DNA of 61,772 bases from an uncultured Prevotella sp. (GTDB lineage: Bacteria > Bacteroidota > Bacteroidia > Bacteroidales > Bacteroidaceae), in NCBI GenBank assembly GCA_944320195.1, contig CALUGP010000016.1, forward strand, positions 1 to 61,772. The letters run 5' to 3'. Under the pieces are notes generated by a model. It did no database searches and had not been told where the DNA came from. It saw nothing but the letters and a program-made list of their open reading frames with translations. A program made the position numbers and the translations under genes. This document shows positions 1 to 61,772 of this stretch, piece after piece. Numbering within the stretch: the stretch's first letter is position 1; each line of letters opens with the position of its first letter.

Positions 1-40
1 GCCATAAAGATGGCGAAATTCTAACGCTTTCAATTTAAAA

Positions 41-190
41 TTGATAATGGATAATTGAGAATTATGATTACTTTGACAAGCATTTAAGCCACAAGATAAC
101 ATAATTCTCAATTATCTTTTTTGTATAATAAATAATTGACAAGGGTAATCACAATTCTCAATTACCAATTTTCAATTCTCAATTTGATAG
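41..190. repeat. AT-rich inverted and direct repeats before xth
   Basis: No coding signal is visible in the first 193 bases. A left arm around 47-64 (GATAATTGAGAATTATG) is answered by a right arm around 101-119 (CATAATTCTCAATTATC). The word TTCTCAATT then recurs three more times up to the start codon of the next gene. It is one of several simple-word inverted repeats in this window whose right arm ends within a few bases of a start codon. Confidence 0.7.
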
Positions 191-193
191 AGC

Positions 194-943
194 ATGAAAC
201 TAATATCATGGAACGTCAACGGCCTCCGCGCCTGCGAAGGAAAGGGCTTCAGCGACGCTTTCAAACAACTTGACGCCGACTTTTTCTGCCTTCAGGAAAC
301 AAAAATGCAGCAAGGACAGCTCGATTTGGCTTTCGACGGCTACAAATCATATTGGAACTACGCCGAGAAGAAAGGCTATTCGGGTACGGCCATATTCACC
401 AAACATGAGCCTTTGAGCGTCACCTACGGCCTCGGCATAGACGAGCACGACCACGAAGGACGCGTAATCACCCTCGAAACGCCCGACTTCTACTTAGTCA
501 CCGTCTACACGCCGAACTCACAGGACGGCTTACGCCGCCTCGACTATCGCATGAAATGGGAAGACGATTTCCGCGAATATCTGTTGAAACTCGACGCAGT
601 GAAGCCCGTCATCGCCTGCGGCGACATGAACGTGGCGCACAAGGAAATAGACCTTAAGAACCCCAAGACCAACCGCCGCAACGCCGGCTTCACCGACGAG
701 GAGCGCGAGAAATTTACAGACCTGCTCTCCTCCGGCTTCACCGACACCTTCCGTTACTTCCACCCCGACCTCGAAGGCGCATACTCCTGGTGGTCATACC
801 GCTTCCACGCTCGCGAGAAGAACGCCGGCTGGCGCATCGATTACTTCATCGTTTCCAACCGATTGGCAGACAAAATCAAATCAGCCAGCATCCACAACGA
901 AATCTACGGCTCTGACCATTGCCCCGTGGAGCTGGTGTTATAA
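194..943 (+). CDS. xth: Exodeoxyribonuclease III (AP endonuclease)
   Basis: Cytoplasmic DNA-repair nuclease of the exonuclease III / AP endonuclease family. It cleaves DNA 5' of abasic sites and removes nucleotides 3' to 5'. At 249 residues it is the usual length for the single-domain enzyme. The family landmarks are present in order: [13 protein letters not shown] at the N-terminus, [10 protein letters not shown] with the metal-binding Glu, [17 protein letters not shown] with catalytic Asp and Asn, WRIDYFIVS, and [10 protein letters not shown] with the terminal Asp-His. The ATG follows a block of AT-rich repeats with no recognisable -7 box. A strong hairpin follows the stop. Identification is secure. 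Confidence 0.97.
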
Positions 944-971
944 TAAAACAACAATTACGTAATAATTATAA

Positions 972-1006
972 AAAAGGTGCAAGGCCACACAGCCTATGCA
1001 CCTTTT
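972..1006. terminator. Intrinsic terminator between convergent genes
   Basis: A ten-base-pair stem (AAAAGGTGCA with TGCACCTTTT) continues into an inner AGGC/GCCT stem. The A- and T-runs sit at the outer ends, so it could stop transcription from either side. It lies between xth and the leftward DUF3795 gene. Confidence 0.8.
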
Positions 1007-1019
1007 CAGTTAAAACGGC

Positions 1020-1370
1020 TTATTTTCTTTTGATGGTTTGACATTTACGTTTTGTCATATTTTCTGCGAAGGCTTGTTCACCTTGTTCCTTGATATAACG
1101 AATACAAGCGGAACGGTCAGAATTAAAAAGAAATGCGAACACCTTGCCTCTCCAATTGGAGAACAGCTTGCATTCCTTGACATCATGGGAGCATTCTGCA
1201 CAAGTATTGAACTTGTTTTCTTGGCAGCATGAGCGGATTTTACACCAAGTTGCCTTTTCATTTTGTTTACATCCGGGACATTTTTCTGCCAAGAACTTAC
1301 GGCAGGCCCCACAATAAAGACCGCAAGCGGCTATGTTTTGAGTGTCAGATACGATAGTTCTCATAAGCAT
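1020..1370 (-). CDS. Cysteine-rich DUF3795-like protein
   Basis: Small cytoplasmic protein of 116 residues with many cysteines. It opens with the CGLYCGACRKF motif, then CPGC, WCKIRSCC, CAECSH and a lone late Cys. That spacing is typical of DUF3795 proteins, which are thought to bind metal through these residues; the biochemical role is unknown. Its ATG overlaps the stop of the upstream zinc-ribbon gene by one base (TAATG), a sign of translational coupling. The C-terminus is very basic. Family placement rests on the cysteine pattern and length. Confidence 0.75.
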   Translation of the reverse strand: MLMRTIVSDTQNIAACGLYCGACRKFLAEKCPGCKQNEKATWCKIRSCCQENKFNTCAECSHDVKECKLFSNWRGKVFAFLFNSDRSACIRYIKEQGEQAFAENMTKRKCQTIKRK

Positions 1371-2050
1371 TAGATGTTAGAGTGGGAAAATTCGCCATTT
1401 ATCCAAAAGGTGGCTTCCGTGCCAATGAAATGCAGAAGTACGTAATTCGGGTCGCTTGCTCCACCGGGGAAATAATGAATGAACCAATCCTGCCACATCT
1501 CCTTACGGATGGAATCATCCGTGACAATCTCTACCGTGCCACGCAGGGCTACGCCATCCCCGTAATGGTCGTAGCAAAGACCGGCCTTGTTGTTCGCCTT
1601 AAAATCATTCACTTTCACGGAGTCTGCACTTGTTGCCATCCAAACCTCATGGAAACCCTTTGCACCTATCTTGGACATCTGCACAGGGCGAGGATAGCCG
1701 TTGGCGTCGATGGACACTACGGTAACGTTCTCGCATTGGGAAAGCAAATGTGTTGCTTTTTCCGTCAGTGTCCGTTCGTCTTTCACTTTCCACCGTTTCA
1801 GGTGCGGAAAGTGTTGGAACATCTGTTCTTTCGCTTGTATGGGAGTCAACTTACACTCTGTCTGCATATTCCATTGGTCTAAGAATTGCAGGCAGAACTC
1901 AATCATCTGGCTCATTGTGAACTCTTGGGTGAACCCACCGTTTTTGTAGCAATAGACGCAATAATCCTCGCTACGGCTTCCATCGGCATTGGTCCCTCTG
2001 TTCTCATCTGTCAGGGGCATACCGCAACTTTGACAAAATTTTTGTTCCAT
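1370..2050 (-). CDS. Zinc-ribbon plus pyridoxamine-phosphate-oxidase-like protein
   Basis: A 226-residue two-part protein. Residues 1-40 form a zinc ribbon (CQSCGMP and then CVYCY) of the type seen in Bacteroidetes 'putative zinc ribbon' proteins. A helical linker follows. From about residue 90 it resembles the flavin-binding split barrel of the pyridoxamine 5'-phosphate oxidase superfamily: ENVTVVSIDANGYPRPVQMS, then WMATSADSVKVNDFKANNKAGLCY. Members bind FMN or F420 and often act on small toxic molecules; the substrate here is unknown. It is coupled to the DUF3795 gene and preceded by a long structured leader, so its expression is probably regulated after initiation of transcription. Confidence 0.75.
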   Translation of the reverse strand: MEQKFCQSCGMPLTDENRGTNADGSRSEDYCVYCYKNGGFTQEFTMSQMIEFCLQFLDQWNMQTECKLTPIQAKEQMFQHFPHLKRWKVKDERTLTEKATHLLSQCENVTVVSIDANGYPRPVQMSKIGAKGFHEVWMATSADSVKVNDFKANNKAGLCYDHYGDGVALRGTVEIVTDDSIRKEMWQDWFIHYFPGGASDPNYVLLHFIGTEATFWINGEFSHSNI

Positions 2051-2310
2051 ATACGTATCTTGTTCAATGCCTGTCAGTCCCTTTACAGGCGGTTATAAAA
2101 TGCAAGAGCGTGGAACTGCAATGCTACCACGTCTAAGTTGGAGGTCGTAGGAAACCTTTAGCACGGATATGGTAATAGCAGCCCACGCTATGACGTGAGA
2201 ACCACTATGCCATCTCTCGTGCCAAGTCCGAAATTTCCTACGTTTCCAACTTACAAGATAAGCATAACGCTTCTACTTTATTCTTATGTACAGAAAGAGT
2301 TGCCTCTATC
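2051..2310 (-). promoter_or_regulatory. Structured 5' leader RNA of the zinc-ribbon gene
   Basis: This is the spacer between a predicted -7 box (2317-2324, minus strand) and the ATG at 2050. The minus-strand transcript can form five stems. P1 pairs 2234-2252 with 2135-2154 (19-20 bases, minor mismatch). P2, imperfect, pairs 2210-2222 with 2161-2172. P3 is CACG/CGTG at 2184-2197. P4 is CGTGG/CCACG at 2109-2131. P5 is GCCTGT/ACAGGC at 2069-2090. A four-codon ORF precedes P1 and its stop overlaps the P1 arm. The layout resembles attenuation leaders such as the one known upstream of Bacteroides tetQ. No Rfam family was recognised. Confidence 0.6.
2251..2265 (-). CDS. Candidate leader peptide MLIL
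   Basis: A four-codon ORF (Met-Leu-Ile-Leu-stop) near the start of the predicted leader transcript. Its TAA stop overlaps the first two bases of the P1 arm, so a ribosome paused here would mask P1 and let the downstream RNA refold. Such a short ORF can occur by chance; the position is what makes it suggestive. Confidence 0.35.
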   Translation of the reverse strand: MLIL

Positions 2311-2316
2311 CGATTA

Positions 2317-2345
2317 CAAAAGTAAGGGATTTTTCCGATAATCCC
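2317..2345 (-). promoter_or_regulatory. Promoter and palindromic operator of the zinc-ribbon gene
   Basis: On the minus strand, TACTTTTG (2324-2317) matches the Bacteroidetes TAnnTTTG -7 box. No clear TTTG sits at the -33 position. Instead a palindrome GGGATT-N8-AATCCC (2326-2345) abuts the -7 box and could be a protein-binding site. Confidence 0.55.
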
Positions 2346-2500
2346 CTATCGTCTAATGTTTTTATTTGCTTTTGGAGTGAAAATTTGAGTACATGCAGAA
2401 TTCAACAGCAAATGTTAAAAGCCACATTATATAACATTTTCAATGCTAAAAACGAGTATTTATGAAAATAATGAGTATTTTTGCAAACAAAGAACCAGGT

Positions 2501-2813
2501 ATGGGCAACTTTATAAAACAACAAGAAGAACGAAAAGACGCCAAAGAACGTGACAGGTTAAGACGTGACAAAATAGCCGGTTACTTTTTCAACGTTTTGA
2601 GCAAGTGAGAGCAAAAGAGTTTACTTATTTTGCCGAGCGTGAAAAACGTAGGATGAAATCAACCTTTCACAACTTACATTTGTTGCACTGGTATTAGGAA
2701 CCATTACACCTATATACACCAATAACGAATACGGAATAAATTGGTACGTGCTATCCGTAAGTCTTGCACTTACAATCGTTCTTGCCAATATCGGCAGTAA
2801 AATCTTAAAATGA
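2501..2813 (+). pseudogene. Frameshifted small membrane protein (DUF6722-like)
   Basis: The N-terminal part starts at ATG 2501 and reads 35 charged residues (MGNFIKQQEERKDAKERDRL, then RRDKIAGYFFN) before a stop at 2608. The C-terminal part resumes in another frame around 2670 and ends at 2813, reading LTFVALVLGTITPIYTNNEY followed by a second hydrophobic helix and SKILK. Joined, they give the charged-N-terminus, two-helix layout of small Bacteroidetes membrane proteins I associate with DUF6722. About 60 bases of unrelated sequence lie between the parts. A broken gene is the simplest reading; the family name is from memory. Confidence 0.55.
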
Positions 2814-2820
2814 CGATAAT

Positions 2821-2925
2821 ATGGAAATGTTAGGGGCAATTTTTACCGTGGGGCTTATAATTGCTGTTGGTTTTCTTATCTGGCTGCACTCAAAGCCGGG
2901 CAAGAAATGGCTTGCCAATTTGTAA
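2821..2925 (+). CDS. Single-helix small membrane protein
   Basis: A 34-residue ORF (MEMLGAIFTVGLIIAVGFLI, then a short basic tail) with one predicted transmembrane helix. It starts seven bases after the broken DUF6722-like gene ends and is followed by a clear terminator, so the two were probably one transcription unit. Function unknown. Confidence 0.5.
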   Translation: MEMLGAIFTVGLIIAVGFLIWLHSKPGKKWLANL

Positions 2926-2952
2926 GAATTATTTTTAGAAACTATGTAATAG

Positions 2953-2986
2953 CCGCGTTCCTATTATGGGAGCGCGGTTTTATTTT
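2953..2986 (+). terminator. Intrinsic terminator
   Basis: Stem CCGCG/CGCGG continues with TTCC/GGGA past one bulged G around a TATTAT loop. It is followed by TTTTATTTT. It closes the small membrane-protein unit. Confidence 0.75.
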
Positions 2987-3057
2987 GCTACCAAAAGGAA
3001 AGCCATACCTTCAGTAGTATAGGCATATATTGAATAAATATATTTCTTAGCGGTTAA

Positions 3058-3254
3058 AATGTCACACTGTCACGATGCAAGGAAATGTGCTAACTGTCAG
3101 AAGATTAAGCTGTGACAGTAACTAAGACGGCACTTTCACAAATGTCACGGCGCAAGACGGAGCGTTACGGTGGTGACATTAAACGGCGGGGCAATGTCAC
3201 GGCGCAAGGCGGTGAAGGCCAAAGGGTTACGTCCGGCGGTGACATTGTGACATT
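3058..3254. repeat. Palindromic block with keyword GTCAC/GTGAC
   Basis: The block is bounded by AATGTCACACTGTCAC (3058-3073) and GTGACATTGTGACATT (3239-3254), inverted copies with one mismatch. Inside, GTCAC or GTGAC recurs several times, twice inside AATGTCACGGCGCAAG. A 72-codon ORF crosses it, but its composition follows the repeats and it was not called as a gene. Confidence 0.65.
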
Positions 3255-3369
3255 GGTTGCAAGCATTTTTTACGATGGCACGGCAGTTTGTAATGCAAAA
3301 GGCGATAAACGGCAAGGCGGAAGGCGGTAAATCAACATGCCAAAAGGCACAAATTGCAGTGCGTCCAAA

Positions 3370-3489
3370 CGGTCAGTAGGTAATCAGTCATTCCGCAGAA
3401 ATGCGGAATCAAGTAACAAATACACTCAAAAGCAGTTTTTTCACACTGGATTCCGCATTTCTGCGGAATGACAGATTACCCTATGACCG
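3370..3489. repeat. Paired TTCCGCA-GAAA-TGCGGAA palindromes, copy 1
   Basis: Two ~41-base arms (3370-3410 and 3449-3489) are inverted copies of each other with about four differences. Each arm also contains its own hairpin, ATTCCGCA-GAAA-TGCGGAAT or its complement. The arrangement resembles paired REP elements. A second copy lies at 43973-44087. Confidence 0.8.
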
Positions 3490-3560
3490 CTTGAAGTAGG
3501 ATTATAAACACATTCTCCTAATGCCGAACTCATATTAAGAGCAATACAAAAACAAGAGTA

Positions 3561-3765
3561 GAATATCTTTCATCTGTCATTTTCTTATATAAGGCAGTGG
3601 CTGTCAGACTGTTACGGGCTGACAGATGTTTGACGCATCATTCAGCCGTATGTCAACTTACAGTAAAAGATGAATAATGGCTGACAGATGCCGGCGGTGT
3701 CTGTCAGCGCGTAACATACAGGTATTCAAAGTGTTATCAGTAAAACTGACAGATGAAAGATATTC
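3561..3765. repeat. CTGACAG element, copy 1
   Basis: A ~205-base non-coding block bounded by a perfect 19-base inverted repeat, GAATATCTTTCATCTGTCA at 3561-3579 and its complement at 3747-3765. CTGACAG or CTGTCAG recurs inside, including a 7-bp hairpin at 3601-3625. Related blocks lie at 43665-43857 and 51509-51605. Confidence 0.7.
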
Positions 3766-3855
3766 TTACCTGAAATCAATACTGAAAAACGTTGCGGCTG
3801 AGCCTTCAATCTTTCATAGGACAGGTCAAAGCGCTGGCAGTCAACGAGTTAGACT

Positions 3856-3943
3856 GTGAAAGATACGCGGCGGCATGTTTCACTATATTTCACTCGCTAC
3901 AACGCGGTGAAAGAATGGCGAAGGATTAAAAGCCATCTTTCAC
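3856..3943. repeat. Palindromic block with keyword GTGAAAG/TTTCAC
   Basis: GTGAAAGAT (3856-3864) faces ATCTTTCAC (3935-3943). TTTCAC or GTGAAAG occurs three more times between them. It is the last of four such blocks between 3.06 and 3.94 kb. The rest of this gene-free stretch shows nothing recognisable. Confidence 0.5.
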
Positions 3944-4033
3944 CATACCAGAAGTCGTTGTACTGCAGACGAACAGACATAACCTCTACATTCACTAATG
4001 ATTCGTATTTGCTGAAATTAAAAACATCTTTCT

Positions 4034-6655
4034 TCAAAATTGGAAAAACACACCAAACATAATGTTGCGTGGCCGTATGTTGAACGAGCGGTAGGTACGG
4101 CTCACCCCATCGTATATTACATAAGTGAAACGCTTATTGTCAAGTAGGTTTGTGCCGCTTAGGTTCACTTCAAAATGCTTGAACACACGTGTTATGCTGG
4201 CATCCATAAGAAACGTGTGCTTTGCAGTGCCTTCCGCGATTTCGTTGTAGTAATGCTCGGCCGTAACGGAAAACAGCCATTCCTTGCATGGGATTATGTC
4301 GCACTTGAGGCAGTGTGACAGGTTGTCAAGGCCATAACTTGTTCCTGCCGATGGCATTTTCAGCTGCATGTAGTCATAGTCAAGAGAATATTCAACCGAA
4401 AGCCAGTCCAACGGCTTCATCTTCAGGCTCGGCGAAATTCTTACAGTCGAGACGTTGTAATCTGTCCTTGTGAAGTCTTGGTAAAGATACGAGTCAGACA
4501 AACTATACCCGGCATCAAGCGTCAACGTCGCCTTGATTGCGTCTATGCCTTTGCTCAACCGCCATGACAACTGCCATAGGCTTGACCGTCCGTCAGCCTT
4601 TGTGAAACCGTTGACAATGTAATTGCCGACAAAACAACGCGAGCTTATCCAAGGATAATCGGTGAACATATATGAAAAAGACATACGCGAGAACAGCGCA
4701 CTAAGGGGCTGCTCATAGGAAATGCCAACAGTTGCGTCAGCCGACATGCCGCAGTCATAATTAATCCAGCCCGTAGACAAATTGCGGTAGTCTGACATCA
4801 CAAGCCCTTGGTAAAAAGACTGTTCATCCACTTCAGCCTGCCTGTACGCTCCCGATACGTTTACCTTCAACGAGGATGTCAGGCCGTATTCCAAGTTGAG
4901 CATGGCTGACACCTGGGGCTTGCTCTTGTCTTGTACCCCGGCCGTGGCGCCTCCGTTGAAATGATAGAATGTATATGATAGCGGCAGGCGCAATGTCGCA
5001 CCGAAGTTGTTGTTTCTCACCTCGAATACGGGAGTGAAATAAACGCGCCAGTAAGTCATACGTATGTCGTTGCGCGCAGTCCCCAATGAGTCGGGCAAGC
5101 CGTAAGCGTGGCTGTCCAAGGTACGGTTCATTCCTGTGACGCCGAATACGCCCGATACAGTGAACGGTGACATCACAAAACCCAAAGAGGTGTAAGTGTC
5201 CGTAAAAAAAGCCGCAGTGTTTACAACCTGTCGCTGCGTAACGGAGCCGCCATCACAGTCATTGCGTGTAACCGTAAGTCGTTGGGGCTTATCATGATAC
5301 ATGTTGAACGAGCGAAGCTCAAATATGTTGCGCCCGAAACGCTTTATGAACTGCAGCTTGTCAGACACTTGCTTGGAAATCAGACTACCGTCAGACTTGT
5401 TAGGATAGGTGCCGGAAAAGTTCTTTACAGAACTGTTCCATTGCAGGTTCGCCTTGATGTTGTTCTCCAAGTAAAGAGTCGACAGGTTGGCACGTAGAGG
5501 TATCTCGATATTCAATACGTCTTGGCCTAGGCTTTCATGTGCCTCGTCCTCGGTCGTGACTGAGCTGCCGTCGTTGAAAAAATAGGTGATGCTGCCGCCA
5601 TTGTCGGCTGTCAACGCATTGTTCATATAAGAGGCGTTGACTGACAGGTCGATGTCTTTTGAGATGTTTACGAGGTTGTTCGTACTCACCATGTGTGTCT
5701 TGTTGAAACGCGAACGGCTGGGCTCAAGTTGTGAAAGCGCGCTCGGATTGACGTCAATGAAACTGTGCAGGCTGTAATTAAGCCCGAAACCGCCACGCAA
5801 ATCGTCAATAGAAAAATCTGCCAGTTCATGCGAGAGGTCGCTGCCCGTATTGTTAGTCTTGTATGTGTCAAGCGTCTGTATCTCCTTTGCAAAGCGCATC
5901 AACGACAGCTCACCCTGCCAAAGCGCCGGACTTACACCTCCGGCGGCCTTTACCGTGCCCGCCCATGCTGAACGTGCGCGGCTCTTAAGCCGCAGGTTAA
6001 TTGCCGGACTTTGAGAGAAAGACACGTCTTCCAGCACACGTATCGGCTGATGGTTCTCCATAACCTCGACGGTTGCCACATCCTCCTGGTGCACGGTGTT
6101 CGTCGCCAGGCCGTAACGGCCGCCAAGCAAGTCCTTGCCTTCAATGTAGAACTTGTTTATCTGCTGCCCGTTATAGCTTATTGCGCCGTTTTCCGCCACG
6201 TCAATGCCAGGCATCTTTTTCAGCACGTCGCCGATTGTGCGGTCGTGCACACCTGCGTACTTGGCGACATTGTAAAGTACCGTATCCCCCTTCATGCTTA
6301 TCGACGGAGCCTTGACGATGACTTCCCTCAGCTTTGTGGCCTGCTCTTTCAACGCCGCATCATACTTGTTCCGATTGGGCACAATGCTTGTAACACAGGT
6401 TTCATATCCCATCATCGTGAACACAAGCTCTTTGCCGCTTAGGGCGTCGTCGTATTTCATCGTGTAGCAGCCATCCGCATCGGTGCGTGTGAACGCCCGT
6501 ATAGCAGTTTCACCCTTGCTCCGCAGTTGCACCGACACGGCAGGCAAGGCTTCGCCCGAAGACTTGTCGGTAACCCTACCTTTCAGTACGGCGGCTTGCG
6601 GCAATGCCGGCATGTAAAAAGGAACCAGCATTAAAATGAAAAGAAATCTCCTCAT
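4034..6655 (-). CDS. TonB-dependent-receptor-like outer membrane barrel
   Basis: Outer membrane beta-barrel protein of 873 residues. A signal peptide (1-20, MRRFLFILMLVPFYMPALPQ) is followed by a carboxypeptidase-regulatory-like domain (about 24-105, LKGRVTDKSSGEALPAVSVQ), a plug-like domain (about 115-225, with VLKKMPGIDV and INKFYIEGKDLLGGRY), then a long barrel ending in the beta-signal FGVFFQF. This is the 'outer membrane beta-barrel family' rather than a classical SusC receptor. It begins 33 bases after the GLPGLI gene, a pairing common in Bacteroidetes and probably concerned with uptake or surface display. The ligand is unknown. Confidence 0.85.
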   Translation of the reverse strand: MRRFLFILMLVPFYMPALPQAAVLKGRVTDKSSGEALPAVSVQLRSKGETAIRAFTRTDADGCYTMKYDDALSGKELVFTMMGYETCVTSIVPNRNKYDAALKEQATKLREVIVKAPSISMKGDTVLYNVAKYAGVHDRTIGDVLKKMPGIDVAENGAISYNGQQINKFYIEGKDLLGGRYGLATNTVHQEDVATVEVMENHQPIRVLEDVSFSQSPAINLRLKSRARSAWAGTVKAAGGVSPALWQGELSLMRFAKEIQTLDTYKTNNTGSDLSHELADFSIDDLRGGFGLNYSLHSFIDVNPSALSQLEPSRSRFNKTHMVSTNNLVNISKDIDLSVNASYMNNALTADNGGSITYFFNDGSSVTTEDEAHESLGQDVLNIEIPLRANLSTLYLENNIKANLQWNSSVKNFSGTYPNKSDGSLISKQVSDKLQFIKRFGRNIFELRSFNMYHDKPQRLTVTRNDCDGGSVTQRQVVNTAAFFTDTYTSLGFVMSPFTVSGVFGVTGMNRTLDSHAYGLPDSLGTARNDIRMTYWRVYFTPVFEVRNNNFGATLRLPLSYTFYHFNGGATAGVQDKSKPQVSAMLNLEYGLTSSLKVNVSGAYRQAEVDEQSFYQGLVMSDYRNLSTGWINYDCGMSADATVGISYEQPLSALFSRMSFSYMFTDYPWISSRCFVGNYIVNGFTKADGRSSLWQLSWRLSKGIDAIKATLTLDAGYSLSDSYLYQDFTRTDYNVSTVRISPSLKMKPLDWLSVEYSLDYDYMQLKMPSAGTSYGLDNLSHCLKCDIIPCKEWLFSVTAEHYYNEIAEGTAKHTFLMDASITRVFKHFEVNLSGTNLLDNKRFTYVIYDGVSRTYRSFNIRPRNIMFGVFFQF

Positions 6656-6688
6656 GCTTACATGTTTTATGACGATTCGACAACGTCC

Positions 6689-7513
6689 TTACCATTTTTC
6701 CATTCCGCCTGGTACGGGCACGTCTTTCCCGTCTCCGGCTGATATGTTGCCGATGCCAAGGCTGCTCATCTGTGCGGAAATGATTGTACGCTCTTTCCTT
6801 TTCGCGCTTGCAAACTTTCTTAAAGTGGTCTCCACATAATCGTGGTACTTGTAAAACATCAGGGGCTGTACTTCTGTCTGCCGTATACCGACGGCTATGA
6901 AATGGTAAAACATCTTGCTGTCGTAAACTTCAAGTATCAGTCCGGGCAGACCGTTGAATTTCCACGGCCCGTCGTAAACAGGGATTTCCGTGGAAAACCA
7001 TGCCACATAATGCCGACCCCTGAAGTCGCACTCTGCCTTCTGGCACGTGTAGCCCAATATTGCCTTGGTAGAGTCTGACATGACCCAGTTCTGCGGTATG
7101 TAGTCTTCCTCATACGTGAAGTATGACGTCGCCACTTGGTCGGCTACCGTAATCTTGCTGTCTGGCCAATTCTTGTAGACATACTCGTTGATTGACGTCT
7201 TTGCCCCCGGCATGGAATTGTACTGGCGTGAACGTATTGCCGCCACCATCATGTCGCCCCAAAGCCTGTCTCCGCCAGGAGTGCTGCACAACGAGTCAAC
7301 ATAAAATGTCTTCATATTATAAAACAGGCTGGCCTTCTTCCCTATGCGCAGAATCCCCCAGTCCTCATTATAATTGTCGTTGTTCAGCGTGTCGTCTGTC
7401 TCCATTATGCGGTATTGGCATTCAAGTATGGGCTGCGGATCGATTACACGGCTGGTCTGTGCCATGGCAGACGGGCCTAAAAACGTCAGCAATAAGTAAA
7501 CGATTTTTCTCAT
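6689..7513 (-). CDS. GLPGLI family secreted protein
   Basis: A 274-residue protein with a signal peptide (MRKIVYLLLTFLGPSAMAQ). The name-giving motif is intact at residues 188-193 in the context KFNGLPGLILEVYD. Upstream elements typical of the family are also visible: LGYTCQKAECDFRGRHYVAW and IPVYDGPWKF. Function is unknown; members are usually encoded beside outer membrane receptors, as here. The final segment from about residue 236 is rich in Gly, Pro and Lys. It lies 51 bases after a secreted hypothetical protein and is probably co-transcribed with it. Confidence 0.9.
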   Translation of the reverse strand: MRKIVYLLLTFLGPSAMAQTSRVIDPQPILECQYRIMETDDTLNNDNYNEDWGILRIGKKASLFYNMKTFYVDSLCSTPGGDRLWGDMMVAAIRSRQYNSMPGAKTSINEYVYKNWPDSKITVADQVATSYFTYEEDYIPQNWVMSDSTKAILGYTCQKAECDFRGRHYVAWFSTEIPVYDGPWKFNGLPGLILEVYDSKMFYHFIAVGIRQTEVQPLMFYKYHDYVETTLRKFASAKRKERTIISAQMSSLGIGNISAGDGKDVPVPGGMEKW

Positions 7514-7564
7514 AACCTACATTAATTTATATGTAAAATCAACATTCACGCTTGTGCAAGACGC

Positions 7565-8269
7565 TCATTCCGCAGTCTCGCGCGGCTTGTTCCTCTTCAC
7601 TACATTGGGAGCGATGCGCCTATACACGCACGGTTTCAACGGACAGCCTTCAACTAAGTCCTTCATCCTCGAAGCGTCTTCAGGACGTACAGGACGGAAC
7701 TCGAACACTCCCTTTTGCCGAAACAAAAGCTCAAGCCCAAGGCCGTTGCATTCGAAGCGGAGCGTGCTGTCGCCCTTCATAAAAGCATATCCGCCAAACC
7801 ACTTTTTCAATTTTTCACCATTATATCCGCCCCTTATGCTCACTTTCAACGTATCCCCGTTATAAGCAAGGACGTTAAGCCCACGTATAAAAGTGGTGTC
7901 TGCAACGGTCTGCTCCGGCACATAATATCCCAAGAACTTATATGGAGGCCAATCACCATGGTTAATGCGGATTGTGTCAGGCACACCGTTACTGACATCC
8001 ACCGTGTCGAGCCTGCATCCGGCTATGATCACGGTCTTTATCTTGTCCGGATTATACAGCGTTATGCATCCACCTCCGTCCGTCAGCGGAAAAGCGTTTT
8101 CAAACACATCAAGTATCAGGTCGTTGCCGTCAGCGTCAAAGCAATTAACCACCCCCGTATAAGGCTCGTCAAAGTATCCGTCCCAGAAGGTTACAGTCTT
8201 ACGTTGCTCCTGCGCCATTGCACAAATACTGAAACATAATAGTATTAATAGAAAGTATTTCCTTTTCAT
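7565..8269 (-). CDS. Secreted protein of unknown function
   Basis: No family recognised. The start was set at ATG 8269 because it gives a clean signal peptide (MKRKYFLLILLCFSICAMAQ) and because a good promoter at 8317-8348 predicts transcription starting near 8309, downstream of the longer in-frame start. The mature part (~215 residues) is mostly beta-prone, with Asp- and Gly-rich turns (VNCFDADGNDLILDVFENAF, ITLYNPDKIKTVIIAG) and a basic C-terminus. It is the first gene of the leftward unit with GLPGLI and the barrel protein, suggesting a shared envelope function. Confidence 0.7.
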   Translation of the reverse strand: MKRKYFLLILLCFSICAMAQEQRKTVTFWDGYFDEPYTGVVNCFDADGNDLILDVFENAFPLTDGGGCITLYNPDKIKTVIIAGCRLDTVDVSNGVPDTIRINHGDWPPYKFLGYYVPEQTVADTTFIRGLNVLAYNGDTLKVSIRGGYNGEKLKKWFGGYAFMKGDSTLRFECNGLGLELLFRQKGVFEFRPVRPEDASRMKDLVEGCPLKPCVYRRIAPNVVKRNKPRETAE

Positions 8270-8316
8270 GCTACTTAAACAAATAATTCCATTCAGAATG
8301 TTATAAATATTTCGTG

Positions 8317-8348
8317 CAAATATAGACAAATCCGTTTATATAAGCAAT
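8317..8348 (-). promoter_or_regulatory. Promoter of the GLPGLI/receptor operon
   Basis: On the minus strand, ATTG (8348-8345), a 20-base spacer and TATATTTG (8324-8317) fit the Bacteroidetes promoter. The predicted 5' leader to ATG 8269 is about 40 bases. Confidence 0.7.
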
Positions 8349-8563
8349 ATAAAACAACATTTTAACATATATACAACAATAAATACAACAAAAGGACAAC
8401 ACTTGTTATGCTTACTTTGAACAATCATACTATTTTAATACTATATAGTATTATAAGCCATAAAAAAACATTTTGCTATACACATTTAAATTCCACACTT
8501 TACTTGATACAGCCTAATACCAATATAATTAGCATTTGGTATTTATGAAAAAACAATAATTAA

Positions 8564-8595
8564 TTTGGAACGACAGAAGTATTTATTTAACTTTG
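8564..8595 (+). promoter_or_regulatory. Promoter of the TetR gene
   Basis: TTTG (8564-8567), a 20-base spacer and TAACTTTG (8588-8595) match the Bacteroidetes consensus exactly. The start codon at 8611 lies only 15 bases beyond, so the leader is very short. The rest of 8349-8563 is AT-rich with no gene. Confidence 0.75.
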
Positions 8596-8610
8596 CGTAA
8601 AACTTCATTT

Positions 8611-9219
8611 ATGCGTAAAGGGAAAAAGGAAATACTTTATAGAGCGGCATTCAAATTGTTCATTTCCAGACAATTTGAGGGTGTATCATTGGCAGACATT
8701 GAAAATGAATCCGGATTGACAAAAGGAGCCATATATTATTATGCATCAAGCAAAAAGGAACTTTTCAGGAATGTAATAGAATATTATATAATTGAAAAAC
8801 AAGATTTGACAAACAAAGTCTGCCTTAAAGGTGTAGCGAGCTTCAAAGATTTCGTTGATTCATATATTGAAGGAATTGCCCGAACGATGGAAAGTTTTAG
8901 TTTCGTTACCGATGAATTGTCACATACGAACCCTACAAAAGCATATATTTCCATGATTTTGCAAATAGCGCAGTATTTTCCTGATTTAAACAACAAATTC
9001 TCGGTAAGCAGGAATAATGAAACCGGCATATGGTGCGCAATGTTGCAGAAGGCGATTGAAAATGACGAGATAAGAAACGACATAGATTTGCTGAGTACGG
9101 CGAAGCAGTTTATGACCATATTTTATGGACAGGCTTTTTTAGACTCATTGTTTACCGGCTTGAATATTTGCACTCTAAGCGAACAGTTGTACAATTTATA
9201 TAAGCTATTAAAAAAATAA
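8611..9219 (+). CDS. TetR family transcriptional regulator
   Basis: DNA-binding repressor-type protein of 202 residues from ATG 8611; a TTG six codons upstream lies on the -7 box and was rejected. The N-terminal helix-turn-helix is clear: MRKGKKEILYRAAFKLFISR, then SLADIENESGLTKGAIYYYA and SSKKELFRNVIEYYI. The C-terminal ligand domain is helical and not assignable. It converges with the six-gene exporter operon, seven bases separating the two stops, which makes it a plausible regulator of that exporter. The gene is more AT-rich than the exporter. Confidence 0.88.
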   Translation: MRKGKKEILYRAAFKLFISRQFEGVSLADIENESGLTKGAIYYYASSKKELFRNVIEYYIIEKQDLTNKVCLKGVASFKDFVDSYIEGIARTMESFSFVTDELSHTNPTKAYISMILQIAQYFPDLNNKFSVSRNNETGIWCAMLQKAIENDEIRNDIDLLSTAKQFMTIFYGQAFLDSLFTGLNICTLSEQLYNLYKLLKK

Positions 9220-9226
9220 ACAGCCA

Positions 9227-10342
9227 TCAATTTGTTTTCTTATAGCTCAATATTGCACCTGCCCACGACAAGGCGGCGTAGGCGGCCATCAAGATGAGTT
9301 GTGGCTGAAGGTCGGCCGGGGTGCCGCCTTTCAGGTAGAGGGCGCGCATCGCTTCGATATAGTAGCGCAAGGGGTTGGCGTATGTCAGGGCCTGCGCCCA
9401 GCGCGGCATGCCGGCTATCGGCGTGAGCAGGCCGCTCATAAGGACGAAGATTATGAGGAAGAAGAACATCAGCAGGGCGGCTTGCTGCATGGTGGAGGAG
9501 CAGTTTGAGACTATTAGGCCGAGGCTCGACACTATGAGGAAGAACAGCAGCGAAGCAAGTATTACCGTCCACACGCTGCCACGCGGCCACATTCCATAGA
9601 AGAGGTATGCCCACAGCATAGACCAGAGAAGCATGAAGAGACCGATCGTCCAGTAAGGCACAAGCTTTGAGAGGACGAAGTCGCGGCGGCTGACGGGCGT
9701 GACATTGATTTGCTCGATGGTGCCACGCTCCTTCTCGCCGACGATGTTCAAGGCAGGAAGGAAGCCTATGAGCAGCGTCAGCAGCATGGCGATGATGCCG
9801 GGCACCATGAACACCTTATAGTCGAGCGAAGCATTAAAGAGGAAGCGCGGACGCACGTCAACGCCACGAGCCGAGCCGTTTTCCACGCCTACACCATGCT
9901 CCGTGCGCTGCGCGGAGGCGAAGTCTGATATGATGTTGAGCATATACGCCTGCCCGAGAGCGCCCTTAACGCCGTTCACGGCGTTGGCGTTTACGTTGAC
10001 GGAGGCCTCGCCCGAGCGCACGATATCGGTCGAAAAGCCGTGCGGAACGGTAAGTATCATGTCGGCCGAACCGTCCTCGACGCTGCGCAGGGCATCCTCG
10101 TAGCTGTCTTGGAAAGATGTCAGCGAGAAATAAGCGGATGCGTCAATCTGCCAGACGAGCCGCCGCGACATTGCGCTGCGATCGTTGTCTACTACGCAGA
10201 ACTTCAAGTTTCTGATCTCCTGGTTTGCCGCATACGGCACTATCAAAAGCATTACAATCGGCAGCACGACAAATATTTTCGGCAGGAAAGCATTGCGCTT
10301 TATTTGCAAAAACTCCTTTTGTATTAAATATCTTATCGCCAT
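9227..10342 (-). CDS. ABC-2 type exporter permease (distal)
   Basis: Inner membrane permease of 371 residues in the YbhR/YhhJ style. One N-terminal helix (about 22-40, FLPKIFVVLPIVMLLIVPYA) is followed by a large periplasmic domain (41-170), then five C-terminal helices starting at VFMVPGIIAMLLTLLIGFLP. The segment EKERGTIEQINVTPVSRRDF is the conserved cytoplasmic loop of ABC-2 permeases. It is the last gene of the operon, eight bases after the paralogous permease, and the two probably form a heterodimer with the two ATPases. Confidence 0.9.
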   Translation of the reverse strand: MAIRYLIQKEFLQIKRNAFLPKIFVVLPIVMLLIVPYAANQEIRNLKFCVVDNDRSAMSRRLVWQIDASAYFSLTSFQDSYEDALRSVEDGSADMILTVPHGFSTDIVRSGEASVNVNANAVNGVKGALGQAYMLNIISDFASAQRTEHGVGVENGSARGVDVRPRFLFNASLDYKVFMVPGIIAMLLTLLIGFLPALNIVGEKERGTIEQINVTPVSRRDFVLSKLVPYWTIGLFMLLWSMLWAYLFYGMWPRGSVWTVILASLLFFLIVSSLGLIVSNCSSTMQQAALLMFFFLIIFVLMSGLLTPIAGMPRWAQALTYANPLRYYIEAMRALYLKGGTPADLQPQLILMAAYAALSWAGAILSYKKTN

Positions 10343-10349
10343 ACAACTA

Positions 10350-11456
10350 TTATAATCTTACTTTAAACTTCTTCAGGGCTACCACAAGCAGCACCGCTTC
10401 CATGGCACACATCACCCAAACATCGGTCCGTATGTATTGTGCATCCACTCCCTGTATCATCAGGCGGCGCGCAGCGTCGATGTACCAGCGCGCCGGAACG
10501 ATGGTGGATATGTATTGCAGCACCGGCGGCATGCTCTCGATTGGGAAGGCGAGACCCGACAGATAAACGGTGGGGATGATGAACAGCATCGACACTACCA
10601 TTGCCGCCACCTGCGTGCGGACAAGCGTTGACACGAACAGGCCGAGCGTAAGGCAGACGAGAATGTAAAGCAACGTTGCACCAAGGAACGCCCACAGGCT
10701 GCCTGCCATCGGCACGCCGAGCACGAAGCGCGAAAGAACGAGCACCGTGGCGACGTTGAACGACGAGATGACGAAGTACGGCACGAGCTTCGACAGGATG
10801 ATGCACGCAGGCGAGAGCGGCGACGCCAGCAGTACTTCCATCATGCCCATCTCCTTCTCGCGCACTATTGCCACGCTGCACATCATCACGCACAAGAGCA
10901 TGAGAACCATGCCCATCACGCCCGGCACGAAGTTGTACTCGCTCTTTTGCTGCGGGTTATAAAGCATCCGCGTTATCGGTACAATATTCATCTTAGCATC
11001 ACTTGGATTTACGGCTGAATGCTCCTGCTGCATGGAGGCGAGCACCTGCATGACGTATTGCAGGCGTATTGTGGCTTGGTTAGGCTCCGTTCCGTCAACG
11101 AGCAGCTGCACTTCGGCCGTGCCCTTATGCACCAAGTCGGCGGCGAAGCCGTTGCCGAATACTACCGCTACGTCAACCTTGCCTTGGCGGAACAGGCTGT
11201 ACACATCGTCAATGCACGTCACGCAGTAGTCGAGCGACATGTACGGATTTGCCGCCAGGCGGTCGCACGCCTTACGGGTCAGCACGTCGTGCGACGAGTC
11301 GAGCACAGCCACGCGCACGTTCTTCACTTCCGTCGACACGGCATAGCCGAACAGCAACAGCAGCACTACCGGCACGGCGAGCAGTATGAGCATGCTGCGA
11401 CGGTCACGAATGATGTGCAGAAACTCCTTGCCTATAAAAGAAACATATTGCTTCAT
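10350..11456 (-). CDS. ABC-2 type exporter permease (proximal)
   Basis: Paralogue of the next permease, 368 residues, with the same plan: basic N-terminus (MKQYVSFIGKEFLHIIRDRR), one helix, a periplasmic domain with VDGTEPNQATIRLQYV, then five helices. The conserved loop reads REKEMGMMEVLLASPLSPAC. In YbhS/YhiH-type systems a pair like this forms the inner membrane channel that hands drugs or other hydrophobic compounds to the HlyD and TolC partners. It begins three bases after the second ATPase stops. Confidence 0.9.
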   Translation of the reverse strand: MKQYVSFIGKEFLHIIRDRRSMLILLAVPVVLLLLFGYAVSTEVKNVRVAVLDSSHDVLTRKACDRLAANPYMSLDYCVTCIDDVYSLFRQGKVDVAVVFGNGFAADLVHKGTAEVQLLVDGTEPNQATIRLQYVMQVLASMQQEHSAVNPSDAKMNIVPITRMLYNPQQKSEYNFVPGVMGMVLMLLCVMMCSVAIVREKEMGMMEVLLASPLSPACIILSKLVPYFVISSFNVATVLVLSRFVLGVPMAGSLWAFLGATLLYILVCLTLGLFVSTLVRTQVAAMVVSMLFIIPTVYLSGLAFPIESMPPVLQYISTIVPARWYIDAARRLMIQGVDAQYIRTDVWVMCAMEAVLLVVALKKFKVRL

Positions 11457-11459
11457 GCG

Positions 11460-12200
11460 CTAACCCCTTTCCGCCTTGCGCGCAAGACTGTAAAAAACAT
11501 CATACAAATTATCTGTGCCCATGGCGGCCTTCAAGGCCTTGGGCGTGTCGAGAGCCTCTATGCGTCCGTCAACCATGACGGACACGCGGTCGCAATACTC
11601 GGCTTCGTCCATATAGTGAGTGGTGACGAATACGGTGGTGCCACGGTCGGCGGCGCGGTAAATCAGCTCCCAGAACGTGCGGCGCGTCATCGGGTCTACG
11701 CCTCCCGTAGGCTCGTCGAGGAACACTATTTCAGGCTCGTGAAAGGTCGCCACGGTGAAAGCCAGCTTCTGTTTCCAGCCCAACGGCAGCGAGCCTACGA
11801 GCGTGTCGCGCTCGTCTTCAAGCGCAAGCGAACGCAGGCACTCGGCCGTCTTGCGCCTTATCGTGCCTCCGTCCATGCCGTAAATGCCGCCGAAGAGGCG
11901 CATGTTCTCCGCCACGGTAAGGTCATCGTAGAGCGAGAAGCGCTGACTCATGTAGCCTATGTGCCGCTTCACCTGCTCCGGCTGCTCGCCTACGTCATAT
12001 CCGGCCACGACGGCACGTCCGGCCGTAGGGCGGCTAAGGCCGCAGAGCATGCGCATGGCAGTGGTCTTTCCGGCTCCGTTAGCGCCGAGAAAGCCGAATA
12101 TCTCGCCACGGCGCACGCTAAAGCTGATGCCGTCAACGGCAGTGAACGAGCCGAATTTCTTTGTCAGCCCGTCGGCCGTTATCACGCTTTCAGTATCCAT
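11460..12200 (-). CDS. ABC transporter ATPase (second half-site)
   Basis: A 246-residue nucleotide-binding subunit. Walker A is GANGAGKTT, the Q-loop region reads YMSQRFSLYDDLTV, and Walker B plus D-loop is IVFLDEPTGGVDP. The H-loop His is in FVTTHYMDE. The signature is LPLGWKQKLAF instead of LSGGQ, the same kind of departure as in one half of E. coli YbhF. In YbhF the two ATPase halves are fused; here they are separate genes. The partner ATPase lies 39 bases upstream. Confidence 0.93.
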   Translation of the reverse strand: MDTESVITADGLTKKFGSFTAVDGISFSVRRGEIFGFLGANGAGKTTAMRMLCGLSRPTAGRAVVAGYDVGEQPEQVKRHIGYMSQRFSLYDDLTVAENMRLFGGIYGMDGGTIRRKTAECLRSLALEDERDTLVGSLPLGWKQKLAFTVATFHEPEIVFLDEPTGGVDPMTRRTFWELIYRAADRGTTVFVTTHYMDEAEYCDRVSVMVDGRIEALDTPKALKAAMGTDNLYDVFYSLARKAERG

Positions 12201-12239
12201 ATATCTTGTATTAAAAAATACGTCAGTTCATTACAGACG

Positions 12240-13151
12240 TTATACGGTCTGCCCCTTCATCAGCGACATGAAGCAATCTTCTACGGAAGGCCGTATCCCT
12301 TTCACCTCAATGCCTGTATGCCCGCGCCGCTGCAGGTATTCCCACAATGTGTGAGAGGCGGCTGCTTCATCCAACGTAACGTGCATGCTGTCGCCGAAAG
12401 AGAATGACGTTGTTACACAGGCGCACTCTTTCAAATCATTAAGTAGCCCGTGCATGTCGTCGCTACGCACGGCAAACAACCGTGCGGAACAGCTTTCACA
12501 GATTTCGCCGGGCGTACCGGTCTGTAGCAGGCAGCCGTTTTGCACGAGCGAAATTCGGTCGCACCACGACGCCTCGTCCATGTAAGGCGTTGACACGAGC
12601 ACCGTTATGCCATGGCTGCTCCTTATGCGTTGCAACATTTGCCAGAACTCGCGGCGCGACACGGGGTCGACGCCCGTCGTAGGCTCGTCAAGCAACAGCA
12701 CGCGCGGAGCATGTATCAGCGCACAGCACAGAGCCAGCTTCTGCTTCATTCCGCCAGACAATTTTCCGGCGCGGCGCGCCTTGAACGGCTCAAGCCGGCA
12801 GTAAACGTCTTTTATCAGACTGTAATTCTCATCAATTGAAGTATTGAACACGGATGCGAAAAAGCGCAGGTTTTCCTCAACCGTGAGGTCTTGGTATAGC
12901 GAAAACCTGCCAGGCATGTAGCCGATGCGCCGCCGCAGCTCACGGCAATCACGCACCACGTCGAGTCCGTCGACCTCTGCGCGGCCGCCGTCGGGCAGCA
13001 GCAGCGTGGCCAATATGCGGAAAAGCGACGTCTTGCCTGCGCCGTCAGGACCGATTATACCATATATCTCGCCCTCATTGACGCTGAAGGTCAAACCGCT
13101 AAGAGCCTCAACGCGGCCGTATTGCTTGTGTAGATTGTCTACATAAATCAT
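12240..13151 (-). CDS. ABC transporter ATPase (first half-site)
   Basis: A 303-residue nucleotide-binding subunit with Walker A GPDGAGKTS, the Q-loop region YMPGRFSLYQDLTV (Gln replaced by Gly), signature LSGGMKQKL, Walker B LLLDEPTTGVDP and an H-loop in which His is replaced (VLVSTPYMDE). The sister ATPase has the Gln and the His. It carries about 60 extra C-terminal residues. The split of intact and altered motifs suggests a heterodimer with one good and one degenerate site. Confidence 0.93.
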   Translation of the reverse strand: MIYVDNLHKQYGRVEALSGLTFSVNEGEIYGIIGPDGAGKTSLFRILATLLLPDGGRAEVDGLDVVRDCRELRRRIGYMPGRFSLYQDLTVEENLRFFASVFNTSIDENYSLIKDVYCRLEPFKARRAGKLSGGMKQKLALCCALIHAPRVLLLDEPTTGVDPVSRREFWQMLQRIRSSHGITVLVSTPYMDEASWCDRISLVQNGCLLQTGTPGEICESCSARLFAVRSDDMHGLLNDLKECACVTTSFSFGDSMHVTLDEAAASHTLWEYLQRRGHTGIEVKGIRPSVEDCFMSLMKGQTV

Positions 13152-13165
13152 ATTCTTAAAAGTAA

Positions 13166-13313
13166 AAAAGCATTTTTAAAGGTGAGAAGGTGAGATGGTG
13201 AGAAGGTGAGAAAGCATTGTTAAAGGTAAAAAGGTAAAAAAGTAAAACATTACAAATGCTTGCAATGCAAATGGATTTTTCACTTTTCATTTTTCACTTT
13301 TCACTTAAAAAGT
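13166..13313. repeat. Simple-word repeats between HlyD and ATPase genes
   Basis: A tandem of GGTGAGAA units (13180-13213) is followed by AAAGGTAAAAAGGTAAAAAAG, then a run of TTTTCACTTTTCA units that runs into the 3' end of the HlyD gene. It is the only long gap inside the exporter operon and belongs to the simple-word spacer class seen elsewhere in the window. Confidence 0.65.
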
Positions 13314-14196
13314 CCGCCTCTCCGTACATCCCGATTTTTAGTATTCCGTCGGTGTTCTTTACCTTAACTTTTACCGCATAGACAAGGTTGGCGCGTTCGT
13401 CGCGCGTCTGTATCGTCTTCGGAGTGAACTCCGCCTTGTCTGAAATCCATTCAATCACGCCTTTGTACTCACGACTGTCGTCCTCGCCTAAGTCGGCATA
13501 CACCCTGACTTGTTGTCCTATTTTCAGCGATGTGAGCTGTGGCGCAGTGACGTATGTGCGCAACGTCATGTCGCTTACGTCGGCGATTTTGAACAAAGGC
13601 TTACCCGGTACGGCGTATTCGCCGGCCTCGGCATACTTCTCAAGCACCGTTCCGCTGATTGGCGACGTGATGCGGCACTTTCGCAACTGGTCAACCACCT
13701 GCCAACGCTCTATCTCTGCCGCGTCCATCTGGCGGTTCAGGCTGCCGGTAGTGTTGCTTAGCTGTGACAGTTGCGCGTCCAGCTGGCGGCGAAGCACGCG
13801 CACGCTGCTCTCCGCGTCGTCAAGCTGCTTGCGGTTGGCGGCGTTGTCACGCACGAGCGCGTCATACCTTTTCAGCTCCTGTTCGGCCTTGGCTATCTGC
13901 TGTTTGGTGACTGCGATTTGCTTAGCCACATCCGGGCGTTGGCTTGCGTAGACCTCTTTCGTCACGCCGAGCCGTATGGCGCGCAGTTGCAGTTGCACCG
14001 TGTCAATCAGCCCCACCTGCTGCCCCGCAGCGAGGCTGTCGCCTTCATCTACGTCAAAGCTCATCAACCGGCCAGCCTGTTCGGCCGACACTATCACCTC
14101 AGTGGCCTCAAACACGCCCGTGGCATCGTGTTCCATGCCGCCTTGGGAGCAGGCTGCCAATGATAAAACCGCCAATGCAAATACTATATTTCTCAT
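13294..14196 (-). CDS. HlyD family periplasmic adaptor lipoprotein
   Basis: Membrane-fusion protein linking the inner membrane permeases to TolC, 300 residues. The N-terminus is a lipoprotein signal with lipobox LAAC (MRNIVFALAVLSLAACSQGG). The biotinyl-lipoyl-like half follows (VIVSAEQAGRLMSFDVDEGD), then a long alpha-helical hairpin (about 80-165, with AKQIAVTKQQIAKAEQELKR), the second lipoyl half (ITSPISGTVLEKYAEAGEY) and a beta-barrel domain. Gene order TolC-HlyD-ATPase-ATPase-permease-permease matches YhiI/YbhG-type exporters. Confidence 0.92.
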   Translation of the reverse strand: MRNIVFALAVLSLAACSQGGMEHDATGVFEATEVIVSAEQAGRLMSFDVDEGDSLAAGQQVGLIDTVQLQLRAIRLGVTKEVYASQRPDVAKQIAVTKQQIAKAEQELKRYDALVRDNAANRKQLDDAESSVRVLRRQLDAQLSQLSNTTGSLNRQMDAAEIERWQVVDQLRKCRITSPISGTVLEKYAEAGEYAVPGKPLFKIADVSDMTLRTYVTAPQLTSLKIGQQVRVYADLGEDDSREYKGVIEWISDKAEFTPKTIQTRDERANLVYAVKVKVKNTDGILKIGMYGEADFLSEK

Positions 14197-14264
14197 ATAT
14201 TTACGTTTTAAGTGTCCATTAATTGAATATTCAAATACCGTAAGACAATGCCACCGTATAACCC

Positions 14265-15518
14265 TTATAAATTGTTTAAGTGCTTAACCTTATAAATCTC
14301 TTGCAGCAGTTGCACTTCGTGCAGCCGCTTGCTAAGTTGCGCATCGCTGACGGCGTTGATGTCACGCAGCATCTCGTTAACGGTCTCAGTGCCGTTTGCC
14401 ACTTTCGTCTCAGCCTTGCTGCGTATGCGTTGGCGCAGGGTTATGATTTCGTCGTCAAGCTCCATCTGTTTCCGCAAGCTCTCTATACGCCCGTCCTGAA
14501 GCTCCGTCTGCAAGCGGGTGTTGAAGAGGAAGGCGTCACGCTCTGACTGCACGGTTTGCCGCTCGGCGTCGAGTTTGCGGCGGTCGTTGCCCCGCGTGTA
14601 CAGCGAACCGAAGTTCCATGACAGCGTAACGCCTATTTTGTAATAAGCGTCGAAACCGTCATTAAACATGTCAAGCCCCGGATTGCCGTAACCGCCACGT
14701 GCATACACGCCAACACGTGGGCGCAAGTCAGCGTCGAGAGCTTTCAGGCGTGTGTCCAAGAGACGTTCTTGCGCGGCGTAAAGCCCCAGTTCAGGCCTCT
14801 TGTTGTCAGCCGCAATCGAGTGTTCCGATGACGGTTTAACAAGCGTAATGCCGTCGCCGAACTTTTCCCCGGTAAACGTTTCGAGCATACGCAGATATGT
14901 CTTACGTTGCGTCAGCAAAGCCGTTTCACGCTGACTGGCTTTCACCTGCTCAACCTTTACCGCGTCAACGTCAGTCTGGTTGGCCACGCCGCTCTTCATC
15001 ATGGCCTCGACCGAAGCCAAAGACAGCGACAAGTCATCTTGCAACACGCGCACCTGGGCTATTTGCTCGTCAAGCACCAGCACGCCGAAAAACAGCTCGT
15101 CAATACGCTGGTTTATGTCATAAATGGCCACGTTAACCTTCTCACGCTCAACGTCGCTTTGCGCGTTGGCGATGCGCTTGGCCGAAGCCACAGTGCCGCC
15201 GTCGTACAGTTGTTGGTTTACCGTCACGTTGACATCATACTGGTCTTTGCCCAACGCAGGGATGTCAACGTCTGGCAAGCTTATGGGTATTGACGTAACA
15301 TCGCTCTGGTAACTCGCCGTGCCGCTCACGACGGCCTGCGGCAGCCACGCCTTGGCGGCGTTCTCCACGGTGAGACGGCGGCTCTGCTCCACCAAGCCGT
15401 ACTGCTTTATGACCGGATAGTTGTCTCTCGCCAACTCTTTGCACCGCTCAAGCGTAACCTGCGCACGGCTTGCCACCGAGCAAAACAGCACCAACGTGAA
15501 GACAAGACAGTTTTTCAT
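14265..15518 (-). CDS. TolC family outer membrane efflux protein
   Basis: Outer membrane channel of 417 residues with signal peptide MKNCLVFTLVLFCSVASRAQ. Two TolC-like repeats with long helices are visible: VTLERCKELARDNYPVIKQY at the start of the mature protein, ANAQSDVEREKVNVAIYDIN, and in the second half RRKLDAERQTVQSERDAFLF. SWNFGSLYTRGNDRRK is the usual strand before the second helical hairpin. It is the first gene of the exporter operon, with a -7 box just upstream and a divergent AraC gene beyond it. Confidence 0.92.
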   Translation of the reverse strand: MKNCLVFTLVLFCSVASRAQVTLERCKELARDNYPVIKQYGLVEQSRRLTVENAAKAWLPQAVVSGTASYQSDVTSIPISLPDVDIPALGKDQYDVNVTVNQQLYDGGTVASAKRIANAQSDVEREKVNVAIYDINQRIDELFFGVLVLDEQIAQVRVLQDDLSLSLASVEAMMKSGVANQTDVDAVKVEQVKASQRETALLTQRKTYLRMLETFTGEKFGDGITLVKPSSEHSIAADNKRPELGLYAAQERLLDTRLKALDADLRPRVGVYARGGYGNPGLDMFNDGFDAYYKIGVTLSWNFGSLYTRGNDRRKLDAERQTVQSERDAFLFNTRLQTELQDGRIESLRKQMELDDEIITLRQRIRSKAETKVANGTETVNEMLRDINAVSDAQLSKRLHEVQLLQEIYKVKHLNNL

Positions 15519-15547
15519 ATTCTTGAAATGATTATTGTTTCATGTTG

Positions 15548-15555
15548 CAAAGTTA
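15548..15555 (-). promoter_or_regulatory. -7 box of the exporter operon
   Basis: TAACTTTG on the minus strand, about 30 bases before the TolC start codon. No good -33 TTTG is visible at the right distance, which would fit an activator-dependent promoter. Confidence 0.55.
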
Positions 15556-15651
15556 ACAAGCTGAAACGGCAACGGCGTTATCTTATGATGCCATTAAATG
15601 TTCTTTTTGTATCAACCGAGCCACTCTTGTTGATTATTTGGCAACAAAATA

Positions 15652-15681
15652 TTGCCGATATGCACTTTTTCTGTATTTTTG
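15652..15681 (+). promoter_or_regulatory. Promoter of the AraC gene
   Basis: TTG (15652-15654), a 19-base spacer and TATTTTTG (15674-15681) precede the ATG at 15708. It lies within the divergent TolC/AraC spacer. Confidence 0.65.
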
Positions 15682-15707
15682 CACATCGTCATTCAAACAA
15701 AAAGAAC

Positions 15708-16610
15708 ATGAGAAACAAGTCACCGGAACGCTTCTCCTTCCATGAGCTGAAGTCTATTATAAACATCATAAAGACAAAAGGCGACCCCGTAAAGTTCATT
15801 GGCAAAGAGCTGGCAATGCTTGGCGAAGGGCACAAGGCACTGCAAAACATACTGCAACCAGACACTCCTTACATAATGGAAGACTGCCGCATGGGGTTCG
15901 TAAGGAAAGGAAGAATAAGCCTTACGGTCAATCTCATCGAGCGCGAATACGGCGAAGGGACGTTTGCCTTCATACCGGCCGGCAGCATTCTGCAAATCAA
16001 CGGCATGAGCGAAGACTTCGACCTGTGCGGCATGATGATAAGCGACGTACGGCTGAAGGCGGCCATGGGCAATGCGATTCCTGCATGGTGCAACGGCAAC
16101 GGGGCGTTCTTCACAGTACATCCAAGCGACGAAGACGCATCGACAATCAGACAAATATTCAACACAATATGGCTCTTAATCAGCAAGGAGCGTTTCCCCG
16201 ACGAAACGCTCAACGGGCTCATACACGGCCTTATACATTATTACAACTACCTGAAAGACGTTGAAAGCGACACGGCTCAGCCCGAGACATCGCGCGGCAA
16301 GGAGCTTTTCAACATGTTCATAAGCCTTGTAAACATCAACGCAAAACATGAGCGCAAGCTGCAGTTTTATGCCGACAAGATGTGTGTGACGCCCCGTTAT
16401 TTAAGCTCTGTGGTCAAACAGACCAGCGGAATTACGGCTAAAGAGTGGATTGACCGCGCCGTTGTGACCAACGCGAAGGTGATGCTGAAATACGGCAGCA
16501 GGCAGGTGGCCGAGGTAGCTTACGCCCTCAACTTCCCCAACGTAAGCTTCTTCTGCAAGTTCTTCAAGCATGCCACCGGCCAAACGCCGCAGGAATACAG
16601 GAGGAAATGA
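15708..16610 (+). CDS. AraC family transcriptional regulator
   Basis: A 300-residue regulator. The start at ATG 15708 was chosen because the longer reading frame runs across the promoter. The N-terminal half is cupin-like (MGFVRKGRISLTVNLIEREY, then GTFAFIPAGSILQING). The C-terminal half carries two helix-turn-helix units: LQFYADKMCVTPRYLSSVVK and VAEVAYALNFPNVSFFCKFF, ending TGQTPQEYRRK, all hallmarks of AraC/XylS. It is transcribed away from the exporter operon from a shared spacer, so it probably activates that operon in response to an effector. Confidence 0.92.
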   Translation: MRNKSPERFSFHELKSIINIIKTKGDPVKFIGKELAMLGEGHKALQNILQPDTPYIMEDCRMGFVRKGRISLTVNLIEREYGEGTFAFIPAGSILQINGMSEDFDLCGMMISDVRLKAAMGNAIPAWCNGNGAFFTVHPSDEDASTIRQIFNTIWLLISKERFPDETLNGLIHGLIHYYNYLKDVESDTAQPETSRGKELFNMFISLVNINAKHERKLQFYADKMCVTPRYLSSVVKQTSGITAKEWIDRAVVTNAKVMLKYGSRQVAEVAYALNFPNVSFFCKFFKHATGQTPQEYRRK

Positions 16611-16618
16611 AAACATTT

Positions 16619-16737
16619 TCCAATTAAGAATTAAGAGTTATGAGTTAAGAATTAAGAAAATTACCTTTTTAAACAAACACGGCAAAGCATGTTTTCTTAA
16701 TTCTTAACTCATAACTCTTAATTCTTAATTTTTAATT
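16619..16737. repeat. TTAAGAATTAAGAG inverted repeat (A3)
   Basis: The left arm 16621-16660 repeats AATTAAGAATTAAGAGTTA; the right arm 16693-16737 is its near-complement. A ~30-base loop containing AAAATTACC and GCATGTTTTCTTAA joins them. It lies between convergent genes and its right arm overlaps the last codons of the DUF4738-like gene. Confidence 0.8.
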
Positions 16738-17286
16738 TTCTTGCTCTTCCATCTCTCCGTCGAGCCTCGTGTCCTTGGCAATGCTTACCGCCCCGGTGCG
16801 TGAAACGGTCAAAAGCAGCGGCACGTAGTCGTCGCTGAGCACGTCGGGCGCGCCTACGCTTGCCGCAAGCACAAGGCTTCCATCCTCGGCATGGTCAAAT
16901 ACGATGCCGAGCAAGGCGCTTTTATTCATGTACTTCTCACTCACCTGCGATGCGAAGTCGGCCTTTGTGAATGTCTTTTGAAAGAACAAGGAGCCGTCTG
17001 CACGCGCCACATTCACGCTTATCTTGTTGTCATAATATTTGCCGCCGGCCTCGTCGGTTATCATCGGCAACGACGTGTCCGCGTTTCTTGCGATAGTCAA
17101 CGTGTATTTTCCGCCAAGCCATTCCACGGTTTCCTGATGCTTCGAATCCTGCATTTTCACTGGTGAAGACTGAACATTTACAACCGGTTTCTTGGCTATT
17201 ATGTCGCCCGTGGGCTTCTTTTCGCCACATGCCGAAAACACGGCTACGGCTACAGAAGCCGCAAGCAATGTACGTAATGTTTTCAT
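16732..17286 (-). CDS. Lipoprotein, DUF4738-like
   Basis: A 184-residue lipoprotein. The start at ATG 17286 gives the signal MKTLRTLLAASVAVAVFSAC with a lipobox Cys at residue 20; the longer frame crosses the promoter. The mature part has segments I associate with DUF4738 lipoproteins of Prevotella: ETVEWLGGKYTLTIARNADT, KYYDNKISVNVARADGS, FQKTFTKADF and DDYVPLLLTVSRTGAVSI. Function unknown. It is divergent from the DUF4230 gene, each having its own well-formed promoter. The acidic C-terminus ends in the simple-word repeat. Confidence 0.75.
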   Translation of the reverse strand: MKTLRTLLAASVAVAVFSACGEKKPTGDIIAKKPVVNVQSSPVKMQDSKHQETVEWLGGKYTLTIARNADTSLPMITDEAGGKYYDNKISVNVARADGSLFFQKTFTKADFASQVSEKYMNKSALLGIVFDHAEDGSLVLAASVGAPDVLSDDYVPLLLTVSRTGAVSIAKDTRLDGEMEEQEN

Positions 17287-17310
17287 TTTGTCATTTCTGT
17301 TTTTCTTCCG

Positions 17311-17341
17311 CAAAAGTAGTACAATTTGATTAAAAAGCAAA
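17311..17341 (-). promoter_or_regulatory. Promoter of the DUF4738-like gene
   Basis: On the minus strand TTTG (17341-17338), a 19-base spacer, then TACTTTTG (17318-17311): a full Bacteroidetes match. Confidence 0.8.
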
Positions 17342-17369
17342 ACAAAATGCGGTTTCGCTTCCGTTTTAT

Positions 17370-17400
17370 TTTGAAAATAGAACCAATTGCACTATTTTTG
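17370..17400 (+). promoter_or_regulatory. Promoter of the DUF4230 pair
   Basis: TTTG (17370-17373), a 19-base spacer, then TATTTTTG (17393-17400). The ATG is at 17410, so the transcript would be nearly leaderless. Confidence 0.8.
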
Positions 17401-17409
17401 TAACAACTT

Positions 17410-18099
17410 ATGAAAACACTTATACTATACATCGCATTCATCATGCTCGCCTTGTCTGCCTGCACGGATGAAAAGACCGCCAATAAGCAGGAAGAGCATG
17501 TTGACACCATACCCGTAATGGTAATGCAAATACGCAAATGCTCGAAGCTGTACACGGCCGAATACCGTGTGCGCAAGATTGTGACGCACGACGACGACGT
17601 GCGGCTGAAAGGCTCTCTGTTCAGCCAACAGTTCAACTTCGCCGTGCCGATGTCGTCGCGGAAAATAGCCATACCGATGGAGGCCAAGCTGAAAGCATAC
17701 ATTGACTTCAGCGAGTTTTCTGAAAACAACATCGTCGCACACGGCGGAAAGGTGGAAATAATACTGCCCGACCCTAAGGTGGAAATGACGTCAAGCCGCA
17801 TCAAGCATGAAGGGATAAAGAAGCACGTGCCGCTCATGCGGTCTAATTTTACCGACGCGGAAATGGCTTCTTACGAGAAACAAGGACGCGGACAGATCAT
17901 AAAAAGCATACCCCAAATGGGCATAATAGACATGGCCCGCGAGAGTGCGGCGCACGCCTTGGTGCCTATTTTGGCGCAACTTGGATACAAGGAAGAAGAC
18001 ATAACTATTACATTCAGCAAGGACTTCACGGCTGAAGACTTGCCTATGCTGCTCGAAAACAACGACATTGAATATGGCAAACGCAAAGAACAACAATAA
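17410..18099 (+). CDS. DUF4230 lipoprotein
   Basis: A 229-residue lipoprotein with signal MKTLILYIAFIMLALSACTD (lipobox Cys 18). The body matches the DUF4230 pattern: KLYTAEYRVRKIVTHDD, a pair of strands around IAIPMEAKLKAYIDFSEF, then VEIILPDPKVEMTSSRIKHE and a C-terminal helical part with FTDAEMASYEKQGR. Function unknown. The next gene encodes a second DUF4230 protein and begins 26 bases before this stop, so the two are co-translated and may form a complex. Confidence 0.85.
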   Translation: MKTLILYIAFIMLALSACTDEKTANKQEEHVDTIPVMVMQIRKCSKLYTAEYRVRKIVTHDDDVRLKGSLFSQQFNFAVPMSSRKIAIPMEAKLKAYIDFSEFSENNIVAHGGKVEIILPDPKVEMTSSRIKHEGIKKHVPLMRSNFTDAEMASYEKQGRGQIIKSIPQMGIIDMARESAAHALVPILAQLGYKEEDITITFSKDFTAEDLPMLLENNDIEYGKRKEQQ

Positions 18100-18718
18100 G
18101 GAAGGGCGCAGCCTGTGGCTGGCGACAGTACACGGAGTAGGGCGGATAAAGCTCTACGCGATAGGCGTCATTGTGGTTTTGGTGATTGTGGCATCGGCTT
18201 ACCTGGTGCGCCAGTGCCGCGGCAACAGCATAACGGCGCACGTAAACGACAGCATAGACATAACGCCAACGCAGGTGCTGGCCATGAAAAAGATTGGAGA
18301 ATGGGAATTTCTGTCAATCGAAGACGAGGAAATGGTTGACACCGTAAGGAAAAAGCTTTTCGGCACCGACGAGCTGATACGCATTTACCGAGGCACCCTG
18401 CGCCTGGGCATAGACCTGTCAGAGGCGCGTGAAGACTGGGTAGCTGTCAGCGGAGACACGTTGCGCATCGTCCTGCCAAGGGTGAAGCTGCTCGACGACG
18501 ACTTCATCGACGAGGCAAGGACGCAGCCGTTCTTCGAGTCAGGCACGTGGAGCGACCAGGCGCGAAGCGACCTCTACCATCGCGCCAAGGCGCGGATGAA
18601 AGCCCGATGCCTAACCAAGGAAAACATTGCAAGTGCCGAGGACAACGCCCTGAAGCAGTTTTACCAGATGTTCAAGGCCATGGGATATGAAACGGTGGAA
18701 GTCAGGTTTGAACGCTGA
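18074..18718 (+). CDS. DUF4230 membrane-anchored protein
   Basis: A 214-residue paralogue of the preceding lipoprotein, held by a single N-terminal helix (about 28-45, IKLYAIGVIVVLVIVASAYL) rather than a lipid. Shared elements are GEWEFLSIEDEEMVDT, IYRGTLRLGIDLSEA, DTLRIVLPRVKLLDDDFID and the distal helix with QARSDLYHRAKARMK. The ATG at 18074 was preferred to a TTG two codons earlier. It is followed by a nested inverted repeat and terminator. Confidence 0.82.
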   Translation: MANAKNNNKEGRSLWLATVHGVGRIKLYAIGVIVVLVIVASAYLVRQCRGNSITAHVNDSIDITPTQVLAMKKIGEWEFLSIEDEEMVDTVRKKLFGTDELIRIYRGTLRLGIDLSEAREDWVAVSGDTLRIVLPRVKLLDDDFIDEARTQPFFESGTWSDQARSDLYHRAKARMKARCLTKENIASAEDNALKQFYQMFKAMGYETVEVRFER

Positions 18719-18719
18719 A

Positions 18720-18910
18720 AGCACCAAACACCCACCCCAACCCTCACAAAGGGAGGGAGCTTAGTATGACTTTTCGGATTACAATTAAAATAAAAGCCAC
18801 GAACGCACAGCATATATTACGTTCGTGGCTTTCATTTTATAAAGGCTTTTTATAAACGATGCGAATCAAGCTCCCTCCCTTTGTGAGGATTGGGGTGGGT
18901 ATTTGGTGCT
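18720..18910. repeat. 43-bp inverted repeat (A4)
   Basis: Left arm 18720-18762 and right arm 18868-18910 are complementary with only two differences. The core word is CACCCACCCCAACCCTC followed by ACAAAGGGAGGGAGCTT. The right arm reaches the stop codon of the ArsG-like gene. An intrinsic terminator sits in the loop. A single diverged arm recurs at 24781-24822 before purD. Confidence 0.9.
18793..18832. terminator. Bidirectional intrinsic terminator
   Basis: A 13-bp stem, AAAGCCACGAACG with CGTTCGTGGCTTT, flanked by A- and T-rich sequence. It lies between convergent genes and inside the loop of the longer inverted repeat. Confidence 0.85.
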
Positions 18911-19608
18911 TAACTTGCCATGCAGAACACTCCCGCACCAATGAAAAGCACGCCCACTACAACATTGATCCACCGCTGCACAAGTTGCATATTCTTCCTC
19001 ATCGCCTCGGTTCCGCTTATGCCGTAAGCCACAGCCCAAGCCAGGCAGACAGCCGGTATCGAAGTGGCCACCGAGAACACCACAGGCAGGAAATAGCCCG
19101 ACGGAGTACGGGCCGACAGCGGCATCAACATGCCGAAATACACAATGGCACTCTCCGGGCAGAAAGACAGGGCCAGCAGAACGCCCAGCAGCAGGCTGCC
19201 CCACGCGCCCCTGAGGCGGTGGCCGCGAGCCGACACGTCAGGACAATGCTCATGCCTGTGCAGGAAACGGTCAAGGATGAAATACAGACCTATCACGATG
19301 AGCACGGGCGCAAGCACCTTCTCGCCCCACTCCCCGAACCAACGTCCGACGGCCTCCATGCCGCCGCTGCCGCGGAACACGGCTATCAGCACCACGCCCA
19401 ACACAGAATACGCCAATACACGGCCGGCTGTGTAGGCCAGGCCGTTCACAAACACTCGGCGCCGGTTGCGCGCATCCTTGGCCAGATAACCCATGGCCGC
19501 CACGTTGGCGGCAAGCGGACAAGGGTGCAAAGCTACGATAAGACCAAGCAGGAAAGCCGTGACAACGGGAAAGCCGTTGTTCTCAATCATATTCTGAACA
19601 AACTCCAT
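18910..19608 (-). CDS. CcdA/DsbD-like membrane transporter (ArsG-like)
   Basis: Inner membrane protein of 232 residues with about six helices and two Pro-Cys motifs at pseudo-repeat positions: LHPCPLAANVAAMGYLAKDA near residue 28 and LSFCPESAIVYFGML near residue 153. This is the plan of the CcdA/DsbD superfamily, which moves reducing equivalents across the membrane, and of a branch annotated as aromatic arsenical efflux (ArsG). No ars genes are nearby. A His/Cys segment (HRHEHCPD, about 117-124) lies in a loop and may bind metal. Which branch it belongs to cannot be settled by eye. Confidence 0.75.
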   Translation of the reverse strand: MEFVQNMIENNGFPVVTAFLLGLIVALHPCPLAANVAAMGYLAKDARNRRRVFVNGLAYTAGRVLAYSVLGVVLIAVFRGSGGMEAVGRWFGEWGEKVLAPVLIVIGLYFILDRFLHRHEHCPDVSARGHRLRGAWGSLLLGVLLALSFCPESAIVYFGMLMPLSARTPSGYFLPVVFSVATSIPAVCLAWAVAYGISGTEAMRKNMQLVQRWINVVVGVLFIGAGVFCMAS

Positions 19609-19785
19609 TCTACCTTAGAAACTATGTTGCAAATATAACGAATTTGCGCTTAACAGTAAACAGAGACGTTTGGTTTTTAAGAAAACTTTACACTTTGCCA
19701 CGCCGCAAACTGTCCCTTGGCCCAATCAAGGGCACATTCTTGTAACAGCCTGATAATCAACCACATCCAGGCACACTGTCTTTCA

Positions 19786-19850
19786 TGTTCCGAAAGGCCG
19801 TCTTTGGGCGTGCAAAAGACGGCCTTTTGGAACATGAAAGACGGCCTTTT
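19786..19850. repeat. GACGGCC hairpin, copy B1
   Basis: TGTTCC and AAAGGCCGTCTTT pair with AAAGACGGCCTTTT and GGAACA (19786-19834). A third arm, GAAAGACGGCCTTTT, follows at once. The copy lies between two divergent genes, so it is not placed as a terminator. Otherwise 19609-19960 contains nothing recognisable. Confidence 0.85.
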
Positions 19851-19960
19851 ACAACACCGAAAGCCACCATACAGAAAACCCGGAAGCAATACGCTGCGGC
19901 AGACCTGCACGCCGCATTACGGCAAACACCGCAAAACACCATTAATAAAAATGTAAAAAA

Positions 19961-19992
19961 TTTGGCTCGTAACGATAAAACGATTAAATTTG
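19961..19992 (+). promoter_or_regulatory. Promoter of cysE
   Basis: TTTG (19961-19964), a 20-base spacer and TAAATTTG (19985-19992), followed by the ATG at 20017. Confidence 0.8.
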
Positions 19993-20016
19993 CACACAAT
20001 ATTGACACACCACAGA

Positions 20017-20913
20017 ATGATTACCGACAACTTGACGCAAATTCTCACACAGACAATCGAGAAGTTGTCCAGGCGCGAGTCGTTGAAAGAGCTGTTCCAC
20101 CAGCACCGCGACGGCGACCCGTTGCCTTCGGCAAAAGCACTTGAAGAGATTATCGGGCTGGCGCGCTCGATACTGTTTCCCGGTTTCTACGGCAAGTCAA
20201 CGGTCAACATCACAACGCTTAATTATCATATAGGTGTGAACGTGGAGCGTTTGCACAAGCTGCTTACCGACCAAATCCTGGCCGGGCTATGCTTCATGGA
20301 CACCGAGCACACGGCGGCTGACTGCATACCGCTGTACCGCAGGCCGCAGGCCGAAGAGCTGGCAACCAAGTTCATTGAGCGCCTGCCTGACATACGCGCC
20401 GTGCTGGCAACAGACGTTGACGCGGCATACAACGGCGACCCGGCGGCCGAGAGCAAGGCCGAAATAATATCGTGCTACCCCGTAATCAAGGCTCTCGTAA
20501 ACTACCGCCTGGCACACGAGCTGGTTAAGCTCGGCGTACCGCTCATACCGCGCATCATAACCGAAATGGCCCATTCGGAGACCGGCATAGACATTCACCC
20601 GGCCGCACAGATAGGCCACCACTTCACCATAGACCACGGCACGGGCGTAGTAATAGGCGCTACGTGCATCATAGGCAACAACGTCAAGCTGTACCAAGGC
20701 GTGACGCTCGGCGCCAAAAGCTTTCCGCTCGACGCCGACGGCAACCCCATCAAGGGCATACCACGCCACCCCATACTCGAGGACAACGTAATAGTCTACT
20801 CCAACGCCACCATCCTCGGCCGCATAACCATCGGCAAAGGCTGCGTCGTGGGAGCCAACATCTGGGTGACGGAAGACATGGAGCCGATGTCGAAAAAGGT
20901 AAAAAGGCCATAA
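20017..20913 (+). CDS. cysE: Serine O-acetyltransferase
   Basis: Cytoplasmic enzyme that transfers acetyl from acetyl-CoA to L-serine, the first step of cysteine synthesis. The protein is 298 residues from ATG 20017; an in-frame TTG at 19990 lies on the -7 box and was rejected. The N-terminal half is helical. The C-terminal left-handed beta-helix shows hexapeptide repeats (IDIHPAAQIGHHFTIDHGTG, VVIGATCIIGNNVKLYQGVT, NVIVYSNATILGRITIGKGC) and the catalytic His in IDHGTGVVIG. The length fits the longer EpsC/SatA-like form of Bacteroidetes. Confidence 0.93.
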   Translation: MITDNLTQILTQTIEKLSRRESLKELFHQHRDGDPLPSAKALEEIIGLARSILFPGFYGKSTVNITTLNYHIGVNVERLHKLLTDQILAGLCFMDTEHTAADCIPLYRRPQAEELATKFIERLPDIRAVLATDVDAAYNGDPAAESKAEIISCYPVIKALVNYRLAHELVKLGVPLIPRIITEMAHSETGIDIHPAAQIGHHFTIDHGTGVVIGATCIIGNNVKLYQGVTLGAKSFPLDADGNPIKGIPRHPILEDNVIVYSNATILGRITIGKGCVVGANIWVTEDMEPMSKKVKRP

Positions 20914-21068
20914 GGTTGTACGGTTATGGGGTTGTACGGTTTTACGGTTATAGGGTTGCACAATGGGCAACCTGAAACCGCTTGACGACAAAGCCTGACA
21001 ATCCCGACCGCCAACAACCACAAAAACCGTATAACCGCATAACCATACAACCGCAAAACCGTATATAT
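20908..21068. repeat. Simple-word inverted repeat (GTTGTACGGTTATGG)
   Basis: The left part 20910-20957 repeats GGTTGTACGGTTAT. The right part 21025-21064 carries the complementary CCGTATAACCGCATAACC. The right arm ends a few bases before the ATG at 21073. It has the same architecture as the TTAAGAATTAAG elements, with an unrelated word. Confidence 0.8.
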
Positions 21069-21072
21069 ATTA

Positions 21073-22569
21073 ATGGAACAAGAATTTGAACTCATCGCCA
21101 AGACATTCATGGGACTGGAACCTGTCCTGGCCAAAGAGCTTACACAACTGGGAGCAAACAACGTGCAGATAGGACGCCGCATGGTGTCGTTTACCGGCGA
21201 CAAGGAAATGATGTACCGCGCCAACTTCAGCCTGCACACGGCCATAAGGGTAATAAAGCCCATCAAGCACTTCAAGGCGCAGTCGGCCGACGACGTGTAC
21301 GAAGAAGTGAAGAAAATAGACTGGAGCCAGTACCTCGACCTGAAAAAGAGCTTCGCCGTTGACTCGGTGGTGTTCTCCGACGAGTTCCGCCACTCCAAGT
21401 TCGTATCATACAAGGTGAAAGACGCCATCGTAGACCAGTTCCGCGAGAAGACCGGGCAACGCCCCAACATATCGGTGGCCAACCCCGACATACGCCTCAA
21501 CATGCACATAGCCGAAGACCGCTGCACGCTGTCACTCGACTCGAGTGGCGAAAGCCTGCACCGCCGCGGCTACAGGCAGGAATCTGTCGAGGCTCCGCTC
21601 AACGAGGTGCTTGCCGCCGGCATGATACTCATGACGGGATGGCAGGGCGATACGGACTTCATCGACCCCATGTGCGGCTCGGGCACGCTGCTTATCGAGG
21701 CCGCGCTCATCGCCCGCAACATGGCTCCGGGCGTGTTCCGCAAGAGCTATGCGTTCGAGAAGTGGCCCGACTTCGACGCCGACCTCTTCGACCGCATATA
21801 CAACGACGACTCGCAGGAACGCGAGTTCACGCACCACATATACGGCTACGACATCGACCTCAAGGCCGTACAGAAGGCCAACCTGAACGTGCGCGCAGCC
21901 GGACTGACTAAGGACATCAGCGTGGAAATGGCCGACTTCAAGGACTTCAAGCAGCCTAAGGACAAGGCGATAATGGTTACCAATCCGCCCTACGGCGAAC
22001 GCATATCCACCCCCGACCTGCTCGGTACATACCGCATGATTGGCGAAACGCTCAAGCACCAGTTCAAGGACAATGACGCATGGGTGCTTAGCTACCGCGA
22101 GGAATGCTTCGACCAAATCGGTCTGAAGCCGTCAATCAAAATCCCTGTGTACAACGGCTCGCTTGAATGTGAGTTCCGCAAGTACCAGATTTTCGAAGGA
22201 AGGCTAAGCGATTTCCGCGGCGCAGGCAACATTCTCAAGACCGAAGAAGAGAAAAAAGCCATGGCCGAGAAGCACCGCTTCAAGGAAAACCGCGAGTTCA
22301 AGAAACGCCTTGAAGAGCACGAGGAGAACGAAGAGGGCGACATACGCACGTTCAAGTTCCATAAAATAGACTTCAACGGCCGTGGCTCACGCGACCGCGA
22401 ACGTCGCAGGGACGACCGCGACAGGCGCGACTTCGGGCGTGATTTCAGCCGTGGCAGGCGCGACTTCGACGACCGCAGCGGACGCGAAGACAGACGCGGA
22501 GGACGCGATTTCAAAGGAAACAGGGACAGAAAAGACTTCGGCAAGAAAGGACGGAGATATGACGACTAA
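21073..22569 (+). CDS. THUMP-domain rRNA guanine-N2 methyltransferase
   Basis: A 498-residue enzyme of the RlmL/YpsC group that methylates a guanine of 23S rRNA using SAM. The N-terminal THUMP-like RNA-binding part opens with FELIAKTFMGLEPVLAKELT. The Rossmann domain shows DFIDPMCGSGTLLIEAALIA and the catalytic NPPYGER (the NPPY of N2-guanine and N6-adenine enzymes). The last ~65 residues are a low-complexity Arg/Asp/Gly tail (RGSRDRERRRDDRDRRDFGR), an RGG-like extension that probably binds RNA. It overlaps the next gene by 11 bases. Confidence 0.9.
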   Translation: MEQEFELIAKTFMGLEPVLAKELTQLGANNVQIGRRMVSFTGDKEMMYRANFSLHTAIRVIKPIKHFKAQSADDVYEEVKKIDWSQYLDLKKSFAVDSVVFSDEFRHSKFVSYKVKDAIVDQFREKTGQRPNISVANPDIRLNMHIAEDRCTLSLDSSGESLHRRGYRQESVEAPLNEVLAAGMILMTGWQGDTDFIDPMCGSGTLLIEAALIARNMAPGVFRKSYAFEKWPDFDADLFDRIYNDDSQEREFTHHIYGYDIDLKAVQKANLNVRAAGLTKDISVEMADFKDFKQPKDKAIMVTNPPYGERISTPDLLGTYRMIGETLKHQFKDNDAWVLSYREECFDQIGLKPSIKIPVYNGSLECEFRKYQIFEGRLSDFRGAGNILKTEEEKKAMAEKHRFKENREFKKRLEEHEENEEGDIRTFKFHKIDFNGRGSRDRERRRDDRDRRDFGRDFSRGRRDFDDRSGREDRRGGRDFKGNRDRKDFGKKGRRYDD

Positions 22570-24772
22570 ATCAAGAAACGGTTTTTCACGCAACGCCAGG
22601 CTGTGCGCCGCGGCGTTGCTCGCAATATTTTCAATAATGACAAGCCACGCGCAACAACGCGAATTTACGCTTGAAGACCTTAACTTCGGCGGCAACAATT
22701 ACCACAACATGGTGCCCAAGAACAGGTACCTGACGTGGTGGGGCGACCAGCTTGTACGCCGTGACGTGGAGGAATGCTACACCGTAGACAAAAAAACGGG
22801 CAAGGAAAAGCTCCTGTTCACACTTGACGACATCAACAAATACGCCGGAACAACGGCTGACAGCACAAAAATATACCACTTGCTGTACACCTCCTTCCCC
22901 TACCCCGACAAGTCTTTGGTGCTCATTGAGCGTAAAAACGAACGCCTACTCATAGACTTCAAGGCCAAGGAAACCGTATGGAGGCAAAGCACCAAGGGCG
23001 AGACGCACGCCGACTGGAACGCCCGTTCACGCGCAGTGGCCTTCGTTAAGGACGACAACTTATATGTAACCGACGCCGAAGGAAAGACCCGCCAGCTTAC
23101 AACCGACGGCAGCCACGACATAGTTTACGGGCAAAGCGTACACCGTGACGAGTTCGGTATATATAAAGGTACGTTCTGGAGCAACGACGGAAAGAAGCTC
23201 GCCTTCTACCGCATGGACCAAAGTATGGTGACGGATTATCCCCTCGTAAACATCGACACGCGCATAGCAACAGAGATACCGACCAAATACCCGATGGCCG
23301 GTGAGACCAGCCACAAGGTCACCGTGGGCGTTTATGACCTGGAAACGGGCAAGACCGTTTACCTGAAAGCAGGCGACCCGACCGACCGTTACTTTACAAA
23401 CATAGCCTGGAGTCCGGCTGACGAGGCGGTCTACATGTTCGAACTTAACCGCGACCAGACCGACATGGAACTAGTGAAATACGATGCTTCCACGGGCGAA
23501 AAGCTGTCTACCTTATATAAAGAGCACCACGACAAGTACGTGCATCCAATGAACCCAATCACTTTCTTGCCGTGGGATGCCGACAAATTCATACTGCAAA
23601 GCGAGAAAGACGGCTACAATCATCTCTACCTTTTCAACACTAAGGGCGAACAGTTGAAGCAAATCACGAGCGGAAAATGGGTGGTGCTGGACCTTATCGG
23701 TTTTGACTTGAAGGCAAAAACAGCCATTATTTTGTCAACCGAAAGTAGCCCAAGCCAGAACAACATCTACAAAGTTAACATACAAACGGGCGAGCGCACC
23801 CTGCTCGACAACGGCCGAGGATGCCACGCCAACACGTATGACGCAGGCGGACACCGCGCCCCTATGCTGTCATCTTCAGGCCGTTATGTCTTCGACAGCT
23901 ACTCGGAGCCGGACGTTCCGCGCAACATCGACATTATCGACATTGACAAGGTGAAGCGCATCAGCTACTTCATAGCCGACAATCCGTGGGTTGGCTACAA
24001 CGTGCCAGAATACTCATGCGGCACAATAAAGGCGGCTGACGGGGTGACAGACCTGTACTATCGCATGGTGAAACCGGTCAACTTCGACCCCAATAAGAAA
24101 TATCCCACCGTGGTGTACGTGTACGGCGGCCCGGGAGTGCGCAACGTCGAGGCGCGCTGGCACTACGCAAGCCGTAGCTGGGAGACGTACATGGCGCAGA
24201 AAGGTTACCTGCTCTTCATTCTGGACAACCGCGGTTCGAGCGACCGCGGACGCGACTTCGAGCAGGCTACGTTCCGCCATCTCGGCGTGGAAGAGATGAA
24301 AGACCAGCTCAAAGGAGTAGAATACCTGAAATCATTGGCTTACGTTGACACGACGAGAATGGGCGTACACGGATGGAGCTTCGGCGGTTTTATGACAACA
24401 TCGCTCATGACTACCTACCCCGACGTGTTCAAAGTAGGCGTTGCCGGAGGCCCCGTGATTGACTGGAAGTGGTACGAAGTGATGTACGGCGAGCGTTACA
24501 TGGACACGCCGCAGGCCAATCCGGCGGGCTACGCGGAGACAAGTCTCATCAACAAAGCAAAGAACCTGAAGGGTAAACTGCAAATAATCATCGGCACAAA
24601 TGACCCCACCGTAGTGCCGCAACACGCCTTGTCGTTCATCAAGAAGTGCAACGAGGTGGGCACACAGCCCGACTTCTACGTATATCCAGGTGAGGGACAC
24701 AACATGATGGGACACCAAAGCGTGCACCTGCACGAAAGGATTACACAGTATTTCGAGGACTATTTGAAATAA
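22559..24772 (+). CDS. Dipeptidyl peptidase IV (S9B)
   Basis: Secreted or periplasmic serine peptidase of 737 residues that removes Xaa-Pro dipeptides. The ATG at 22559 gives a signal peptide ending TSHAQ; the longer frame lies inside the previous gene. The beta-propeller part covers about 45-500 (FWSNDGKKLAFYRMDQS, AWSPADEAVYMFEL). The alpha/beta hydrolase part carries DNRGSSDRGRDF, the nucleophile Ser607 in GWSFGG, Asp682 in GTNDPTV and His714 in GEGHNM, so the triad is complete. Bacteroidetes use such enzymes for peptide scavenging. Confidence 0.94.
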   Translation: MTTKSRNGFSRNARLCAAALLAIFSIMTSHAQQREFTLEDLNFGGNNYHNMVPKNRYLTWWGDQLVRRDVEECYTVDKKTGKEKLLFTLDDINKYAGTTADSTKIYHLLYTSFPYPDKSLVLIERKNERLLIDFKAKETVWRQSTKGETHADWNARSRAVAFVKDDNLYVTDAEGKTRQLTTDGSHDIVYGQSVHRDEFGIYKGTFWSNDGKKLAFYRMDQSMVTDYPLVNIDTRIATEIPTKYPMAGETSHKVTVGVYDLETGKTVYLKAGDPTDRYFTNIAWSPADEAVYMFELNRDQTDMELVKYDASTGEKLSTLYKEHHDKYVHPMNPITFLPWDADKFILQSEKDGYNHLYLFNTKGEQLKQITSGKWVVLDLIGFDLKAKTAIILSTESSPSQNNIYKVNIQTGERTLLDNGRGCHANTYDAGGHRAPMLSSSGRYVFDSYSEPDVPRNIDIIDIDKVKRISYFIADNPWVGYNVPEYSCGTIKAADGVTDLYYRMVKPVNFDPNKKYPTVVYVYGGPGVRNVEARWHYASRSWETYMAQKGYLLFILDNRGSSDRGRDFEQATFRHLGVEEMKDQLKGVEYLKSLAYVDTTRMGVHGWSFGGFMTTSLMTTYPDVFKVGVAGGPVIDWKWYEVMYGERYMDTPQANPAGYAETSLINKAKNLKGKLQIIIGTNDPTVVPQHALSFIKKCNEVGTQPDFYVYPGEGHNMMGHQSVHLHERITQYFEDYLK

Positions 24773-24780
24773 AATAAACA

Positions 24781-24822
24781 ACAAACACCCACCCCAACCC
24801 TCTCCAAGGGATGGTGCTTAAA
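24781..24822. repeat. Single arm related to the 43-bp inverted repeat
   Basis: AAACACCCACCCCAACCCTC followed by a diverged GGGATGGTGCTTA repeats one arm of the element at 18720-18910. No partner arm is present. It lies just before purD. Confidence 0.75.
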
Positions 24823-24835
24823 TACATATCAGACT

Positions 24836-26104
24836 ATGAAAATATTATTATTAGGCAGCGGAGGGCGTGAACATGCCTTGGCATGGAAGATTGCGCAAAG
24901 CCCGAAAGTGGACAAACTGTACATCGCTCCGGGCAACGCCGGAACGGCGAACGTCGGCGAGAACGTAGACATAAAGGCTGACGATTTCGAGCGTCTGAAG
25001 GACTTTACCGTGACGAACGGCATCAACATGGTTGTCGTCGGACCTGAAGATCCGTTGGTAAAAGGCATCTACGACGACTTCAAAAGCGACAAGCGCACAG
25101 CCGGCATACCCGTTATCGGTCCGTCGGAAGCAGGCGCACAGCTTGAAGGCTCAAAGGACTTTGCCAAGGGTTTCATGCAAAGGCATAACATACCGACCGC
25201 AAAATACAAGACATTCAATGGCACGACGCTTGACGAAGGATTGCGTTTCCTTGAGACATTGCAGCCGCCATACGTGCTTAAGGCCGACGGTCTGTGCGCC
25301 GGAAAGGGCGTGCTCATAGTGCCAACGCTCGATGAAGCCAAGAAGGAACTGCGCGACATGCTCGGCGGAATGTTCGGGAACGCTTCGGCGAACGTCGTAA
25401 TCGAAGAGTTCCTGAGCGGCATTGAGTGCTCGGTTTTCGTTCTTACTGACGGCAAGAACTATAAGATTTTGCCCGAAGCCAAGGACTACAAGCGCATCGG
25501 CGAAGGCGACACAGGCCTCAACACCGGCGGCATGGGCAGCGTGACACCCGTTCCGTTTGCCACAAAAGAGTGGATGCAGAAGGTGGAAGACCGCATCATC
25601 CGTCCCACGGTTGAAGGTCTTGCGGAAGAAAATCTTGACTACAAAGGCTTCATATTCTTCGGCCTCATCAACGTAAACGGCGACCCTATGGTGATAGAAT
25701 ACAACTGCAGAATGGGCGACCCGGAAACTGAGAGCGTGATGTTAAGGCTAAAAAGCGACATCGTCGACTTGTTCGAAGGCGTGGCCAACGGCGACTTGGA
25801 CAAGCGCGGCATAGAATTTGACGCTCGCGCGGCTGTCTGTGTCATGCTGGTAAGCGGCGGCTACCCCGAGAAATACGCAAAAGGCTACCCCATCACGGGC
25901 ATCAATGATGTGGAAGGGAGCATCGTCTTCCACTCTGGCACGGCCGTGAAAGACGGCCAGGTGGTCACCGCAGGGGGCCGCGTAATAGCCGTAAGCTCTT
26001 ATGGGAAAGACAAGGACGAGGCCTTGGCCAAGTCGTTCAAGGAAGCTCAAAAGATACAGTTCACCGACAAATACTTCCGTGGCGACATAGGGAAAGACCT
26101 TTAA
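24836..26104 (+). CDS. purD: Phosphoribosylamine-glycine ligase
   Basis: Cytoplasmic ATP-grasp enzyme of de novo purine synthesis that joins glycine to phosphoribosylamine. At 422 residues it has the normal length. Family landmarks are in place: [31 protein letters not shown], the ATP-grasp core [27 protein letters not shown], and [11 protein letters not shown] with the metal ligands. It follows the DPP IV gene by 63 bases containing one repeat arm. No other pur gene is in the window, consistent with scattered purine genes. Confidence 0.97.
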
Positions 26105-26106
26105 TT

Positions 26107-26192
26107 CAGTTAAGAATTAAGAGTTAAGAATTAAGAAAATTACCAACAAGGCATTTTTTCTTAATTTTTAACTCTTAACTCTTAATTCTAAA
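26107..26192. repeat. TTAAGAATTAAGAG inverted repeat (A7)
   Basis: Left arm 26108-26143 and right arm 26157-26190, joined by a short loop (ACCAACAAGGCA). The right arm ends six bases before the ATG at 26196. Confidence 0.85.
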
Positions 26193-26195
26193 AGA

Positions 26196-27155
26196 ATGAA
26201 GCGATTACAAAACAGAATATCAGGAAGCCGTTTCGCGCTGCCCGTCACGGCTGTCTATTCGCTGGCCGCTTGGCTCGGCATGTGCGCCATATGCGGCAGA
26301 ACATACTCAGAACTGGCCGTTTTCGCCATGTCTGCCTACCTAATGGCCGAGTTGAACAACCGTAATGCGCTCATACGCATGTACAGCCGGATGGTGTCTT
26401 GTTCGTTCCTTGTGCTCGGCACGATGGCCGCTCCGGCAATCGGGCGGCTTGAGGTGTTTGCCGTACAGCTATGCTTCATCGCCGCATATCTGCTTCTTTT
26501 CGCCTCATATCAGGACAAGCGGGCACAAGGCCGCATGTTCTATGCCTTCATGTTCATAGGCGCAGCGAGTGCCGTGTGCCCTCCGTCGTTGCTCTTCGTG
26601 CCCGTATTATGGGTGCTCGCCGCCACTAATCTCATGGCAATGAGCTGGCGCAATTTCTGGGCTTCGGCCATCGGACTGATCACACCATACTGGTTCATCG
26701 CCGGATATTGCGCCATTACGGGCGACATGACAATCCCACTCCGCCTGGCCGACAGCTTCACGCAGGCGATGGATACGGCACGACACATGCCGGAGCCCGG
26801 CGCTCTTGTGTCATTCGCAGTGACGCTTCTGGGCGCCGTGACAGGCGCCGTGCACTTCATGCGCAACAGCTACAAGGACAAAATCCGCACGCGCATGCTT
26901 TACGAGCTGCTGATAGCAACAGCTTCATTCACTGCCATTTTCTATGCCGCGCTGCCACAATTCGCCGAATACATGACGGCCATCCTCATCGTCAACGCAT
27001 CCGTGCTAGCAGGCCACTTCTTCGCGCTTACCAACACCAGGCTCACCAACATCGCATTCATGCTGTTCACAATGCTGGCCGTTGCGGCCACGGCGTTCAA
27101 CATCATGAGCCACATACCAACGGCAAACAATCTCTCGCCATGGAGTCTCTTATAG
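26196..27155 (+). CDS. Polytopic membrane protein of unknown function
   Basis: A 319-residue inner membrane protein with about nine hydrophobic helices and no recognisable catalytic motif. Polar loops include MAELNNRNALIRMYSRMV and MRNSYKDKIRTRMLYELL. The general plan (short helices, Arg-rich loops) resembles DUF6427-type Bacteroidetes membrane proteins, but this is only an impression. The start codon directly follows an inverted-repeat arm. The gene overlaps the YqaA-like gene by 16 bases, so the two are translated together. Confidence 0.7.
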   Translation: MKRLQNRISGSRFALPVTAVYSLAAWLGMCAICGRTYSELAVFAMSAYLMAELNNRNALIRMYSRMVSCSFLVLGTMAAPAIGRLEVFAVQLCFIAAYLLLFASYQDKRAQGRMFYAFMFIGAASAVCPPSLLFVPVLWVLAATNLMAMSWRNFWASAIGLITPYWFIAGYCAITGDMTIPLRLADSFTQAMDTARHMPEPGALVSFAVTLLGAVTGAVHFMRNSYKDKIRTRMLYELLIATASFTAIFYAALPQFAEYMTAILIVNASVLAGHFFALTNTRLTNIAFMLFTMLAVAATAFNIMSHIPTANNLSPWSLL

Positions 27156-27592
27156 AAATTCTCACCGACTACGGCTATGTGGGAATGCTCGTCTCGGCGT
27201 TTCTTGCAGGCAGCATATTTCCCCTGAGCAGCGAGGTGGTCATGCTTGCGCTCATGGCCGCGGGGCTGGATCCGTGGGCACTGGTGGCTTACGGCACCGT
27301 CGGCAACACCTTAGGCAGCATGTTCAACTACTGGATAGGCTCGCTGGGACGCATGGACTGGATAGAGAAATACCTCCACGTGAAGCCCAAAGACCTTGAC
27401 CGCGCACGCCGGTTCATGGCTGGCCGGGGCGCATGGACGGGCTTCTTCGCCTTCCTGCCCGTAATCGGCGAAGGCATAACCATAGTGCTTGGCCTGATGA
27501 GAGCCAACCTCACGCTTACAATCATCAGCGTGACAATAGGCAAACTGGCACGCTACGCCCTGCTGGCCCTTGGCGTGGAGATTTTCGTATAG
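27140..27592 (+). CDS. YqaA/DedA-like membrane protein
   Basis: A 150-residue inner membrane protein of the SNARE-associated/DedA superfamily, small YqaA-type branch. Typical features are FLAGSIFPLSSEVVMLALMA near the N-terminus, GTVGNTLGSMFNYWIGSLGR, then the conserved loop GRGAWTGFFAFLPVIGEGI with Gly-Arg and Pro before a re-entrant helix. DedA proteins help move undecaprenyl phosphate or phospholipids across the membrane; the role of the YqaA branch is unclear. The start at ATG 27140 lies inside the previous gene. Confidence 0.85.
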   Translation: MESLIEILTDYGYVGMLVSAFLAGSIFPLSSEVVMLALMAAGLDPWALVAYGTVGNTLGSMFNYWIGSLGRMDWIEKYLHVKPKDLDRARRFMAGRGAWTGFFAFLPVIGEGITIVLGLMRANLTLTIISVTIGKLARYALLALGVEIFV

Positions 27593-27678
27593 CCCGTTTA
27601 TCTATTTTAACCATAAGCCGCGCAATGTCCGCCTTGCTGTCCGCTTTAATATATGAATAAGGTATAAAACATACGGAT

Positions 27679-28236
27679 ATGAAAAAGACACTTATCACAA
27701 TGCTTCTCGCAATATTCGCCATCGCAACCGCCGGAGCGCAAACGGGCGACAACAAGAAGCTTTCAAAACAGGAACGCAAGGTCCTTCAGGCACGCATCGA
27801 CAGCCTGACCTTTCAGAAAGCGTTGAGCGCAATCAATGACACGGCCTTCGTGGTGGAGGCAGACCAGGTGACATTCAAGCGCGGATACACCGTCCACGTA
27901 ACGTCAAACACAAACTTCATAGCCTTCTGCGGCGACAGGGCCGTGGTGCAAGTAGCCTTCAACGTGCCATGGCCGGGCTTCAACGGGCTTGGCGGCATCA
28001 CTGTGGAGGGCAGCGTGTCAAAATATAAAAAGACAACCGACAAGAAGGGCAACGTCTACATACAAGCCGGAGTACAAGGCGTAGGCATATCGGCCCAGGT
28101 ATTCATAACGTTGCCAAACGGCACCGACAAGGCTTCAGCAAGCGTGCAACAAAATTTCTATTCAGGGCGCATCACGCTCAACGGCAACGTCGTTCCGCTT
28201 GAAGAAAGCAACGTGTTCAAGGGGAAAACGCTGTGA
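27679..28236 (+). CDS. DUF4251 secreted protein
   Basis: A 185-residue protein with signal peptide MKKTLITMLLAIFAIATAGA. The body fits DUF4251: a helical start with KQERKVLQARIDSLTFQKAL, then strands FVVEADQVTFKRGYTVHVTS, NTNFIAFCGDRAVVQVAFN, PGFNGLGGITVEGSVSKYK and GVGISAQVFITLPNG. Function unknown; the family is common and periplasmic in Bacteroidetes. It ends 77 bases before a GACGGCC hairpin. No clear promoter was seen in the 86 bases upstream. Confidence 0.85.
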   Translation: MKKTLITMLLAIFAIATAGAQTGDNKKLSKQERKVLQARIDSLTFQKALSAINDTAFVVEADQVTFKRGYTVHVTSNTNFIAFCGDRAVVQVAFNVPWPGFNGLGGITVEGSVSKYKKTTDKKGNVYIQAGVQGVGISAQVFITLPNGTDKASASVQQNFYSGRITLNGNVVPLEESNVFKGKTL

Positions 28237-28312
28237 CACGCGCCACATGTCACCGACCGAGGCAACGTGCCCGTTCACACATTGCCAAAATCCTGAGAAT
28301 CAACAAGTTGGC

Positions 28313-28391
28313 AAAAGGCCGTCTTTCGCGATGTGAAAGACGGCCTTTTAGCTTGCAATTTGCGGCTTTTTGCACGACGAAAGGCCGTCAA
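28313..28391. repeat. GACGGCC hairpin, copy B2
   Basis: AAAAGGCCGTCTTT pairs with AAAGACGGCCTTTT (28313-28349). The shared tail AGCTTGCAATTTGCGGC follows, then GAAAGGCCGTC at 28380-28390. It lies between convergent genes and overlaps the 3' end of the methyltransferase gene. Confidence 0.85.
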
Positions 28392-29161
28392 TCGGAAAGC
28401 AAGTAAAAACACGACGTAGCCATGAAGTCCCTGACATATGGAATGCCCGACAGCAAACGGCACAGCCTGACGGGCCGAAGGCCGAACTTGACGTGGTAAT
28501 GCGGATTGACAAGCCACAACTGCCTGTGGCGCACGGTGAACCCCACGCGCCGCGCCAAAATGTCGAACCCCTCGACAGTAAGGCGCGTTCCGCGTATCGA
28601 CATAAGCTCGTTTATCGTGAAAGCGTCCTCACCCGACAAGGCCAGCAACCCGCGATACCAGCCCGAAGGCAGCAAATGCACAAACGGCGCATGGCTCACG
28701 GCAAAGCCACAGGCTATCTGCTGATGCCCTCCGAACGGCATCATCCACGGCGGAAAGGCAACAAACGCCACTCCGCCGGGCGCGAGCAGCAGCCTCAAAC
28801 GCGCAAGCAGCGCTGCCTTGTCGGCCACATGCTCTATAACGTCGTGCGACACAATGATGTCGAACCGGCGGCCACCGGCATCATAGTCAAGTATGTCGGC
28901 ACACACGAAGTCGCCAACCGCGCCTTCACGCGAGAAGAAACATGAAGCCTGGCCTACGCGCAGCTCCGACACGTCCACACCCGTAACACGGCACCCCCTA
29001 CGGGCAAACGGCAACAGATTGCCACCCTCGCCACAGCCAACTTCAAGCACATTCTTGCCTTCGACAGTGGCAAACCTTGATATGTAAGGAATAAAATACT
29101 TCTCAGCCGTAACCGCCTCTTCCTTGAAATAGCGGTAACGGTCATTATGCCTTTTCTGCAT
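28388..29161 (-). CDS. Class I SAM-dependent methyltransferase
   Basis: A 257-residue methyltransferase. Motif I reads NVLEVGCGEGGNLLPFARRG; the acidic residue binding the SAM ribose is in VTGVDVSELRVGQA. The next motifs are VCADILDYDAG, FDIIVSHDVIEHVADKAAL and LLAPGGVAFVAFPPWMMPFG. The Asp-Val-Ile-Glu-His stretch is typical of UbiE-type enzymes acting on small molecules or glycans. The substrate is unknown. It begins 71 bases after the sigma-barrel fusion gene and may be in its transcript. Confidence 0.88.
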   Translation of the reverse strand: MQKRHNDRYRYFKEEAVTAEKYFIPYISRFATVEGKNVLEVGCGEGGNLLPFARRGCRVTGVDVSELRVGQASCFFSREGAVGDFVCADILDYDAGGRRFDIIVSHDVIEHVADKAALLARLRLLLAPGGVAFVAFPPWMMPFGGHQQIACGFAVSHAPFVHLLPSGWYRGLLALSGEDAFTINELMSIRGTRLTVEGFDILARRVGFTVRHRQLWLVNPHYHVKFGLRPVRLCRLLSGIPYVRDFMATSCFYLLSD

Positions 29162-29232
29162 TTTGCTTCGTTTTTTTACATTATGATGGCAAAACCTGCA
29201 AAATACTGCACCGGCAATAATGACAAAAAAGT

Positions 29233-30903
29233 TTAATCAAACACTATCCTGAAACCAAACGGGAAAGCCACCTGCAACGGTTTGTCGCTCCATTGGGTCT
29301 CCGTCTTTCCCCCGTTGGGCACATACCACGTCAGCTTCGGAGAGAAGAACAGCTGCAATCCCGGCGCCATGTCATACGACACGCCCACACCGGCACTGGC
29401 CGACCACTGCCATCCGGGAAGCCCGAGCCTGCGCTCAGAACGGTAAATCACAGTGTTGTCAAGATTGAACCTTACATCCGACTTGCCATGAAACGGTATG
29501 TCCAAGGCCACGCCTGCCGTGCCATACGCATTCCAACGGCCATTGTGCAAGAATCTGTATGACACGCTGACGGGCACACCAATGAAGCAAGTCCGCTGCC
29601 GCTCGGTTATGCCAGTAGTGTCAGCCCGGCCCGTAAGAAGATTGGTTGTGTGGCGCGTGAAGCGCAGCCCGAAGTCCAGACTCCACCTTTCAGTCAACCG
29701 CTTGCTGAAGTCCAAGCCGATCTGCAACGGACTTTCAAAGTCTTTCTTCGTCACGATGCGCCCGTTGTTGTTATACGCCATCTGCAGCAGAGCATATCTC
29801 TCTTCCTGCGTAAGGCCGACACCCGTATCATAAGTAAGGTAATGAGCCAGTTCCTCCCATGTCTCGATGTTCACTCTCGTGCCCGAACCTACACCGCCGC
29901 TTATCATCCGCAGCACCCTCGCAGCCATGCCGCCAGAGCCGCGACCGGCCACAGAACCTAAGCCGAACAGCCACTTCCGGCCGCCCTCAAACAGTCTTGC
30001 GCTGCCGCAGACATCGCTTCCGGCCGCCTCAACCATGCGCAACGGGGGAGCGTCTGGCAGGCGGACAGCACCGTCCAATATGCCTATGCCTGGCATATCG
30101 GCCACATCAGGCATTTCCGGCGCAGTCTCCATGCCACAAAGCGCACTGTCCGCAACATCACCCAACGGCGCGGCGAAGCGGCCTGTCGCCGCAGTCGGCA
30201 TGCCGCCGGCCTGTCGTTCTGCAACGGTCTCACGTCTTTCGGCCTTGGCAATCGGGATCGGACAAGTATAGTCTGCGCCCTGCCGCACAAATGCAGAACG
30301 ACGGCCGACCTGTCCGTCAAGCAGATGAAGAGCCAGAGCAACGGCCAACAGCACCACAACCGCACCCATGCGGGCACGGTATTCGGCCACCATGTAGCGC
30401 AGTGCGCGCTTCGCACGAGCCAGCTGCGACGATGACGAGCGCGGCTCTATACCTAGCATGCGGGCAATCTCGCCATGCGGCAGACCGTCGATGACAGCCA
30501 GCTTGAACACACGGCGGTAACCGTCAGGCAAACTGTCAATCATCTCCATTATGTCGTCAAACGGAACTATGCCTTCCATATATTCCTCATCAGCGCACAA
30601 GGCATCGGCCTCAACATTGCCCATCGGCACACAGCCGTTACGGCTCTCAACGGCTTTCAGGGCAAGATTGGTCATAATCCTACCCATCCAAGCCTCGACA
30701 TGGCGCGGCTCGCGCAACGCTCCGAGCGACGTGAAGACCACGATGAAGCCGTCATGCAGCACGTCACGTGCCTGCGCCTCGTCACCGACGATACGCAGAC
30801 ACACCCTGAACATCTTGCCCGAATACGTCCGATACAGCGCAGCCCACGCGCCACGGTCGCCCTCCTTGCACCTTCTGATAAGCTCTTCCGTCGTCATCAA
30901 CAT
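29233..30903 (-). CDS. ECF sigma factor fused to TM helix and outer-membrane-type barrel
   Basis: One continuous 556-codon frame with three parts. Residues 7-87 are sigma region 2 (ELIRRCKEGDRGAWAALYRT, then DVLHDGFIVVFTSL) and 115-170 are region 4 with helix-turn-helix LPHGEIARMLGIEPRSSSSQ. Residues 179-195 form one transmembrane helix (MGAVVVLLAVALALHLL). A ~110-residue Pro/Ala/Met-rich linker leads to a C-terminal barrel (about 308-556): FGLGSVAGRG, PLQIGLDFSKRLTERWSLDF, GVPVSVSYRF, WNAYGTAGVALDIPF, ending KPLQVAFPFGFRIVFD. In many Bacteroidetes an ECF sigma gene is followed by a separate TM-linker-barrel gene; here they are one protein. Start may be Met1 or Met3. Internal Met179 could allow a second product. 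Confidence 0.85.
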   Translation of the reverse strand: MLMTTEELIRRCKEGDRGAWAALYRTYSGKMFRVCLRIVGDEAQARDVLHDGFIVVFTSLGALREPRHVEAWMGRIMTNLALKAVESRNGCVPMGNVEADALCADEEYMEGIVPFDDIMEMIDSLPDGYRRVFKLAVIDGLPHGEIARMLGIEPRSSSSQLARAKRALRYMVAEYRARMGAVVVLLAVALALHLLDGQVGRRSAFVRQGADYTCPIPIAKAERRETVAERQAGGMPTAATGRFAAPLGDVADSALCGMETAPEMPDVADMPGIGILDGAVRLPDAPPLRMVEAAGSDVCGSARLFEGGRKWLFGLGSVAGRGSGGMAARVLRMISGGVGSGTRVNIETWEELAHYLTYDTGVGLTQEERYALLQMAYNNNGRIVTKKDFESPLQIGLDFSKRLTERWSLDFGLRFTRHTTNLLTGRADTTGITERQRTCFIGVPVSVSYRFLHNGRWNAYGTAGVALDIPFHGKSDVRFNLDNTVIYRSERRLGLPGWQWSASAGVGVSYDMAPGLQLFFSPKLTWYVPNGGKTETQWSDKPLQVAFPFGFRIVFD

Positions 30904-31082
30904 TACAACAAGCCCTGCTGCGGCCTGTTATTTTATGAGTAAGAAAAACGCAGATTACTGCATCCGGCGTTACGGTTTGTTGCAAAATCAAGCGCCAGAA
31001 ACCTCCTGCGACATGCTATTTAACGACAAATGCGGCATAAAATTACACCGATGCCAAGACAAATCCCGGACATCGAAATTCC

Positions 31083-31165
31083 AAAAGGCCGTCTTTCATC
31101 GTGTAAAAGACGGCATTTTAGCGTGCAATTTGCGCCCTTTTGGAATCCAAAAGACGGCCTTTTGC
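31083..31165. repeat. GACGGCC hairpin, copy B3
   Basis: AAAAGGCCGTCTTT pairs with AAAGACGGCATTTT (31083-31119). The tail AGCGTGCAATTTGCGCC, nearly the same as in copy B2, is followed by another AAAAGACGGCCTTTT. It lies between divergent genes. The rest of 30904-31242 shows nothing further. Confidence 0.85.
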
Positions 31166-31242
31166 ACGGCACGTATTAGGCACCCAGACCGACACATAGC
31201 GTTAAAATATAATAAACTTACGGTTGCACGGCACAAAGTTTG

Positions 31243-31250
31243 TATCTTTG
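31243..31250 (+). promoter_or_regulatory. -7 box of the DUF2723 gene
   Basis: TATCTTTG, about 55 bases before the ATG. A TTG lies at 31224-31226, slightly too close (16 bases) for the usual spacing. Confidence 0.55.
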
Positions 31251-31305
31251 CAACGCTTTATAAAGTTTTCATTGCGGAACAAACAATTATCACACATATC
31301 AGTAA

Positions 31306-34300
31306 ATGAAACAATTTAAGTTGGTTGACAATATCCTGGGCTGGCTGGCGTTCTTCATAGCCGCCTTCGTATATTGCAGCACTATCGAACCGACAGCCAG
31401 CTTTTGGGACTGTCCTGAATTCATCACAACCGGTTACAAATTAGAAATAGGCCATCCGCCCGGAGCGCCTTTCTTCATGCTTACGGCAAACTTGTTCTCA
31501 CAGTTTGCCAGCGACCCGTCACAAGTGGCTATGATGGTCAACACGATGAGCGCACTGCTTAGCGCCACGTGCATAATGTTCCTGTTCTGGACCATCACCC
31601 ACCTCACGCGCAAACTCATACTGAAGGACTGGAGCGCGCTGACCACCAACAAGCTTATAGCCATCGAGGCGAGCGGTCTTGTGGGCGCGCTGATCTACAC
31701 GTTCAGCGACACCTTCTGGTTCAGCGCCGTCGAGGGCGAGGTTTACGCATACTCATCTGCGTTCACGGCCGTAGTGTTCTGGCTCATACTGAAATGGGAA
31801 GACCATGCCGACGAGCCTCACAGCGACCGCTGGCTGGTTCTCATCATGTACATGACCGGCCTCAGCATCGGCGTCCACCTGCTCAACCTCTTGTGCGTGT
31901 CGGCCATTGTGCTGGTGTTCTACTACCGCAAGTTCCCCAACGCCAACCTTAAAGGCTCACTCATAGCGCTGGCCCTCTCGTTCGTCCTCATAGCAGTGAT
32001 ACTTTACGGCGTGGTGCCCGGCATAATCACCGTGGGCGGCTGGTTCGAACTGTTCTTCGTCAACACGCTCGGCTGTCCGTTCAACACAGGCGTGATAATC
32101 TACATCATCCTGCTTGTAACGACCGTAATATGGGCCATTTACGAAAGCTATACAGGCAAGAGTTTCAAGCGCACCAACGTGTCGTTCGTTCTCTCCGTGG
32201 CAATGCTCGGAGTGCCGTTCTACGGATACGGCTGGTCTGCGTTCCTCATCGGCGTTGTAGTTTCGGCTATCCTCTGGTTCGTTGTAAACCGCAAAGTCGG
32301 CAACAAGCCGCTCATGAGCGCACGCATCAAGAACACCACGCTGCTCTGCATGCTGATGCTGATGATTGGATATTCAAGCTACGCAATTACCGTGATACGC
32401 TCTTCGGCCAACCCTCCCATGGATCAGAATTCGCCAGAAGACATATTCACCCTAGGCCGCTACCTCAGCCGAGAGCAATACGGCAACAATCCGCTTGCAT
32501 ACGGACAGGCTTACACGTCGCAAGTGAAACTCGACGTGGAGAACGGCATATGCAGGCCGCACATGACCTACGGCGCACCCATCTACCAGCGCAAGGAGAA
32601 AGCTTCGCCCGACGAGAAAGACTCCTACTTCGTAGTAAGCCGCGACCGTGACTACGCATACGCCCAGAACATGCTGTTCCCACGCATGTGGAGCTCGGCG
32701 CACGCCGAGGCATACGAGAGCTGGATGGGCGGAGTCGACGGCAAGCAGGTGCCTTACGACCGCTGCGGCGAACCAATGATGGTGAAGATGCCGACAATGC
32801 TTGAGAACCTGCGCTTCTTCCTCTCATACCAGTGCAACTTCATGTACTGGCGCTACTTCATGTGGAACTTCGCAGGACGACAGAACGACATTCAAGGCAA
32901 CGGCGAGCTGGAACACGGCAACTGGATCACCGGCATTTCATGGTTTGACAACATGCGCCTCGGCGACCAGAGCAAACTGCCCGACGACCTGAAGAACAAC
33001 AAGGGACACAACGTGTTCTACTGCCTGCCACTGCTGCTCGGCCTCATCGGCCTCTTTTGGCAGGCCTACCGCGGACAGCGCGGCATAAGGCAGTTCTGGG
33101 TGGTGTTCTTCCTGTTCTTCATGACGGGTCTTGCCATCGTGCTCTACCTCAACCAGACACCGGGACAGCCGCGTGAACGCGACTACGCCTATGCTGGCTC
33201 GTTCTACGCGTTTGCCATATGGTGCGGCATCGGCGTGGCGGCAATCATTGACCTGCTGAAGAAATATGCAAAGCTCAACGGCACTGCTGCAACTGCCGCC
33301 GTTTCAATACTTTGCCTGCTCGTACCTATCCAGATGGCCAGCCAGACATGGGACGACCACGACCGCAGCGGACGTTACGTCTGCCGCGACTTCGGACAGA
33401 ACTACCTGATGTCGTTGCAGGACAAAGGCAACCCGATAATATTCACCAACGGCGACAACGACACATTCCCCTTGTGGTATAATCAGGACGTTGAGGGCGT
33501 AAGGACTGACGCACGCGTATGCAACCTCAGTTATCTGGCTACCGACTGGTACATCGACCAGATGTGCCGCGAAGCCTACGACTCGCCCTCCGTCCCGATA
33601 ACATGGCCGCGCCTTGACTACTGCTCTGGCACAAACGAGTACATCGACGTGCAGCCTGAACTGAAAGGACAAATCCTGGATTTCTACAAGAGCCATCCTG
33701 AAGAAGCCAAGGCCACGTTCGGCGAAAATCCGTTTGAAGTGAAAAATGTCATGAAATATTGGGTGCGCACAAAGAATCCCGACATGCACGTCATACCGAC
33801 CGACACGCTCTATATCACCATCGACAAAGAGGCTGTGAAGAAAAGCGGAATGATGATGGCCGCCGACTCAATACCCGACCGCATGGTCATATCTCTTAAA
33901 GGAAAGAACGCTCTTTACAAGAACGACCTGATGATGCTCGAGATAATCTCACAATGCAATTGGACACGCCCCGTATACGTGGCTACAACCGTCGCAGAGG
34001 AGAACTACATGAACCTTGGCGAAAACTTCGTACAAGAAGGGCTTGCCAACCGCATCACGCCGTTCACGACCAATGTTGCGGGCACAAAGAACTTTGACAC
34101 CGACCGTGTATACACCAACATGATGACACGCTTCAAATATGGCGGAGTTGACAAGAAGGGCATCTACATTGACGAGACGGTCATGCGCATGTGCTACACC
34201 CACCGCCGACTGTTCGCCCAACTGGCGCTCAGCCTCATTGCCGAGAAGAAGACAGACAAGGCTGCAAAGGTGTTGGCATACGCAGAGAAAGTACTGCCTT

Positions 34301-34620
34301 ATTACAACATACCGCTCAACTACGTCAGCGGCGGAATGGACATTGCCCGCGCATACGCGCTCATCGGCAACAAGGCGAAAGCATCTGAAGTAACCAAAGC
34401 CGTATTCAACAACGCCCACCAATACATGGTATGGTTCAATTCGCTCTCAGGCAGCCGTTTCATGCAATCACAGCAAGACTGCATGATGCACATCTACGTG
34501 ATGAGTATGTGTGTTGACAATGCCCGAACATTCGACAAGTCGCTTGCCAACAAGCTTGAGGCTCAGCTCAACGCTGATGTAACCACATACCAAGGCAAAG
34601 GCGGGGTGCTGCCACAATAA
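31306..34620 (+). CDS. DUF2723 membrane protein, probable glycosyltransferase
   Basis: Large inner membrane protein of 1104 residues. The N-terminal two thirds hold about twelve helices. The first extracytoplasmic loop, STIEPTASFWDCPEFITTGY followed by LEIGHPPGAPFFML, is the signature region of DUF2723, related to protein O-mannosyltransferases; the Asp-Glu-rich motif there is the likely catalytic site, as in lipid-linked-sugar transferases. The human DUF2723 protein TMEM260 is an O-mannosyltransferase. The C-terminal ~400 residues are soluble and include a TPR-like helical end (KKTDKAAKVLAYAEKVLPYY). It could serve envelope protein O-glycosylation. Confidence 0.85.
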   Translation: MKQFKLVDNILGWLAFFIAAFVYCSTIEPTASFWDCPEFITTGYKLEIGHPPGAPFFMLTANLFSQFASDPSQVAMMVNTMSALLSATCIMFLFWTITHLTRKLILKDWSALTTNKLIAIEASGLVGALIYTFSDTFWFSAVEGEVYAYSSAFTAVVFWLILKWEDHADEPHSDRWLVLIMYMTGLSIGVHLLNLLCVSAIVLVFYYRKFPNANLKGSLIALALSFVLIAVILYGVVPGIITVGGWFELFFVNTLGCPFNTGVIIYIILLVTTVIWAIYESYTGKSFKRTNVSFVLSVAMLGVPFYGYGWSAFLIGVVVSAILWFVVNRKVGNKPLMSARIKNTTLLCMLMLMIGYSSYAITVIRSSANPPMDQNSPEDIFTLGRYLSREQYGNNPLAYGQAYTSQVKLDVENGICRPHMTYGAPIYQRKEKASPDEKDSYFVVSRDRDYAYAQNMLFPRMWSSAHAEAYESWMGGVDGKQVPYDRCGEPMMVKMPTMLENLRFFLSYQCNFMYWRYFMWNFAGRQNDIQGNGELEHGNWITGISWFDNMRLGDQSKLPDDLKNNKGHNVFYCLPLLLGLIGLFWQAYRGQRGIRQFWVVFFLFFMTGLAIVLYLNQTPGQPRERDYAYAGSFYAFAIWCGIGVAAIIDLLKKYAKLNGTAATAAVSILCLLVPIQMASQTWDDHDRSGRYVCRDFGQNYLMSLQDKGNPIIFTNGDNDTFPLWYNQDVEGVRTDARVCNLSYLATDWYIDQMCREAYDSPSVPITWPRLDYCSGTNEYIDVQPELKGQILDFYKSHPEEAKATFGENPFEVKNVMKYWVRTKNPDMHVIPTDTLYITIDKEAVKKSGMMMAADSIPDRMVISLKGKNALYKNDLMMLEIISQCNWTRPVYVATTVAEENYMNLGENFVQEGLANRITPFTTNVAGTKNFDTDRVYTNMMTRFKYGGVDKKGIYIDETVMRMCYTHRRLFAQLALSLIAEKKTDKAAKVLAYAEKVLPYYNIPLNYVSGGMDIARAYALIGNKAKASEVTKAVFNNAHQYMVWFNSLSGSRFMQSQQDCMMHIYVMSMCVDNARTFDKSLANKLEAQLNADVTTYQGKGGVLPQ

Positions 34621-34626
34621 GTTTAC

Positions 34627-34790
34627 ATGGAGAAAGGAGAGAAGCAGCCAAGAATTAAACACACTTGCCACTTCTCTCCTCTTACATCTCAACATCCTAA
34701 AATAATAAAACTATCCGGTAAGGAAAGGATAATAAGAACAAGGCATTACTGCTTACTCCTTCTCTCCTTACTACTTTACTACTGAAAAGA
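34627..34790. repeat. Simple-word inverted repeat (GGAGAAAGGAGAGAAG)
   Basis: GGAGAAAGGAGAGAAG at 34629-34644 is complemented by CTTCTCTCCT at 34672-34681 and again by CTCCTTCTCTCCTTACTACT near 34755-34774. The last arm ends within ~20 bases of the ATG at 34795. Confidence 0.65.
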
Positions 34791-34794
34791 TAAA

Positions 34795-35406
34795 ATGATT
34801 ATCGAGCAGCCTGCAAAATGGTTACGGTGGCTATATCCACGGGCCACATGGCGCATGGACGAGGACGAGAAATCGGTTTACCTGACTTTCGACGACGGTC
34901 CAATACCAGAGTCTACGCCGTTCATTCTTGACACGTTGGCTGCATACGGTGTACACGCCACATTCTTCATGGTGGGCGACAACGTAAGAAAATATCCGGA
35001 ACTGTACAAACAGATTGTTGCTGCCGGCCATCAGGTAGGCAATCATACGTTCAACCATTGGAGCGGATTCAAGCATACAACCAAAGCGTACAGCGCAAAC
35101 GCGGAAAAAGCCAACAGGCTTATCGGAGCCCACTTGTTCCGTCCGCCACACGGATGGATGCGCTGGGAACAGTATTTTTGGCTCGGCCGCAAATACCGCA
35201 TCGTCATGTGGGATTTGGTAACCCGCGATTACAGCAAGTGGCTCACCGCCGAAGACGTGCTCAAAAACGTGAAGCGGTACACACGCAACGGGTCGATCAT
35301 CACTTTCCATGACTCTTTGAAAAGCATCGACAAGCTGCGCTACGCCCTTCCCGAAGCATTGAAGTGGATAAAAGAGCAAGGATATGAGTTCAAGACTTTC
35401 GAGTGA
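34795..35406 (+). CDS. Polysaccharide deacetylase family protein
   Basis: NodB-type carbohydrate esterase (CE4-like), 203 residues. Motif 1 with the catalytic base is LTFDDGP; motif 2 with the metal His residues is HQVGNHTFNHWSG; motif 3 is RPPHGWMRW; a late motif is SIITFHDSL. All key residues are present, so activity on an N-acetylated sugar is likely. No signal peptide is visible, which is unusual if the target is in the envelope. The stop overlaps the start of queG by 23 bases. Confidence 0.92.
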   Translation: MIIEQPAKWLRWLYPRATWRMDEDEKSVYLTFDDGPIPESTPFILDTLAAYGVHATFFMVGDNVRKYPELYKQIVAAGHQVGNHTFNHWSGFKHTTKAYSANAEKANRLIGAHLFRPPHGWMRWEQYFWLGRKYRIVMWDLVTRDYSKWLTAEDVLKNVKRYTRNGSIITFHDSLKSIDKLRYALPEALKWIKEQGYEFKTFE

Positions 35407-36298
35407 ACGCATAAAAGCCGAGGCTTACGCCCTCGGCTTTTTCGCCTGCGGAGTGGCCAAGGCCGCACCGGTTGCAGCCGACTGCGCCGAAGCGTTCCGC
35501 CGCTGGCTCAACGCCAAGGGGCATGCCGGCATGGACTATATGGCACGCAACGTTGACAAGCGGCTTAACCCATGCCTATTGATGCCAGGCGTAAAGAGCA
35601 TTGTCTGCGTGGCACTCAACTATGCCCCTGCTTGCCGCATGCCTAAAGGCGAACTGCAGTTCGCCTCTTACGCACTCGGACAAGACTATCACGACATCAT
35701 GAAGTCGCGCCTTCACACGCTCGCCTCACGCCTTGCACTGTCAACATACCGCGCATTCTGTGACACCGCCCCCGTACTCGAACGCTATTGGGCCGCGCAA
35801 GCAGGACTGGGCTGGACGGGCCGCAACCATCAGCTAATCATTCCCAACGCAGGCAGCATGTTCTTCCTCGGCGAGTTGTTCCTTGATGTAGAGCTTGACT
35901 ACGACAACCCCATCACTCCACGTTGCGGCTCGTGCCGCGCATGCCTGGATGCATGCCCTACCGGCGCAATCCACTCCGACGGCGCATTCCACTCAGCGCG
36001 TTGCTTCTCATATCTTACAATAGAAAACCGTGGCGACATTACGCAAGACATCGCCGCAAAAATGGGCGACACCGTCTACGGCTGCGACCGTTGCCAGGAC
36101 GCATGTCCGCACAACCGCTTCGCCACCCCCAACACAGAGCCTCAACTGCGCCCCAAGCCGGAACTACTGCAAATGAGACGCGCCGACTGGCAGAACCTTA
36201 CCGTCGAACAATACCGCAGCCTGTTCAAAGGCAGCGCCGTCAAACGGGCAAAATATGAAGGACTGATGAGAAACATAAACTGTGTAATAAAAAAATGA
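35384..36298 (+). CDS. queG: Epoxyqueuosine reductase
   Basis: Final enzyme of queuosine biosynthesis in tRNA, a cobalamin and iron-sulfur protein, 304 residues. The N-terminal domain contains LNPCLLMPGVKSIVCVALNY and DYHDIMKSRL, then RYWAAQAGLGWTGRNHQLI. Two 4Fe-4S motifs follow: CGSCRACLDACPTGAI and CDRCQDACPHN. It lacks the C-terminal HEAT-like repeat found in longer homologues. The ATG at 35384 lies inside the deacetylase gene, and its own stop overlaps the next start (ATGA). Confidence 0.95.
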   Translation: MSSRLSSERIKAEAYALGFFACGVAKAAPVAADCAEAFRRWLNAKGHAGMDYMARNVDKRLNPCLLMPGVKSIVCVALNYAPACRMPKGELQFASYALGQDYHDIMKSRLHTLASRLALSTYRAFCDTAPVLERYWAAQAGLGWTGRNHQLIIPNAGSMFFLGELFLDVELDYDNPITPRCGSCRACLDACPTGAIHSDGAFHSARCFSYLTIENRGDITQDIAAKMGDTVYGCDRCQDACPHNRFATPNTEPQLRPKPELLQMRRADWQNLTVEQYRSLFKGSAVKRAKYEGLMRNINCVIKK

Positions 36299-36786
36299 TT
36301 GGAAAAGACATCGCCATCGCCGCACTTGTGCGCGCATTCTTCAAATATTACGTCACAGGCATCGCCGAGTCACAGACCGACTGCGATCTGCAGGAACGCT
36401 TTGAACCGAAGAACATCAAGCGCATAATGCTCGAACACTACGAGCATATCTCAAAACTGTTCAACCAGGAAGCTTTTTACGCCTTGTCGCGCATGAATTA
36501 TCAGGCGGACGAAATAGAATCACTCCTGAAAGAGTTTGTCAATGAAAAAACAACAGACATGGATCTCGTACGCTTCGCCTGCCGCACGGATGACATGTAT
36601 AACGTGATGGTGGAGGAATACCGACGCAACTTCACCAATCTCCTCTCCGGACGCATCGAAACACAAGACGAACATGTCAAAGCATACACGCGCCGCCCTG
36701 ATTTAGGCGAAATCGCCATCGACACGGCTGAAAGCATAATAAACCGCATGGCGGCACGGGCATACGAATTAGGCAAAGGGAGTTAA
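36295..36786 (+). CDS. Small conserved-looking protein of unknown function
   Basis: A 163-residue cytoplasmic protein with no recognised family. It is mostly helical and charged (LEHYEHISKLFNQEAFYALS, LLKEFVNEKTTDMDLVRFAC). No signal or membrane segment is visible. The start overlaps the queG stop as ATGA, so it is translationally coupled to queG. The stop lies at the edge of a TTAAGAATTAAG inverted repeat. Confidence 0.75.
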   Translation: MIGKDIAIAALVRAFFKYYVTGIAESQTDCDLQERFEPKNIKRIMLEHYEHISKLFNQEAFYALSRMNYQADEIESLLKEFVNEKTTDMDLVRFACRTDDMYNVMVEEYRRNFTNLLSGRIETQDEHVKAYTRRPDLGEIAIDTAESIINRMAARAYELGKGS

Positions 36787-36866
36787 AAGTTAAAAATTAA
36801 GAATTAAGAAAATAGCTCCGTTGCATATTTTCTTAACTCTTAATTCTTAACTCTTAGCTTTAAATT
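36784..36866. repeat. TTAAGAATTAAG inverted repeat (A9)
   Basis: The left arm 36784-36813 begins inside the stop codon of the preceding gene. The right arm 36828-36866 overlaps the stop region of the YbjQ-like gene. The loop is AGCTCCGTTGCAT. Confidence 0.8.
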
Positions 36867-37177
36867 ACCACCGCCGTACCGCTGCACGTCACCATAAGCA
36901 TGGAGCCACCCTGCCCTACCGTCTCATAGTCAAGGTCGATGCCGACCACGGCATTGGCCCCAAGCTCGGCGGCACGTTCTTCCATCTCGCGCATGGCCGA
37001 CTCCTTGGCATCACGCAAGACCTTCTCGTATGTGCCGCTGCGTCCTCCGAAGAAATCGCTCAGTCCGGCCATAAAATCCTTCAGCACGTTAGCGCCGATA
37101 ATAGTCTCTCCTGTCACCACGCCCTTGTATTCCAAGATGCGGCGACCCTCAATTGTCGGTGTTGTTGACAAAAGCAT
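36860..37177 (-). CDS. YbjQ family protein (UPF0145)
   Basis: A 105-residue cytoplasmic protein of the YbjQ/UPF0145 family, sometimes called heavy-metal-binding. Conserved elements are the strand-helix start [20 protein letters not shown], the loop [20 protein letters not shown], and [20 protein letters not shown] followed by [10 protein letters not shown]. The family forms pentamers; no reaction is established. It faces the queG operon across an inverted repeat and lies back to back with the Mrr gene. Confidence 0.92.
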
Positions 37178-37209
37178 AATATTCTTTTATTGGGGTTGAA
37201 CATATTTTG

Positions 37210-37242
37210 TTGCGAATATACAGAAAAAAATCCTTATATTTG
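37210..37242 (+). promoter_or_regulatory. Promoter of the Mrr-type gene
   Basis: TTG (37210-37212), a 22-base spacer and TATATTTG (37235-37242). The spacer is slightly long. The predicted leader to ATG 37319 is about 70 bases. Confidence 0.6.
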
Positions 37243-37318
37243 CATAATATTTATAACAAATCGCCTTAAAAGCATTTTTAATAAAACAACTGACATATAA
37301 AAACATTTGCATAACGCC

Positions 37319-38233
37319 ATGATACCGCCATTCGAAAAATTTTTCCTACCGTCACTGCAATGCTTCGCCAAACAAAACTCATGCGATGGAAAATTGCTGC
37401 AAGAACACTGCATTAAAGAACTTGGACTAAACGAAGAAGACATAAGGGAACTTATAAAAAGCGGCAGAAAAACCAAGCTGCAAGACCGCATATCATGGAC
37501 AATCACATATTTCTACCAAGCCTGCCTCATCGAAAGGCTACAACGCGGCGTTTACAGAATAACGCAGCGCGGCAGGGATTTCCTTAAAAGCCACACGTCA
37601 GACTTCGGGAAAGAAGACCTGATGCAATTCAAGGAGTTCAAGAAATACGCATCAGGCAGCAAAACCGCTACGGCGAAAACACAAGAAGAGGAACATACTG
37701 CAAGCAGCAAAACCCCTTCCGAAATATTGGACGAGGCATATCAGGAAATAAACAAAGACCTAACCCAAAAACTGCTCGACGAGGTGAAAAGGCAAAGTCC
37801 GCAGTTTTTCGAGCAGCTTGTCATACGCCTGTTGGTAAACATGGGCTACGGAGGCAGCTTCGAGGATGCGGCAAAAGTGACCCAATATAGCCACGACGAC
37901 GGCATAGACGGCGTAATAAAGGAAGACAAGCTCGGCCTTGACACCATATACATACAGGCCAAGAGATACACAACGCAGGCCGTGCAAAAACCCGACCTGC
38001 AAAAATTCATAGGCGCATTGGTGGAGCACAAGGCCACCAAAGGAATATTCATCACAACATCATCTTTCTCATCAGGCGCACTGGAAACATGCAAAAAGGC
38101 CGAGCATGTCAAAATAATCCTCATCGACGGCACCCAGCTTGCCAATTTCATGATTGAATACAACGTCGGGGTAAGCACAACTCAAGTGTACGAAATAAAA
38201 CGTGTTGACACCGACTTTTTTGCTGAAGAATAA
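37319..38233 (+). CDS. mrr: Mrr-type restriction endonuclease
   Basis: DNA-binding and cleaving protein of 304 residues from ATG 37319. The N-terminal winged-helix region (Mrr_N; MIPPFEKFFLPSLQCFAKQN to ITQRGRDFLKSHTSD) is followed by a linker and the PD-(D/E)xK catalytic domain: FFEQLVIRLLVNMGYGGSFE, then Asp197 in DDGIDGVI and Gln213-x-Lys215 in IYIQAKRY. This fits type IV restriction of modified DNA. No methyltransferase is adjacent, as expected for type IV. It opens the AT-rich accessory island. Confidence 0.92.
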   Translation: MIPPFEKFFLPSLQCFAKQNSCDGKLLQEHCIKELGLNEEDIRELIKSGRKTKLQDRISWTITYFYQACLIERLQRGVYRITQRGRDFLKSHTSDFGKEDLMQFKEFKKYASGSKTATAKTQEEEHTASSKTPSEILDEAYQEINKDLTQKLLDEVKRQSPQFFEQLVIRLLVNMGYGGSFEDAAKVTQYSHDDGIDGVIKEDKLGLDTIYIQAKRYTTQAVQKPDLQKFIGALVEHKATKGIFITTSSFSSGALETCKKAEHVKIILIDGTQLANFMIEYNVGVSTTQVYEIKRVDTDFFAEE

Positions 38234-38290
38234 GCAAATTACCATATAGGCACAATATTTACATCAAGGATACAAGAAAACCTTATCTAC

Positions 38291-38361
38291 AAAAACAGTA
38301 AAATTTTGAACAGAAAAGAATGTCAAACATATTTTCCTAATTAAAATTTTACTGTTTTTTT
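38291..38361. terminator. Long-loop inverted repeat, probable terminator
   Basis: AACAGTAAAATTTT (38294-38307) and AAAATTTTACTGTT (38343-38356) are perfectly complementary. The second arm runs into TTTTTT. The ~35-base loop is long for a terminator. Confidence 0.55.
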
Positions 38362-38394
38362 GCGCTATGAACACTCCATTACAACAACTGTAAA

Positions 38395-38454
38395 GTCCAA
38401 CAGCAAATGCAAAATTAATCGAAGAAATTGAAAAACCTGTATTTGCTGTTAGAC
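38395..38454. repeat. Inverted repeat GTCCAACAGCAAAT / ATTTGCTGTTAGAC
   Basis: Fourteen-base arms with one mismatch around a 32-base AT-rich loop, in the 620-base gene-free spacer after the Mrr gene. AACAGCAAAT also appears near 2404-2413. Confidence 0.6.
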
Positions 38455-38527
38455 TCTACACGGCATAAGGAATCATCTTTACAATTACAGAATTTCTTAC
38501 CGCTTTGCTTTTCTGCAGCTCAGTGTC

Positions 38528-38597
38528 AAGTCGTCATTCCGCTGAAAAGCGGAACTGAAAGTCGCCGTTAAGGCAATGGCGACTTGCCACCGACTTG
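38528..38597. repeat. Variant GAAA-loop palindrome (D3)
   Basis: CAAGTCG and CGACTTG enclose two hairpins. The first is TTCCGCT-GAAA-AGCGGAA, a base-pair-preserving variant of the TTCCGCA-GAAA-TGCGGAA palindromes at 3370 and 43973. The second is AAGTCGCC/GGCGACTT. Confidence 0.7.
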
Positions 38598-38718
38598 CAA
38601 AAACATATAAGTGCGACATCCCTGTTGCGTCGAGTTCACGTTATATTAATACAAATATAATTTTTATTTACGAGAACATTTTTGTTCACAATAATTTCGC
38701 AAATCCGATAAAAAAGAT

Positions 38719-38726
38719 TATATTTG
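38719..38726 (+). promoter_or_regulatory. -7 box of the island genes
   Basis: TATATTTG, 127 bases before ATG 38854. No -33 element at normal spacing. The long AT-rich leader holds nothing else recognisable. Confidence 0.45.
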
Positions 38727-38853
38727 TCACAAATTACATAAATATTTAAACAATAAACCATTAAAAATATTACAAAGTGTCAACTTTTGGTTTACAGTGC
38801 GAGGCAAAAAAACAAGTAACATTAAAATAGAATAATTACAAATAACCTGTATT

Positions 38854-39741
38854 ATGAAAAAGTTATTATCAATCTTGTTTTTGGCTTTTATTACAGTAAA
38901 CGCCATCAATGCCAAAAAAGCGAATGCCGTCTGGTATTTCCTTGCAAAGAAACAAAACACTGTCTCACAAGACAGCAATGTAAATGTCCAGTACGGTATT
39001 TACACAAAGTACGCAAACGAAGCATACGGACAAGCTCCATACCCAACAATGAGAATTAAAGTAACAAACAAGACAGATAAAATAATATTTGTAGATTTAG
39101 GTACATCATATCTAAAAAAGAACGATATAGCAAATGTTATTTATACACCAACAATAACATCGACAATAACAGGCCAATCTGTTGGTATAGACGTAAATTT
39201 AGGAAGTATCGCCAACGCTGTTGGCATAGGCGGAATGGTAGGCACGGCTCTTGGAGGCATTAACGTAGGCGGTAACAAAGGTTCTTCTAATACAACAACT
39301 ACATATGCCCAAAGAATTGTATCTATTCCGCCCAAAAGTTCAATTTATTTAGAAGACATACCAATTATAACACCGGGAAGTGAAAAAGCTTTCGGAGACT
39401 TGTTTTATTTTAAAGAAGTTGGTTTGGGAAAACAAAAATGGACTGGGTGTTTTTCTTATAAATTTAATGATGTAGAAAGTGGTTCTATAAAAAATTACAA
39501 TGAAGAAAACACATTGTTTAATATTGGCTGCTATTTGAATTATTCTTTTAATGAAAATTTCAATAAATCCTATGGGATCGAAACCACATATTATGTAAAA
39601 ATGTTAATCGGGTCTTCTTGGTCATACTCATTTGGAACAGTCAGTGGAAAAGAATTTAAAATCATGGATAAGACCTTTCCTCAATGGCGCGAAGAAGTCG
39701 GCAAAGGGGATCTTGAATTAATCCGCCTATGGGCTAAATAA
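38854..39741 (+). CDS. Secreted protein with glycine-zipper segment, unknown
   Basis: A 295-residue protein with signal peptide MKKLLSILFLAFITVNAINA. No family recognised. A beta-rich domain (YPTMRIKVTNKTDKIIFVDL) is interrupted at about 120-145 by a hydrophobic Gly-rich stretch (ANAVGIGGMVGTALGGINVG), which looks like a glycine zipper able to insert in a membrane. Later segments read YAQRIVSIPPKSSIYLEDIP and LGKQKWTGCFSYKFND. It is visibly AT-rich compared with neighbouring operons and heads a run of five co-directional genes. Confidence 0.7.
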   Translation: MKKLLSILFLAFITVNAINAKKANAVWYFLAKKQNTVSQDSNVNVQYGIYTKYANEAYGQAPYPTMRIKVTNKTDKIIFVDLGTSYLKKNDIANVIYTPTITSTITGQSVGIDVNLGSIANAVGIGGMVGTALGGINVGGNKGSSNTTTTYAQRIVSIPPKSSIYLEDIPIITPGSEKAFGDLFYFKEVGLGKQKWTGCFSYKFNDVESGSIKNYNEENTLFNIGCYLNYSFNENFNKSYGIETTYYVKMLIGSSWSYSFGTVSGKEFKIMDKTFPQWREEVGKGDLELIRLWAK

Positions 39742-39748
39742 AATATTT

Positions 39749-40354
39749 ATGAAAACAATTATAAAAATAGCAGCACTTTTTATTGTAGCCAATATTATAG
39801 GAACATTCTTTTGGCCATATTTATCCTATCTCACAAAATGTGACATTGGGATTCTTTGCTATTGGGTCAGTGCAGTTGTTGCTTTATTGGGACTAATTTT
39901 ATTTGTTATTGCATGTATAAGAAAACGCGGTAAGAAAAAATCTTTATGGGCTATAGTGTTTGCTTGTGCCATTTTTTCAACTGTATGGACAATTCTCAAC
40001 AGATATGGAGAGAATGGCAATTTTGTAGGTGAGTATATTAAATTCATAACGAATGAGGACAGTGAATACCCTAATAATTCTGGGTTGGCTGACAAATTTG
40101 GCCGTGAGTTTATTGAGCCTAAATATGATTGCATAATGAAAGTCTTTAGCAATGATAAAGCATCATACATTTATGTCGGGATTGAAAGCCATATAGCGAA
40201 AGAGGATTCAATGATTGATGGAAATAATACTGATTTTCATTCTTATGTCCTACACTTACATAATGAGGATGGCAAACTTAAAAAAATTGAAAATATTACA
40301 GAAAGTGACTGTGACTACATAAAAGATTACATAGAACATTGGGAAAATTACTGA
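39749..40354 (+). CDS. Membrane protein of unknown function
   Basis: A 201-residue protein with three N-terminal helices (about 5-25 IKIAALFIVANIIGTFFWPY, 33-57 ILCYWVSAVVALLGLILFVI, 66-84 SLWAIVFACAIFSTVWTI) and a ~115-residue soluble tail, partly acidic at the end (ESDCDYIKDYIEHWENY). No family recognised. It starts eight bases after the secreted protein, so the two are one transcription unit. Confidence 0.7.
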   Translation: MKTIIKIAALFIVANIIGTFFWPYLSYLTKCDIGILCYWVSAVVALLGLILFVIACIRKRGKKKSLWAIVFACAIFSTVWTILNRYGENGNFVGEYIKFITNEDSEYPNNSGLADKFGREFIEPKYDCIMKVFSNDKASYIYVGIESHIAKEDSMIDGNNTDFHSYVLHLHNEDGKLKKIENITESDCDYIKDYIEHWENY

Positions 40355-40382
40355 TGAATATGGTTATTGTTCATATAATCGT

Positions 40383-40733
40383 ATGATAAAAACTGTTTTT
40401 GAAGACGAATTAACGCAGAAAAGTTCAAAAAATAACAGTCAAAAAACAAAGTCTGAAGAGAAAAATGCGATGACTGCAACGAGTAAAAGTGATAATGATG
40501 AAGAAGTTAAAGAAGTTGTAGTCCGCCATGTCCACGAAAAACAGCAAGTGTGGAAAGAGCGATGGAAACCTTGTATTTCTTGTGACCGTGGGAAATGTAG
40601 GCAATGTCATGGTCAAGGTGGATACTATATAGGCGACATATATTGCATCTGTACAAGTTGTAACGGTACTGGCGCATGTGTTTGGTGCGGTGGGCGAGGT
40701 GAAATAATGGAGACATATAGTACTTGGGAATAA
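40383..40733 (+). CDS. Stand-alone DnaJ-type zinc-finger protein
   Basis: A 116-residue protein. Residues 1-60 are charged and probably disordered. The C-terminal half carries CxxC/CxxCxGxG-like modules: CISCDRGKCRQCHGQGG, then CTSCNGTGACVWCGGRGE. This is the zinc-binding pattern of DnaJ but without a J-domain. Such modules act in protein-protein contact or thiol chemistry. It lies 28 bases downstream of the membrane protein; a shared role is possible but unproven. Confidence 0.7.
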   Translation: MIKTVFEDELTQKSSKNNSQKTKSEEKNAMTATSKSDNDEEVKEVVVRHVHEKQQVWKERWKPCISCDRGKCRQCHGQGGYYIGDIYCICTSCNGTGACVWCGGRGEIMETYSTWE

Positions 40734-40785
40734 AAATAAAATGTTAAATTAAAAGTTGCGCCCGACACGGACATAGGGAATACTT

Positions 40786-41382
40786 ATGAAAAGCAAAATA
40801 TTAATTTCATTATTTCTGTTAATCTCTTCATGGTCATATTCACAAGAAATATGGCTTGGTGAAACCATATATCCAGATAAATGGATTGAGGAAAATGACA
40901 TTGGATCAATAGAAAAATATTGCCGACAACGTTTATTTGCCACATACGGCGGTTATGCAGATGGAGATGTTTATATCAGACCCATTGACAACGAGACGGC
41001 GGATAAAGTGATAGAACTATTACGACATGGTGCTTCTTTGAAAGACCCTAATTGTCAATTTATGCTAGCTTGTGTCTTATCAGGGAATAAAGCAATACGT
41101 GGTTATGATGATGATTACAATGAGATAGTATTGCCTACGCTTGAAGATTATAAATATCTTAATGATGAAGAGGCCCAAAGATATTTCAAACTGTATCTTA
41201 ACAATCCTAAGATGAATAAAGAGTCAGGTGCATTTGGTTATTCCATTGATCAGATAATGAAGCTGATTAATAATGCATATCCAAATATGCAGATAAATAA
41301 TGCAAAAACGAGAATAGAATTGATAGAAAAGGCAGTTTCAGACAGCATTGAAAATACAGCGGCAAAATTTGGATTGGGCTGA
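40786..41382 (+). CDS. Secreted protein of unknown function
   Basis: A 198-residue protein with signal peptide MKSKILISLFLLISSWSYSQ. The mature part is helical and charged. The stretch DKVIELLRHGASLKDPNCQF, then MLACVLSGNKA, resembles a Sel1/TPR-like repeat, but only one unit is clear. It lies 52 bases after the zinc-finger gene and nine bases before the long frame containing the next gene. Confidence 0.65.
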   Translation: MKSKILISLFLLISSWSYSQEIWLGETIYPDKWIEENDIGSIEKYCRQRLFATYGGYADGDVYIRPIDNETADKVIELLRHGASLKDPNCQFMLACVLSGNKAIRGYDDDYNEIVLPTLEDYKYLNDEEAQRYFKLYLNNPKMNKESGAFGYSIDQIMKLINNAYPNMQINNAKTRIELIEKAVSDSIENTAAKFGLG

Positions 41383-41522
41383 ATTGAAAGATGAAAAATA
41401 TTTTTTATCTAATTAGAAGTTTGAAAATAACTGCAACGGAACAATTCACGCTGCAACGGAACAGGCTTACCGTAAGCGATTTTTCACAGACACCCAATAT
41501 GACAAACAAAACAACTCATAAT

Positions 41523-43532
41523 ATGAAAAAATCAATCTATTCAGTGCCATTATCATTATTGGCCTTTATTATCATGTCACTGGTATCGTGTAGCGGCGAC
41601 GACGACATGGGCAACGATGACTTCAATCCTGAAAATGAGAAGATGGTTGGAACCAAATGGACTGCCACCAATTGGGATTATGGTATCGGTGATGACTGGG
41701 TCAGCACAATAGAAGAGCAATGTGACATATACTTCTATTCAAATACCGAGGGCTTAATATATTATGACAGAGAAGACTTTGATTCTGACTTTGGATCTTC
41801 CAAAGAAAGAAAAGTAGCACACTTCACTTACAATGTAAGTGGGAATAATATAGAACTGGATTACATCACAGGCCAGATTCTTAACATCAAGTTCTTAGAA
41901 CTCAACCAAAACACATTATCATCAACAAACGTTGAGTTCACTAAAAGCCAGATGAACTCTTCAGATCAAACGCTGATAGCGACCTTACATGGCATCACCC
42001 AAGACTGCAAATGGTATCACGATCTAACCGGCACACTATACATTGTAGGTGAAGGAGACATGGCCGACTACACTGCATATAATGACACCCCTTGGGGAAG
42101 AAACAAGCTTATGACAAGCTTTGTCACCGTTGAAGAAGGAGTAACCTCAATTGGTGCATACGCCTTCGCCAGCGCGTCAGTCACTGATGCTGATTTACCG
42201 CGCACTTCTTTGCTAAGAATAAATCATCATGCTTTCTCCAATGCAACCATATCCGACATTTACTTGAGCAGCAACATCACTGAAATTGGCGATGAGGCAT
42301 TTTATGATTGTACCTATCTCAAAGACATATACGTGCCCGATAACATTGAGCATATAGGCAATTTCGCATTTGCCAACTGCAGAAACGCAAGCCTACTCAA
42401 CACTAAAAGGTTAAAAAGAATAGGCGAGCATGCGTTCACTGGATGCAAAGTCTCTCGCTTTACAGAATCAGAAGTTCTTGAAGAAGTAGGAATGGGAGCT
42501 TTTACAGATCTGGACATCGATGAATTAATATTACCTAACAGCCTGAAAACGATAGGACATTTATCTTTCAATGGGAACTTTAATGAAATCCATATCGGAA
42601 CGGGCTTGACAAATGTAACAGGCACTCCTTTTTATCCTTACAAAACAGGGAAAATGTACATTAACCTTGGTGTGCCTCTTCAATTGACAAACAGGTTCCT
42701 TGACCCTGCTTCCGGTTGGACGCTTTATGTCCCGGAAGGCAGCAAAGAAGCATACTCAAATGCCAAATATTGGAATGAATTTAAAAACATAGTAGAAGAT
42801 GCCACATTGGAATCAGGAAACGGCAATCCTGACGAAAGTGGAGACGGTGATGAAAATGAAGACGAAGATGGCAGTGAAAATGAAGATATAACAATACCTT
42901 CGACATATTCAAACAACGGCAATACTTATAAATGGATAAAGGTAGAAAGTCCTACATTACCCACTTTCTACATCATGCAGACAGAGCTTAATCCTAATAG
43001 CCATTTTAGAGTAGGAAAAGACGGCGATATCGGCATTCTGAATGCAAGTGGAGACTATGCTGTGATAAAGACCGAATTTAGGAACTTCCTCGAAAAGATT
43101 AAAGAGGTTACAGGAATAGATATGCGTTTGCCCACAAGAGAGGAATGGATGTATGCAGCCAGCGGCGGCAAATACAGCAAGGGCTACACATACAGCGGAA
43201 GCGACGACATTGACCAAGTTGCATGGTATAAAGAAAACAGTCAAAACTCATTACATGATTTTGCGGAAAAAGAACCGAATGAACTTGGAATATACGACAT
43301 GAGCGGAAACTATGGCGAATTGTGCAATGACAATGCAAATGACCCTGCTAATGTTGACGGAAGGATTTGCGGAGGATGTTATAGCGATGCCGCGACAAAC
43401 TGCAAGGTAACAAGTTACAAAGAAGGTTCTACTTCTGGAAAGATACCTGGCACCAACATAAAAGAGAAAAACGCTTTCGACATAAGAAAGATTGCCGTAC
43501 GGCTTGTATTCACAGCACCAAAAGATTTATGA
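41523..43532 (+). CDS. Lipoprotein with BspA-like LRRs and a SUMF1-like domain
   Basis: A 669-residue surface-type lipoprotein from ATG 41523, chosen for the signal MKKSIYSVPLSLLAFIIMSL and lipobox Cys23; upstream in-frame codons look non-coding. About 165-410 contain LRR_5/BspA repeats (TSIGAYAFASASV, TEIGDEAFYDCTYLKDIYVP, EHIGNFAFANC, KRIGEHAFTGC). A highly acidic Asp/Glu/Gly/Asn linker follows (about 430-455). The C-terminal ~190 residues resemble the formylglycine-generating-enzyme/sulfatase-modifying fold: RLPTREEWMYAASGG, VAWYKENS, PNELGIYDMSGNYGELCND. BspA repeats usually mediate adhesion; such SUMF1 domains are often non-catalytic binding folds. Confidence 0.82.
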   Translation: MKKSIYSVPLSLLAFIIMSLVSCSGDDDMGNDDFNPENEKMVGTKWTATNWDYGIGDDWVSTIEEQCDIYFYSNTEGLIYYDREDFDSDFGSSKERKVAHFTYNVSGNNIELDYITGQILNIKFLELNQNTLSSTNVEFTKSQMNSSDQTLIATLHGITQDCKWYHDLTGTLYIVGEGDMADYTAYNDTPWGRNKLMTSFVTVEEGVTSIGAYAFASASVTDADLPRTSLLRINHHAFSNATISDIYLSSNITEIGDEAFYDCTYLKDIYVPDNIEHIGNFAFANCRNASLLNTKRLKRIGEHAFTGCKVSRFTESEVLEEVGMGAFTDLDIDELILPNSLKTIGHLSFNGNFNEIHIGTGLTNVTGTPFYPYKTGKMYINLGVPLQLTNRFLDPASGWTLYVPEGSKEAYSNAKYWNEFKNIVEDATLESGNGNPDESGDGDENEDEDGSENEDITIPSTYSNNGNTYKWIKVESPTLPTFYIMQTELNPNSHFRVGKDGDIGILNASGDYAVIKTEFRNFLEKIKEVTGIDMRLPTREEWMYAASGGKYSKGYTYSGSDDIDQVAWYKENSQNSLHDFAEKEPNELGIYDMSGNYGELCNDNANDPANVDGRICGGCYSDAATNCKVTSYKEGSTSGKIPGTNIKEKNAFDIRKIAVRLVFTAPKDL

Positions 43533-43555
43533 TAAGACAAAACACTTTAATTCAC

Positions 43556-43592
43556 AAAACGCCATCTTTTATCTCCTAAAAGGTGGCGTTTT
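43556..43592. repeat. GACGGCC-type hairpin, diverged copy B4
   Basis: AAAACGCCATCTTTT pairs with AAAAGGTGGCGTTTT, allowing one G-U. It has the geometry of the GACGGCC hairpins with other bases in the stem. It starts 24 bases after a stop codon and may end that transcript. Confidence 0.65.
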
Positions 43593-43664
43593 GCATTACC
43601 AAAGGCGGCAAATCATAAGCCATGGAGGCATGAATCGCAAACAAAAAACTTGTATTTTATTTCT

Positions 43665-43857
43665 CTGTCATCTGTCAGTTTCAAGTATAACAAGCTAATT
43701 TTCAACAGGTTAATGGCTGACAGATACATTTGAGAAGTATCAGTCCCTGTCAGCCGTGATCGACAAGACTGACAGGGACTGACATTAAAAGTAAGCATCC
43801 GTCAGCTTATAAAGCACTGACGGCCAAAGCAATAGGCTCAAAACTGACAGATGACAG
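43665..43857. repeat. CTGACAG element, copy 2
   Basis: Bounded by a perfect 17-base inverted repeat, CTGTCATCTGTCAGTTT at 43665-43681 and its complement at 43841-43857. Inside, CAGTCCCTGTCAG (43741-43753) faces CTGACAGGGACTG (43769-43781), a perfect 13-bp hairpin. Confidence 0.75.
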
Positions 43858-43972
43858 AAGCATTATGATGATTATATTAACTTGAATTCGGTATAAGGAA
43901 AAGTGTGGCGGAACACATTTTCCAAGCGGTAAGTAGCCATGTGTTATTCCGTCAGTTTATTAGATCCTATTA

Positions 43973-44087
43973 GTCGGTTGGTAATCGTCATTCCGCAGAA
44001 ATGCGGAATCTAGTGCAAACTGCCTGTACTTGCCTTCATTTGTGTACTGGATTCCGCATTTCTGCGGAATGACGATTACCAACCGAC
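43973..44087. repeat. Paired TTCCGCA-GAAA-TGCGGAA palindromes, copy 2
   Basis: Two perfectly complementary 38-base arms, 43973-44010 and 44050-44087, each containing the 8-bp hairpin ATTCCGCA-GAAA-TGCGGAAT. Arms begin GTCGGTTGGTAATCGTC. The 39-base loop differs from that of copy 1. Confidence 0.9.
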
Positions 44088-44155
44088 CAATTGAAACACA
44101 AAAGAACTGGCATATTTTCCTCCATCAACAACAATATTCCTTATCCGAACTGACG

Positions 44156-46255
44156 TTATACTATTGCAAGTTGATAGCACGTACCACGCTCTGTGTGCCG
44201 TCCCTGAAACCCGGCGGCTTTCATCCTGCGGCCAATTTCAACGGTTGACAGACGTGACGGCGGCAACTTCGGGTACTCGCGGCGGACAATGGCGGCTATT
44301 TCCGATGCGGTAAGTTCCTGCGCCGTTTCGGCTGACGACGGCTGGCGGAAGAGGGACGTAAGGATGCTGTCAATGTCGGCATTGCGGAAAAAACGGCGGT
44401 TTTCATCCATAAGCTGCCGCTCCGCTTTGGCGTCAAGATAATACGGAAGTCCGCGGTGCACCTCGTCAATGAGCTGTGCGTAGAGCTGCTGATAGTCAAC
44501 TGGCGACGTGAAGTCGATGCGCCCGGTTACGGCGGCGCAGATAAAGCGGCGGCTGCCGGTAGGGTCGGTCAAAGGGTGCGGACTGTTAGTCGTAGCAATA
44601 AAGCTGGCGTAGCGGCGTTCCGTTGAGAACGTGCTGCGGTAAGCCTTCATGGCTGTGACTTCGCCCTTGGATATTATGTATTTCATTAGCGGCTGGCGGC
44701 TGTCACAGTAGCGGTCGAACTCGTCGATGTTTATCAGGGCAAAGGCCGAAAGACCTTGCATCAGGGTGTTGTCGTTGCGAAAGTCAATGCGGTCGTTGTA
44801 ATACGGGCGCAACGCCTCGGGCAGTATTATTTTGGCGAACGACGACTTGCCGCAACCCTGCGCTCCAATGAGCAGCGGTACCAAGGCGTTGCCGTGCTGA
44901 CGGTCAAGCCCCATCCAATGAGCCACCATGGAGCGCATCCACACGGCAAAAAGCTCCGTCCACCGGTGCGTCGATGTCGGCACACGGGTGGCAAAGGCGG
45001 TGAGGCGGTCACGCCCGTCCCATCGCGGCAGGACGGCAAGATAGTCGCTGACGGGGTTATAACTGTCAACAAGCGTCGAGTTGACACGCTCTTTCACATC
45101 GCGCGCCCACACACGAATACCCTCGCGCTGCGCAAGAAAAGCCATCGTATTGATTACCTCCTGCGTTACGGGTCGGTAATCGGTGTCATAACAGCCGAGC
45201 GGCTTATACTCCACAACACCCGTCAGCTCGTTGCGTCGCAAGCGGTAACGCTTACCGAAGAAGTGGTCTACCTTCATGGCCGTCAACGCCGGCATGGGCA
45301 CATGCGCCGTAGGGTTCACGCGCTTCTGGCTTGCGGAGTAAGCCTGACGGAACAACATTGTGACGAGGTCGCGGTCTGCATTTATGCCATCAATGAGCAA
45401 CGCGCGCTCTATGCACATCTGTTCCGGCAGACCCGAACGACGGCAAAAGCGCGCGAGCATGGCAACAGCCTGCTCGGCATAATATGGGTCGGAAGCGTCA
45501 AGGCCCGAACGGAGCACGGCATCCCAACAGGAATAGAATATGTAACGGCGTGCCTCGTCGGGCGTCTTGCCAGGCAAGGGCGACTCTTCGCCACCATCAA
45601 CGTCTCTACTTACGCCAACAAACGCCGCCGACTTATGTTCCATGTCTACGGTGAACACCACGGCGTGAGGCTCGTAATACGCCCCGGCATCAACGCTCAT
45701 AAGGCACATCGCGTCGTCAACAGGCGCAAGCAAGGGTATGCTTACGCCAAGCTGTGACGAATAGACGTAGTGCAGACGCTTGTAGCCTTCAGACATAAGG
45801 CGGTGAAACCCGTCATCATCGACAGGCACACTCCCATCCATTTGCGAAATACGGCACACTATTTCTACTGAACATCCATTCGCACCAACAAAAGCCATTA
45901 GCGTATAAGGCTGCCTGGCGGCTGCATTGCGCATGTTTACAGCTGTTGCGTAGTCTGCCAAGCCGTCGATTTCCAACAATACAAGAGCGTTACGGCGCAG
46001 CAACTGCCGCGAGCCGTTCATGCGGCGAAACTCCGCTGCGAAGCATAGTCGCGGAATACGGCTGTCGGCCATTCGCACGCTTTTGTTCACAATGTCGCCG
46101 TTAATGTTGGCGGCAAGCATCGGCGGAGCGGCACAACGATAACCGGATATGGCTTCAGCATAATCACCACGGCGGATGATTTGCACCACGTCCTCAACAC
46201 GACATACGGCGATGCGCTCGCCGTTAAGAAAATTCTTGAACACACTTACTTTCAT
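44156..46255 (-). CDS. VirE/VapE-type primase-helicase-like protein
   Basis: A 699-residue protein with the Bacteroidetes VirE layout. An N-terminal primase-like region (about 50-200; CFAAEFRRMNGSRQLLRRNA, LVLLEIDG) leads to a VirE/VapE superfamily-3-like ATPase core. Walker A is GAQGCGKSS (464-472), Walker B is ALINIDEFD (506-514), and TGSRRF at 566-571 is the arginine-finger region. A DUF3874-like C-terminus follows. Such proteins are typically encoded on prophages, satellites or integrative elements. Here no integrase, relaxase or phage gene is adjacent, so it looks like an orphan or remnant. Confidence 0.85.
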   Translation of the reverse strand: MKVSVFKNFLNGERIAVCRVEDVVQIIRRGDYAEAISGYRCAAPPMLAANINGDIVNKSVRMADSRIPRLCFAAEFRRMNGSRQLLRRNALVLLEIDGLADYATAVNMRNAAARQPYTLMAFVGANGCSVEIVCRISQMDGSVPVDDDGFHRLMSEGYKRLHYVYSSQLGVSIPLLAPVDDAMCLMSVDAGAYYEPHAVVFTVDMEHKSAAFVGVSRDVDGGEESPLPGKTPDEARRYIFYSCWDAVLRSGLDASDPYYAEQAVAMLARFCRRSGLPEQMCIERALLIDGINADRDLVTMLFRQAYSASQKRVNPTAHVPMPALTAMKVDHFFGKRYRLRRNELTGVVEYKPLGCYDTDYRPVTQEVINTMAFLAQREGIRVWARDVKERVNSTLVDSYNPVSDYLAVLPRWDGRDRLTAFATRVPTSTHRWTELFAVWMRSMVAHWMGLDRQHGNALVPLLIGAQGCGKSSFAKIILPEALRPYYNDRIDFRNDNTLMQGLSAFALINIDEFDRYCDSRQPLMKYIISKGEVTAMKAYRSTFSTERRYASFIATTNSPHPLTDPTGSRRFICAAVTGRIDFTSPVDYQQLYAQLIDEVHRGLPYYLDAKAERQLMDENRRFFRNADIDSILTSLFRQPSSAETAQELTASEIAAIVRREYPKLPPSRLSTVEIGRRMKAAGFQGRHTERGTCYQLAIV

Positions 46256-46343
46256 GATTTATATTTTAAGTAGTATAGGAGAAATGAGCAAGAAGAGAAG
46301 AAGCAAGTTACCTTTTTACCTTTAATCTGGTTGTTTTTTCCCG

Positions 46344-46351
46344 CAAAAATA
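46344..46351 (-). promoter_or_regulatory. -7 box of the VirE-type gene
   Basis: TATTTTTG on the minus strand, about 90 bases before the ATG at 46255. No -33 TTG at normal spacing. Confidence 0.45.
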
Positions 46352-46423
46352 CAGAAAGCAGTATAAACATGAAAAGTAAAACACTATACAAAGTACATGA
46401 TAATTTCATGAACGAGTAAAAAC

Positions 46424-46458
46424 AAAAAGGTGGAAAGCCGTTGACCTTCCACCTTTTA
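46424..46458 (-). terminator. Intrinsic terminator after glmM
   Basis: AAAAGGTGGAA (46425-46435) pairs with TTCCACCTTTT (46447-46457). On the minus strand the stem ends in a U-run, fitting the end of the glmM transcript. Confidence 0.8.
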
Positions 46459-46507
46459 ATATATAATCAAGCAAATATCCCAACTTGCTTCACATCTTCT
46501 TATCTCC

Positions 46508-47905
46508 TTACTCCTTCACATCCACACATTCCTCAACCACCTTCATGATTTGCTTGCCGAGAGCATCAGCCTCATCCATTGTCGACGCCTCGCTGTAAAC
46601 ACGGATTATTGGTTCGGTGTTCGACTTGCGCAGATGCACCCATTTGTCGGGAAAATCTATCTTCACACCGTCAATGTCGTTCACCTGCTGGTCGGCATAC
46701 ATCTGCTTCACCTTGGCAAGAATTGCGTCAATGTCAGTAGAAGGCGTAAGGTCTATACGGTTCTTGGCAATATAGTAATTGGGGAACGTGGCGCGCAACT
46801 CACTCACCTTGCAGCCCCTCTGCGCCAACGATGACAGGAACAGGGCTATGCCAACAAGGGCGTCACGCCCGTAATGGCACTCGGGATAAATCACTCCGCC
46901 GTTGCCTTCGCCACCGATTACCGCGCCAACTTCTTTCATCTTTGTCGTAACGTTCACCTCGCCAACGGCTGCTGCCGTGTACTTGCCACCATGGCGCTCG
47001 GTGACATCGCGCAGTGCACGCGTACTGCTCAGGTTGCTCACGGTATTGCCGGGTGTATGGCTGAGCACATAGTCAGCTACTGACACGAGAGTATATTCCT
47101 CGCCAAACATGTGGCCGTCCTCGCAGATAAATGCCAGGCGGTCAACATCTGGATCCACCACAATACCGAGATCGAAACCGCCCGTGCGCATGCGTTCCAT
47201 TATGCCGCCGAGGTTCTTTTCAAGCGGTTCGGGATTGTGGGCGAAATCACCATCGGGCGTGCCGTTAATCATCTCATACTCCACCCCGAGTTCTCGCAGC
47301 AAATCGGGCAATATTATGCCGCCTACGCTGTTTATGGCGTCAACGCATACGTGGAAACGGGCTTTTCTTACAGCCTCAACGTCAACCAACGACAATGCCA
47401 AAACAGCATCGATATGCTTACGGTTAAAGGTGTCATCGCTCATGTATTTACCTAAACTGTCAACTTCCGCATACGTGAAATCCTCCCGGTCTGCAATTGC
47501 CAACACCTCGTTGCCGTCTTCCTTGTTAAGGAATTCGCCGTCACTATTAAGCAGTTTCAATGCGTTCCATTGGCGCGGATTGTGGCTTGCGGTGATAATG
47601 ACGCCGCCATCCGCACCTGACATCGCAACAGCAAGCTCAGTTGTAGGCGTTGTTGCGAAACCAACATCAAGCACGTCAAAGCCCATACCCATCAGCGTTC
47701 CACAGACAATGTTACGCACCATGTCGCCAGATATACGCGCATCGCGCCCCACAACAATCTTTCCGTTGCACTGTGCGCCGCGGCTCTTGCGGATAAACAT
47801 GGCATACGCACTCGTAAACTTCACTATGTCAAGCGGATTGAGCGTGTCGCCAGTATGTCCGCCTATCGTACCACGAATGCCAGATATTGATTTTATGAGT
47901 GTCAT
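46508..47905 (-). CDS. glmM: Phosphoglucosamine mutase
   Basis: Cytoplasmic enzyme that converts glucosamine-6-phosphate to glucosamine-1-phosphate, needed for peptidoglycan and lipopolysaccharide. Length 465 residues is normal for the Bacteroidetes form. Motifs in order: GIRGTIGG at the N-terminus, the phosphoserine loop VIITASHNPRQWNALKL, the metal loop VVDPDVDRLAFICEDG, the sugar loop GGEGNGGVIYP, and the phosphate-binding RKSNTEPIIRVYSEA. It is probably transcribed with the upstream DUF4827-like lipoprotein across a TTAAGAATTAAG spacer. Confidence 0.95.
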   Translation of the reverse strand: MTLIKSISGIRGTIGGHTGDTLNPLDIVKFTSAYAMFIRKSRGAQCNGKIVVGRDARISGDMVRNIVCGTLMGMGFDVLDVGFATTPTTELAVAMSGADGGVIITASHNPRQWNALKLLNSDGEFLNKEDGNEVLAIADREDFTYAEVDSLGKYMSDDTFNRKHIDAVLALSLVDVEAVRKARFHVCVDAINSVGGIILPDLLRELGVEYEMINGTPDGDFAHNPEPLEKNLGGIMERMRTGGFDLGIVVDPDVDRLAFICEDGHMFGEEYTLVSVADYVLSHTPGNTVSNLSSTRALRDVTERHGGKYTAAAVGEVNVTTKMKEVGAVIGGEGNGGVIYPECHYGRDALVGIALFLSSLAQRGCKVSELRATFPNYYIAKNRIDLTPSTDIDAILAKVKQMYADQQVNDIDGVKIDFPDKWVHLRKSNTEPIIRVYSEASTMDEADALGKQIMKVVEECVDVKE

Positions 47906-47911
47906 GATAAT

Positions 47912-48010
47912 AAAGTTGAGAATTAAGAACTAAAAAATTAAGAGTTAAGAGTTAAGAAAATCACCCTGCGTGCTACAGCAGCAAAGCATATTTTCTTAAC
48001 TCTTAATCCT
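47912..48010. repeat. TTAAGAATTAAG-type inverted repeat (A11)
   Basis: The left arm 47914-47962 repeats AATTAAGAGTTAAGAGTTAA. The right arm 47990-48009 (TATTTTCTTAACTCTTAA) is shorter. The loop ends in GCAAAGCA, as in the copy at 16619. Confidence 0.75.
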
Positions 48011-48028
48011 TTAAACGCGTAATTTATT

Positions 48029-48667
48029 TTATCTTCCCCTTTCGTAAGTTATAGTATAAAGACAAGGATATACGCCCGACGACGCATACTGATGTCCCTG
48101 AGTGCTGGGCACTATAAGATTGACCTTGGCTATCTCATCGTCAGGCTCCGTCTGGCGACCTATGTTTATATAGTTGAAGGGAACCAACCAACCGGTCGGC
48201 ACCGAAGCTGTACTATAAAATGTGTACATAAGGCTCGAATTCGGATCAAACGAGGCCGTAAACGTCCCGTTTGTGTTGGTAACGCTCATTTTCTCAGGAA
48301 TCGACACAAACGAGAGAATGTCATTAGTAAGCTGTATCGAATCTGTAAGCAGGTTGCGCTCGGTAAAGCGGCAAAGCACTGTCGTAGTCTCACCATCCTT
48401 GATTGGGTCGCCACAACCTTTCCGCACAATCTGCATGTAAACACCTGAACTCTGCATCAGCACAAATTCATGCTTCGCAGTATCCGTCTTATAGCCGTTA
48501 TCCCGAAACTCACTCTCCGTCAACACGCTTATATTATTTTCACTAATATAACGCCTTATGGCCGAATTCTCACGGTCACGCTGCTCCGCATAAGTCTCTC
48601 CATCATTGCAACTGACAAGCGCAACCAATCCAAGCAATGCGACGAAAACAAATACCAAATTCTTCAT
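48029..48667 (-). CDS. Lipoprotein, DUF4827-like
   Basis: A 212-residue lipoprotein. ATG 48667 gives the signal MKNLVFVFVALLGLVALVSC with lipobox Cys 20; the longer frame crosses the promoter. The mature start DGETYAEQRDRENSAIRRYI and the later KGCGDPIKDGETTTVLCRFT fit DUF4827 lipoproteins, which resemble FKBP-like folds. Function unknown. It lies between tRNA-Met and glmM and may share a transcript with glmM. Confidence 0.75.
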   Translation of the reverse strand: MKNLVFVFVALLGLVALVSCNDGETYAEQRDRENSAIRRYISENNISVLTESEFRDNGYKTDTAKHEFVLMQSSGVYMQIVRKGCGDPIKDGETTTVLCRFTERNLLTDSIQLTNDILSFVSIPEKMSVTNTNGTFTASFDPNSSLMYTFYSTASVPTGWLVPFNYINIGRQTEPDDEIAKVNLIVPSTQGHQYASSGVYPCLYTITYERGR

Positions 48668-48697
48668 TTCATTAACCAATTGTATAAACAACGGCCA

Positions 48698-48728
48698 CAA
48701 AATTACAAAAAAATGCAATAACAATCAA
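48698..48728 (-). promoter_or_regulatory. Promoter of the DUF4827-like gene
   Basis: On the minus strand TTG (48728-48726), a 20-base spacer, then TAATTTTG (48705-48698). Confidence 0.7.
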
Positions 48729-48800
48729 CCATGAACTCTATTATTAGACTTTTTTATAATTAAAATCCAGCTATCCACAAACCGACCGGCATCGCACAAC

Positions 48801-48833
48801 AAAAAAGCAACCTGCTGAAATCCAACAGGTTGC
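48801..48833 (-). terminator. Terminator after tRNA-Met
   Basis: GCAACCTG (48807-48814) pairs with CAGGTTGC (48826-48833). On the minus strand it is followed by a run of six U, ten bases past the tRNA 3' end. Confidence 0.85.
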
Positions 48834-48842
48834 AATGAAAAG

Positions 48843-48915
48843 TTGCGGAGGCAGGACTCGAACATGCGACCTCCAGGTTATGAGCCTGGCGAGCTACCAA
48901 CTGCTCCACTCCGCG
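48843..48915 (-). tRNA. tRNA-Met (CAU), initiator-like
   Basis: A full cloverleaf on the minus strand. The acceptor is CGCGGAG/CTCCGCA, with an unpaired C1-A72 that is characteristic of bacterial initiator tRNA. The D-stem is GAGC/GCTC, the anticodon stem CCAGG/CCTGG around CTCATAA (anticodon CAT), and the T-loop TTCGAGT. The anticodon stem lacks the three consecutive G-C pairs of the E. coli initiator. CCA is not encoded. The initiator role is inferred from the C1-A72 mismatch. Confidence 0.95.
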
Positions 48916-49156
48916 ATGTTTAATCTAAAAAGCGCCTCATTTCTGATTTGCGTGTGCAAAGGTACTGTTTTCTGGCAACATATGCAAATTTTCAGCATGT
49001 TTTTTTTATTTTTTCAGAACAAAAAGCGTGTAAAGACATTGGCAAACGGCAGATTCGGCAGAAAATCCATAAATATAAATAGGTGTGACAAAACAACGAC
49101 AAAATACAAAAAATCTTTTCAGAAACGCAACAACTGCATTTATGCAAGCAAAATAT

Positions 49157-49187
49157 TTTGTCGTATAAAATAAAATTGATACTTTTG
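49157..49187 (+). promoter_or_regulatory. Promoter of the TetR-fabG unit
   Basis: TTTG (49157-49160), a 19-base spacer, then TACTTTTG (49180-49187): a complete match. Confidence 0.8.
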
Positions 49188-49237
49188 CACACGACAAACA
49201 GAATGTGCAAAAACAAAAGAAGGGAGGTATTGACAAC

Positions 49238-49831
49238 ATGTCCATATCCAAGACAAGGCATAAATTGGTAGACGTAGCCCGTCAACTGTTCGCCAAGAAC
49301 GGACTGGAAAACACCACGATGAACGACATTGCACGTGCTTCCGGCAAAGGCAGAAGGACACTTTACACATATTTCAAGAGCAAAGAGGATGTGTATTACG
49401 CCGTGATAGAATCTGAGCTGGAAAGGCTTTCAGACAAGATGGACGAAGTTGCCGCCAAGAAAATACGTCCCCAAGACAAAATCATTGAACTGATCTACAC
49501 CCACCTTAACATGATAAAGGAGACCGTAATGCGCAACGGGAACCTACGCGCAGCCTTTTTCCGCAATATCTGGATGGTGGAAAAAGTAAGGAAAAACTTT
49601 GACGAAGACGAAATAGACCTATTCCGCAAAGTTTACGCCGAGGGCAAGGCCGACGGCGAATTCGACATAGACAACGTTGAACTGGTTGCCGACATAACCC
49701 ACTATTGCATCAAAGGGCTTGAAGTGCCTTACATATGCGGACGCTTGGGGCACGGCATGACACCTGAAGCCAGCAAGCCGCTCGTCGCCAAAGTTGTTTA
49801 CGGCGCGCTTGGAAAGGCCATGGACAAATAA
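49238..49831 (+). CDS. TetR family regulator upstream of fabG
   Basis: A 197-residue regulator. ATG 49238 is preferred over the upstream GTG because a clear Shine-Dalgarno (AGGGAGG at 49220-49226) precedes it, which is unusual in Bacteroidetes. The helix-turn-helix is KLVDVARQLFAKNGLENTTM, then NDIARASGKGRRTLYTYFKS. It ends 91 bases before fabG in the same direction, so it likely senses fatty-acid or acyl-ACP status and controls lipid synthesis, in the manner of FabR. The ligand is not visible. Confidence 0.9.
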   Translation: MSISKTRHKLVDVARQLFAKNGLENTTMNDIARASGKGRRTLYTYFKSKEDVYYAVIESELERLSDKMDEVAAKKIRPQDKIIELIYTHLNMIKETVMRNGNLRAAFFRNIWMVEKVRKNFDEDEIDLFRKVYAEGKADGEFDIDNVELVADITHYCIKGLEVPYICGRLGHGMTPEASKPLVAKVVYGALGKAMDK

Positions 49832-49922
49832 GCCAAACGGCATAAGACTGCACGCCCGGCCTAACCATAAACAAACCATATGGCAAACATAAGTTTCATT
49901 AAAACAAAACAATACAACAAAA

Positions 49923-50669
49923 ATGGGATTACTTACAGGTAAGACCGCCCTCATCACAGGAGCGGCACGCGGTATCGGAAAAGCTATCGCACTGAAATTC
50001 GCCGAAGAAGGCGCAAACATCGCATTCACAGACCTCGTTATCGACGAGAACGGAAAAGCCACCGAGGCAGAGATCGCCGCAAAAGGCGTAAAGGCCAAGG
50101 GTTACGCAAGCAACGCCGCCGACTTCGCCCAGACAGCCGAGGTTGTAAACCAGGTTAAAGAAGATTTTGGCTCTATCGACATCCTCGTGAACAACGCCGG
50201 CATAACCAAGGACGGACTCATGATGCGCATGACTGAAGCCCAGTGGGACGCAGTCATCGCTGTAAACCTGAAGTCCGCCTTCAACTTCATCCACTCCTGC
50301 ACACCTATCATGATGCGCCAGAAGAGCGGAAGCATCATCAACATGGCCTCAGTCGTAGGTGTTCACGGCAATGCCGGCCAGTGCAACTACGCCGCATCCA
50401 AAGCAGGACTCATCGCTCTTGCGAAGAGCATAGGTCAGGAGATTGGTTCACGAGGCATTCGCGCCAACGCGATAGCTCCTGGATTCATCGAAACTGCAAT
50501 GACACAGGCACTTCCCGACAACATCCGCAAGGAGTGGATACAGAAGATTCCACTGCGCCGTGCGGGCCAGGTAGAGGACATTGCGAACGTTGCCACATTC
50601 CTCGCATCAGACCTGTCTTCGTATGTGACAGGACAAGTCATCCAGGTTGACGGTGGAATGAACATGTAA
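49923..50669 (+). CDS. fabG: 3-oxoacyl-[acyl-carrier-protein] reductase
   Basis: NADPH-dependent reductase of type II fatty-acid synthesis, 248 residues, a classical short-chain dehydrogenase. The nucleotide-binding loop is TGAARGIGKAIA (12-23) and the structural motif is NNAG (90-93). The catalytic residues Asn116, Ser143, Tyr156 and Lys160 are present (MASVVGVHGNAGQCNYAASK). DGLMMRM after NNAGITK is a FabG hallmark. It is downstream of a TetR regulator and upstream of an RluA-type gene. Confidence 0.95.
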   Translation: MGLLTGKTALITGAARGIGKAIALKFAEEGANIAFTDLVIDENGKATEAEIAAKGVKAKGYASNAADFAQTAEVVNQVKEDFGSIDILVNNAGITKDGLMMRMTEAQWDAVIAVNLKSAFNFIHSCTPIMMRQKSGSIINMASVVGVHGNAGQCNYAASKAGLIALAKSIGQEIGSRGIRANAIAPGFIETAMTQALPDNIRKEWIQKIPLRRAGQVEDIANVATFLASDLSSYVTGQVIQVDGGMNM

Positions 50670-50670
50670 T

Positions 50671-50776
50671 AAATTAAGAATTAAGAGTTAAGAATTAAGA
50701 AAATATGCTTTTATAATTCATGCGAGTTTTTTTTAATTCTTAACTCTTAATTCTTAACTCTTAATTTTTAACTCTC
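50671..50776. repeat. TTAAGAATTAAGAG inverted repeat (A12)
   Basis: The left arm 50672-50705 begins within six bases of the fabG stop. The right arm 50733-50772 ends directly before the ATG at 50777. The spacer is therefore almost wholly repeat. Confidence 0.85.
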
Positions 50777-51454
50777 ATGGATGTTATTTACGAAGACAAC
50801 CATATAATTATTGTAAGCAAGCGCAGCAGTGAGATAGTGCAAGGTGACAAGACCGGCGACCGCACACTTGCCGATGATGTCAAAGCATACATCAAAGAAG
50901 AATACGCCAAACCGGGCAACGTGTTCCTTGGCGTTGTCCACAGGCTCGACCGCCCCGTGTGGGGGCTTGTTGTCTTCGCAAAGACATCAAAGGCTCTGTC
51001 GCGCCTCAACGAAATGTTCAAGCTCGGCGACATACACAAGACATATTGGGCGATATGCCAAAACCAACCGGATGAGCCGGAAGCTACAATTACACACTGG
51101 CTTACGCGCAACGAGAAGCAGAACAAGAGTTACGCCTACGACCGCGAAGTGCCTGGTTCAAAGAAGGCTGTGCTTCACTACAAGGTGATAGGCCGCTCTG
51201 AAAGGTACACGCTCGTGGAAGTGCAATTGCTTACAGGCCGCCACCACCAGATACGTTGCCAATTGGCGAAAATCGGCTGCCCCATCAAAGGCGACCTCAA
51301 ATACGGCGCACGCCGCAGCAACCCCGACGGCAGCATATCGCTGCTGGCACACAAGGTGGAATTCGTCCACCCCGTTTCAAAAGAGCGGATAAGCGCAGTA
51401 AGCCCCGTGCCCGAAGACAGACTATGGCGTGAAATAACACGAACCGGCAAGTGA
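50777..51454 (+). CDS. RluA family pseudouridine synthase
   Basis: A 225-residue RNA-modifying enzyme that isomerises uridine to pseudouridine. The catalytic motif is VHRLDRPVWGLVVFAKT; family members usually read HRLDRxTSGL, so the PVW variant is a small departure but the catalytic Asp is intact. Further motifs are KTYWAICQNQPDEPE, YTLVEVQLLTGRHHQIRCQL and GDLKYGA. No S4 domain is present, as in RluA and TruC-type enzymes. Target RNA unknown. Confidence 0.92.
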   Translation: MDVIYEDNHIIIVSKRSSEIVQGDKTGDRTLADDVKAYIKEEYAKPGNVFLGVVHRLDRPVWGLVVFAKTSKALSRLNEMFKLGDIHKTYWAICQNQPDEPEATITHWLTRNEKQNKSYAYDREVPGSKKAVLHYKVIGRSERYTLVEVQLLTGRHHQIRCQLAKIGCPIKGDLKYGARRSNPDGSISLLAHKVEFVHPVSKERISAVSPVPEDRLWREITRTGK

Positions 51455-51508
51455 CAAACGCGCCAGACCAGCCATTCCGGCTTGAAGAATCTTTATTTGC
51501 CACATTTC

Positions 51509-51605
51509 ACTGTCATCTGTCAGTTCACGGCGTATCACCATTACAGTCAGACACTTGCATGCTGACAGACACTTTGTTCATCTGTCAGTCGCTGTCAGCA
51601 TGCAA
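51509..51605. repeat. CTGACAG element, copy 3
   Basis: It begins ACTGTCATCTGTCAGTT, like copy 2. A perfect 14-bp hairpin pairs TTGCATGCTGACAG (51555-51568) with CTGTCAGCATGCAA (51592-51605). More CTGACA words follow up to ~51630 but the outer partner arm is not clear. Confidence 0.7.
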
Positions 51606-51720
51606 CCGGACAACAGACACTGACACGTCCTCATAATTCCGTCAGCCGCCAACAAGCTGTAAATCAAGCATTTTCGCACAGAATGACGTATGACAGACAA
51701 ATGTCAAATTCCACATGCGA

Positions 51721-51800
51721 CAAAAGGCCGTGTATTGCTTCGTCATTCATGGCCTTTCGCATTGCAAAAGACGGCTTTTCAGAGCCTAAAAGGCCATGTT
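51721..51800. repeat. GACGGCC-type repeat, diverged copy B5
   Basis: CAAAAGGCCGTGTATTG, CATGGCCTTTCGCATTG, CAAAAGACGGCTTTT and CTAAAAGGCCATG follow each other. The arms are imperfect. The remainder of the 51455-52082 spacer has no gene; a near-miss -7 box (TTACTTTG, 52048-52055) precedes tamB. Confidence 0.65.
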
Positions 51801-52082
51801 TCACAAGCGAGACAACCGTGATGAAGAAGCGTGAAGCCAAAGCAAAGAACAGGAAGAAAGCTCATGGCCCGTTTTGCCCATATTCAGACACACGGCAAAA
51901 TCACGCAACGACATTTGCATGCAAATGCCCCTACCAAACCGACACAGCACGCTCCCTACCCCATGCCGGCAGCGGCAATACGGGCAAAAAACACCGCAAC
52001 GCATCGTTTTTGTCGCCAAAACGTTTCTCTTTTTCCAAAATAATTACTTACTTTGCATATATTACACCAATGATATAATTAC

Positions 52083-55000
52083 GTGCAGAAAAAGAAAATC
52101 CTGAAATGGTCGGTCGGCATAGTGCTGACACCCGTTTTACTGTTCATCATACTGGCAGCCCTGCTTTACGTTCCTCCAGTGCAGAACTGGATAGTAAAGC
52201 AAGTGACGGCGTATGCCTCGAACCAAACCGGAATGGAAATATCGGTAGACAGGGTGAAACTGGTGTTTCCGCTCAACCTCGGTGTGGACGGTTTCCGCAT
52301 TATTCAACAGAACGACTCGCTGCCAGGTGTAAAAGACACCATTGCAGACGTTGAGCGCCTTGTTGCCGACGTCCAGCTGTGGCCGTTGCTGAAGCAGAAA
52401 GTGGAAGTGGACGCCCTGGAATTCAACGGAGTAAGGCTGAACACGGCCGACTTCGTCAGTTCAGCCCGGGTGAAGGGCAAGATAGGCCGCCTCTACCTGC
52501 AAAGCCACGGCATAGACCTTGGCAAGGAGACCGTAAGGATAAACCGTGCGGAACTGGCCGGCGCGTCGGTAAGCGTAGAGCTGAGCGACACCGTGCCACC
52601 CGACACATCTACAACGAAAAACAACTGGAAAATATCTGTAGACCGGCTGGACATTGAAAAGACCGGCATGACCGTACACATGCCCGGCGACACGCTGCAG
52701 ATAGCGGCGTATCTTGGGCATGCAAGCGTGAGCAGCGGATGCTTCGACCTGCATTCAGGGCTTTACGACATACAACGCCTTGACCTGTCTGACGGACGGA
52801 TAGCATACGACAACAACTTTGAAAAGCCCATAGACGGACTTGACCTGAACCACATCGCCCTTGCAGACGTAACCATAGGCATTGACTCCATCCACTTCCG
52901 CGCCCCAGACATGAGCATGTCGCTGCGCAAATGCTCGTTCATTGAGAAAAGCGGCATGGCCGTTGAAAGCATCACAGGCAGCCTCAACATGGACTCCACG
53001 AGGATAACGGTACCGTCAATCACGCTGCGCACACCCGAATCACTCATCGCCGCGCACATGGCCATGGATCTTGACGCCTTCGACAACAACAATCCCGGCA
53101 GGCTCAGCCTCAGCGCGACATGCACCATCGGCAAGCAAGACATAATGCGCCTCACGGGCGGCATGCCGGCAGGATTCGTGCGCCGATGGCCCAACCAGCC
53201 GCTCGACATAAAAGCAGCTGTGGCAGGAAACGTCAGAAACATGAACTTCGGAGGCATAAACATCAAGCTGCCTTCAGCCTTCAACGTGAACATCAGCGGA
53301 ACGGCCGGCAACATAACAACCGCCGAGAACATGCGCGCATCAATAAAACTCGACGCAAAGACATACGACCTTGGCTTTGTGAACGAACTGCTGAAAGCGC
53401 AAGGCGCACCCGTAACCATACCGGGAAACATCACGCTGAAAGGCGACATTGGCATAAACGGGAACCGATATACGGCAGACCTTACCGCCACCGAAGGCGG
53501 CGGAAAAGTGAAAGCAGAAGGCAGCTTCAACGCAAAGACCTTAAGCTATGACGCGTCGCTTCTGGCCGAAAACCTCAAGACAAGCCACTTTGTGGCAATA
53601 GACAGCATCGGAGACTTCAGCGGACACGCCTCAGTGAAAGGCCGTGGCACTGACTTCATGTCGCCACGCACAAAACTGGCCGCATATGCCGGAGTGGACA
53701 AATTCAGCATGGGTGCATACAATCTGGACAGCATAAGCCTGCAGGCAGACATGGAAGGCGGCCTTGCACACGCAACACTGAACAGCGACAATCCACTGGC
53801 CAAAGGCACAATATCGCTCGACGCACGCGTGGGCAAGAAGATGACAAGCTCGACCCTGACCGCAGACGTGACACACGCCGACTGGTACGGACTGCGCCTT
53901 ACCGAGTCACAAATGGCCACGTCACTGCGTTGCCGTGTCGATGTCGGCACAGACATGAAGACCATGCTTTGGATTAAAGGAATGATCAACGACCTGACCA
54001 TCACAGCCGACTCCGGCAGAATCTTCCACCCTGACGACCTCATGGTAGACATTCTTACAAGCCGCGACACCACGCACTTCGCGGCCGAATGCGGAGACTT
54101 CCAACTGCACTTCAACGGCAAGGGCGGCTACAAGAAAATATTAGACAAGGCCACCGCATTCACAGACCAGCTGTCAGCAGACCTGAAGAACAAACAGATA
54201 AACATATCAGAACTAAGAAAAAAGCTGCCACTGGCGCAACTATATCTCACGACGGGCAAAGACAACCCCCTGAGCCGGTTTATCGCAAGAAAAGGATTCA
54301 CGTTCCAAGACGCCGACATAGACGTCTCATCGTCACCCGTGCACGGACTTAACGGCAACGTGCAGCTGTTAGGATTGCAGAACAGCGCAGTTACGCTGGA
54401 CACGATACGCTTCAACATCTATTCAGACTCGGCCACCTGCACATACAACGGACAGGTAAGAAACAACAAGCAGAACAAGCAATACGTTTTCAACGCCATG
54501 CTTGACGGCTATGTGTTCGACAAAGGCTCAGGCGCCAACATCAGGTTCTATGACGCACGCGACAGCCTCGGCGTAAAGTTGGGATTTGAAGCGTCGATGG
54601 AAGACCACGGAATGAAAGTACACCTGCTCACGGACAACCCGATACTCGGCTACAAGACATTCAAGGTCAATGAAGACAACTTCCTTTATATGGGAACAGA
54701 CAGGCGCGTGTCCGCCAAACTAAGTCTCACCGCCGACGATGGCACAGGCGTACACGTGTACTCTAACGACGAAAACACCGAAGCGCTGCAAGACATCACA
54801 ATAGGGCTTAACAAATTCGACCTGGAAAAAGTCCTCACCGTCGTTCCCTACATGCCCGACATAACAGGAATAATGAACGGCGACTTCCACATCGTGCAGA
54901 CACAAGACGCAATGTCACTGTCGTCATCAATGTCGGTGGACAACATGACCTACGAGCGCAGCCGCATGGGCAACCTCAGCACGGAGTTCGTCTACATGCC

Positions 55001-56708
55001 GCAAAGCGACGGCACACACTCTCTTGACGGCATACTCAACTGCAACAACAAGCAGGTGGCCGAACTGAGAGGCACATACAGCTCGGAAGGCGACGGCAAC
55101 CTGGATGCCGACCTGAAGATGGAACACCTGCCGGTGCGCCTCCTTAATGGCTTCATTCCTGACAGAATCATACGTCTGACAGGCTTTGCCGACGGCGAGC
55201 TGGCCGTAAACGGCTCACTCGGAGAACCACGTGTAAACGGAGAAATAAAGTTTGACTCATGCTACATGCGCAGCGCACAATACGGAGTGCGAATGAGATG
55301 GAGTGAGACTCCGCTGAGAATAGTAGGCAGCAATCTCTTGTTTGAGGATTTCAAAATGTACGCAAACAACGACAATCCGCTGACGCTCAACGGCAATGTT
55401 GATTTCTCAGACATGGGCAACATGAGCATGAACCTGAACATGGTGGCACGCAACTGCCAGATAATCGACGCAAAGGAAAACCGCCGCAGCATTGCGTTCG
55501 GCAAAGCGTTCGTCGACTTCTTCGCCACAATGAAGGGTCCGATGGAAAGACTTGAAATGCTCGGGCGGCTTGACGTTCTCGGCTCAACAGACATGTCATA
55601 CATACTGCGCGACACGCCCTTGTCGACAGACAACCGCATGGACGAACTTGTAAAATTCGTCAACTTTGAAGACACCGCCGCCACGGTAGTTGAACATCAG
55701 CCGATATCCGGCTTTAAGATGGATCTTACGATGAACATCGCCCAAGGGGCGCACGTGATGTGCTACCTTAACACTGACCATTCAAACTATCTCGACATAA
55801 TGGGCGGCGGTAGCCTCAGAATGCAATACGGACTGGCAGGCGACATCCGGCTCACAGGACGCTACACGCTGGACAACGGGGAAATGAAATACTCGCTGCC
55901 AGTAATTCCCTTAAAGACGTTCACCATACAGGACGGCAGCTACATTGAATTCACCGGAGACCCGATGAACCCGAAACTCAACATCACCGCAACGGAACGC
56001 ACAAAAGCCAACGTGTCGTCAGGCGACAACGATCAGGGACGCACTGTAGAGTTTGACTGCGGCGTAATCATAACAAAGACACTGTCAGACATGGGGCTTG
56101 AGTTCACCATAAGCGCCCCTGAAGACATGACACTGAACACCGAACTGCAGTCGATGAGCATCGAGCAACGAGGTAAAATAGCCGTCACAATGCTTACTAC
56201 CGGAATGTATCTTGCCAGCGGCAACACAGGCAAATTCTCAATGAACAACGCCCTAAACTCGTTCCTGCAAAGCGAAATCAACAACATAACGGGCAGTGCG
56301 CTACGCTCACTCGACCTTAGTTTCGGCATGGACAACTCCACTGACGCAAGCGGCAGCACACACACAGACTATTCATTCAAGTTCTCAAAACGTTTCTGGA
56401 ACAACAGGATGAAAATAGTAGTAGGAGGAAAAGTGTCTACCGGTCCAGATGTTGCCAACCAAAACGAATCGTTCTTCGACAACGTGACATTCGAGTACCG
56501 GCTTGGAGACACATCGGACAAATACCTCAAGCTCTACTACGACAACAACGCATACGACTGGCTCGAAGGCACTGTGCGCGAATACGGCGTGGGCTTTATC
56601 TGGAGGCGTAGCCTTCAACACTTCAAAGACATTTTCAGCTTCGGCAAGAAGAAACAGACAGGAGACAAGGCAGAACCGGCCGACTCAACCAAAAACGACA
56701 AACAATGA
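52083..56708 (+). CDS. tamB: TamB-like translocation/assembly module protein
   Basis: Very large inner-membrane-anchored periplasmic protein, 1541 residues, AsmA/TamB superfamily. One N-terminal helix (ILKWSVGIVLTPVLLFIILA) is followed by an AsmA-like start (VQNWIVKQVTAYASNQTGME), then ~1300 residues of repeating beta-strands forming a lipid-carrying groove. The C-terminal TamB domain (DUF490, about 1180-1500) includes GGGSLRMQYGLAGDIRLTGR and GKIAVTMLTTGMYLASG. TamB works with an outer membrane TamA protein in phospholipid transport and barrel assembly. The start is GTG. The stop overlaps the tamL start (ATGA). Confidence 0.92.
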   Translation: MQKKKILKWSVGIVLTPVLLFIILAALLYVPPVQNWIVKQVTAYASNQTGMEISVDRVKLVFPLNLGVDGFRIIQQNDSLPGVKDTIADVERLVADVQLWPLLKQKVEVDALEFNGVRLNTADFVSSARVKGKIGRLYLQSHGIDLGKETVRINRAELAGASVSVELSDTVPPDTSTTKNNWKISVDRLDIEKTGMTVHMPGDTLQIAAYLGHASVSSGCFDLHSGLYDIQRLDLSDGRIAYDNNFEKPIDGLDLNHIALADVTIGIDSIHFRAPDMSMSLRKCSFIEKSGMAVESITGSLNMDSTRITVPSITLRTPESLIAAHMAMDLDAFDNNNPGRLSLSATCTIGKQDIMRLTGGMPAGFVRRWPNQPLDIKAAVAGNVRNMNFGGINIKLPSAFNVNISGTAGNITTAENMRASIKLDAKTYDLGFVNELLKAQGAPVTIPGNITLKGDIGINGNRYTADLTATEGGGKVKAEGSFNAKTLSYDASLLAENLKTSHFVAIDSIGDFSGHASVKGRGTDFMSPRTKLAAYAGVDKFSMGAYNLDSISLQADMEGGLAHATLNSDNPLAKGTISLDARVGKKMTSSTLTADVTHADWYGLRLTESQMATSLRCRVDVGTDMKTMLWIKGMINDLTITADSGRIFHPDDLMVDILTSRDTTHFAAECGDFQLHFNGKGGYKKILDKATAFTDQLSADLKNKQINISELRKKLPLAQLYLTTGKDNPLSRFIARKGFTFQDADIDVSSSPVHGLNGNVQLLGLQNSAVTLDTIRFNIYSDSATCTYNGQVRNNKQNKQYVFNAMLDGYVFDKGSGANIRFYDARDSLGVKLGFEASMEDHGMKVHLLTDNPILGYKTFKVNEDNFLYMGTDRRVSAKLSLTADDGTGVHVYSNDENTEALQDITIGLNKFDLEKVLTVVPYMPDITGIMNGDFHIVQTQDAMSLSSSMSVDNMTYERSRMGNLSTEFVYMPQSDGTHSLDGILNCNNKQVAELRGTYSSEGDGNLDADLKMEHLPVRLLNGFIPDRIIRLTGFADGELAVNGSLGEPRVNGEIKFDSCYMRSAQYGVRMRWSETPLRIVGSNLLFEDFKMYANNDNPLTLNGNVDFSDMGNMSMNLNMVARNCQIIDAKENRRSIAFGKAFVDFFATMKGPMERLEMLGRLDVLGSTDMSYILRDTPLSTDNRMDELVKFVNFEDTAATVVEHQPISGFKMDLTMNIAQGAHVMCYLNTDHSNYLDIMGGGSLRMQYGLAGDIRLTGRYTLDNGEMKYSLPVIPLKTFTIQDGSYIEFTGDPMNPKLNITATERTKANVSSGDNDQGRTVEFDCGVIITKTLSDMGLEFTISAPEDMTLNTELQSMSIEQRGKIAVTMLTTGMYLASGNTGKFSMNNALNSFLQSEINNITGSALRSLDLSFGMDNSTDASGSTHTDYSFKFSKRFWNNRMKIVVGGKVSTGPDVANQNESFFDNVTFEYRLGDTSDKYLKLYYDNNAYDWLEGTVREYGVGFIWRRSLQHFKDIFSFGKKKQTGDKAEPADSTKNDKQ

Positions 56709-59032
56709 AAAAGAACATAAGCGCAAAATGCGTGGCGGTATGCATGGCGGCAACCGCCATAATGCTCACCTCGTGCTCCACGACCAAGAACATTCAGGAA
56801 GGCGACCAGCTGTTCATTGGCCTTGAAAAGATAGAATACACCAATGTTGACGAAGAAACAGCGCCATACCATCTGTCCGTCACAAAAGAAGAAGTAGAGG
56901 CGTCACTGGCGACTGCTCCCAACGGCGCACTATTCGGAAGTTCTTATTACCGAACGCCGTTTCCCTACGGCCTTTGGATATGGAACGCCTTTTCAGGGTC
57001 AAGGAACAAGATTGCAAAATGGATAACAAAGACGTTCGGCAAAGCCCCAGTACTTATGAGACAGGTCAATCCTGAGCTGCGAGCTTCCGTGGCGCAATCC
57101 GTATTGCAAAGCCACGGCTACCTGAACGGGCAAGTGGACTACAAGGTTGTCGAACAAAAAAATCCGAAGAAAGCCAAAATAGGATACACCGTCAACTTCG
57201 GGCCGCTTTTCACCGTCGACACACTTGAATATATCGACTTTCCAAATGAAGCGGACAGCCTTATCAACCTGACGAAAGCGGAAACATTGATAAAGCCAGG
57301 AGCACCACTTGACGCTTCTGACATGGATGCCGAACGCAACCGCCTGTCAACCCTGTTCCGCAACAACGGATACTACTTCTATCAACCAAGCTTCGCCTCA
57401 TATCTAGCCGACACAACGGCCATGCCTGGAAAGGCAAAGCTGAGACTGCAAATGGCCACCAACCTGCCTCCCATAGTAAAACGCAAATGGCATATCGGCA
57501 AAATACGCATTAACCTGCGCAAGCAATTCATGGAAGAACTGAAGGACTCCTTCAGTCACCGCTACTTCACTGTCAGATTCAACGGCAAGCGCCCGCCAAT
57601 ACGTCCAAGGATAATCTTGGCTGACCTGAAACTGCGCCCACGCCAACAGTTCAATTATGACAAATACATTGAATCAGCCAACAAGATCAACGGCTCCGGA
57701 CTGTTCAGTTCGACGGAGTTCAATTTCACGCCGCGTGACACCACGGGGCGCAGCGACACACTGGACGTAGACCTGACATGCACGTTCGGCAAGCCATACG
57801 ACTTCTACATCGAAACGAACTACAGAAACAAAATCAACGGACGGCACGGCCCGGAACTTGTTGTAGGTTTCACCAAGCGCAACGCATTCCGCGGAGGCGA
57901 GAAACTCGACATAAACCTGCACGGCTCATACGAATGGGAACAGGGCGGCAACGTGAACGGCACGGGTGGCAACATGAACTCTTACGAATACGGGCTGGAT
58001 GCGTCAATAGAATTTCCACGCCTCGTGGTGCCTTTCCTGAAATTCAGGAGACGCTTCTTCACCACACCATCAACCCACGCCATGATAGGCATGAATGTGC
58101 TCAACCGCCCCGACTTCTTCAAGATGCACACGTTCTCGGCCGAATGGACGTACACATGGCAACGCTCTGACAAGTGGCGTCATGAGTTCAGTCCGCTAAC
58201 ACTGAAATACCAGAAACTCAACCACACAACGATGAAGTTTGACTCTATTCTCTATGCAAACCCCTACTTGCAGACATCAATGCAGGACGTGTTCATACCT
58301 AAAATGCACTACACGCTTACCTACAGTTCGAAAATGCGCAGCCGCCACCCGTTTGTATGGGAAACAACCATTACCGAGTCTGGCAACATCCTGTCGCTGG
58401 GCTACATGGCGGCAGGCAACAAATGGAGCGAGACGAACAAGCAACTATTCAAGAACCCATACGCCCAGTTCCTGAAACTGGAGACAGACATAAGCAAGAT
58501 CTGGCAGCTTGGAATAAAGTCTCAGCTTGTGGCACACGCCAACGCGGGCGTGATATACTCATACGGCAACAGCGTGAGCGCACCATACAGCGAGCAGTTC
58601 TACGTGGGCGGAGCCAACAGCATAAGGGCGTTCGCCGTGCGCAGCATAGGCCCGGGCAGCTACACAACGGACGTGTCGCGCCTGTCATACCTCGACCAGA
58701 CCGGCGACATCAAGCTGCAGCTCAACCTGGAATACCGCTTCAACCTCTTCGGCAGCCTCTACGGAGCCACGTTCATCGATGCCGGCAACGTGTGGGCGCT
58801 GCGCGACGACGGCTACCGCCGCGGAGCACAGTTCAAGCTGAAAAACGCGTTGAAGGAAATGGCCCTGGGCACTGGCGTGGGCATACGCTACGACCTGGAG
58901 TTCCTCGTCCTCCGGCTTGACTGGGGCATCGGCCTGCATGTGCCTTACGAGACCGGCAAGAGCGGCTTCTACAACATACCGAAGTTCAAGGACGGACAGG
59001 CCATCCACCTGGCAATAGGCTACCCGTTCTAA
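56705..59032 (+). CDS. tamL: TamL, lipidated TamA/BamA-family outer membrane protein
   Basis: Outer membrane Omp85-family protein of 775 residues and partner of TamB. Unlike proteobacterial TamA it has a lipoprotein signal: MKKNISAKCVAVCMAATAIM with lipobox LTSC (Cys24), as in the TamL proteins of Bacteroidetes. POTRA-like segments cover about 30-360 (IGYTVNFGPLFTVDTLEYID, LSTLFRNNGYYFYQPSF). The 16-strand-type barrel shows the conserved FYVGGANSIRAFAVRSIGPG (the VRGF-like region, here IRAF) and ends HLAIGYPF. It is translationally coupled to tamB. Confidence 0.92.
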   Translation: MKKNISAKCVAVCMAATAIMLTSCSTTKNIQEGDQLFIGLEKIEYTNVDEETAPYHLSVTKEEVEASLATAPNGALFGSSYYRTPFPYGLWIWNAFSGSRNKIAKWITKTFGKAPVLMRQVNPELRASVAQSVLQSHGYLNGQVDYKVVEQKNPKKAKIGYTVNFGPLFTVDTLEYIDFPNEADSLINLTKAETLIKPGAPLDASDMDAERNRLSTLFRNNGYYFYQPSFASYLADTTAMPGKAKLRLQMATNLPPIVKRKWHIGKIRINLRKQFMEELKDSFSHRYFTVRFNGKRPPIRPRIILADLKLRPRQQFNYDKYIESANKINGSGLFSSTEFNFTPRDTTGRSDTLDVDLTCTFGKPYDFYIETNYRNKINGRHGPELVVGFTKRNAFRGGEKLDINLHGSYEWEQGGNVNGTGGNMNSYEYGLDASIEFPRLVVPFLKFRRRFFTTPSTHAMIGMNVLNRPDFFKMHTFSAEWTYTWQRSDKWRHEFSPLTLKYQKLNHTTMKFDSILYANPYLQTSMQDVFIPKMHYTLTYSSKMRSRHPFVWETTITESGNILSLGYMAAGNKWSETNKQLFKNPYAQFLKLETDISKIWQLGIKSQLVAHANAGVIYSYGNSVSAPYSEQFYVGGANSIRAFAVRSIGPGSYTTDVSRLSYLDQTGDIKLQLNLEYRFNLFGSLYGATFIDAGNVWALRDDGYRRGAQFKLKNALKEMALGTGVGIRYDLEFLVLRLDWGIGLHVPYETGKSGFYNIPKFKDGQAIHLAIGYPF

Positions 59033-59112
59033 AGATACACATGCAGAAACAAGACGTAAGAAAAAACGGAAACACCCAAATAAAAACATTTCAACTAACA
59101 AAAAACTTTTAC

Positions 59113-61554
59113 ATGAAAACCCCAACAGCAAAGAATCTATGTTCATTGACAGTCAAAGCCATTCTGGCAGCATTGCTCATCGGAGGGCATGCCGTCAGCA
59201 TACATGCGGAAAACAATGAAACAGAACTACCCCAGGCAAGAGAAACAAAAATCAACGGCGGATGGAAATTCACTCACGACGACCCGTCTGGAGCCGAAAA
59301 GCCAAGCTATGACGACAAGTCTTGGCGCACTGTAGACCTGCCTCACGACTGGAGCATTGAAGGAATGGCGGAGAAGACAAACCCGGCCGGCAATGACGGG
59401 GGCTACTATCCCACAGGCATTGCCTGGTACCGCAAAACCCTGAACCTGCCCGAACATGACGCAAACACCATGACAACAATCTATTTTGAAGGCGTTTACA
59501 TGAACTCCACTGTCTACGTCAACGGGCACAAGCTGGGCACACGGCCCTACGGATACTCATCATTCCATTACGACATTACGCCGTACCTGAAAAAAGGGCG
59601 CAACACCATAGCCGTGCGCGTGGACAACTCAATGCAGAAAAACTGCCGCTGGTACAGCGGCTCGGGCATATACCGGAACGTGAAACTGATACGCACGCCC
59701 CTTCTTCATTTCAAGACATGGGGCGTATTTGTGAAGAGCCGCGAGATAAACGGACAGACTTTTGTCGAGACGGAAGCCGCGATACGCAATGAAAACAACG
59801 CCGCAAAGACATTCACCCTCAGGACTACCATCAACGACAACGACGAGACAAAGGCTTCGCAAGACGTAACAATGACACTCGGCCCAGACGGAGAAAAAAC
59901 AGTTTGCCTGCAACTCCCGGTATCCGACCCCAAGCTGTGGAGTCCCGACGCGCCCAACCTTTATCGGCTGACATGCAGCATCATGACACCCGACGGACAC
60001 GGAGACACCGTGACCGAGGCATTCGGGATAAGGACAATAGAATACTCAGCCGACAAGGGCTTTCTGCTGAACGGACGGCAAATCAAACTCAACGGCGGAT
60101 GCGTACACCACGACAACGGCTGTCTGGGCGCTGCATCATACCGCGATGCGGAATGGCGCAAGGTCAGACTGATGAAAGAAGCCGGTTTCAACGCAGTGCG
60201 CACGTCCCACAACCCACCGTCAGAGGCGTTTCTCGATGCCTGCGACAGCCTCGGACTGCTCGTCATCGACGAGGCTTTCGACGGCTGGCGCGAATCAAAA
60301 ACGGCGCACGACTATTCGGAACAGTTCGACCAATGGTGGCCACAAGACATAGAGGCAATGGTGGCGCGCGACCGCAACCATCCCTCCATCTTCTGCTGGA
60401 GCATCGGCAACGAAATAATGGAGAGAAAAAAACCGGAGGCCGTGCTTACAGCCTACGCACTGGCCGGACATGTGCGCAGACTGGATCCTACACGCCCAGT
60501 CACGTCGGCATTAGCTTCATGGGACGCCGACTGGGAGATATACGACCCCCTGGCCGCCGCCCACGACATCGTAGGCTACAACTACATGATGCACAAAGGC
60601 CCGTCAGACCATCAACGGGTGCCGTCAAGAGTGATGATGCAGACCGAGTCATATCCGCGCGACGCCTTTGCAAACTGGGCCAGGGTTGACGCTTACCCAT
60701 ACATAATAGGCGACTTCGTCTGGACTGCCATCGATTATCTCGGGGAGTCAGGCATTGGCCGCTACTTCTACAAAGGAGCTACAGAAGGCGAACACTACGA
60801 CCGCGACCAATACCCCTGGCACGGCGCATACTGCGGCGACATCGACCTGACCGGAATGCGCAAGCCCATATCCCACTACCGCGAGACACTCTACGATGCC
60901 CGTCCCGGCGTATACATGGCCGTCAAAGAACCAGACGGATACTACGGCGAGATAAGGGAAACGAAATGGGGAGTATGGCCGACGTGGGAGAGCTGGACAT
61001 GGCCCGGGCATGAAGGCAAACCCATCGAAGTGGAGATATACTCACGCTATCCGTCAGTACGGCTTTACCTTGACAACAAGCTCATAGGCGAACGACCCAC
61101 CACACAGGCTGAAGAGTTCAAGACCGTGTTCAGCATTCCCTACACGCCGGGCACGCTCCGCGCAGTCGGCGTAAACGAAGGACGCGAGCTGGCGGGCGAC
61201 ACATTGGCCACAGCCGGCAGGCCCGCAGCCATAAGACTGACAGCCGACCGCACCGAGATGCCGGCCGACGGACAGTCGCTGACCTACGTCACGGCCGAGA
61301 TAACAGACAAAGAGGGGCGCGTTGTGCCGACCGCAGACCAACAACTTACCTTCACCCTGGAAGGAGAAGGCACTCTGCTCGCCACATGCAGCGCCGACAT
61401 GACAGACAACACGGCCTACACCCAGCCCGAAAGGAAAACATGGAAAGGCCGCGCCCTGGCCGTGATAAAGAGCGGACGGGAAACCGGACGGCTAAAACTA
61501 ACCGTAAAAGGGAAAGGACTTAAGAAGAGCGGCATCACCATCAATGTGGAATGA
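59113..61554 (+). CDS. Glycoside hydrolase family 2 (beta-galactosidase-like)
   Basis: Secreted or periplasmic glycosidase of 813 residues. ATG 59113 was chosen as the start because a signal-like segment (AKNLCSLTVKAILAALLIGG, then HAVSIHA) follows. The GH2 sugar-binding domain (WRTVDLPHDWSIEGM, GGYYPTGIAWYRKTL) and Ig-like domain precede the TIM barrel with NAVRTSHNPPSEAFLDACD. The acid/base Glu434 is in WSIGNEIMER and the nucleophile Glu512 in MMQTESYP. A DUF4982-like domain and a C-terminal Ig-like domain (about 690-813) follow. Substrate may be a beta-galactoside or beta-glucuronide; no SusCD pair is adjacent. Confidence 0.93.
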   Translation: MKTPTAKNLCSLTVKAILAALLIGGHAVSIHAENNETELPQARETKINGGWKFTHDDPSGAEKPSYDDKSWRTVDLPHDWSIEGMAEKTNPAGNDGGYYPTGIAWYRKTLNLPEHDANTMTTIYFEGVYMNSTVYVNGHKLGTRPYGYSSFHYDITPYLKKGRNTIAVRVDNSMQKNCRWYSGSGIYRNVKLIRTPLLHFKTWGVFVKSREINGQTFVETEAAIRNENNAAKTFTLRTTINDNDETKASQDVTMTLGPDGEKTVCLQLPVSDPKLWSPDAPNLYRLTCSIMTPDGHGDTVTEAFGIRTIEYSADKGFLLNGRQIKLNGGCVHHDNGCLGAASYRDAEWRKVRLMKEAGFNAVRTSHNPPSEAFLDACDSLGLLVIDEAFDGWRESKTAHDYSEQFDQWWPQDIEAMVARDRNHPSIFCWSIGNEIMERKKPEAVLTAYALAGHVRRLDPTRPVTSALASWDADWEIYDPLAAAHDIVGYNYMMHKGPSDHQRVPSRVMMQTESYPRDAFANWARVDAYPYIIGDFVWTAIDYLGESGIGRYFYKGATEGEHYDRDQYPWHGAYCGDIDLTGMRKPISHYRETLYDARPGVYMAVKEPDGYYGEIRETKWGVWPTWESWTWPGHEGKPIEVEIYSRYPSVRLYLDNKLIGERPTTQAEEFKTVFSIPYTPGTLRAVGVNEGRELAGDTLATAGRPAAIRLTADRTEMPADGQSLTYVTAEITDKEGRVVPTADQQLTFTLEGEGTLLATCSADMTDNTAYTQPERKTWKGRALAVIKSGRETGRLKLTVKGKGLKKSGITINVE

Positions 61555-61615
61555 CACACCCTCGTTACATGCAAATCCAGCCTGACGCGTAACCCCCTGA
61601 TAATCAACGTCTGTG

Positions 61616-61676
61616 CAAAAGACCGTCTTTTAGCTTGCGAAAGAGCATGTTTTGCAGGTCAAAAGACGGCCTTTTG
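61616..61676. repeat. GACGGCC-type hairpin, copy B6
   Basis: CAAAAGACCGTCTTTTAGCTTGC is followed by GCATGTTTTGCAGGTC and AAAAGACGGCCTTTTG. It shares the TTTTAGCTTGC tail with copy B2. It begins 62 bases after the GH2 stop. Confidence 0.75.
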
Positions 61677-61772
61677 TCGTGTGATTTACCGTCAATTGTC
61701 TTTTCCTGATTTATGTTGACACTTTTTCTCTAAATAAACTAAACAGGTTTACACAATCGGATTATCCGTACT
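61677..61772. other. Gene-free end of window
   Basis: AT-rich sequence with no recognisable gene, promoter box or terminator. Confidence 0.5.

Follow-up and report, generated by a model that had tools for sequence, protein, structure and literature searches.

A Dma3-type ECF sigma factor joined to an outer-membrane-type barrel in Prevotella, and a promoter-like motif before its gene and a neighbouring methyltransferase gene

In Bacteroidetes an ECF sigma gene and the gene for its membrane-bound, barrel-bearing partner commonly stand as a pair, and the partner begins with an anti-sigma segment. A 61,772-nucleotide stretch of DNA from an uncultured Prevotella sp. (here called the window) carries, on its minus strand (29233-30903), a gene in which sigma factor and barrel form one chain. 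Because the anti-sigma part is missing from this chain, the locus poses a question in clean form: is a tether enough by itself to hold a sigma factor inactive, and what frees it?

One reading frame from sigma factor to barrel

The gene starts at 30903 and ends at 29233, and its 556 codons form an uninterrupted open frame. Three Pfam families are matched above their curated cut-offs: sigma region 2 at residues 23-88 (PF04542, Sigma70_r2; 33.6 bits against a cut-off of 24; 30640-30837), sigma region 4 at residues 117-168 (PF08281, Sigma70_r4_2; 51.6 bits against 25.7; 30400-30555) and a barrel family at residues 375-521 (PF13568, OMP_b-brl_2; 34.6 bits against 27). These, like the other parts of the protein described below, are encoded on the minus strand. 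The presence of regions 2 and 4 without region 3 marks the N-terminal part as an ECF sigma factor. A hydrophobic segment follows region 4; hydropathy puts its start at residue 179, and the membrane helix occupies approximately residues 179-197 (30313-30369; Kyte-Doolittle mean 2.65). Beyond it lie a predicted disordered periplasmic linker (approximately residues 199-310; 29974-30309) and a C-terminal barrel of outer-membrane type (approximately residues 311-556, confident from about 343; 29236-29973). An initial annotation of the window had proposed the frame with its two sigma regions, the single membrane helix and the barrel; the first two are confirmed, and the barrel is borne out by Pfam, by an AlphaFold2 model and by Foldseek.

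The AlphaFold2 model, built from an alignment of 22 sequences, has a mean pLDDT of 68.3 and a pTM of 0.43. It contains the helices of sigma region 2, region 4 and the barrel, confident from about residue 343; pLDDT is below 50 at residues 90-111 and 199-342, and the first barrel strand (311-317) falls inside the second of these low-confidence stretches. A single helix (residues 154-199) joins region 4 to the membrane segment, so that the last helix of region 4 is predicted to be continuous with the membrane helix, at modest confidence (means of 59-73 over 10-residue blocks). Foldseek with this one model gave 47 matches at E 0.001 or better, including the ECF sigma factors SigW and sigma-E, and the small barrels OmpA (TMt 0.61-0.64), NspA (0.64) and OmpW (0.54-0.57). 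Barrels of the OmpA kind are eight-stranded. When solved structures were searched with a sequence profile, the 23 sequences obtained were all sigma factors.

Could the single frame be an artefact, either of a frame error through which two genes are misread as one or of an internal start that gives a separate barrel? In this genus sigma and partner often occur as separate pairs, and the source genome itself has one (on contig C51, described below). However, the same single frame recurs in relatives. In a scan of named genomes the best 80 of 521 relatives are all uninterrupted fused frames of 537-587 aa; these were chosen by score, that is, for matching both halves, and since the 80 loci are ranked by their match to the whole fusion the set is uninformative on frequency. 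Their titles include Bacteroides, Parabacteroides, Muribaculaceae, Porphyromonadaceae and many Prevotella-type genera. The search for the same fusion that the initial annotation had called for also found it in one frame in 19 of 60 genomes of the genus, the source genome included (a count read off the listing). A frame error at the junction, which that annotation had named as refuting its reading, is ruled out because the homologues keep one uninterrupted frame. Further, the anti-sigma segment of the separate partner is absent from the fused protein, not merely out of frame. The annotation had also suggested that Met179 might serve as a second start. Methionine occupies that column in only 4 of 82 aligned proteins, and a conserved internal start there is rejected; yet some methionine does fall within columns 174-184 in 35 of the 82. 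Taken together, we regard an artefact of either kind as extremely improbable.

The order sample, 198 genomes searched with the fused query at E 1e-32, gave matches in 8 genomes, with the full fusion in the source genome and two others and the sigma end alone in one more, and at this threshold the search could miss stricter or more distant forms. A search of the phylum with the alignment, in which no more than three candidates were scored for each genome, is left out of the counts. The fusion is frequent in this genus, and in the sample of the order it is sparse. Relatives in the genus or family also hold copies of the fused gene, or of its sigma end, that are truncated or frame-broken (L020/L050 in G034:C6, L045 in G041:C15, L028 in G036, and G289:C13). 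One fused gene (L129) lies in a record titled Roseburia sp. (MAG), which is probably a mis-binned Bacteroidales contig.

Relation to the two-gene form and to Dma3

Among 2069 open frames from the loci, with distinctness judged on the last 90 residues, there are 98 with both halves, 36 with the sigma half only and 27 with the barrel half only. The sigma tree, of 133 domains, places 97 fused rows and two fused-like rows (the sigma-only frames L020 and L028) in one clade with support 100/100; 25 separate sigmas, which do not themselves resolve as a single clade, lie outside it, and nine other ECFs lie farther out. The fused sigmas group with the separate Das-type sigmas, apart from the nine other ECFs (99/97). 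A barrel tree from a quick search likewise separates 25 separate partners from 98 fused barrels and one truncated barrel (SH-aLRT 96). Since the sigma and barrel trees each split the fused form from the 25 separate pairs, one old fusion event is indicated as the simplest reading of these sequences, and the view that an ECF sigma has here been joined to its usual partner of membrane helix, linker and barrel is supported.

In the separate partners the membrane helix is preceded by a cytoplasmic segment of about 36-58 residues (86 in one of them). A profile built from these segments of the 25 separate partners matches 25 of 25, which are its training set, and, with filters off, none of the 98 fused proteins; the loss of the anti-sigma segment, as originally proposed, is supported, and the idea that the segment is hidden elsewhere in the fused protein is rejected. 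In other frames of the loci the profile matched weakly; the matches inspected lay in one short part of radical SAM neighbours, and we ascribe them to chance. The distance from the sigma region 4 motif to the hydrophobic segment is 5-15 residues in 98 of 98 fused proteins, and that from the hydrophobic segment to the barrel match is 100-150 residues in the same 98. The latter length supports the earlier suggestion that the linker could span to the outer membrane, and prediction supports tethering of the sigma factor at the inner membrane.

The names Dma1 to Dma3 reportedly come from a 2024 PNAS paper. The available part of one source describes Dma3 of Bacteroides thetaiotaomicron as a protein of Dma layout with a sigma domain at its own N-terminus and with no adjacent ECF21 sigma gene (locus bt_2778-2779), about which very little else is known; the vesicle profiles of dma1 and dma2 mutants stayed altered when dma3 was deleted (PMC13088901). 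The present protein has the same order of parts, with the sigma factor N-terminal to the membrane helix, a disordered tether and a C-terminal barrel in one chain. It likewise has no adjacent separate cognate ECF sigma gene: the flanking ORFs are a methyltransferase gene, which shares its strand, and an ORF of 1104 aa, which runs the opposite way, and the 12 other matches of the fused protein in the source genome are all on other contigs. A relative in B. faecis (L056) matches at 32% over residues 1-552, has the same frame and is followed by the same methyltransferase family, with the promoter-like motif described below before both genes. B. faecis is close to B. thetaiotaomicron. The link to Dma3 is made through this relative and the published description, the B. 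thetaiotaomicron sequence itself not being among the best 80 of the 521 loci. Because it fits the description of Dma3 and has its methyltransferase family in common with the B. faecis relative, the protein is filed as Dma3-type and not as an anti-sigma factor; the architecture is already in print under that name. The initial annotation had missed both this and the methyltransferase gene with its shared promoter-like motif.

The two-gene sigma/Dma pairs, in the part of the source available, resemble the fused form in their membrane helix, disordered tether and C-terminal barrel (PMC13088901), and their sigma is related. They differ in consisting of two proteins, of which the partner starts with the anti-sigma segment that the fused form lacks, and the TGCAGT motif is unusual before the separate sigmas sampled (2 of 27). 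In the source genome such a pair lies at L051 (G000:C51, 1567-4450, minus strand), where a separate sigma (256 aa frame) overlaps a 430 aa partner with membrane helix and barrel. The pair is preceded by a NigD-like gene (NigD_N, NigD_C) and looks like a locus of the Das1-Dma1-NigD1 type, recalling Das1-Dma1 and NigD1 of B. thetaiotaomicron as they appear in the available text (PMC13088901).

A promoter-like motif before the fused gene and its neighbours

Two promoter-like sites of the form TGCAGT-N19-CATAA, identical in spacing, lie on the minus strand of the window. At the first (TGCAGTAATCTGCGTTTTTCTTACTCATAA, 30962-30933; 14.6 bits) TGCAGT starts 59 bases upstream of the fused gene's start codon. 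At the second (TGCAGTATTTTGCAGGTTTTGCCATCATAA, 29210-29181; 17.2 bits) it starts 49 bases before a gene for a class I SAM-dependent methyltransferase of 257 aa (28388-29161, minus strand; PF13489, 69.3 bits), which is a predicted target of the sigma factor. The consensus common to the regions upstream of fused genes is (G/A)TGCAGTCTTTT; the motif takes the form TGCAGT(C/A)..TT with a -10-like element, this second element often being TATC or ACTC and lying mostly 22-24 bases after the T of TGCAGT. An ORF on the plus strand at 27679-28236 is convergent with the methyltransferase gene, and a look-alike is found in the same neighbourhood of a close relative (L054).

A matrix was made from 23 distinct upstream 13-mers, without training on downstream regions, and a threshold of 8 bits was applied. 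Scores of at least 8 bits were found upstream of the fused gene in 90 of 98 loci, which are the training set, and within the 150 nt downstream of it in 83 of 98, the loci being related by descent. The same threshold was reached in 3 of 98 with the reversed motif, in 5 of 98 on the other strand, in 5 of 98 inside the gene and in a mean of 2.45 after shuffling. Exact TGCAGT[CAT] is absent from 13 of the 98 loci within 220 nt upstream. These 13 include L052, which is among the three closest relatives and has it downstream only; L055 has it neither upstream nor downstream of the fused gene. The literature search, whose scope excluded the motif letters and the paper naming Dma1-3, found no description of the promoter motif or of the anti-sigma loss. 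The motif before the fused gene and its neighbour is thus new as far as searched; within the same bounds, the motif before the fused gene and neighbouring enzyme genes provides the first specific predicted target set and a reporter, and these predicted DNA signals make the job of a Dma3-type protein testable.

The genes that follow the fused gene come from a small number of families. Within the 100 bases after it a gene of the methyltransferase family lies at 23 of 98 loci, in the same orientation at 19 and inverted at four; radical SAM/SPASM genes follow in 42 of 98, Gfo/Idh/MocA oxidoreductases in 40 and small lipoproteins in 30, and none of these families is found in 19, several of which are loci cut short. 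At the four inverted loci the motif stands before the inverted gene, at 15.1, 11.8, 7.6 and 15.5 bits, against 10.1, 1.1, 7.3 and -2.3 bits in the interval after the fused gene; two counter-points are that the sense interval of L107 also reaches 10.1 bits and that the inverted site of L108 has only 7.6. In G012, where the fused gene and the radical SAM gene are on different contigs, the latter has the motif at 19.5 bits, and in B. salyersiae (L057) the motif precedes a glycosyltransferase-like gene instead. At L107, L108, L068 and L090 the inverted methyltransferase gene is preceded by TGCAGT sites that point in opposite directions, back to back, which suggests that the divergent gene beyond is under the same control. 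On the divergent side of L107 lies an ORF of 839 aa whose start is lamin-tail-like, and in L167 (G059) an ORF similar to it comes after a site.

Do the enzymes occur with the fusion? In 32 hand-picked genomes of the genus (13 of the 19 with the fusion and 19 of the 41 without), surveyed at thresholds of our own choosing, a methyltransferase or radical SAM gene was present in 10 of 13 with the fusion versus 2 of 19 without (Fisher p 0.0002); neither enzyme was found in 3 of the 13 at these thresholds. The two fusion-free cases were counted against the model. G050 has a radical SAM gene near a contig edge with the motif present; G003 has a methyltransferase gene with a degenerate site (TGCGGT, 8.8 bits), and tblastn found no remnant of the fusion there in L202.

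It might be asked whether the TGCAGT promoters belong rather to another sigma factor, for example of Das type, the fused protein being a downstream product or a dead-end sensor. In B. thetaiotaomicron deletion of dma1 or of dma2 raises expression of the dma3 locus, as far as the available part of the source goes (PMC13088901), so that other sigmas might drive dma3. However, upstream scores of 8 bits or more occur in no more than 2 of 27 separate-type sigma genes (and 1 of 8 other ECF genes), and the two separate-type genes with exact TGCAGT are L020, itself fused-like, and L046. Further, the methyltransferase site of G003, where no fusion was found, is the degenerate one, and the five exact 12-mer matches in six genomes without the fusion have no ORF start after them where one was looked for. 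Control by another sigma factor is, on this evidence, unlikely.

Across the source genome (2.84 Mb) TGCAGT-N19-CATAW has five sites and its reversed control one; two of the five are those at the fused locus, by construction, as the pattern was drawn from them. The other three fall inside open frames, and on this pattern a wider regulon in this genome is rejected. The looser 13-mer with one mismatch gave 15 matches against 14 for the reversed control, and therefore no genome-wide signal. Among genus-mates there are 41 exact motif matches in 16 genomes, 30 of which were read as loci. Of the 25 from fusion genomes, nine precede the fused gene, a methyltransferase, a radical SAM gene or a lipoprotein ORF, one precedes an LTD-like gene and four precede unrelated ORFs; the remainder have no ORF start by the rule applied. 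The same 34-base stretch starting GTGCAGTCTTTT occurs in L155 (G010), L157 (G042) and L179 (G029), one of these genomes being without the fusion; no ORF start follows it, and it is a conserved non-promoter element.

Tethering, release and sensing

The reading that we favour, at a probability of roughly 0.58, is a Dma3-type self-activating switch from outer membrane to gene, with motif control of its own gene and of the neighbouring enzyme gene and a small regulon. The sigma factor would be made joined to the membrane helix, the long linker and the barrel; from domain order and prediction, its sigma end would be held at the inner membrane and its other end anchored in the outer membrane. Since the anti-sigma segment of the partner is gone, inactivity would have to come from the tether itself, presumably with sigma region 4 held against the membrane. 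The trigger may be a change at the barrel or at its helical stretch, or a failure of insertion. A cut close to the membrane helix, most probably made first by a site-1 protease and then by an RseP-type M50 protease, would free the sigma factor, which is predicted to recognise TGCAGT(C/A)-type promoters of its own gene and of the neighbour, here the methyltransferase, because of the conservation and position of the motif, its co-occurrence with the fusion and the loci with inverted genes. Positive autoregulation and a small regulon would result.

Proteolytic release and an envelope-stress trigger are steps that we infer, and for release the nearest characterised precedent is IutY of Pseudomonas putida (ECF243). 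It differs from the present protein in belonging to a cell-surface signalling system, which has a separate receptor. In the text available, IutY is similar in that an ECF sigma is fused to a membrane-bound part, with proteolytic activation, and different in that the part fused to the sigma is an anti-sigma factor and that the protein is not described as having a barrel (PMC8999054). ECF48, ECF52 and ECF53 of Actinobacteria also carry a C-terminal extension with a membrane helix, but there a zinc-finger anti-sigma domain is retained, and the same partial text describes no outer-membrane barrel (PMC8999054). An M50 protease is present in the source genome, and likewise in 14 of 14 control genomes.

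One consideration counts against release: with the last sigma helix continuing into the membrane helix, a hydrophobic stub would remain after cleavage. Alternatively, the sigma factor could work while anchored, with polymerase recruited to the membrane and a signal from the barrel changing the posture of region 4. The predicted continuity of the last region 4 helix with the membrane helix, at its modest confidence, and the gap of only 5-15 residues in every fused protein fit such a scheme, since mechanical coupling through them would be direct. Nevertheless, target promoters would then have to be reached at the membrane, and the characterised ECF factor with a fused membrane helix, IutY, is freed by Prc and RseP according to the available part of its description (PMC8999054); we therefore consider work in the anchored state rather doubtful. 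A more elaborate version, which seems to us decidedly unlikely, is a mechanical wire from surface to promoter that needs neither a second protein nor proteolysis. The barrel and its helical stretch would sense the outer face, tension in the linker would turn the shared membrane/region 4 helix, and RNA polymerase engaged at the membrane would fire the fused gene and the adjacent enzyme gene.

In the part of the source available, BT2778 bears the annotation sigma-70 factor and is listed with a change of about 2.3-fold when iron is limiting and about 1.4-fold in work on colitis (PMC10434189), which is a hint only. Within the barrel, a conserved helical stretch at residues 349-378 (29770-29859, minus strand) is found both in the alignment and in the model. 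It starts with a near-invariant tryptophan, Trp349, whose column is W in 78 of 82 aligned proteins, and AlphaFold2 places its two helices (349-358 and 366-378) between the first, low-confidence, barrel strand and the second; this stretch is a candidate for the sensing element.
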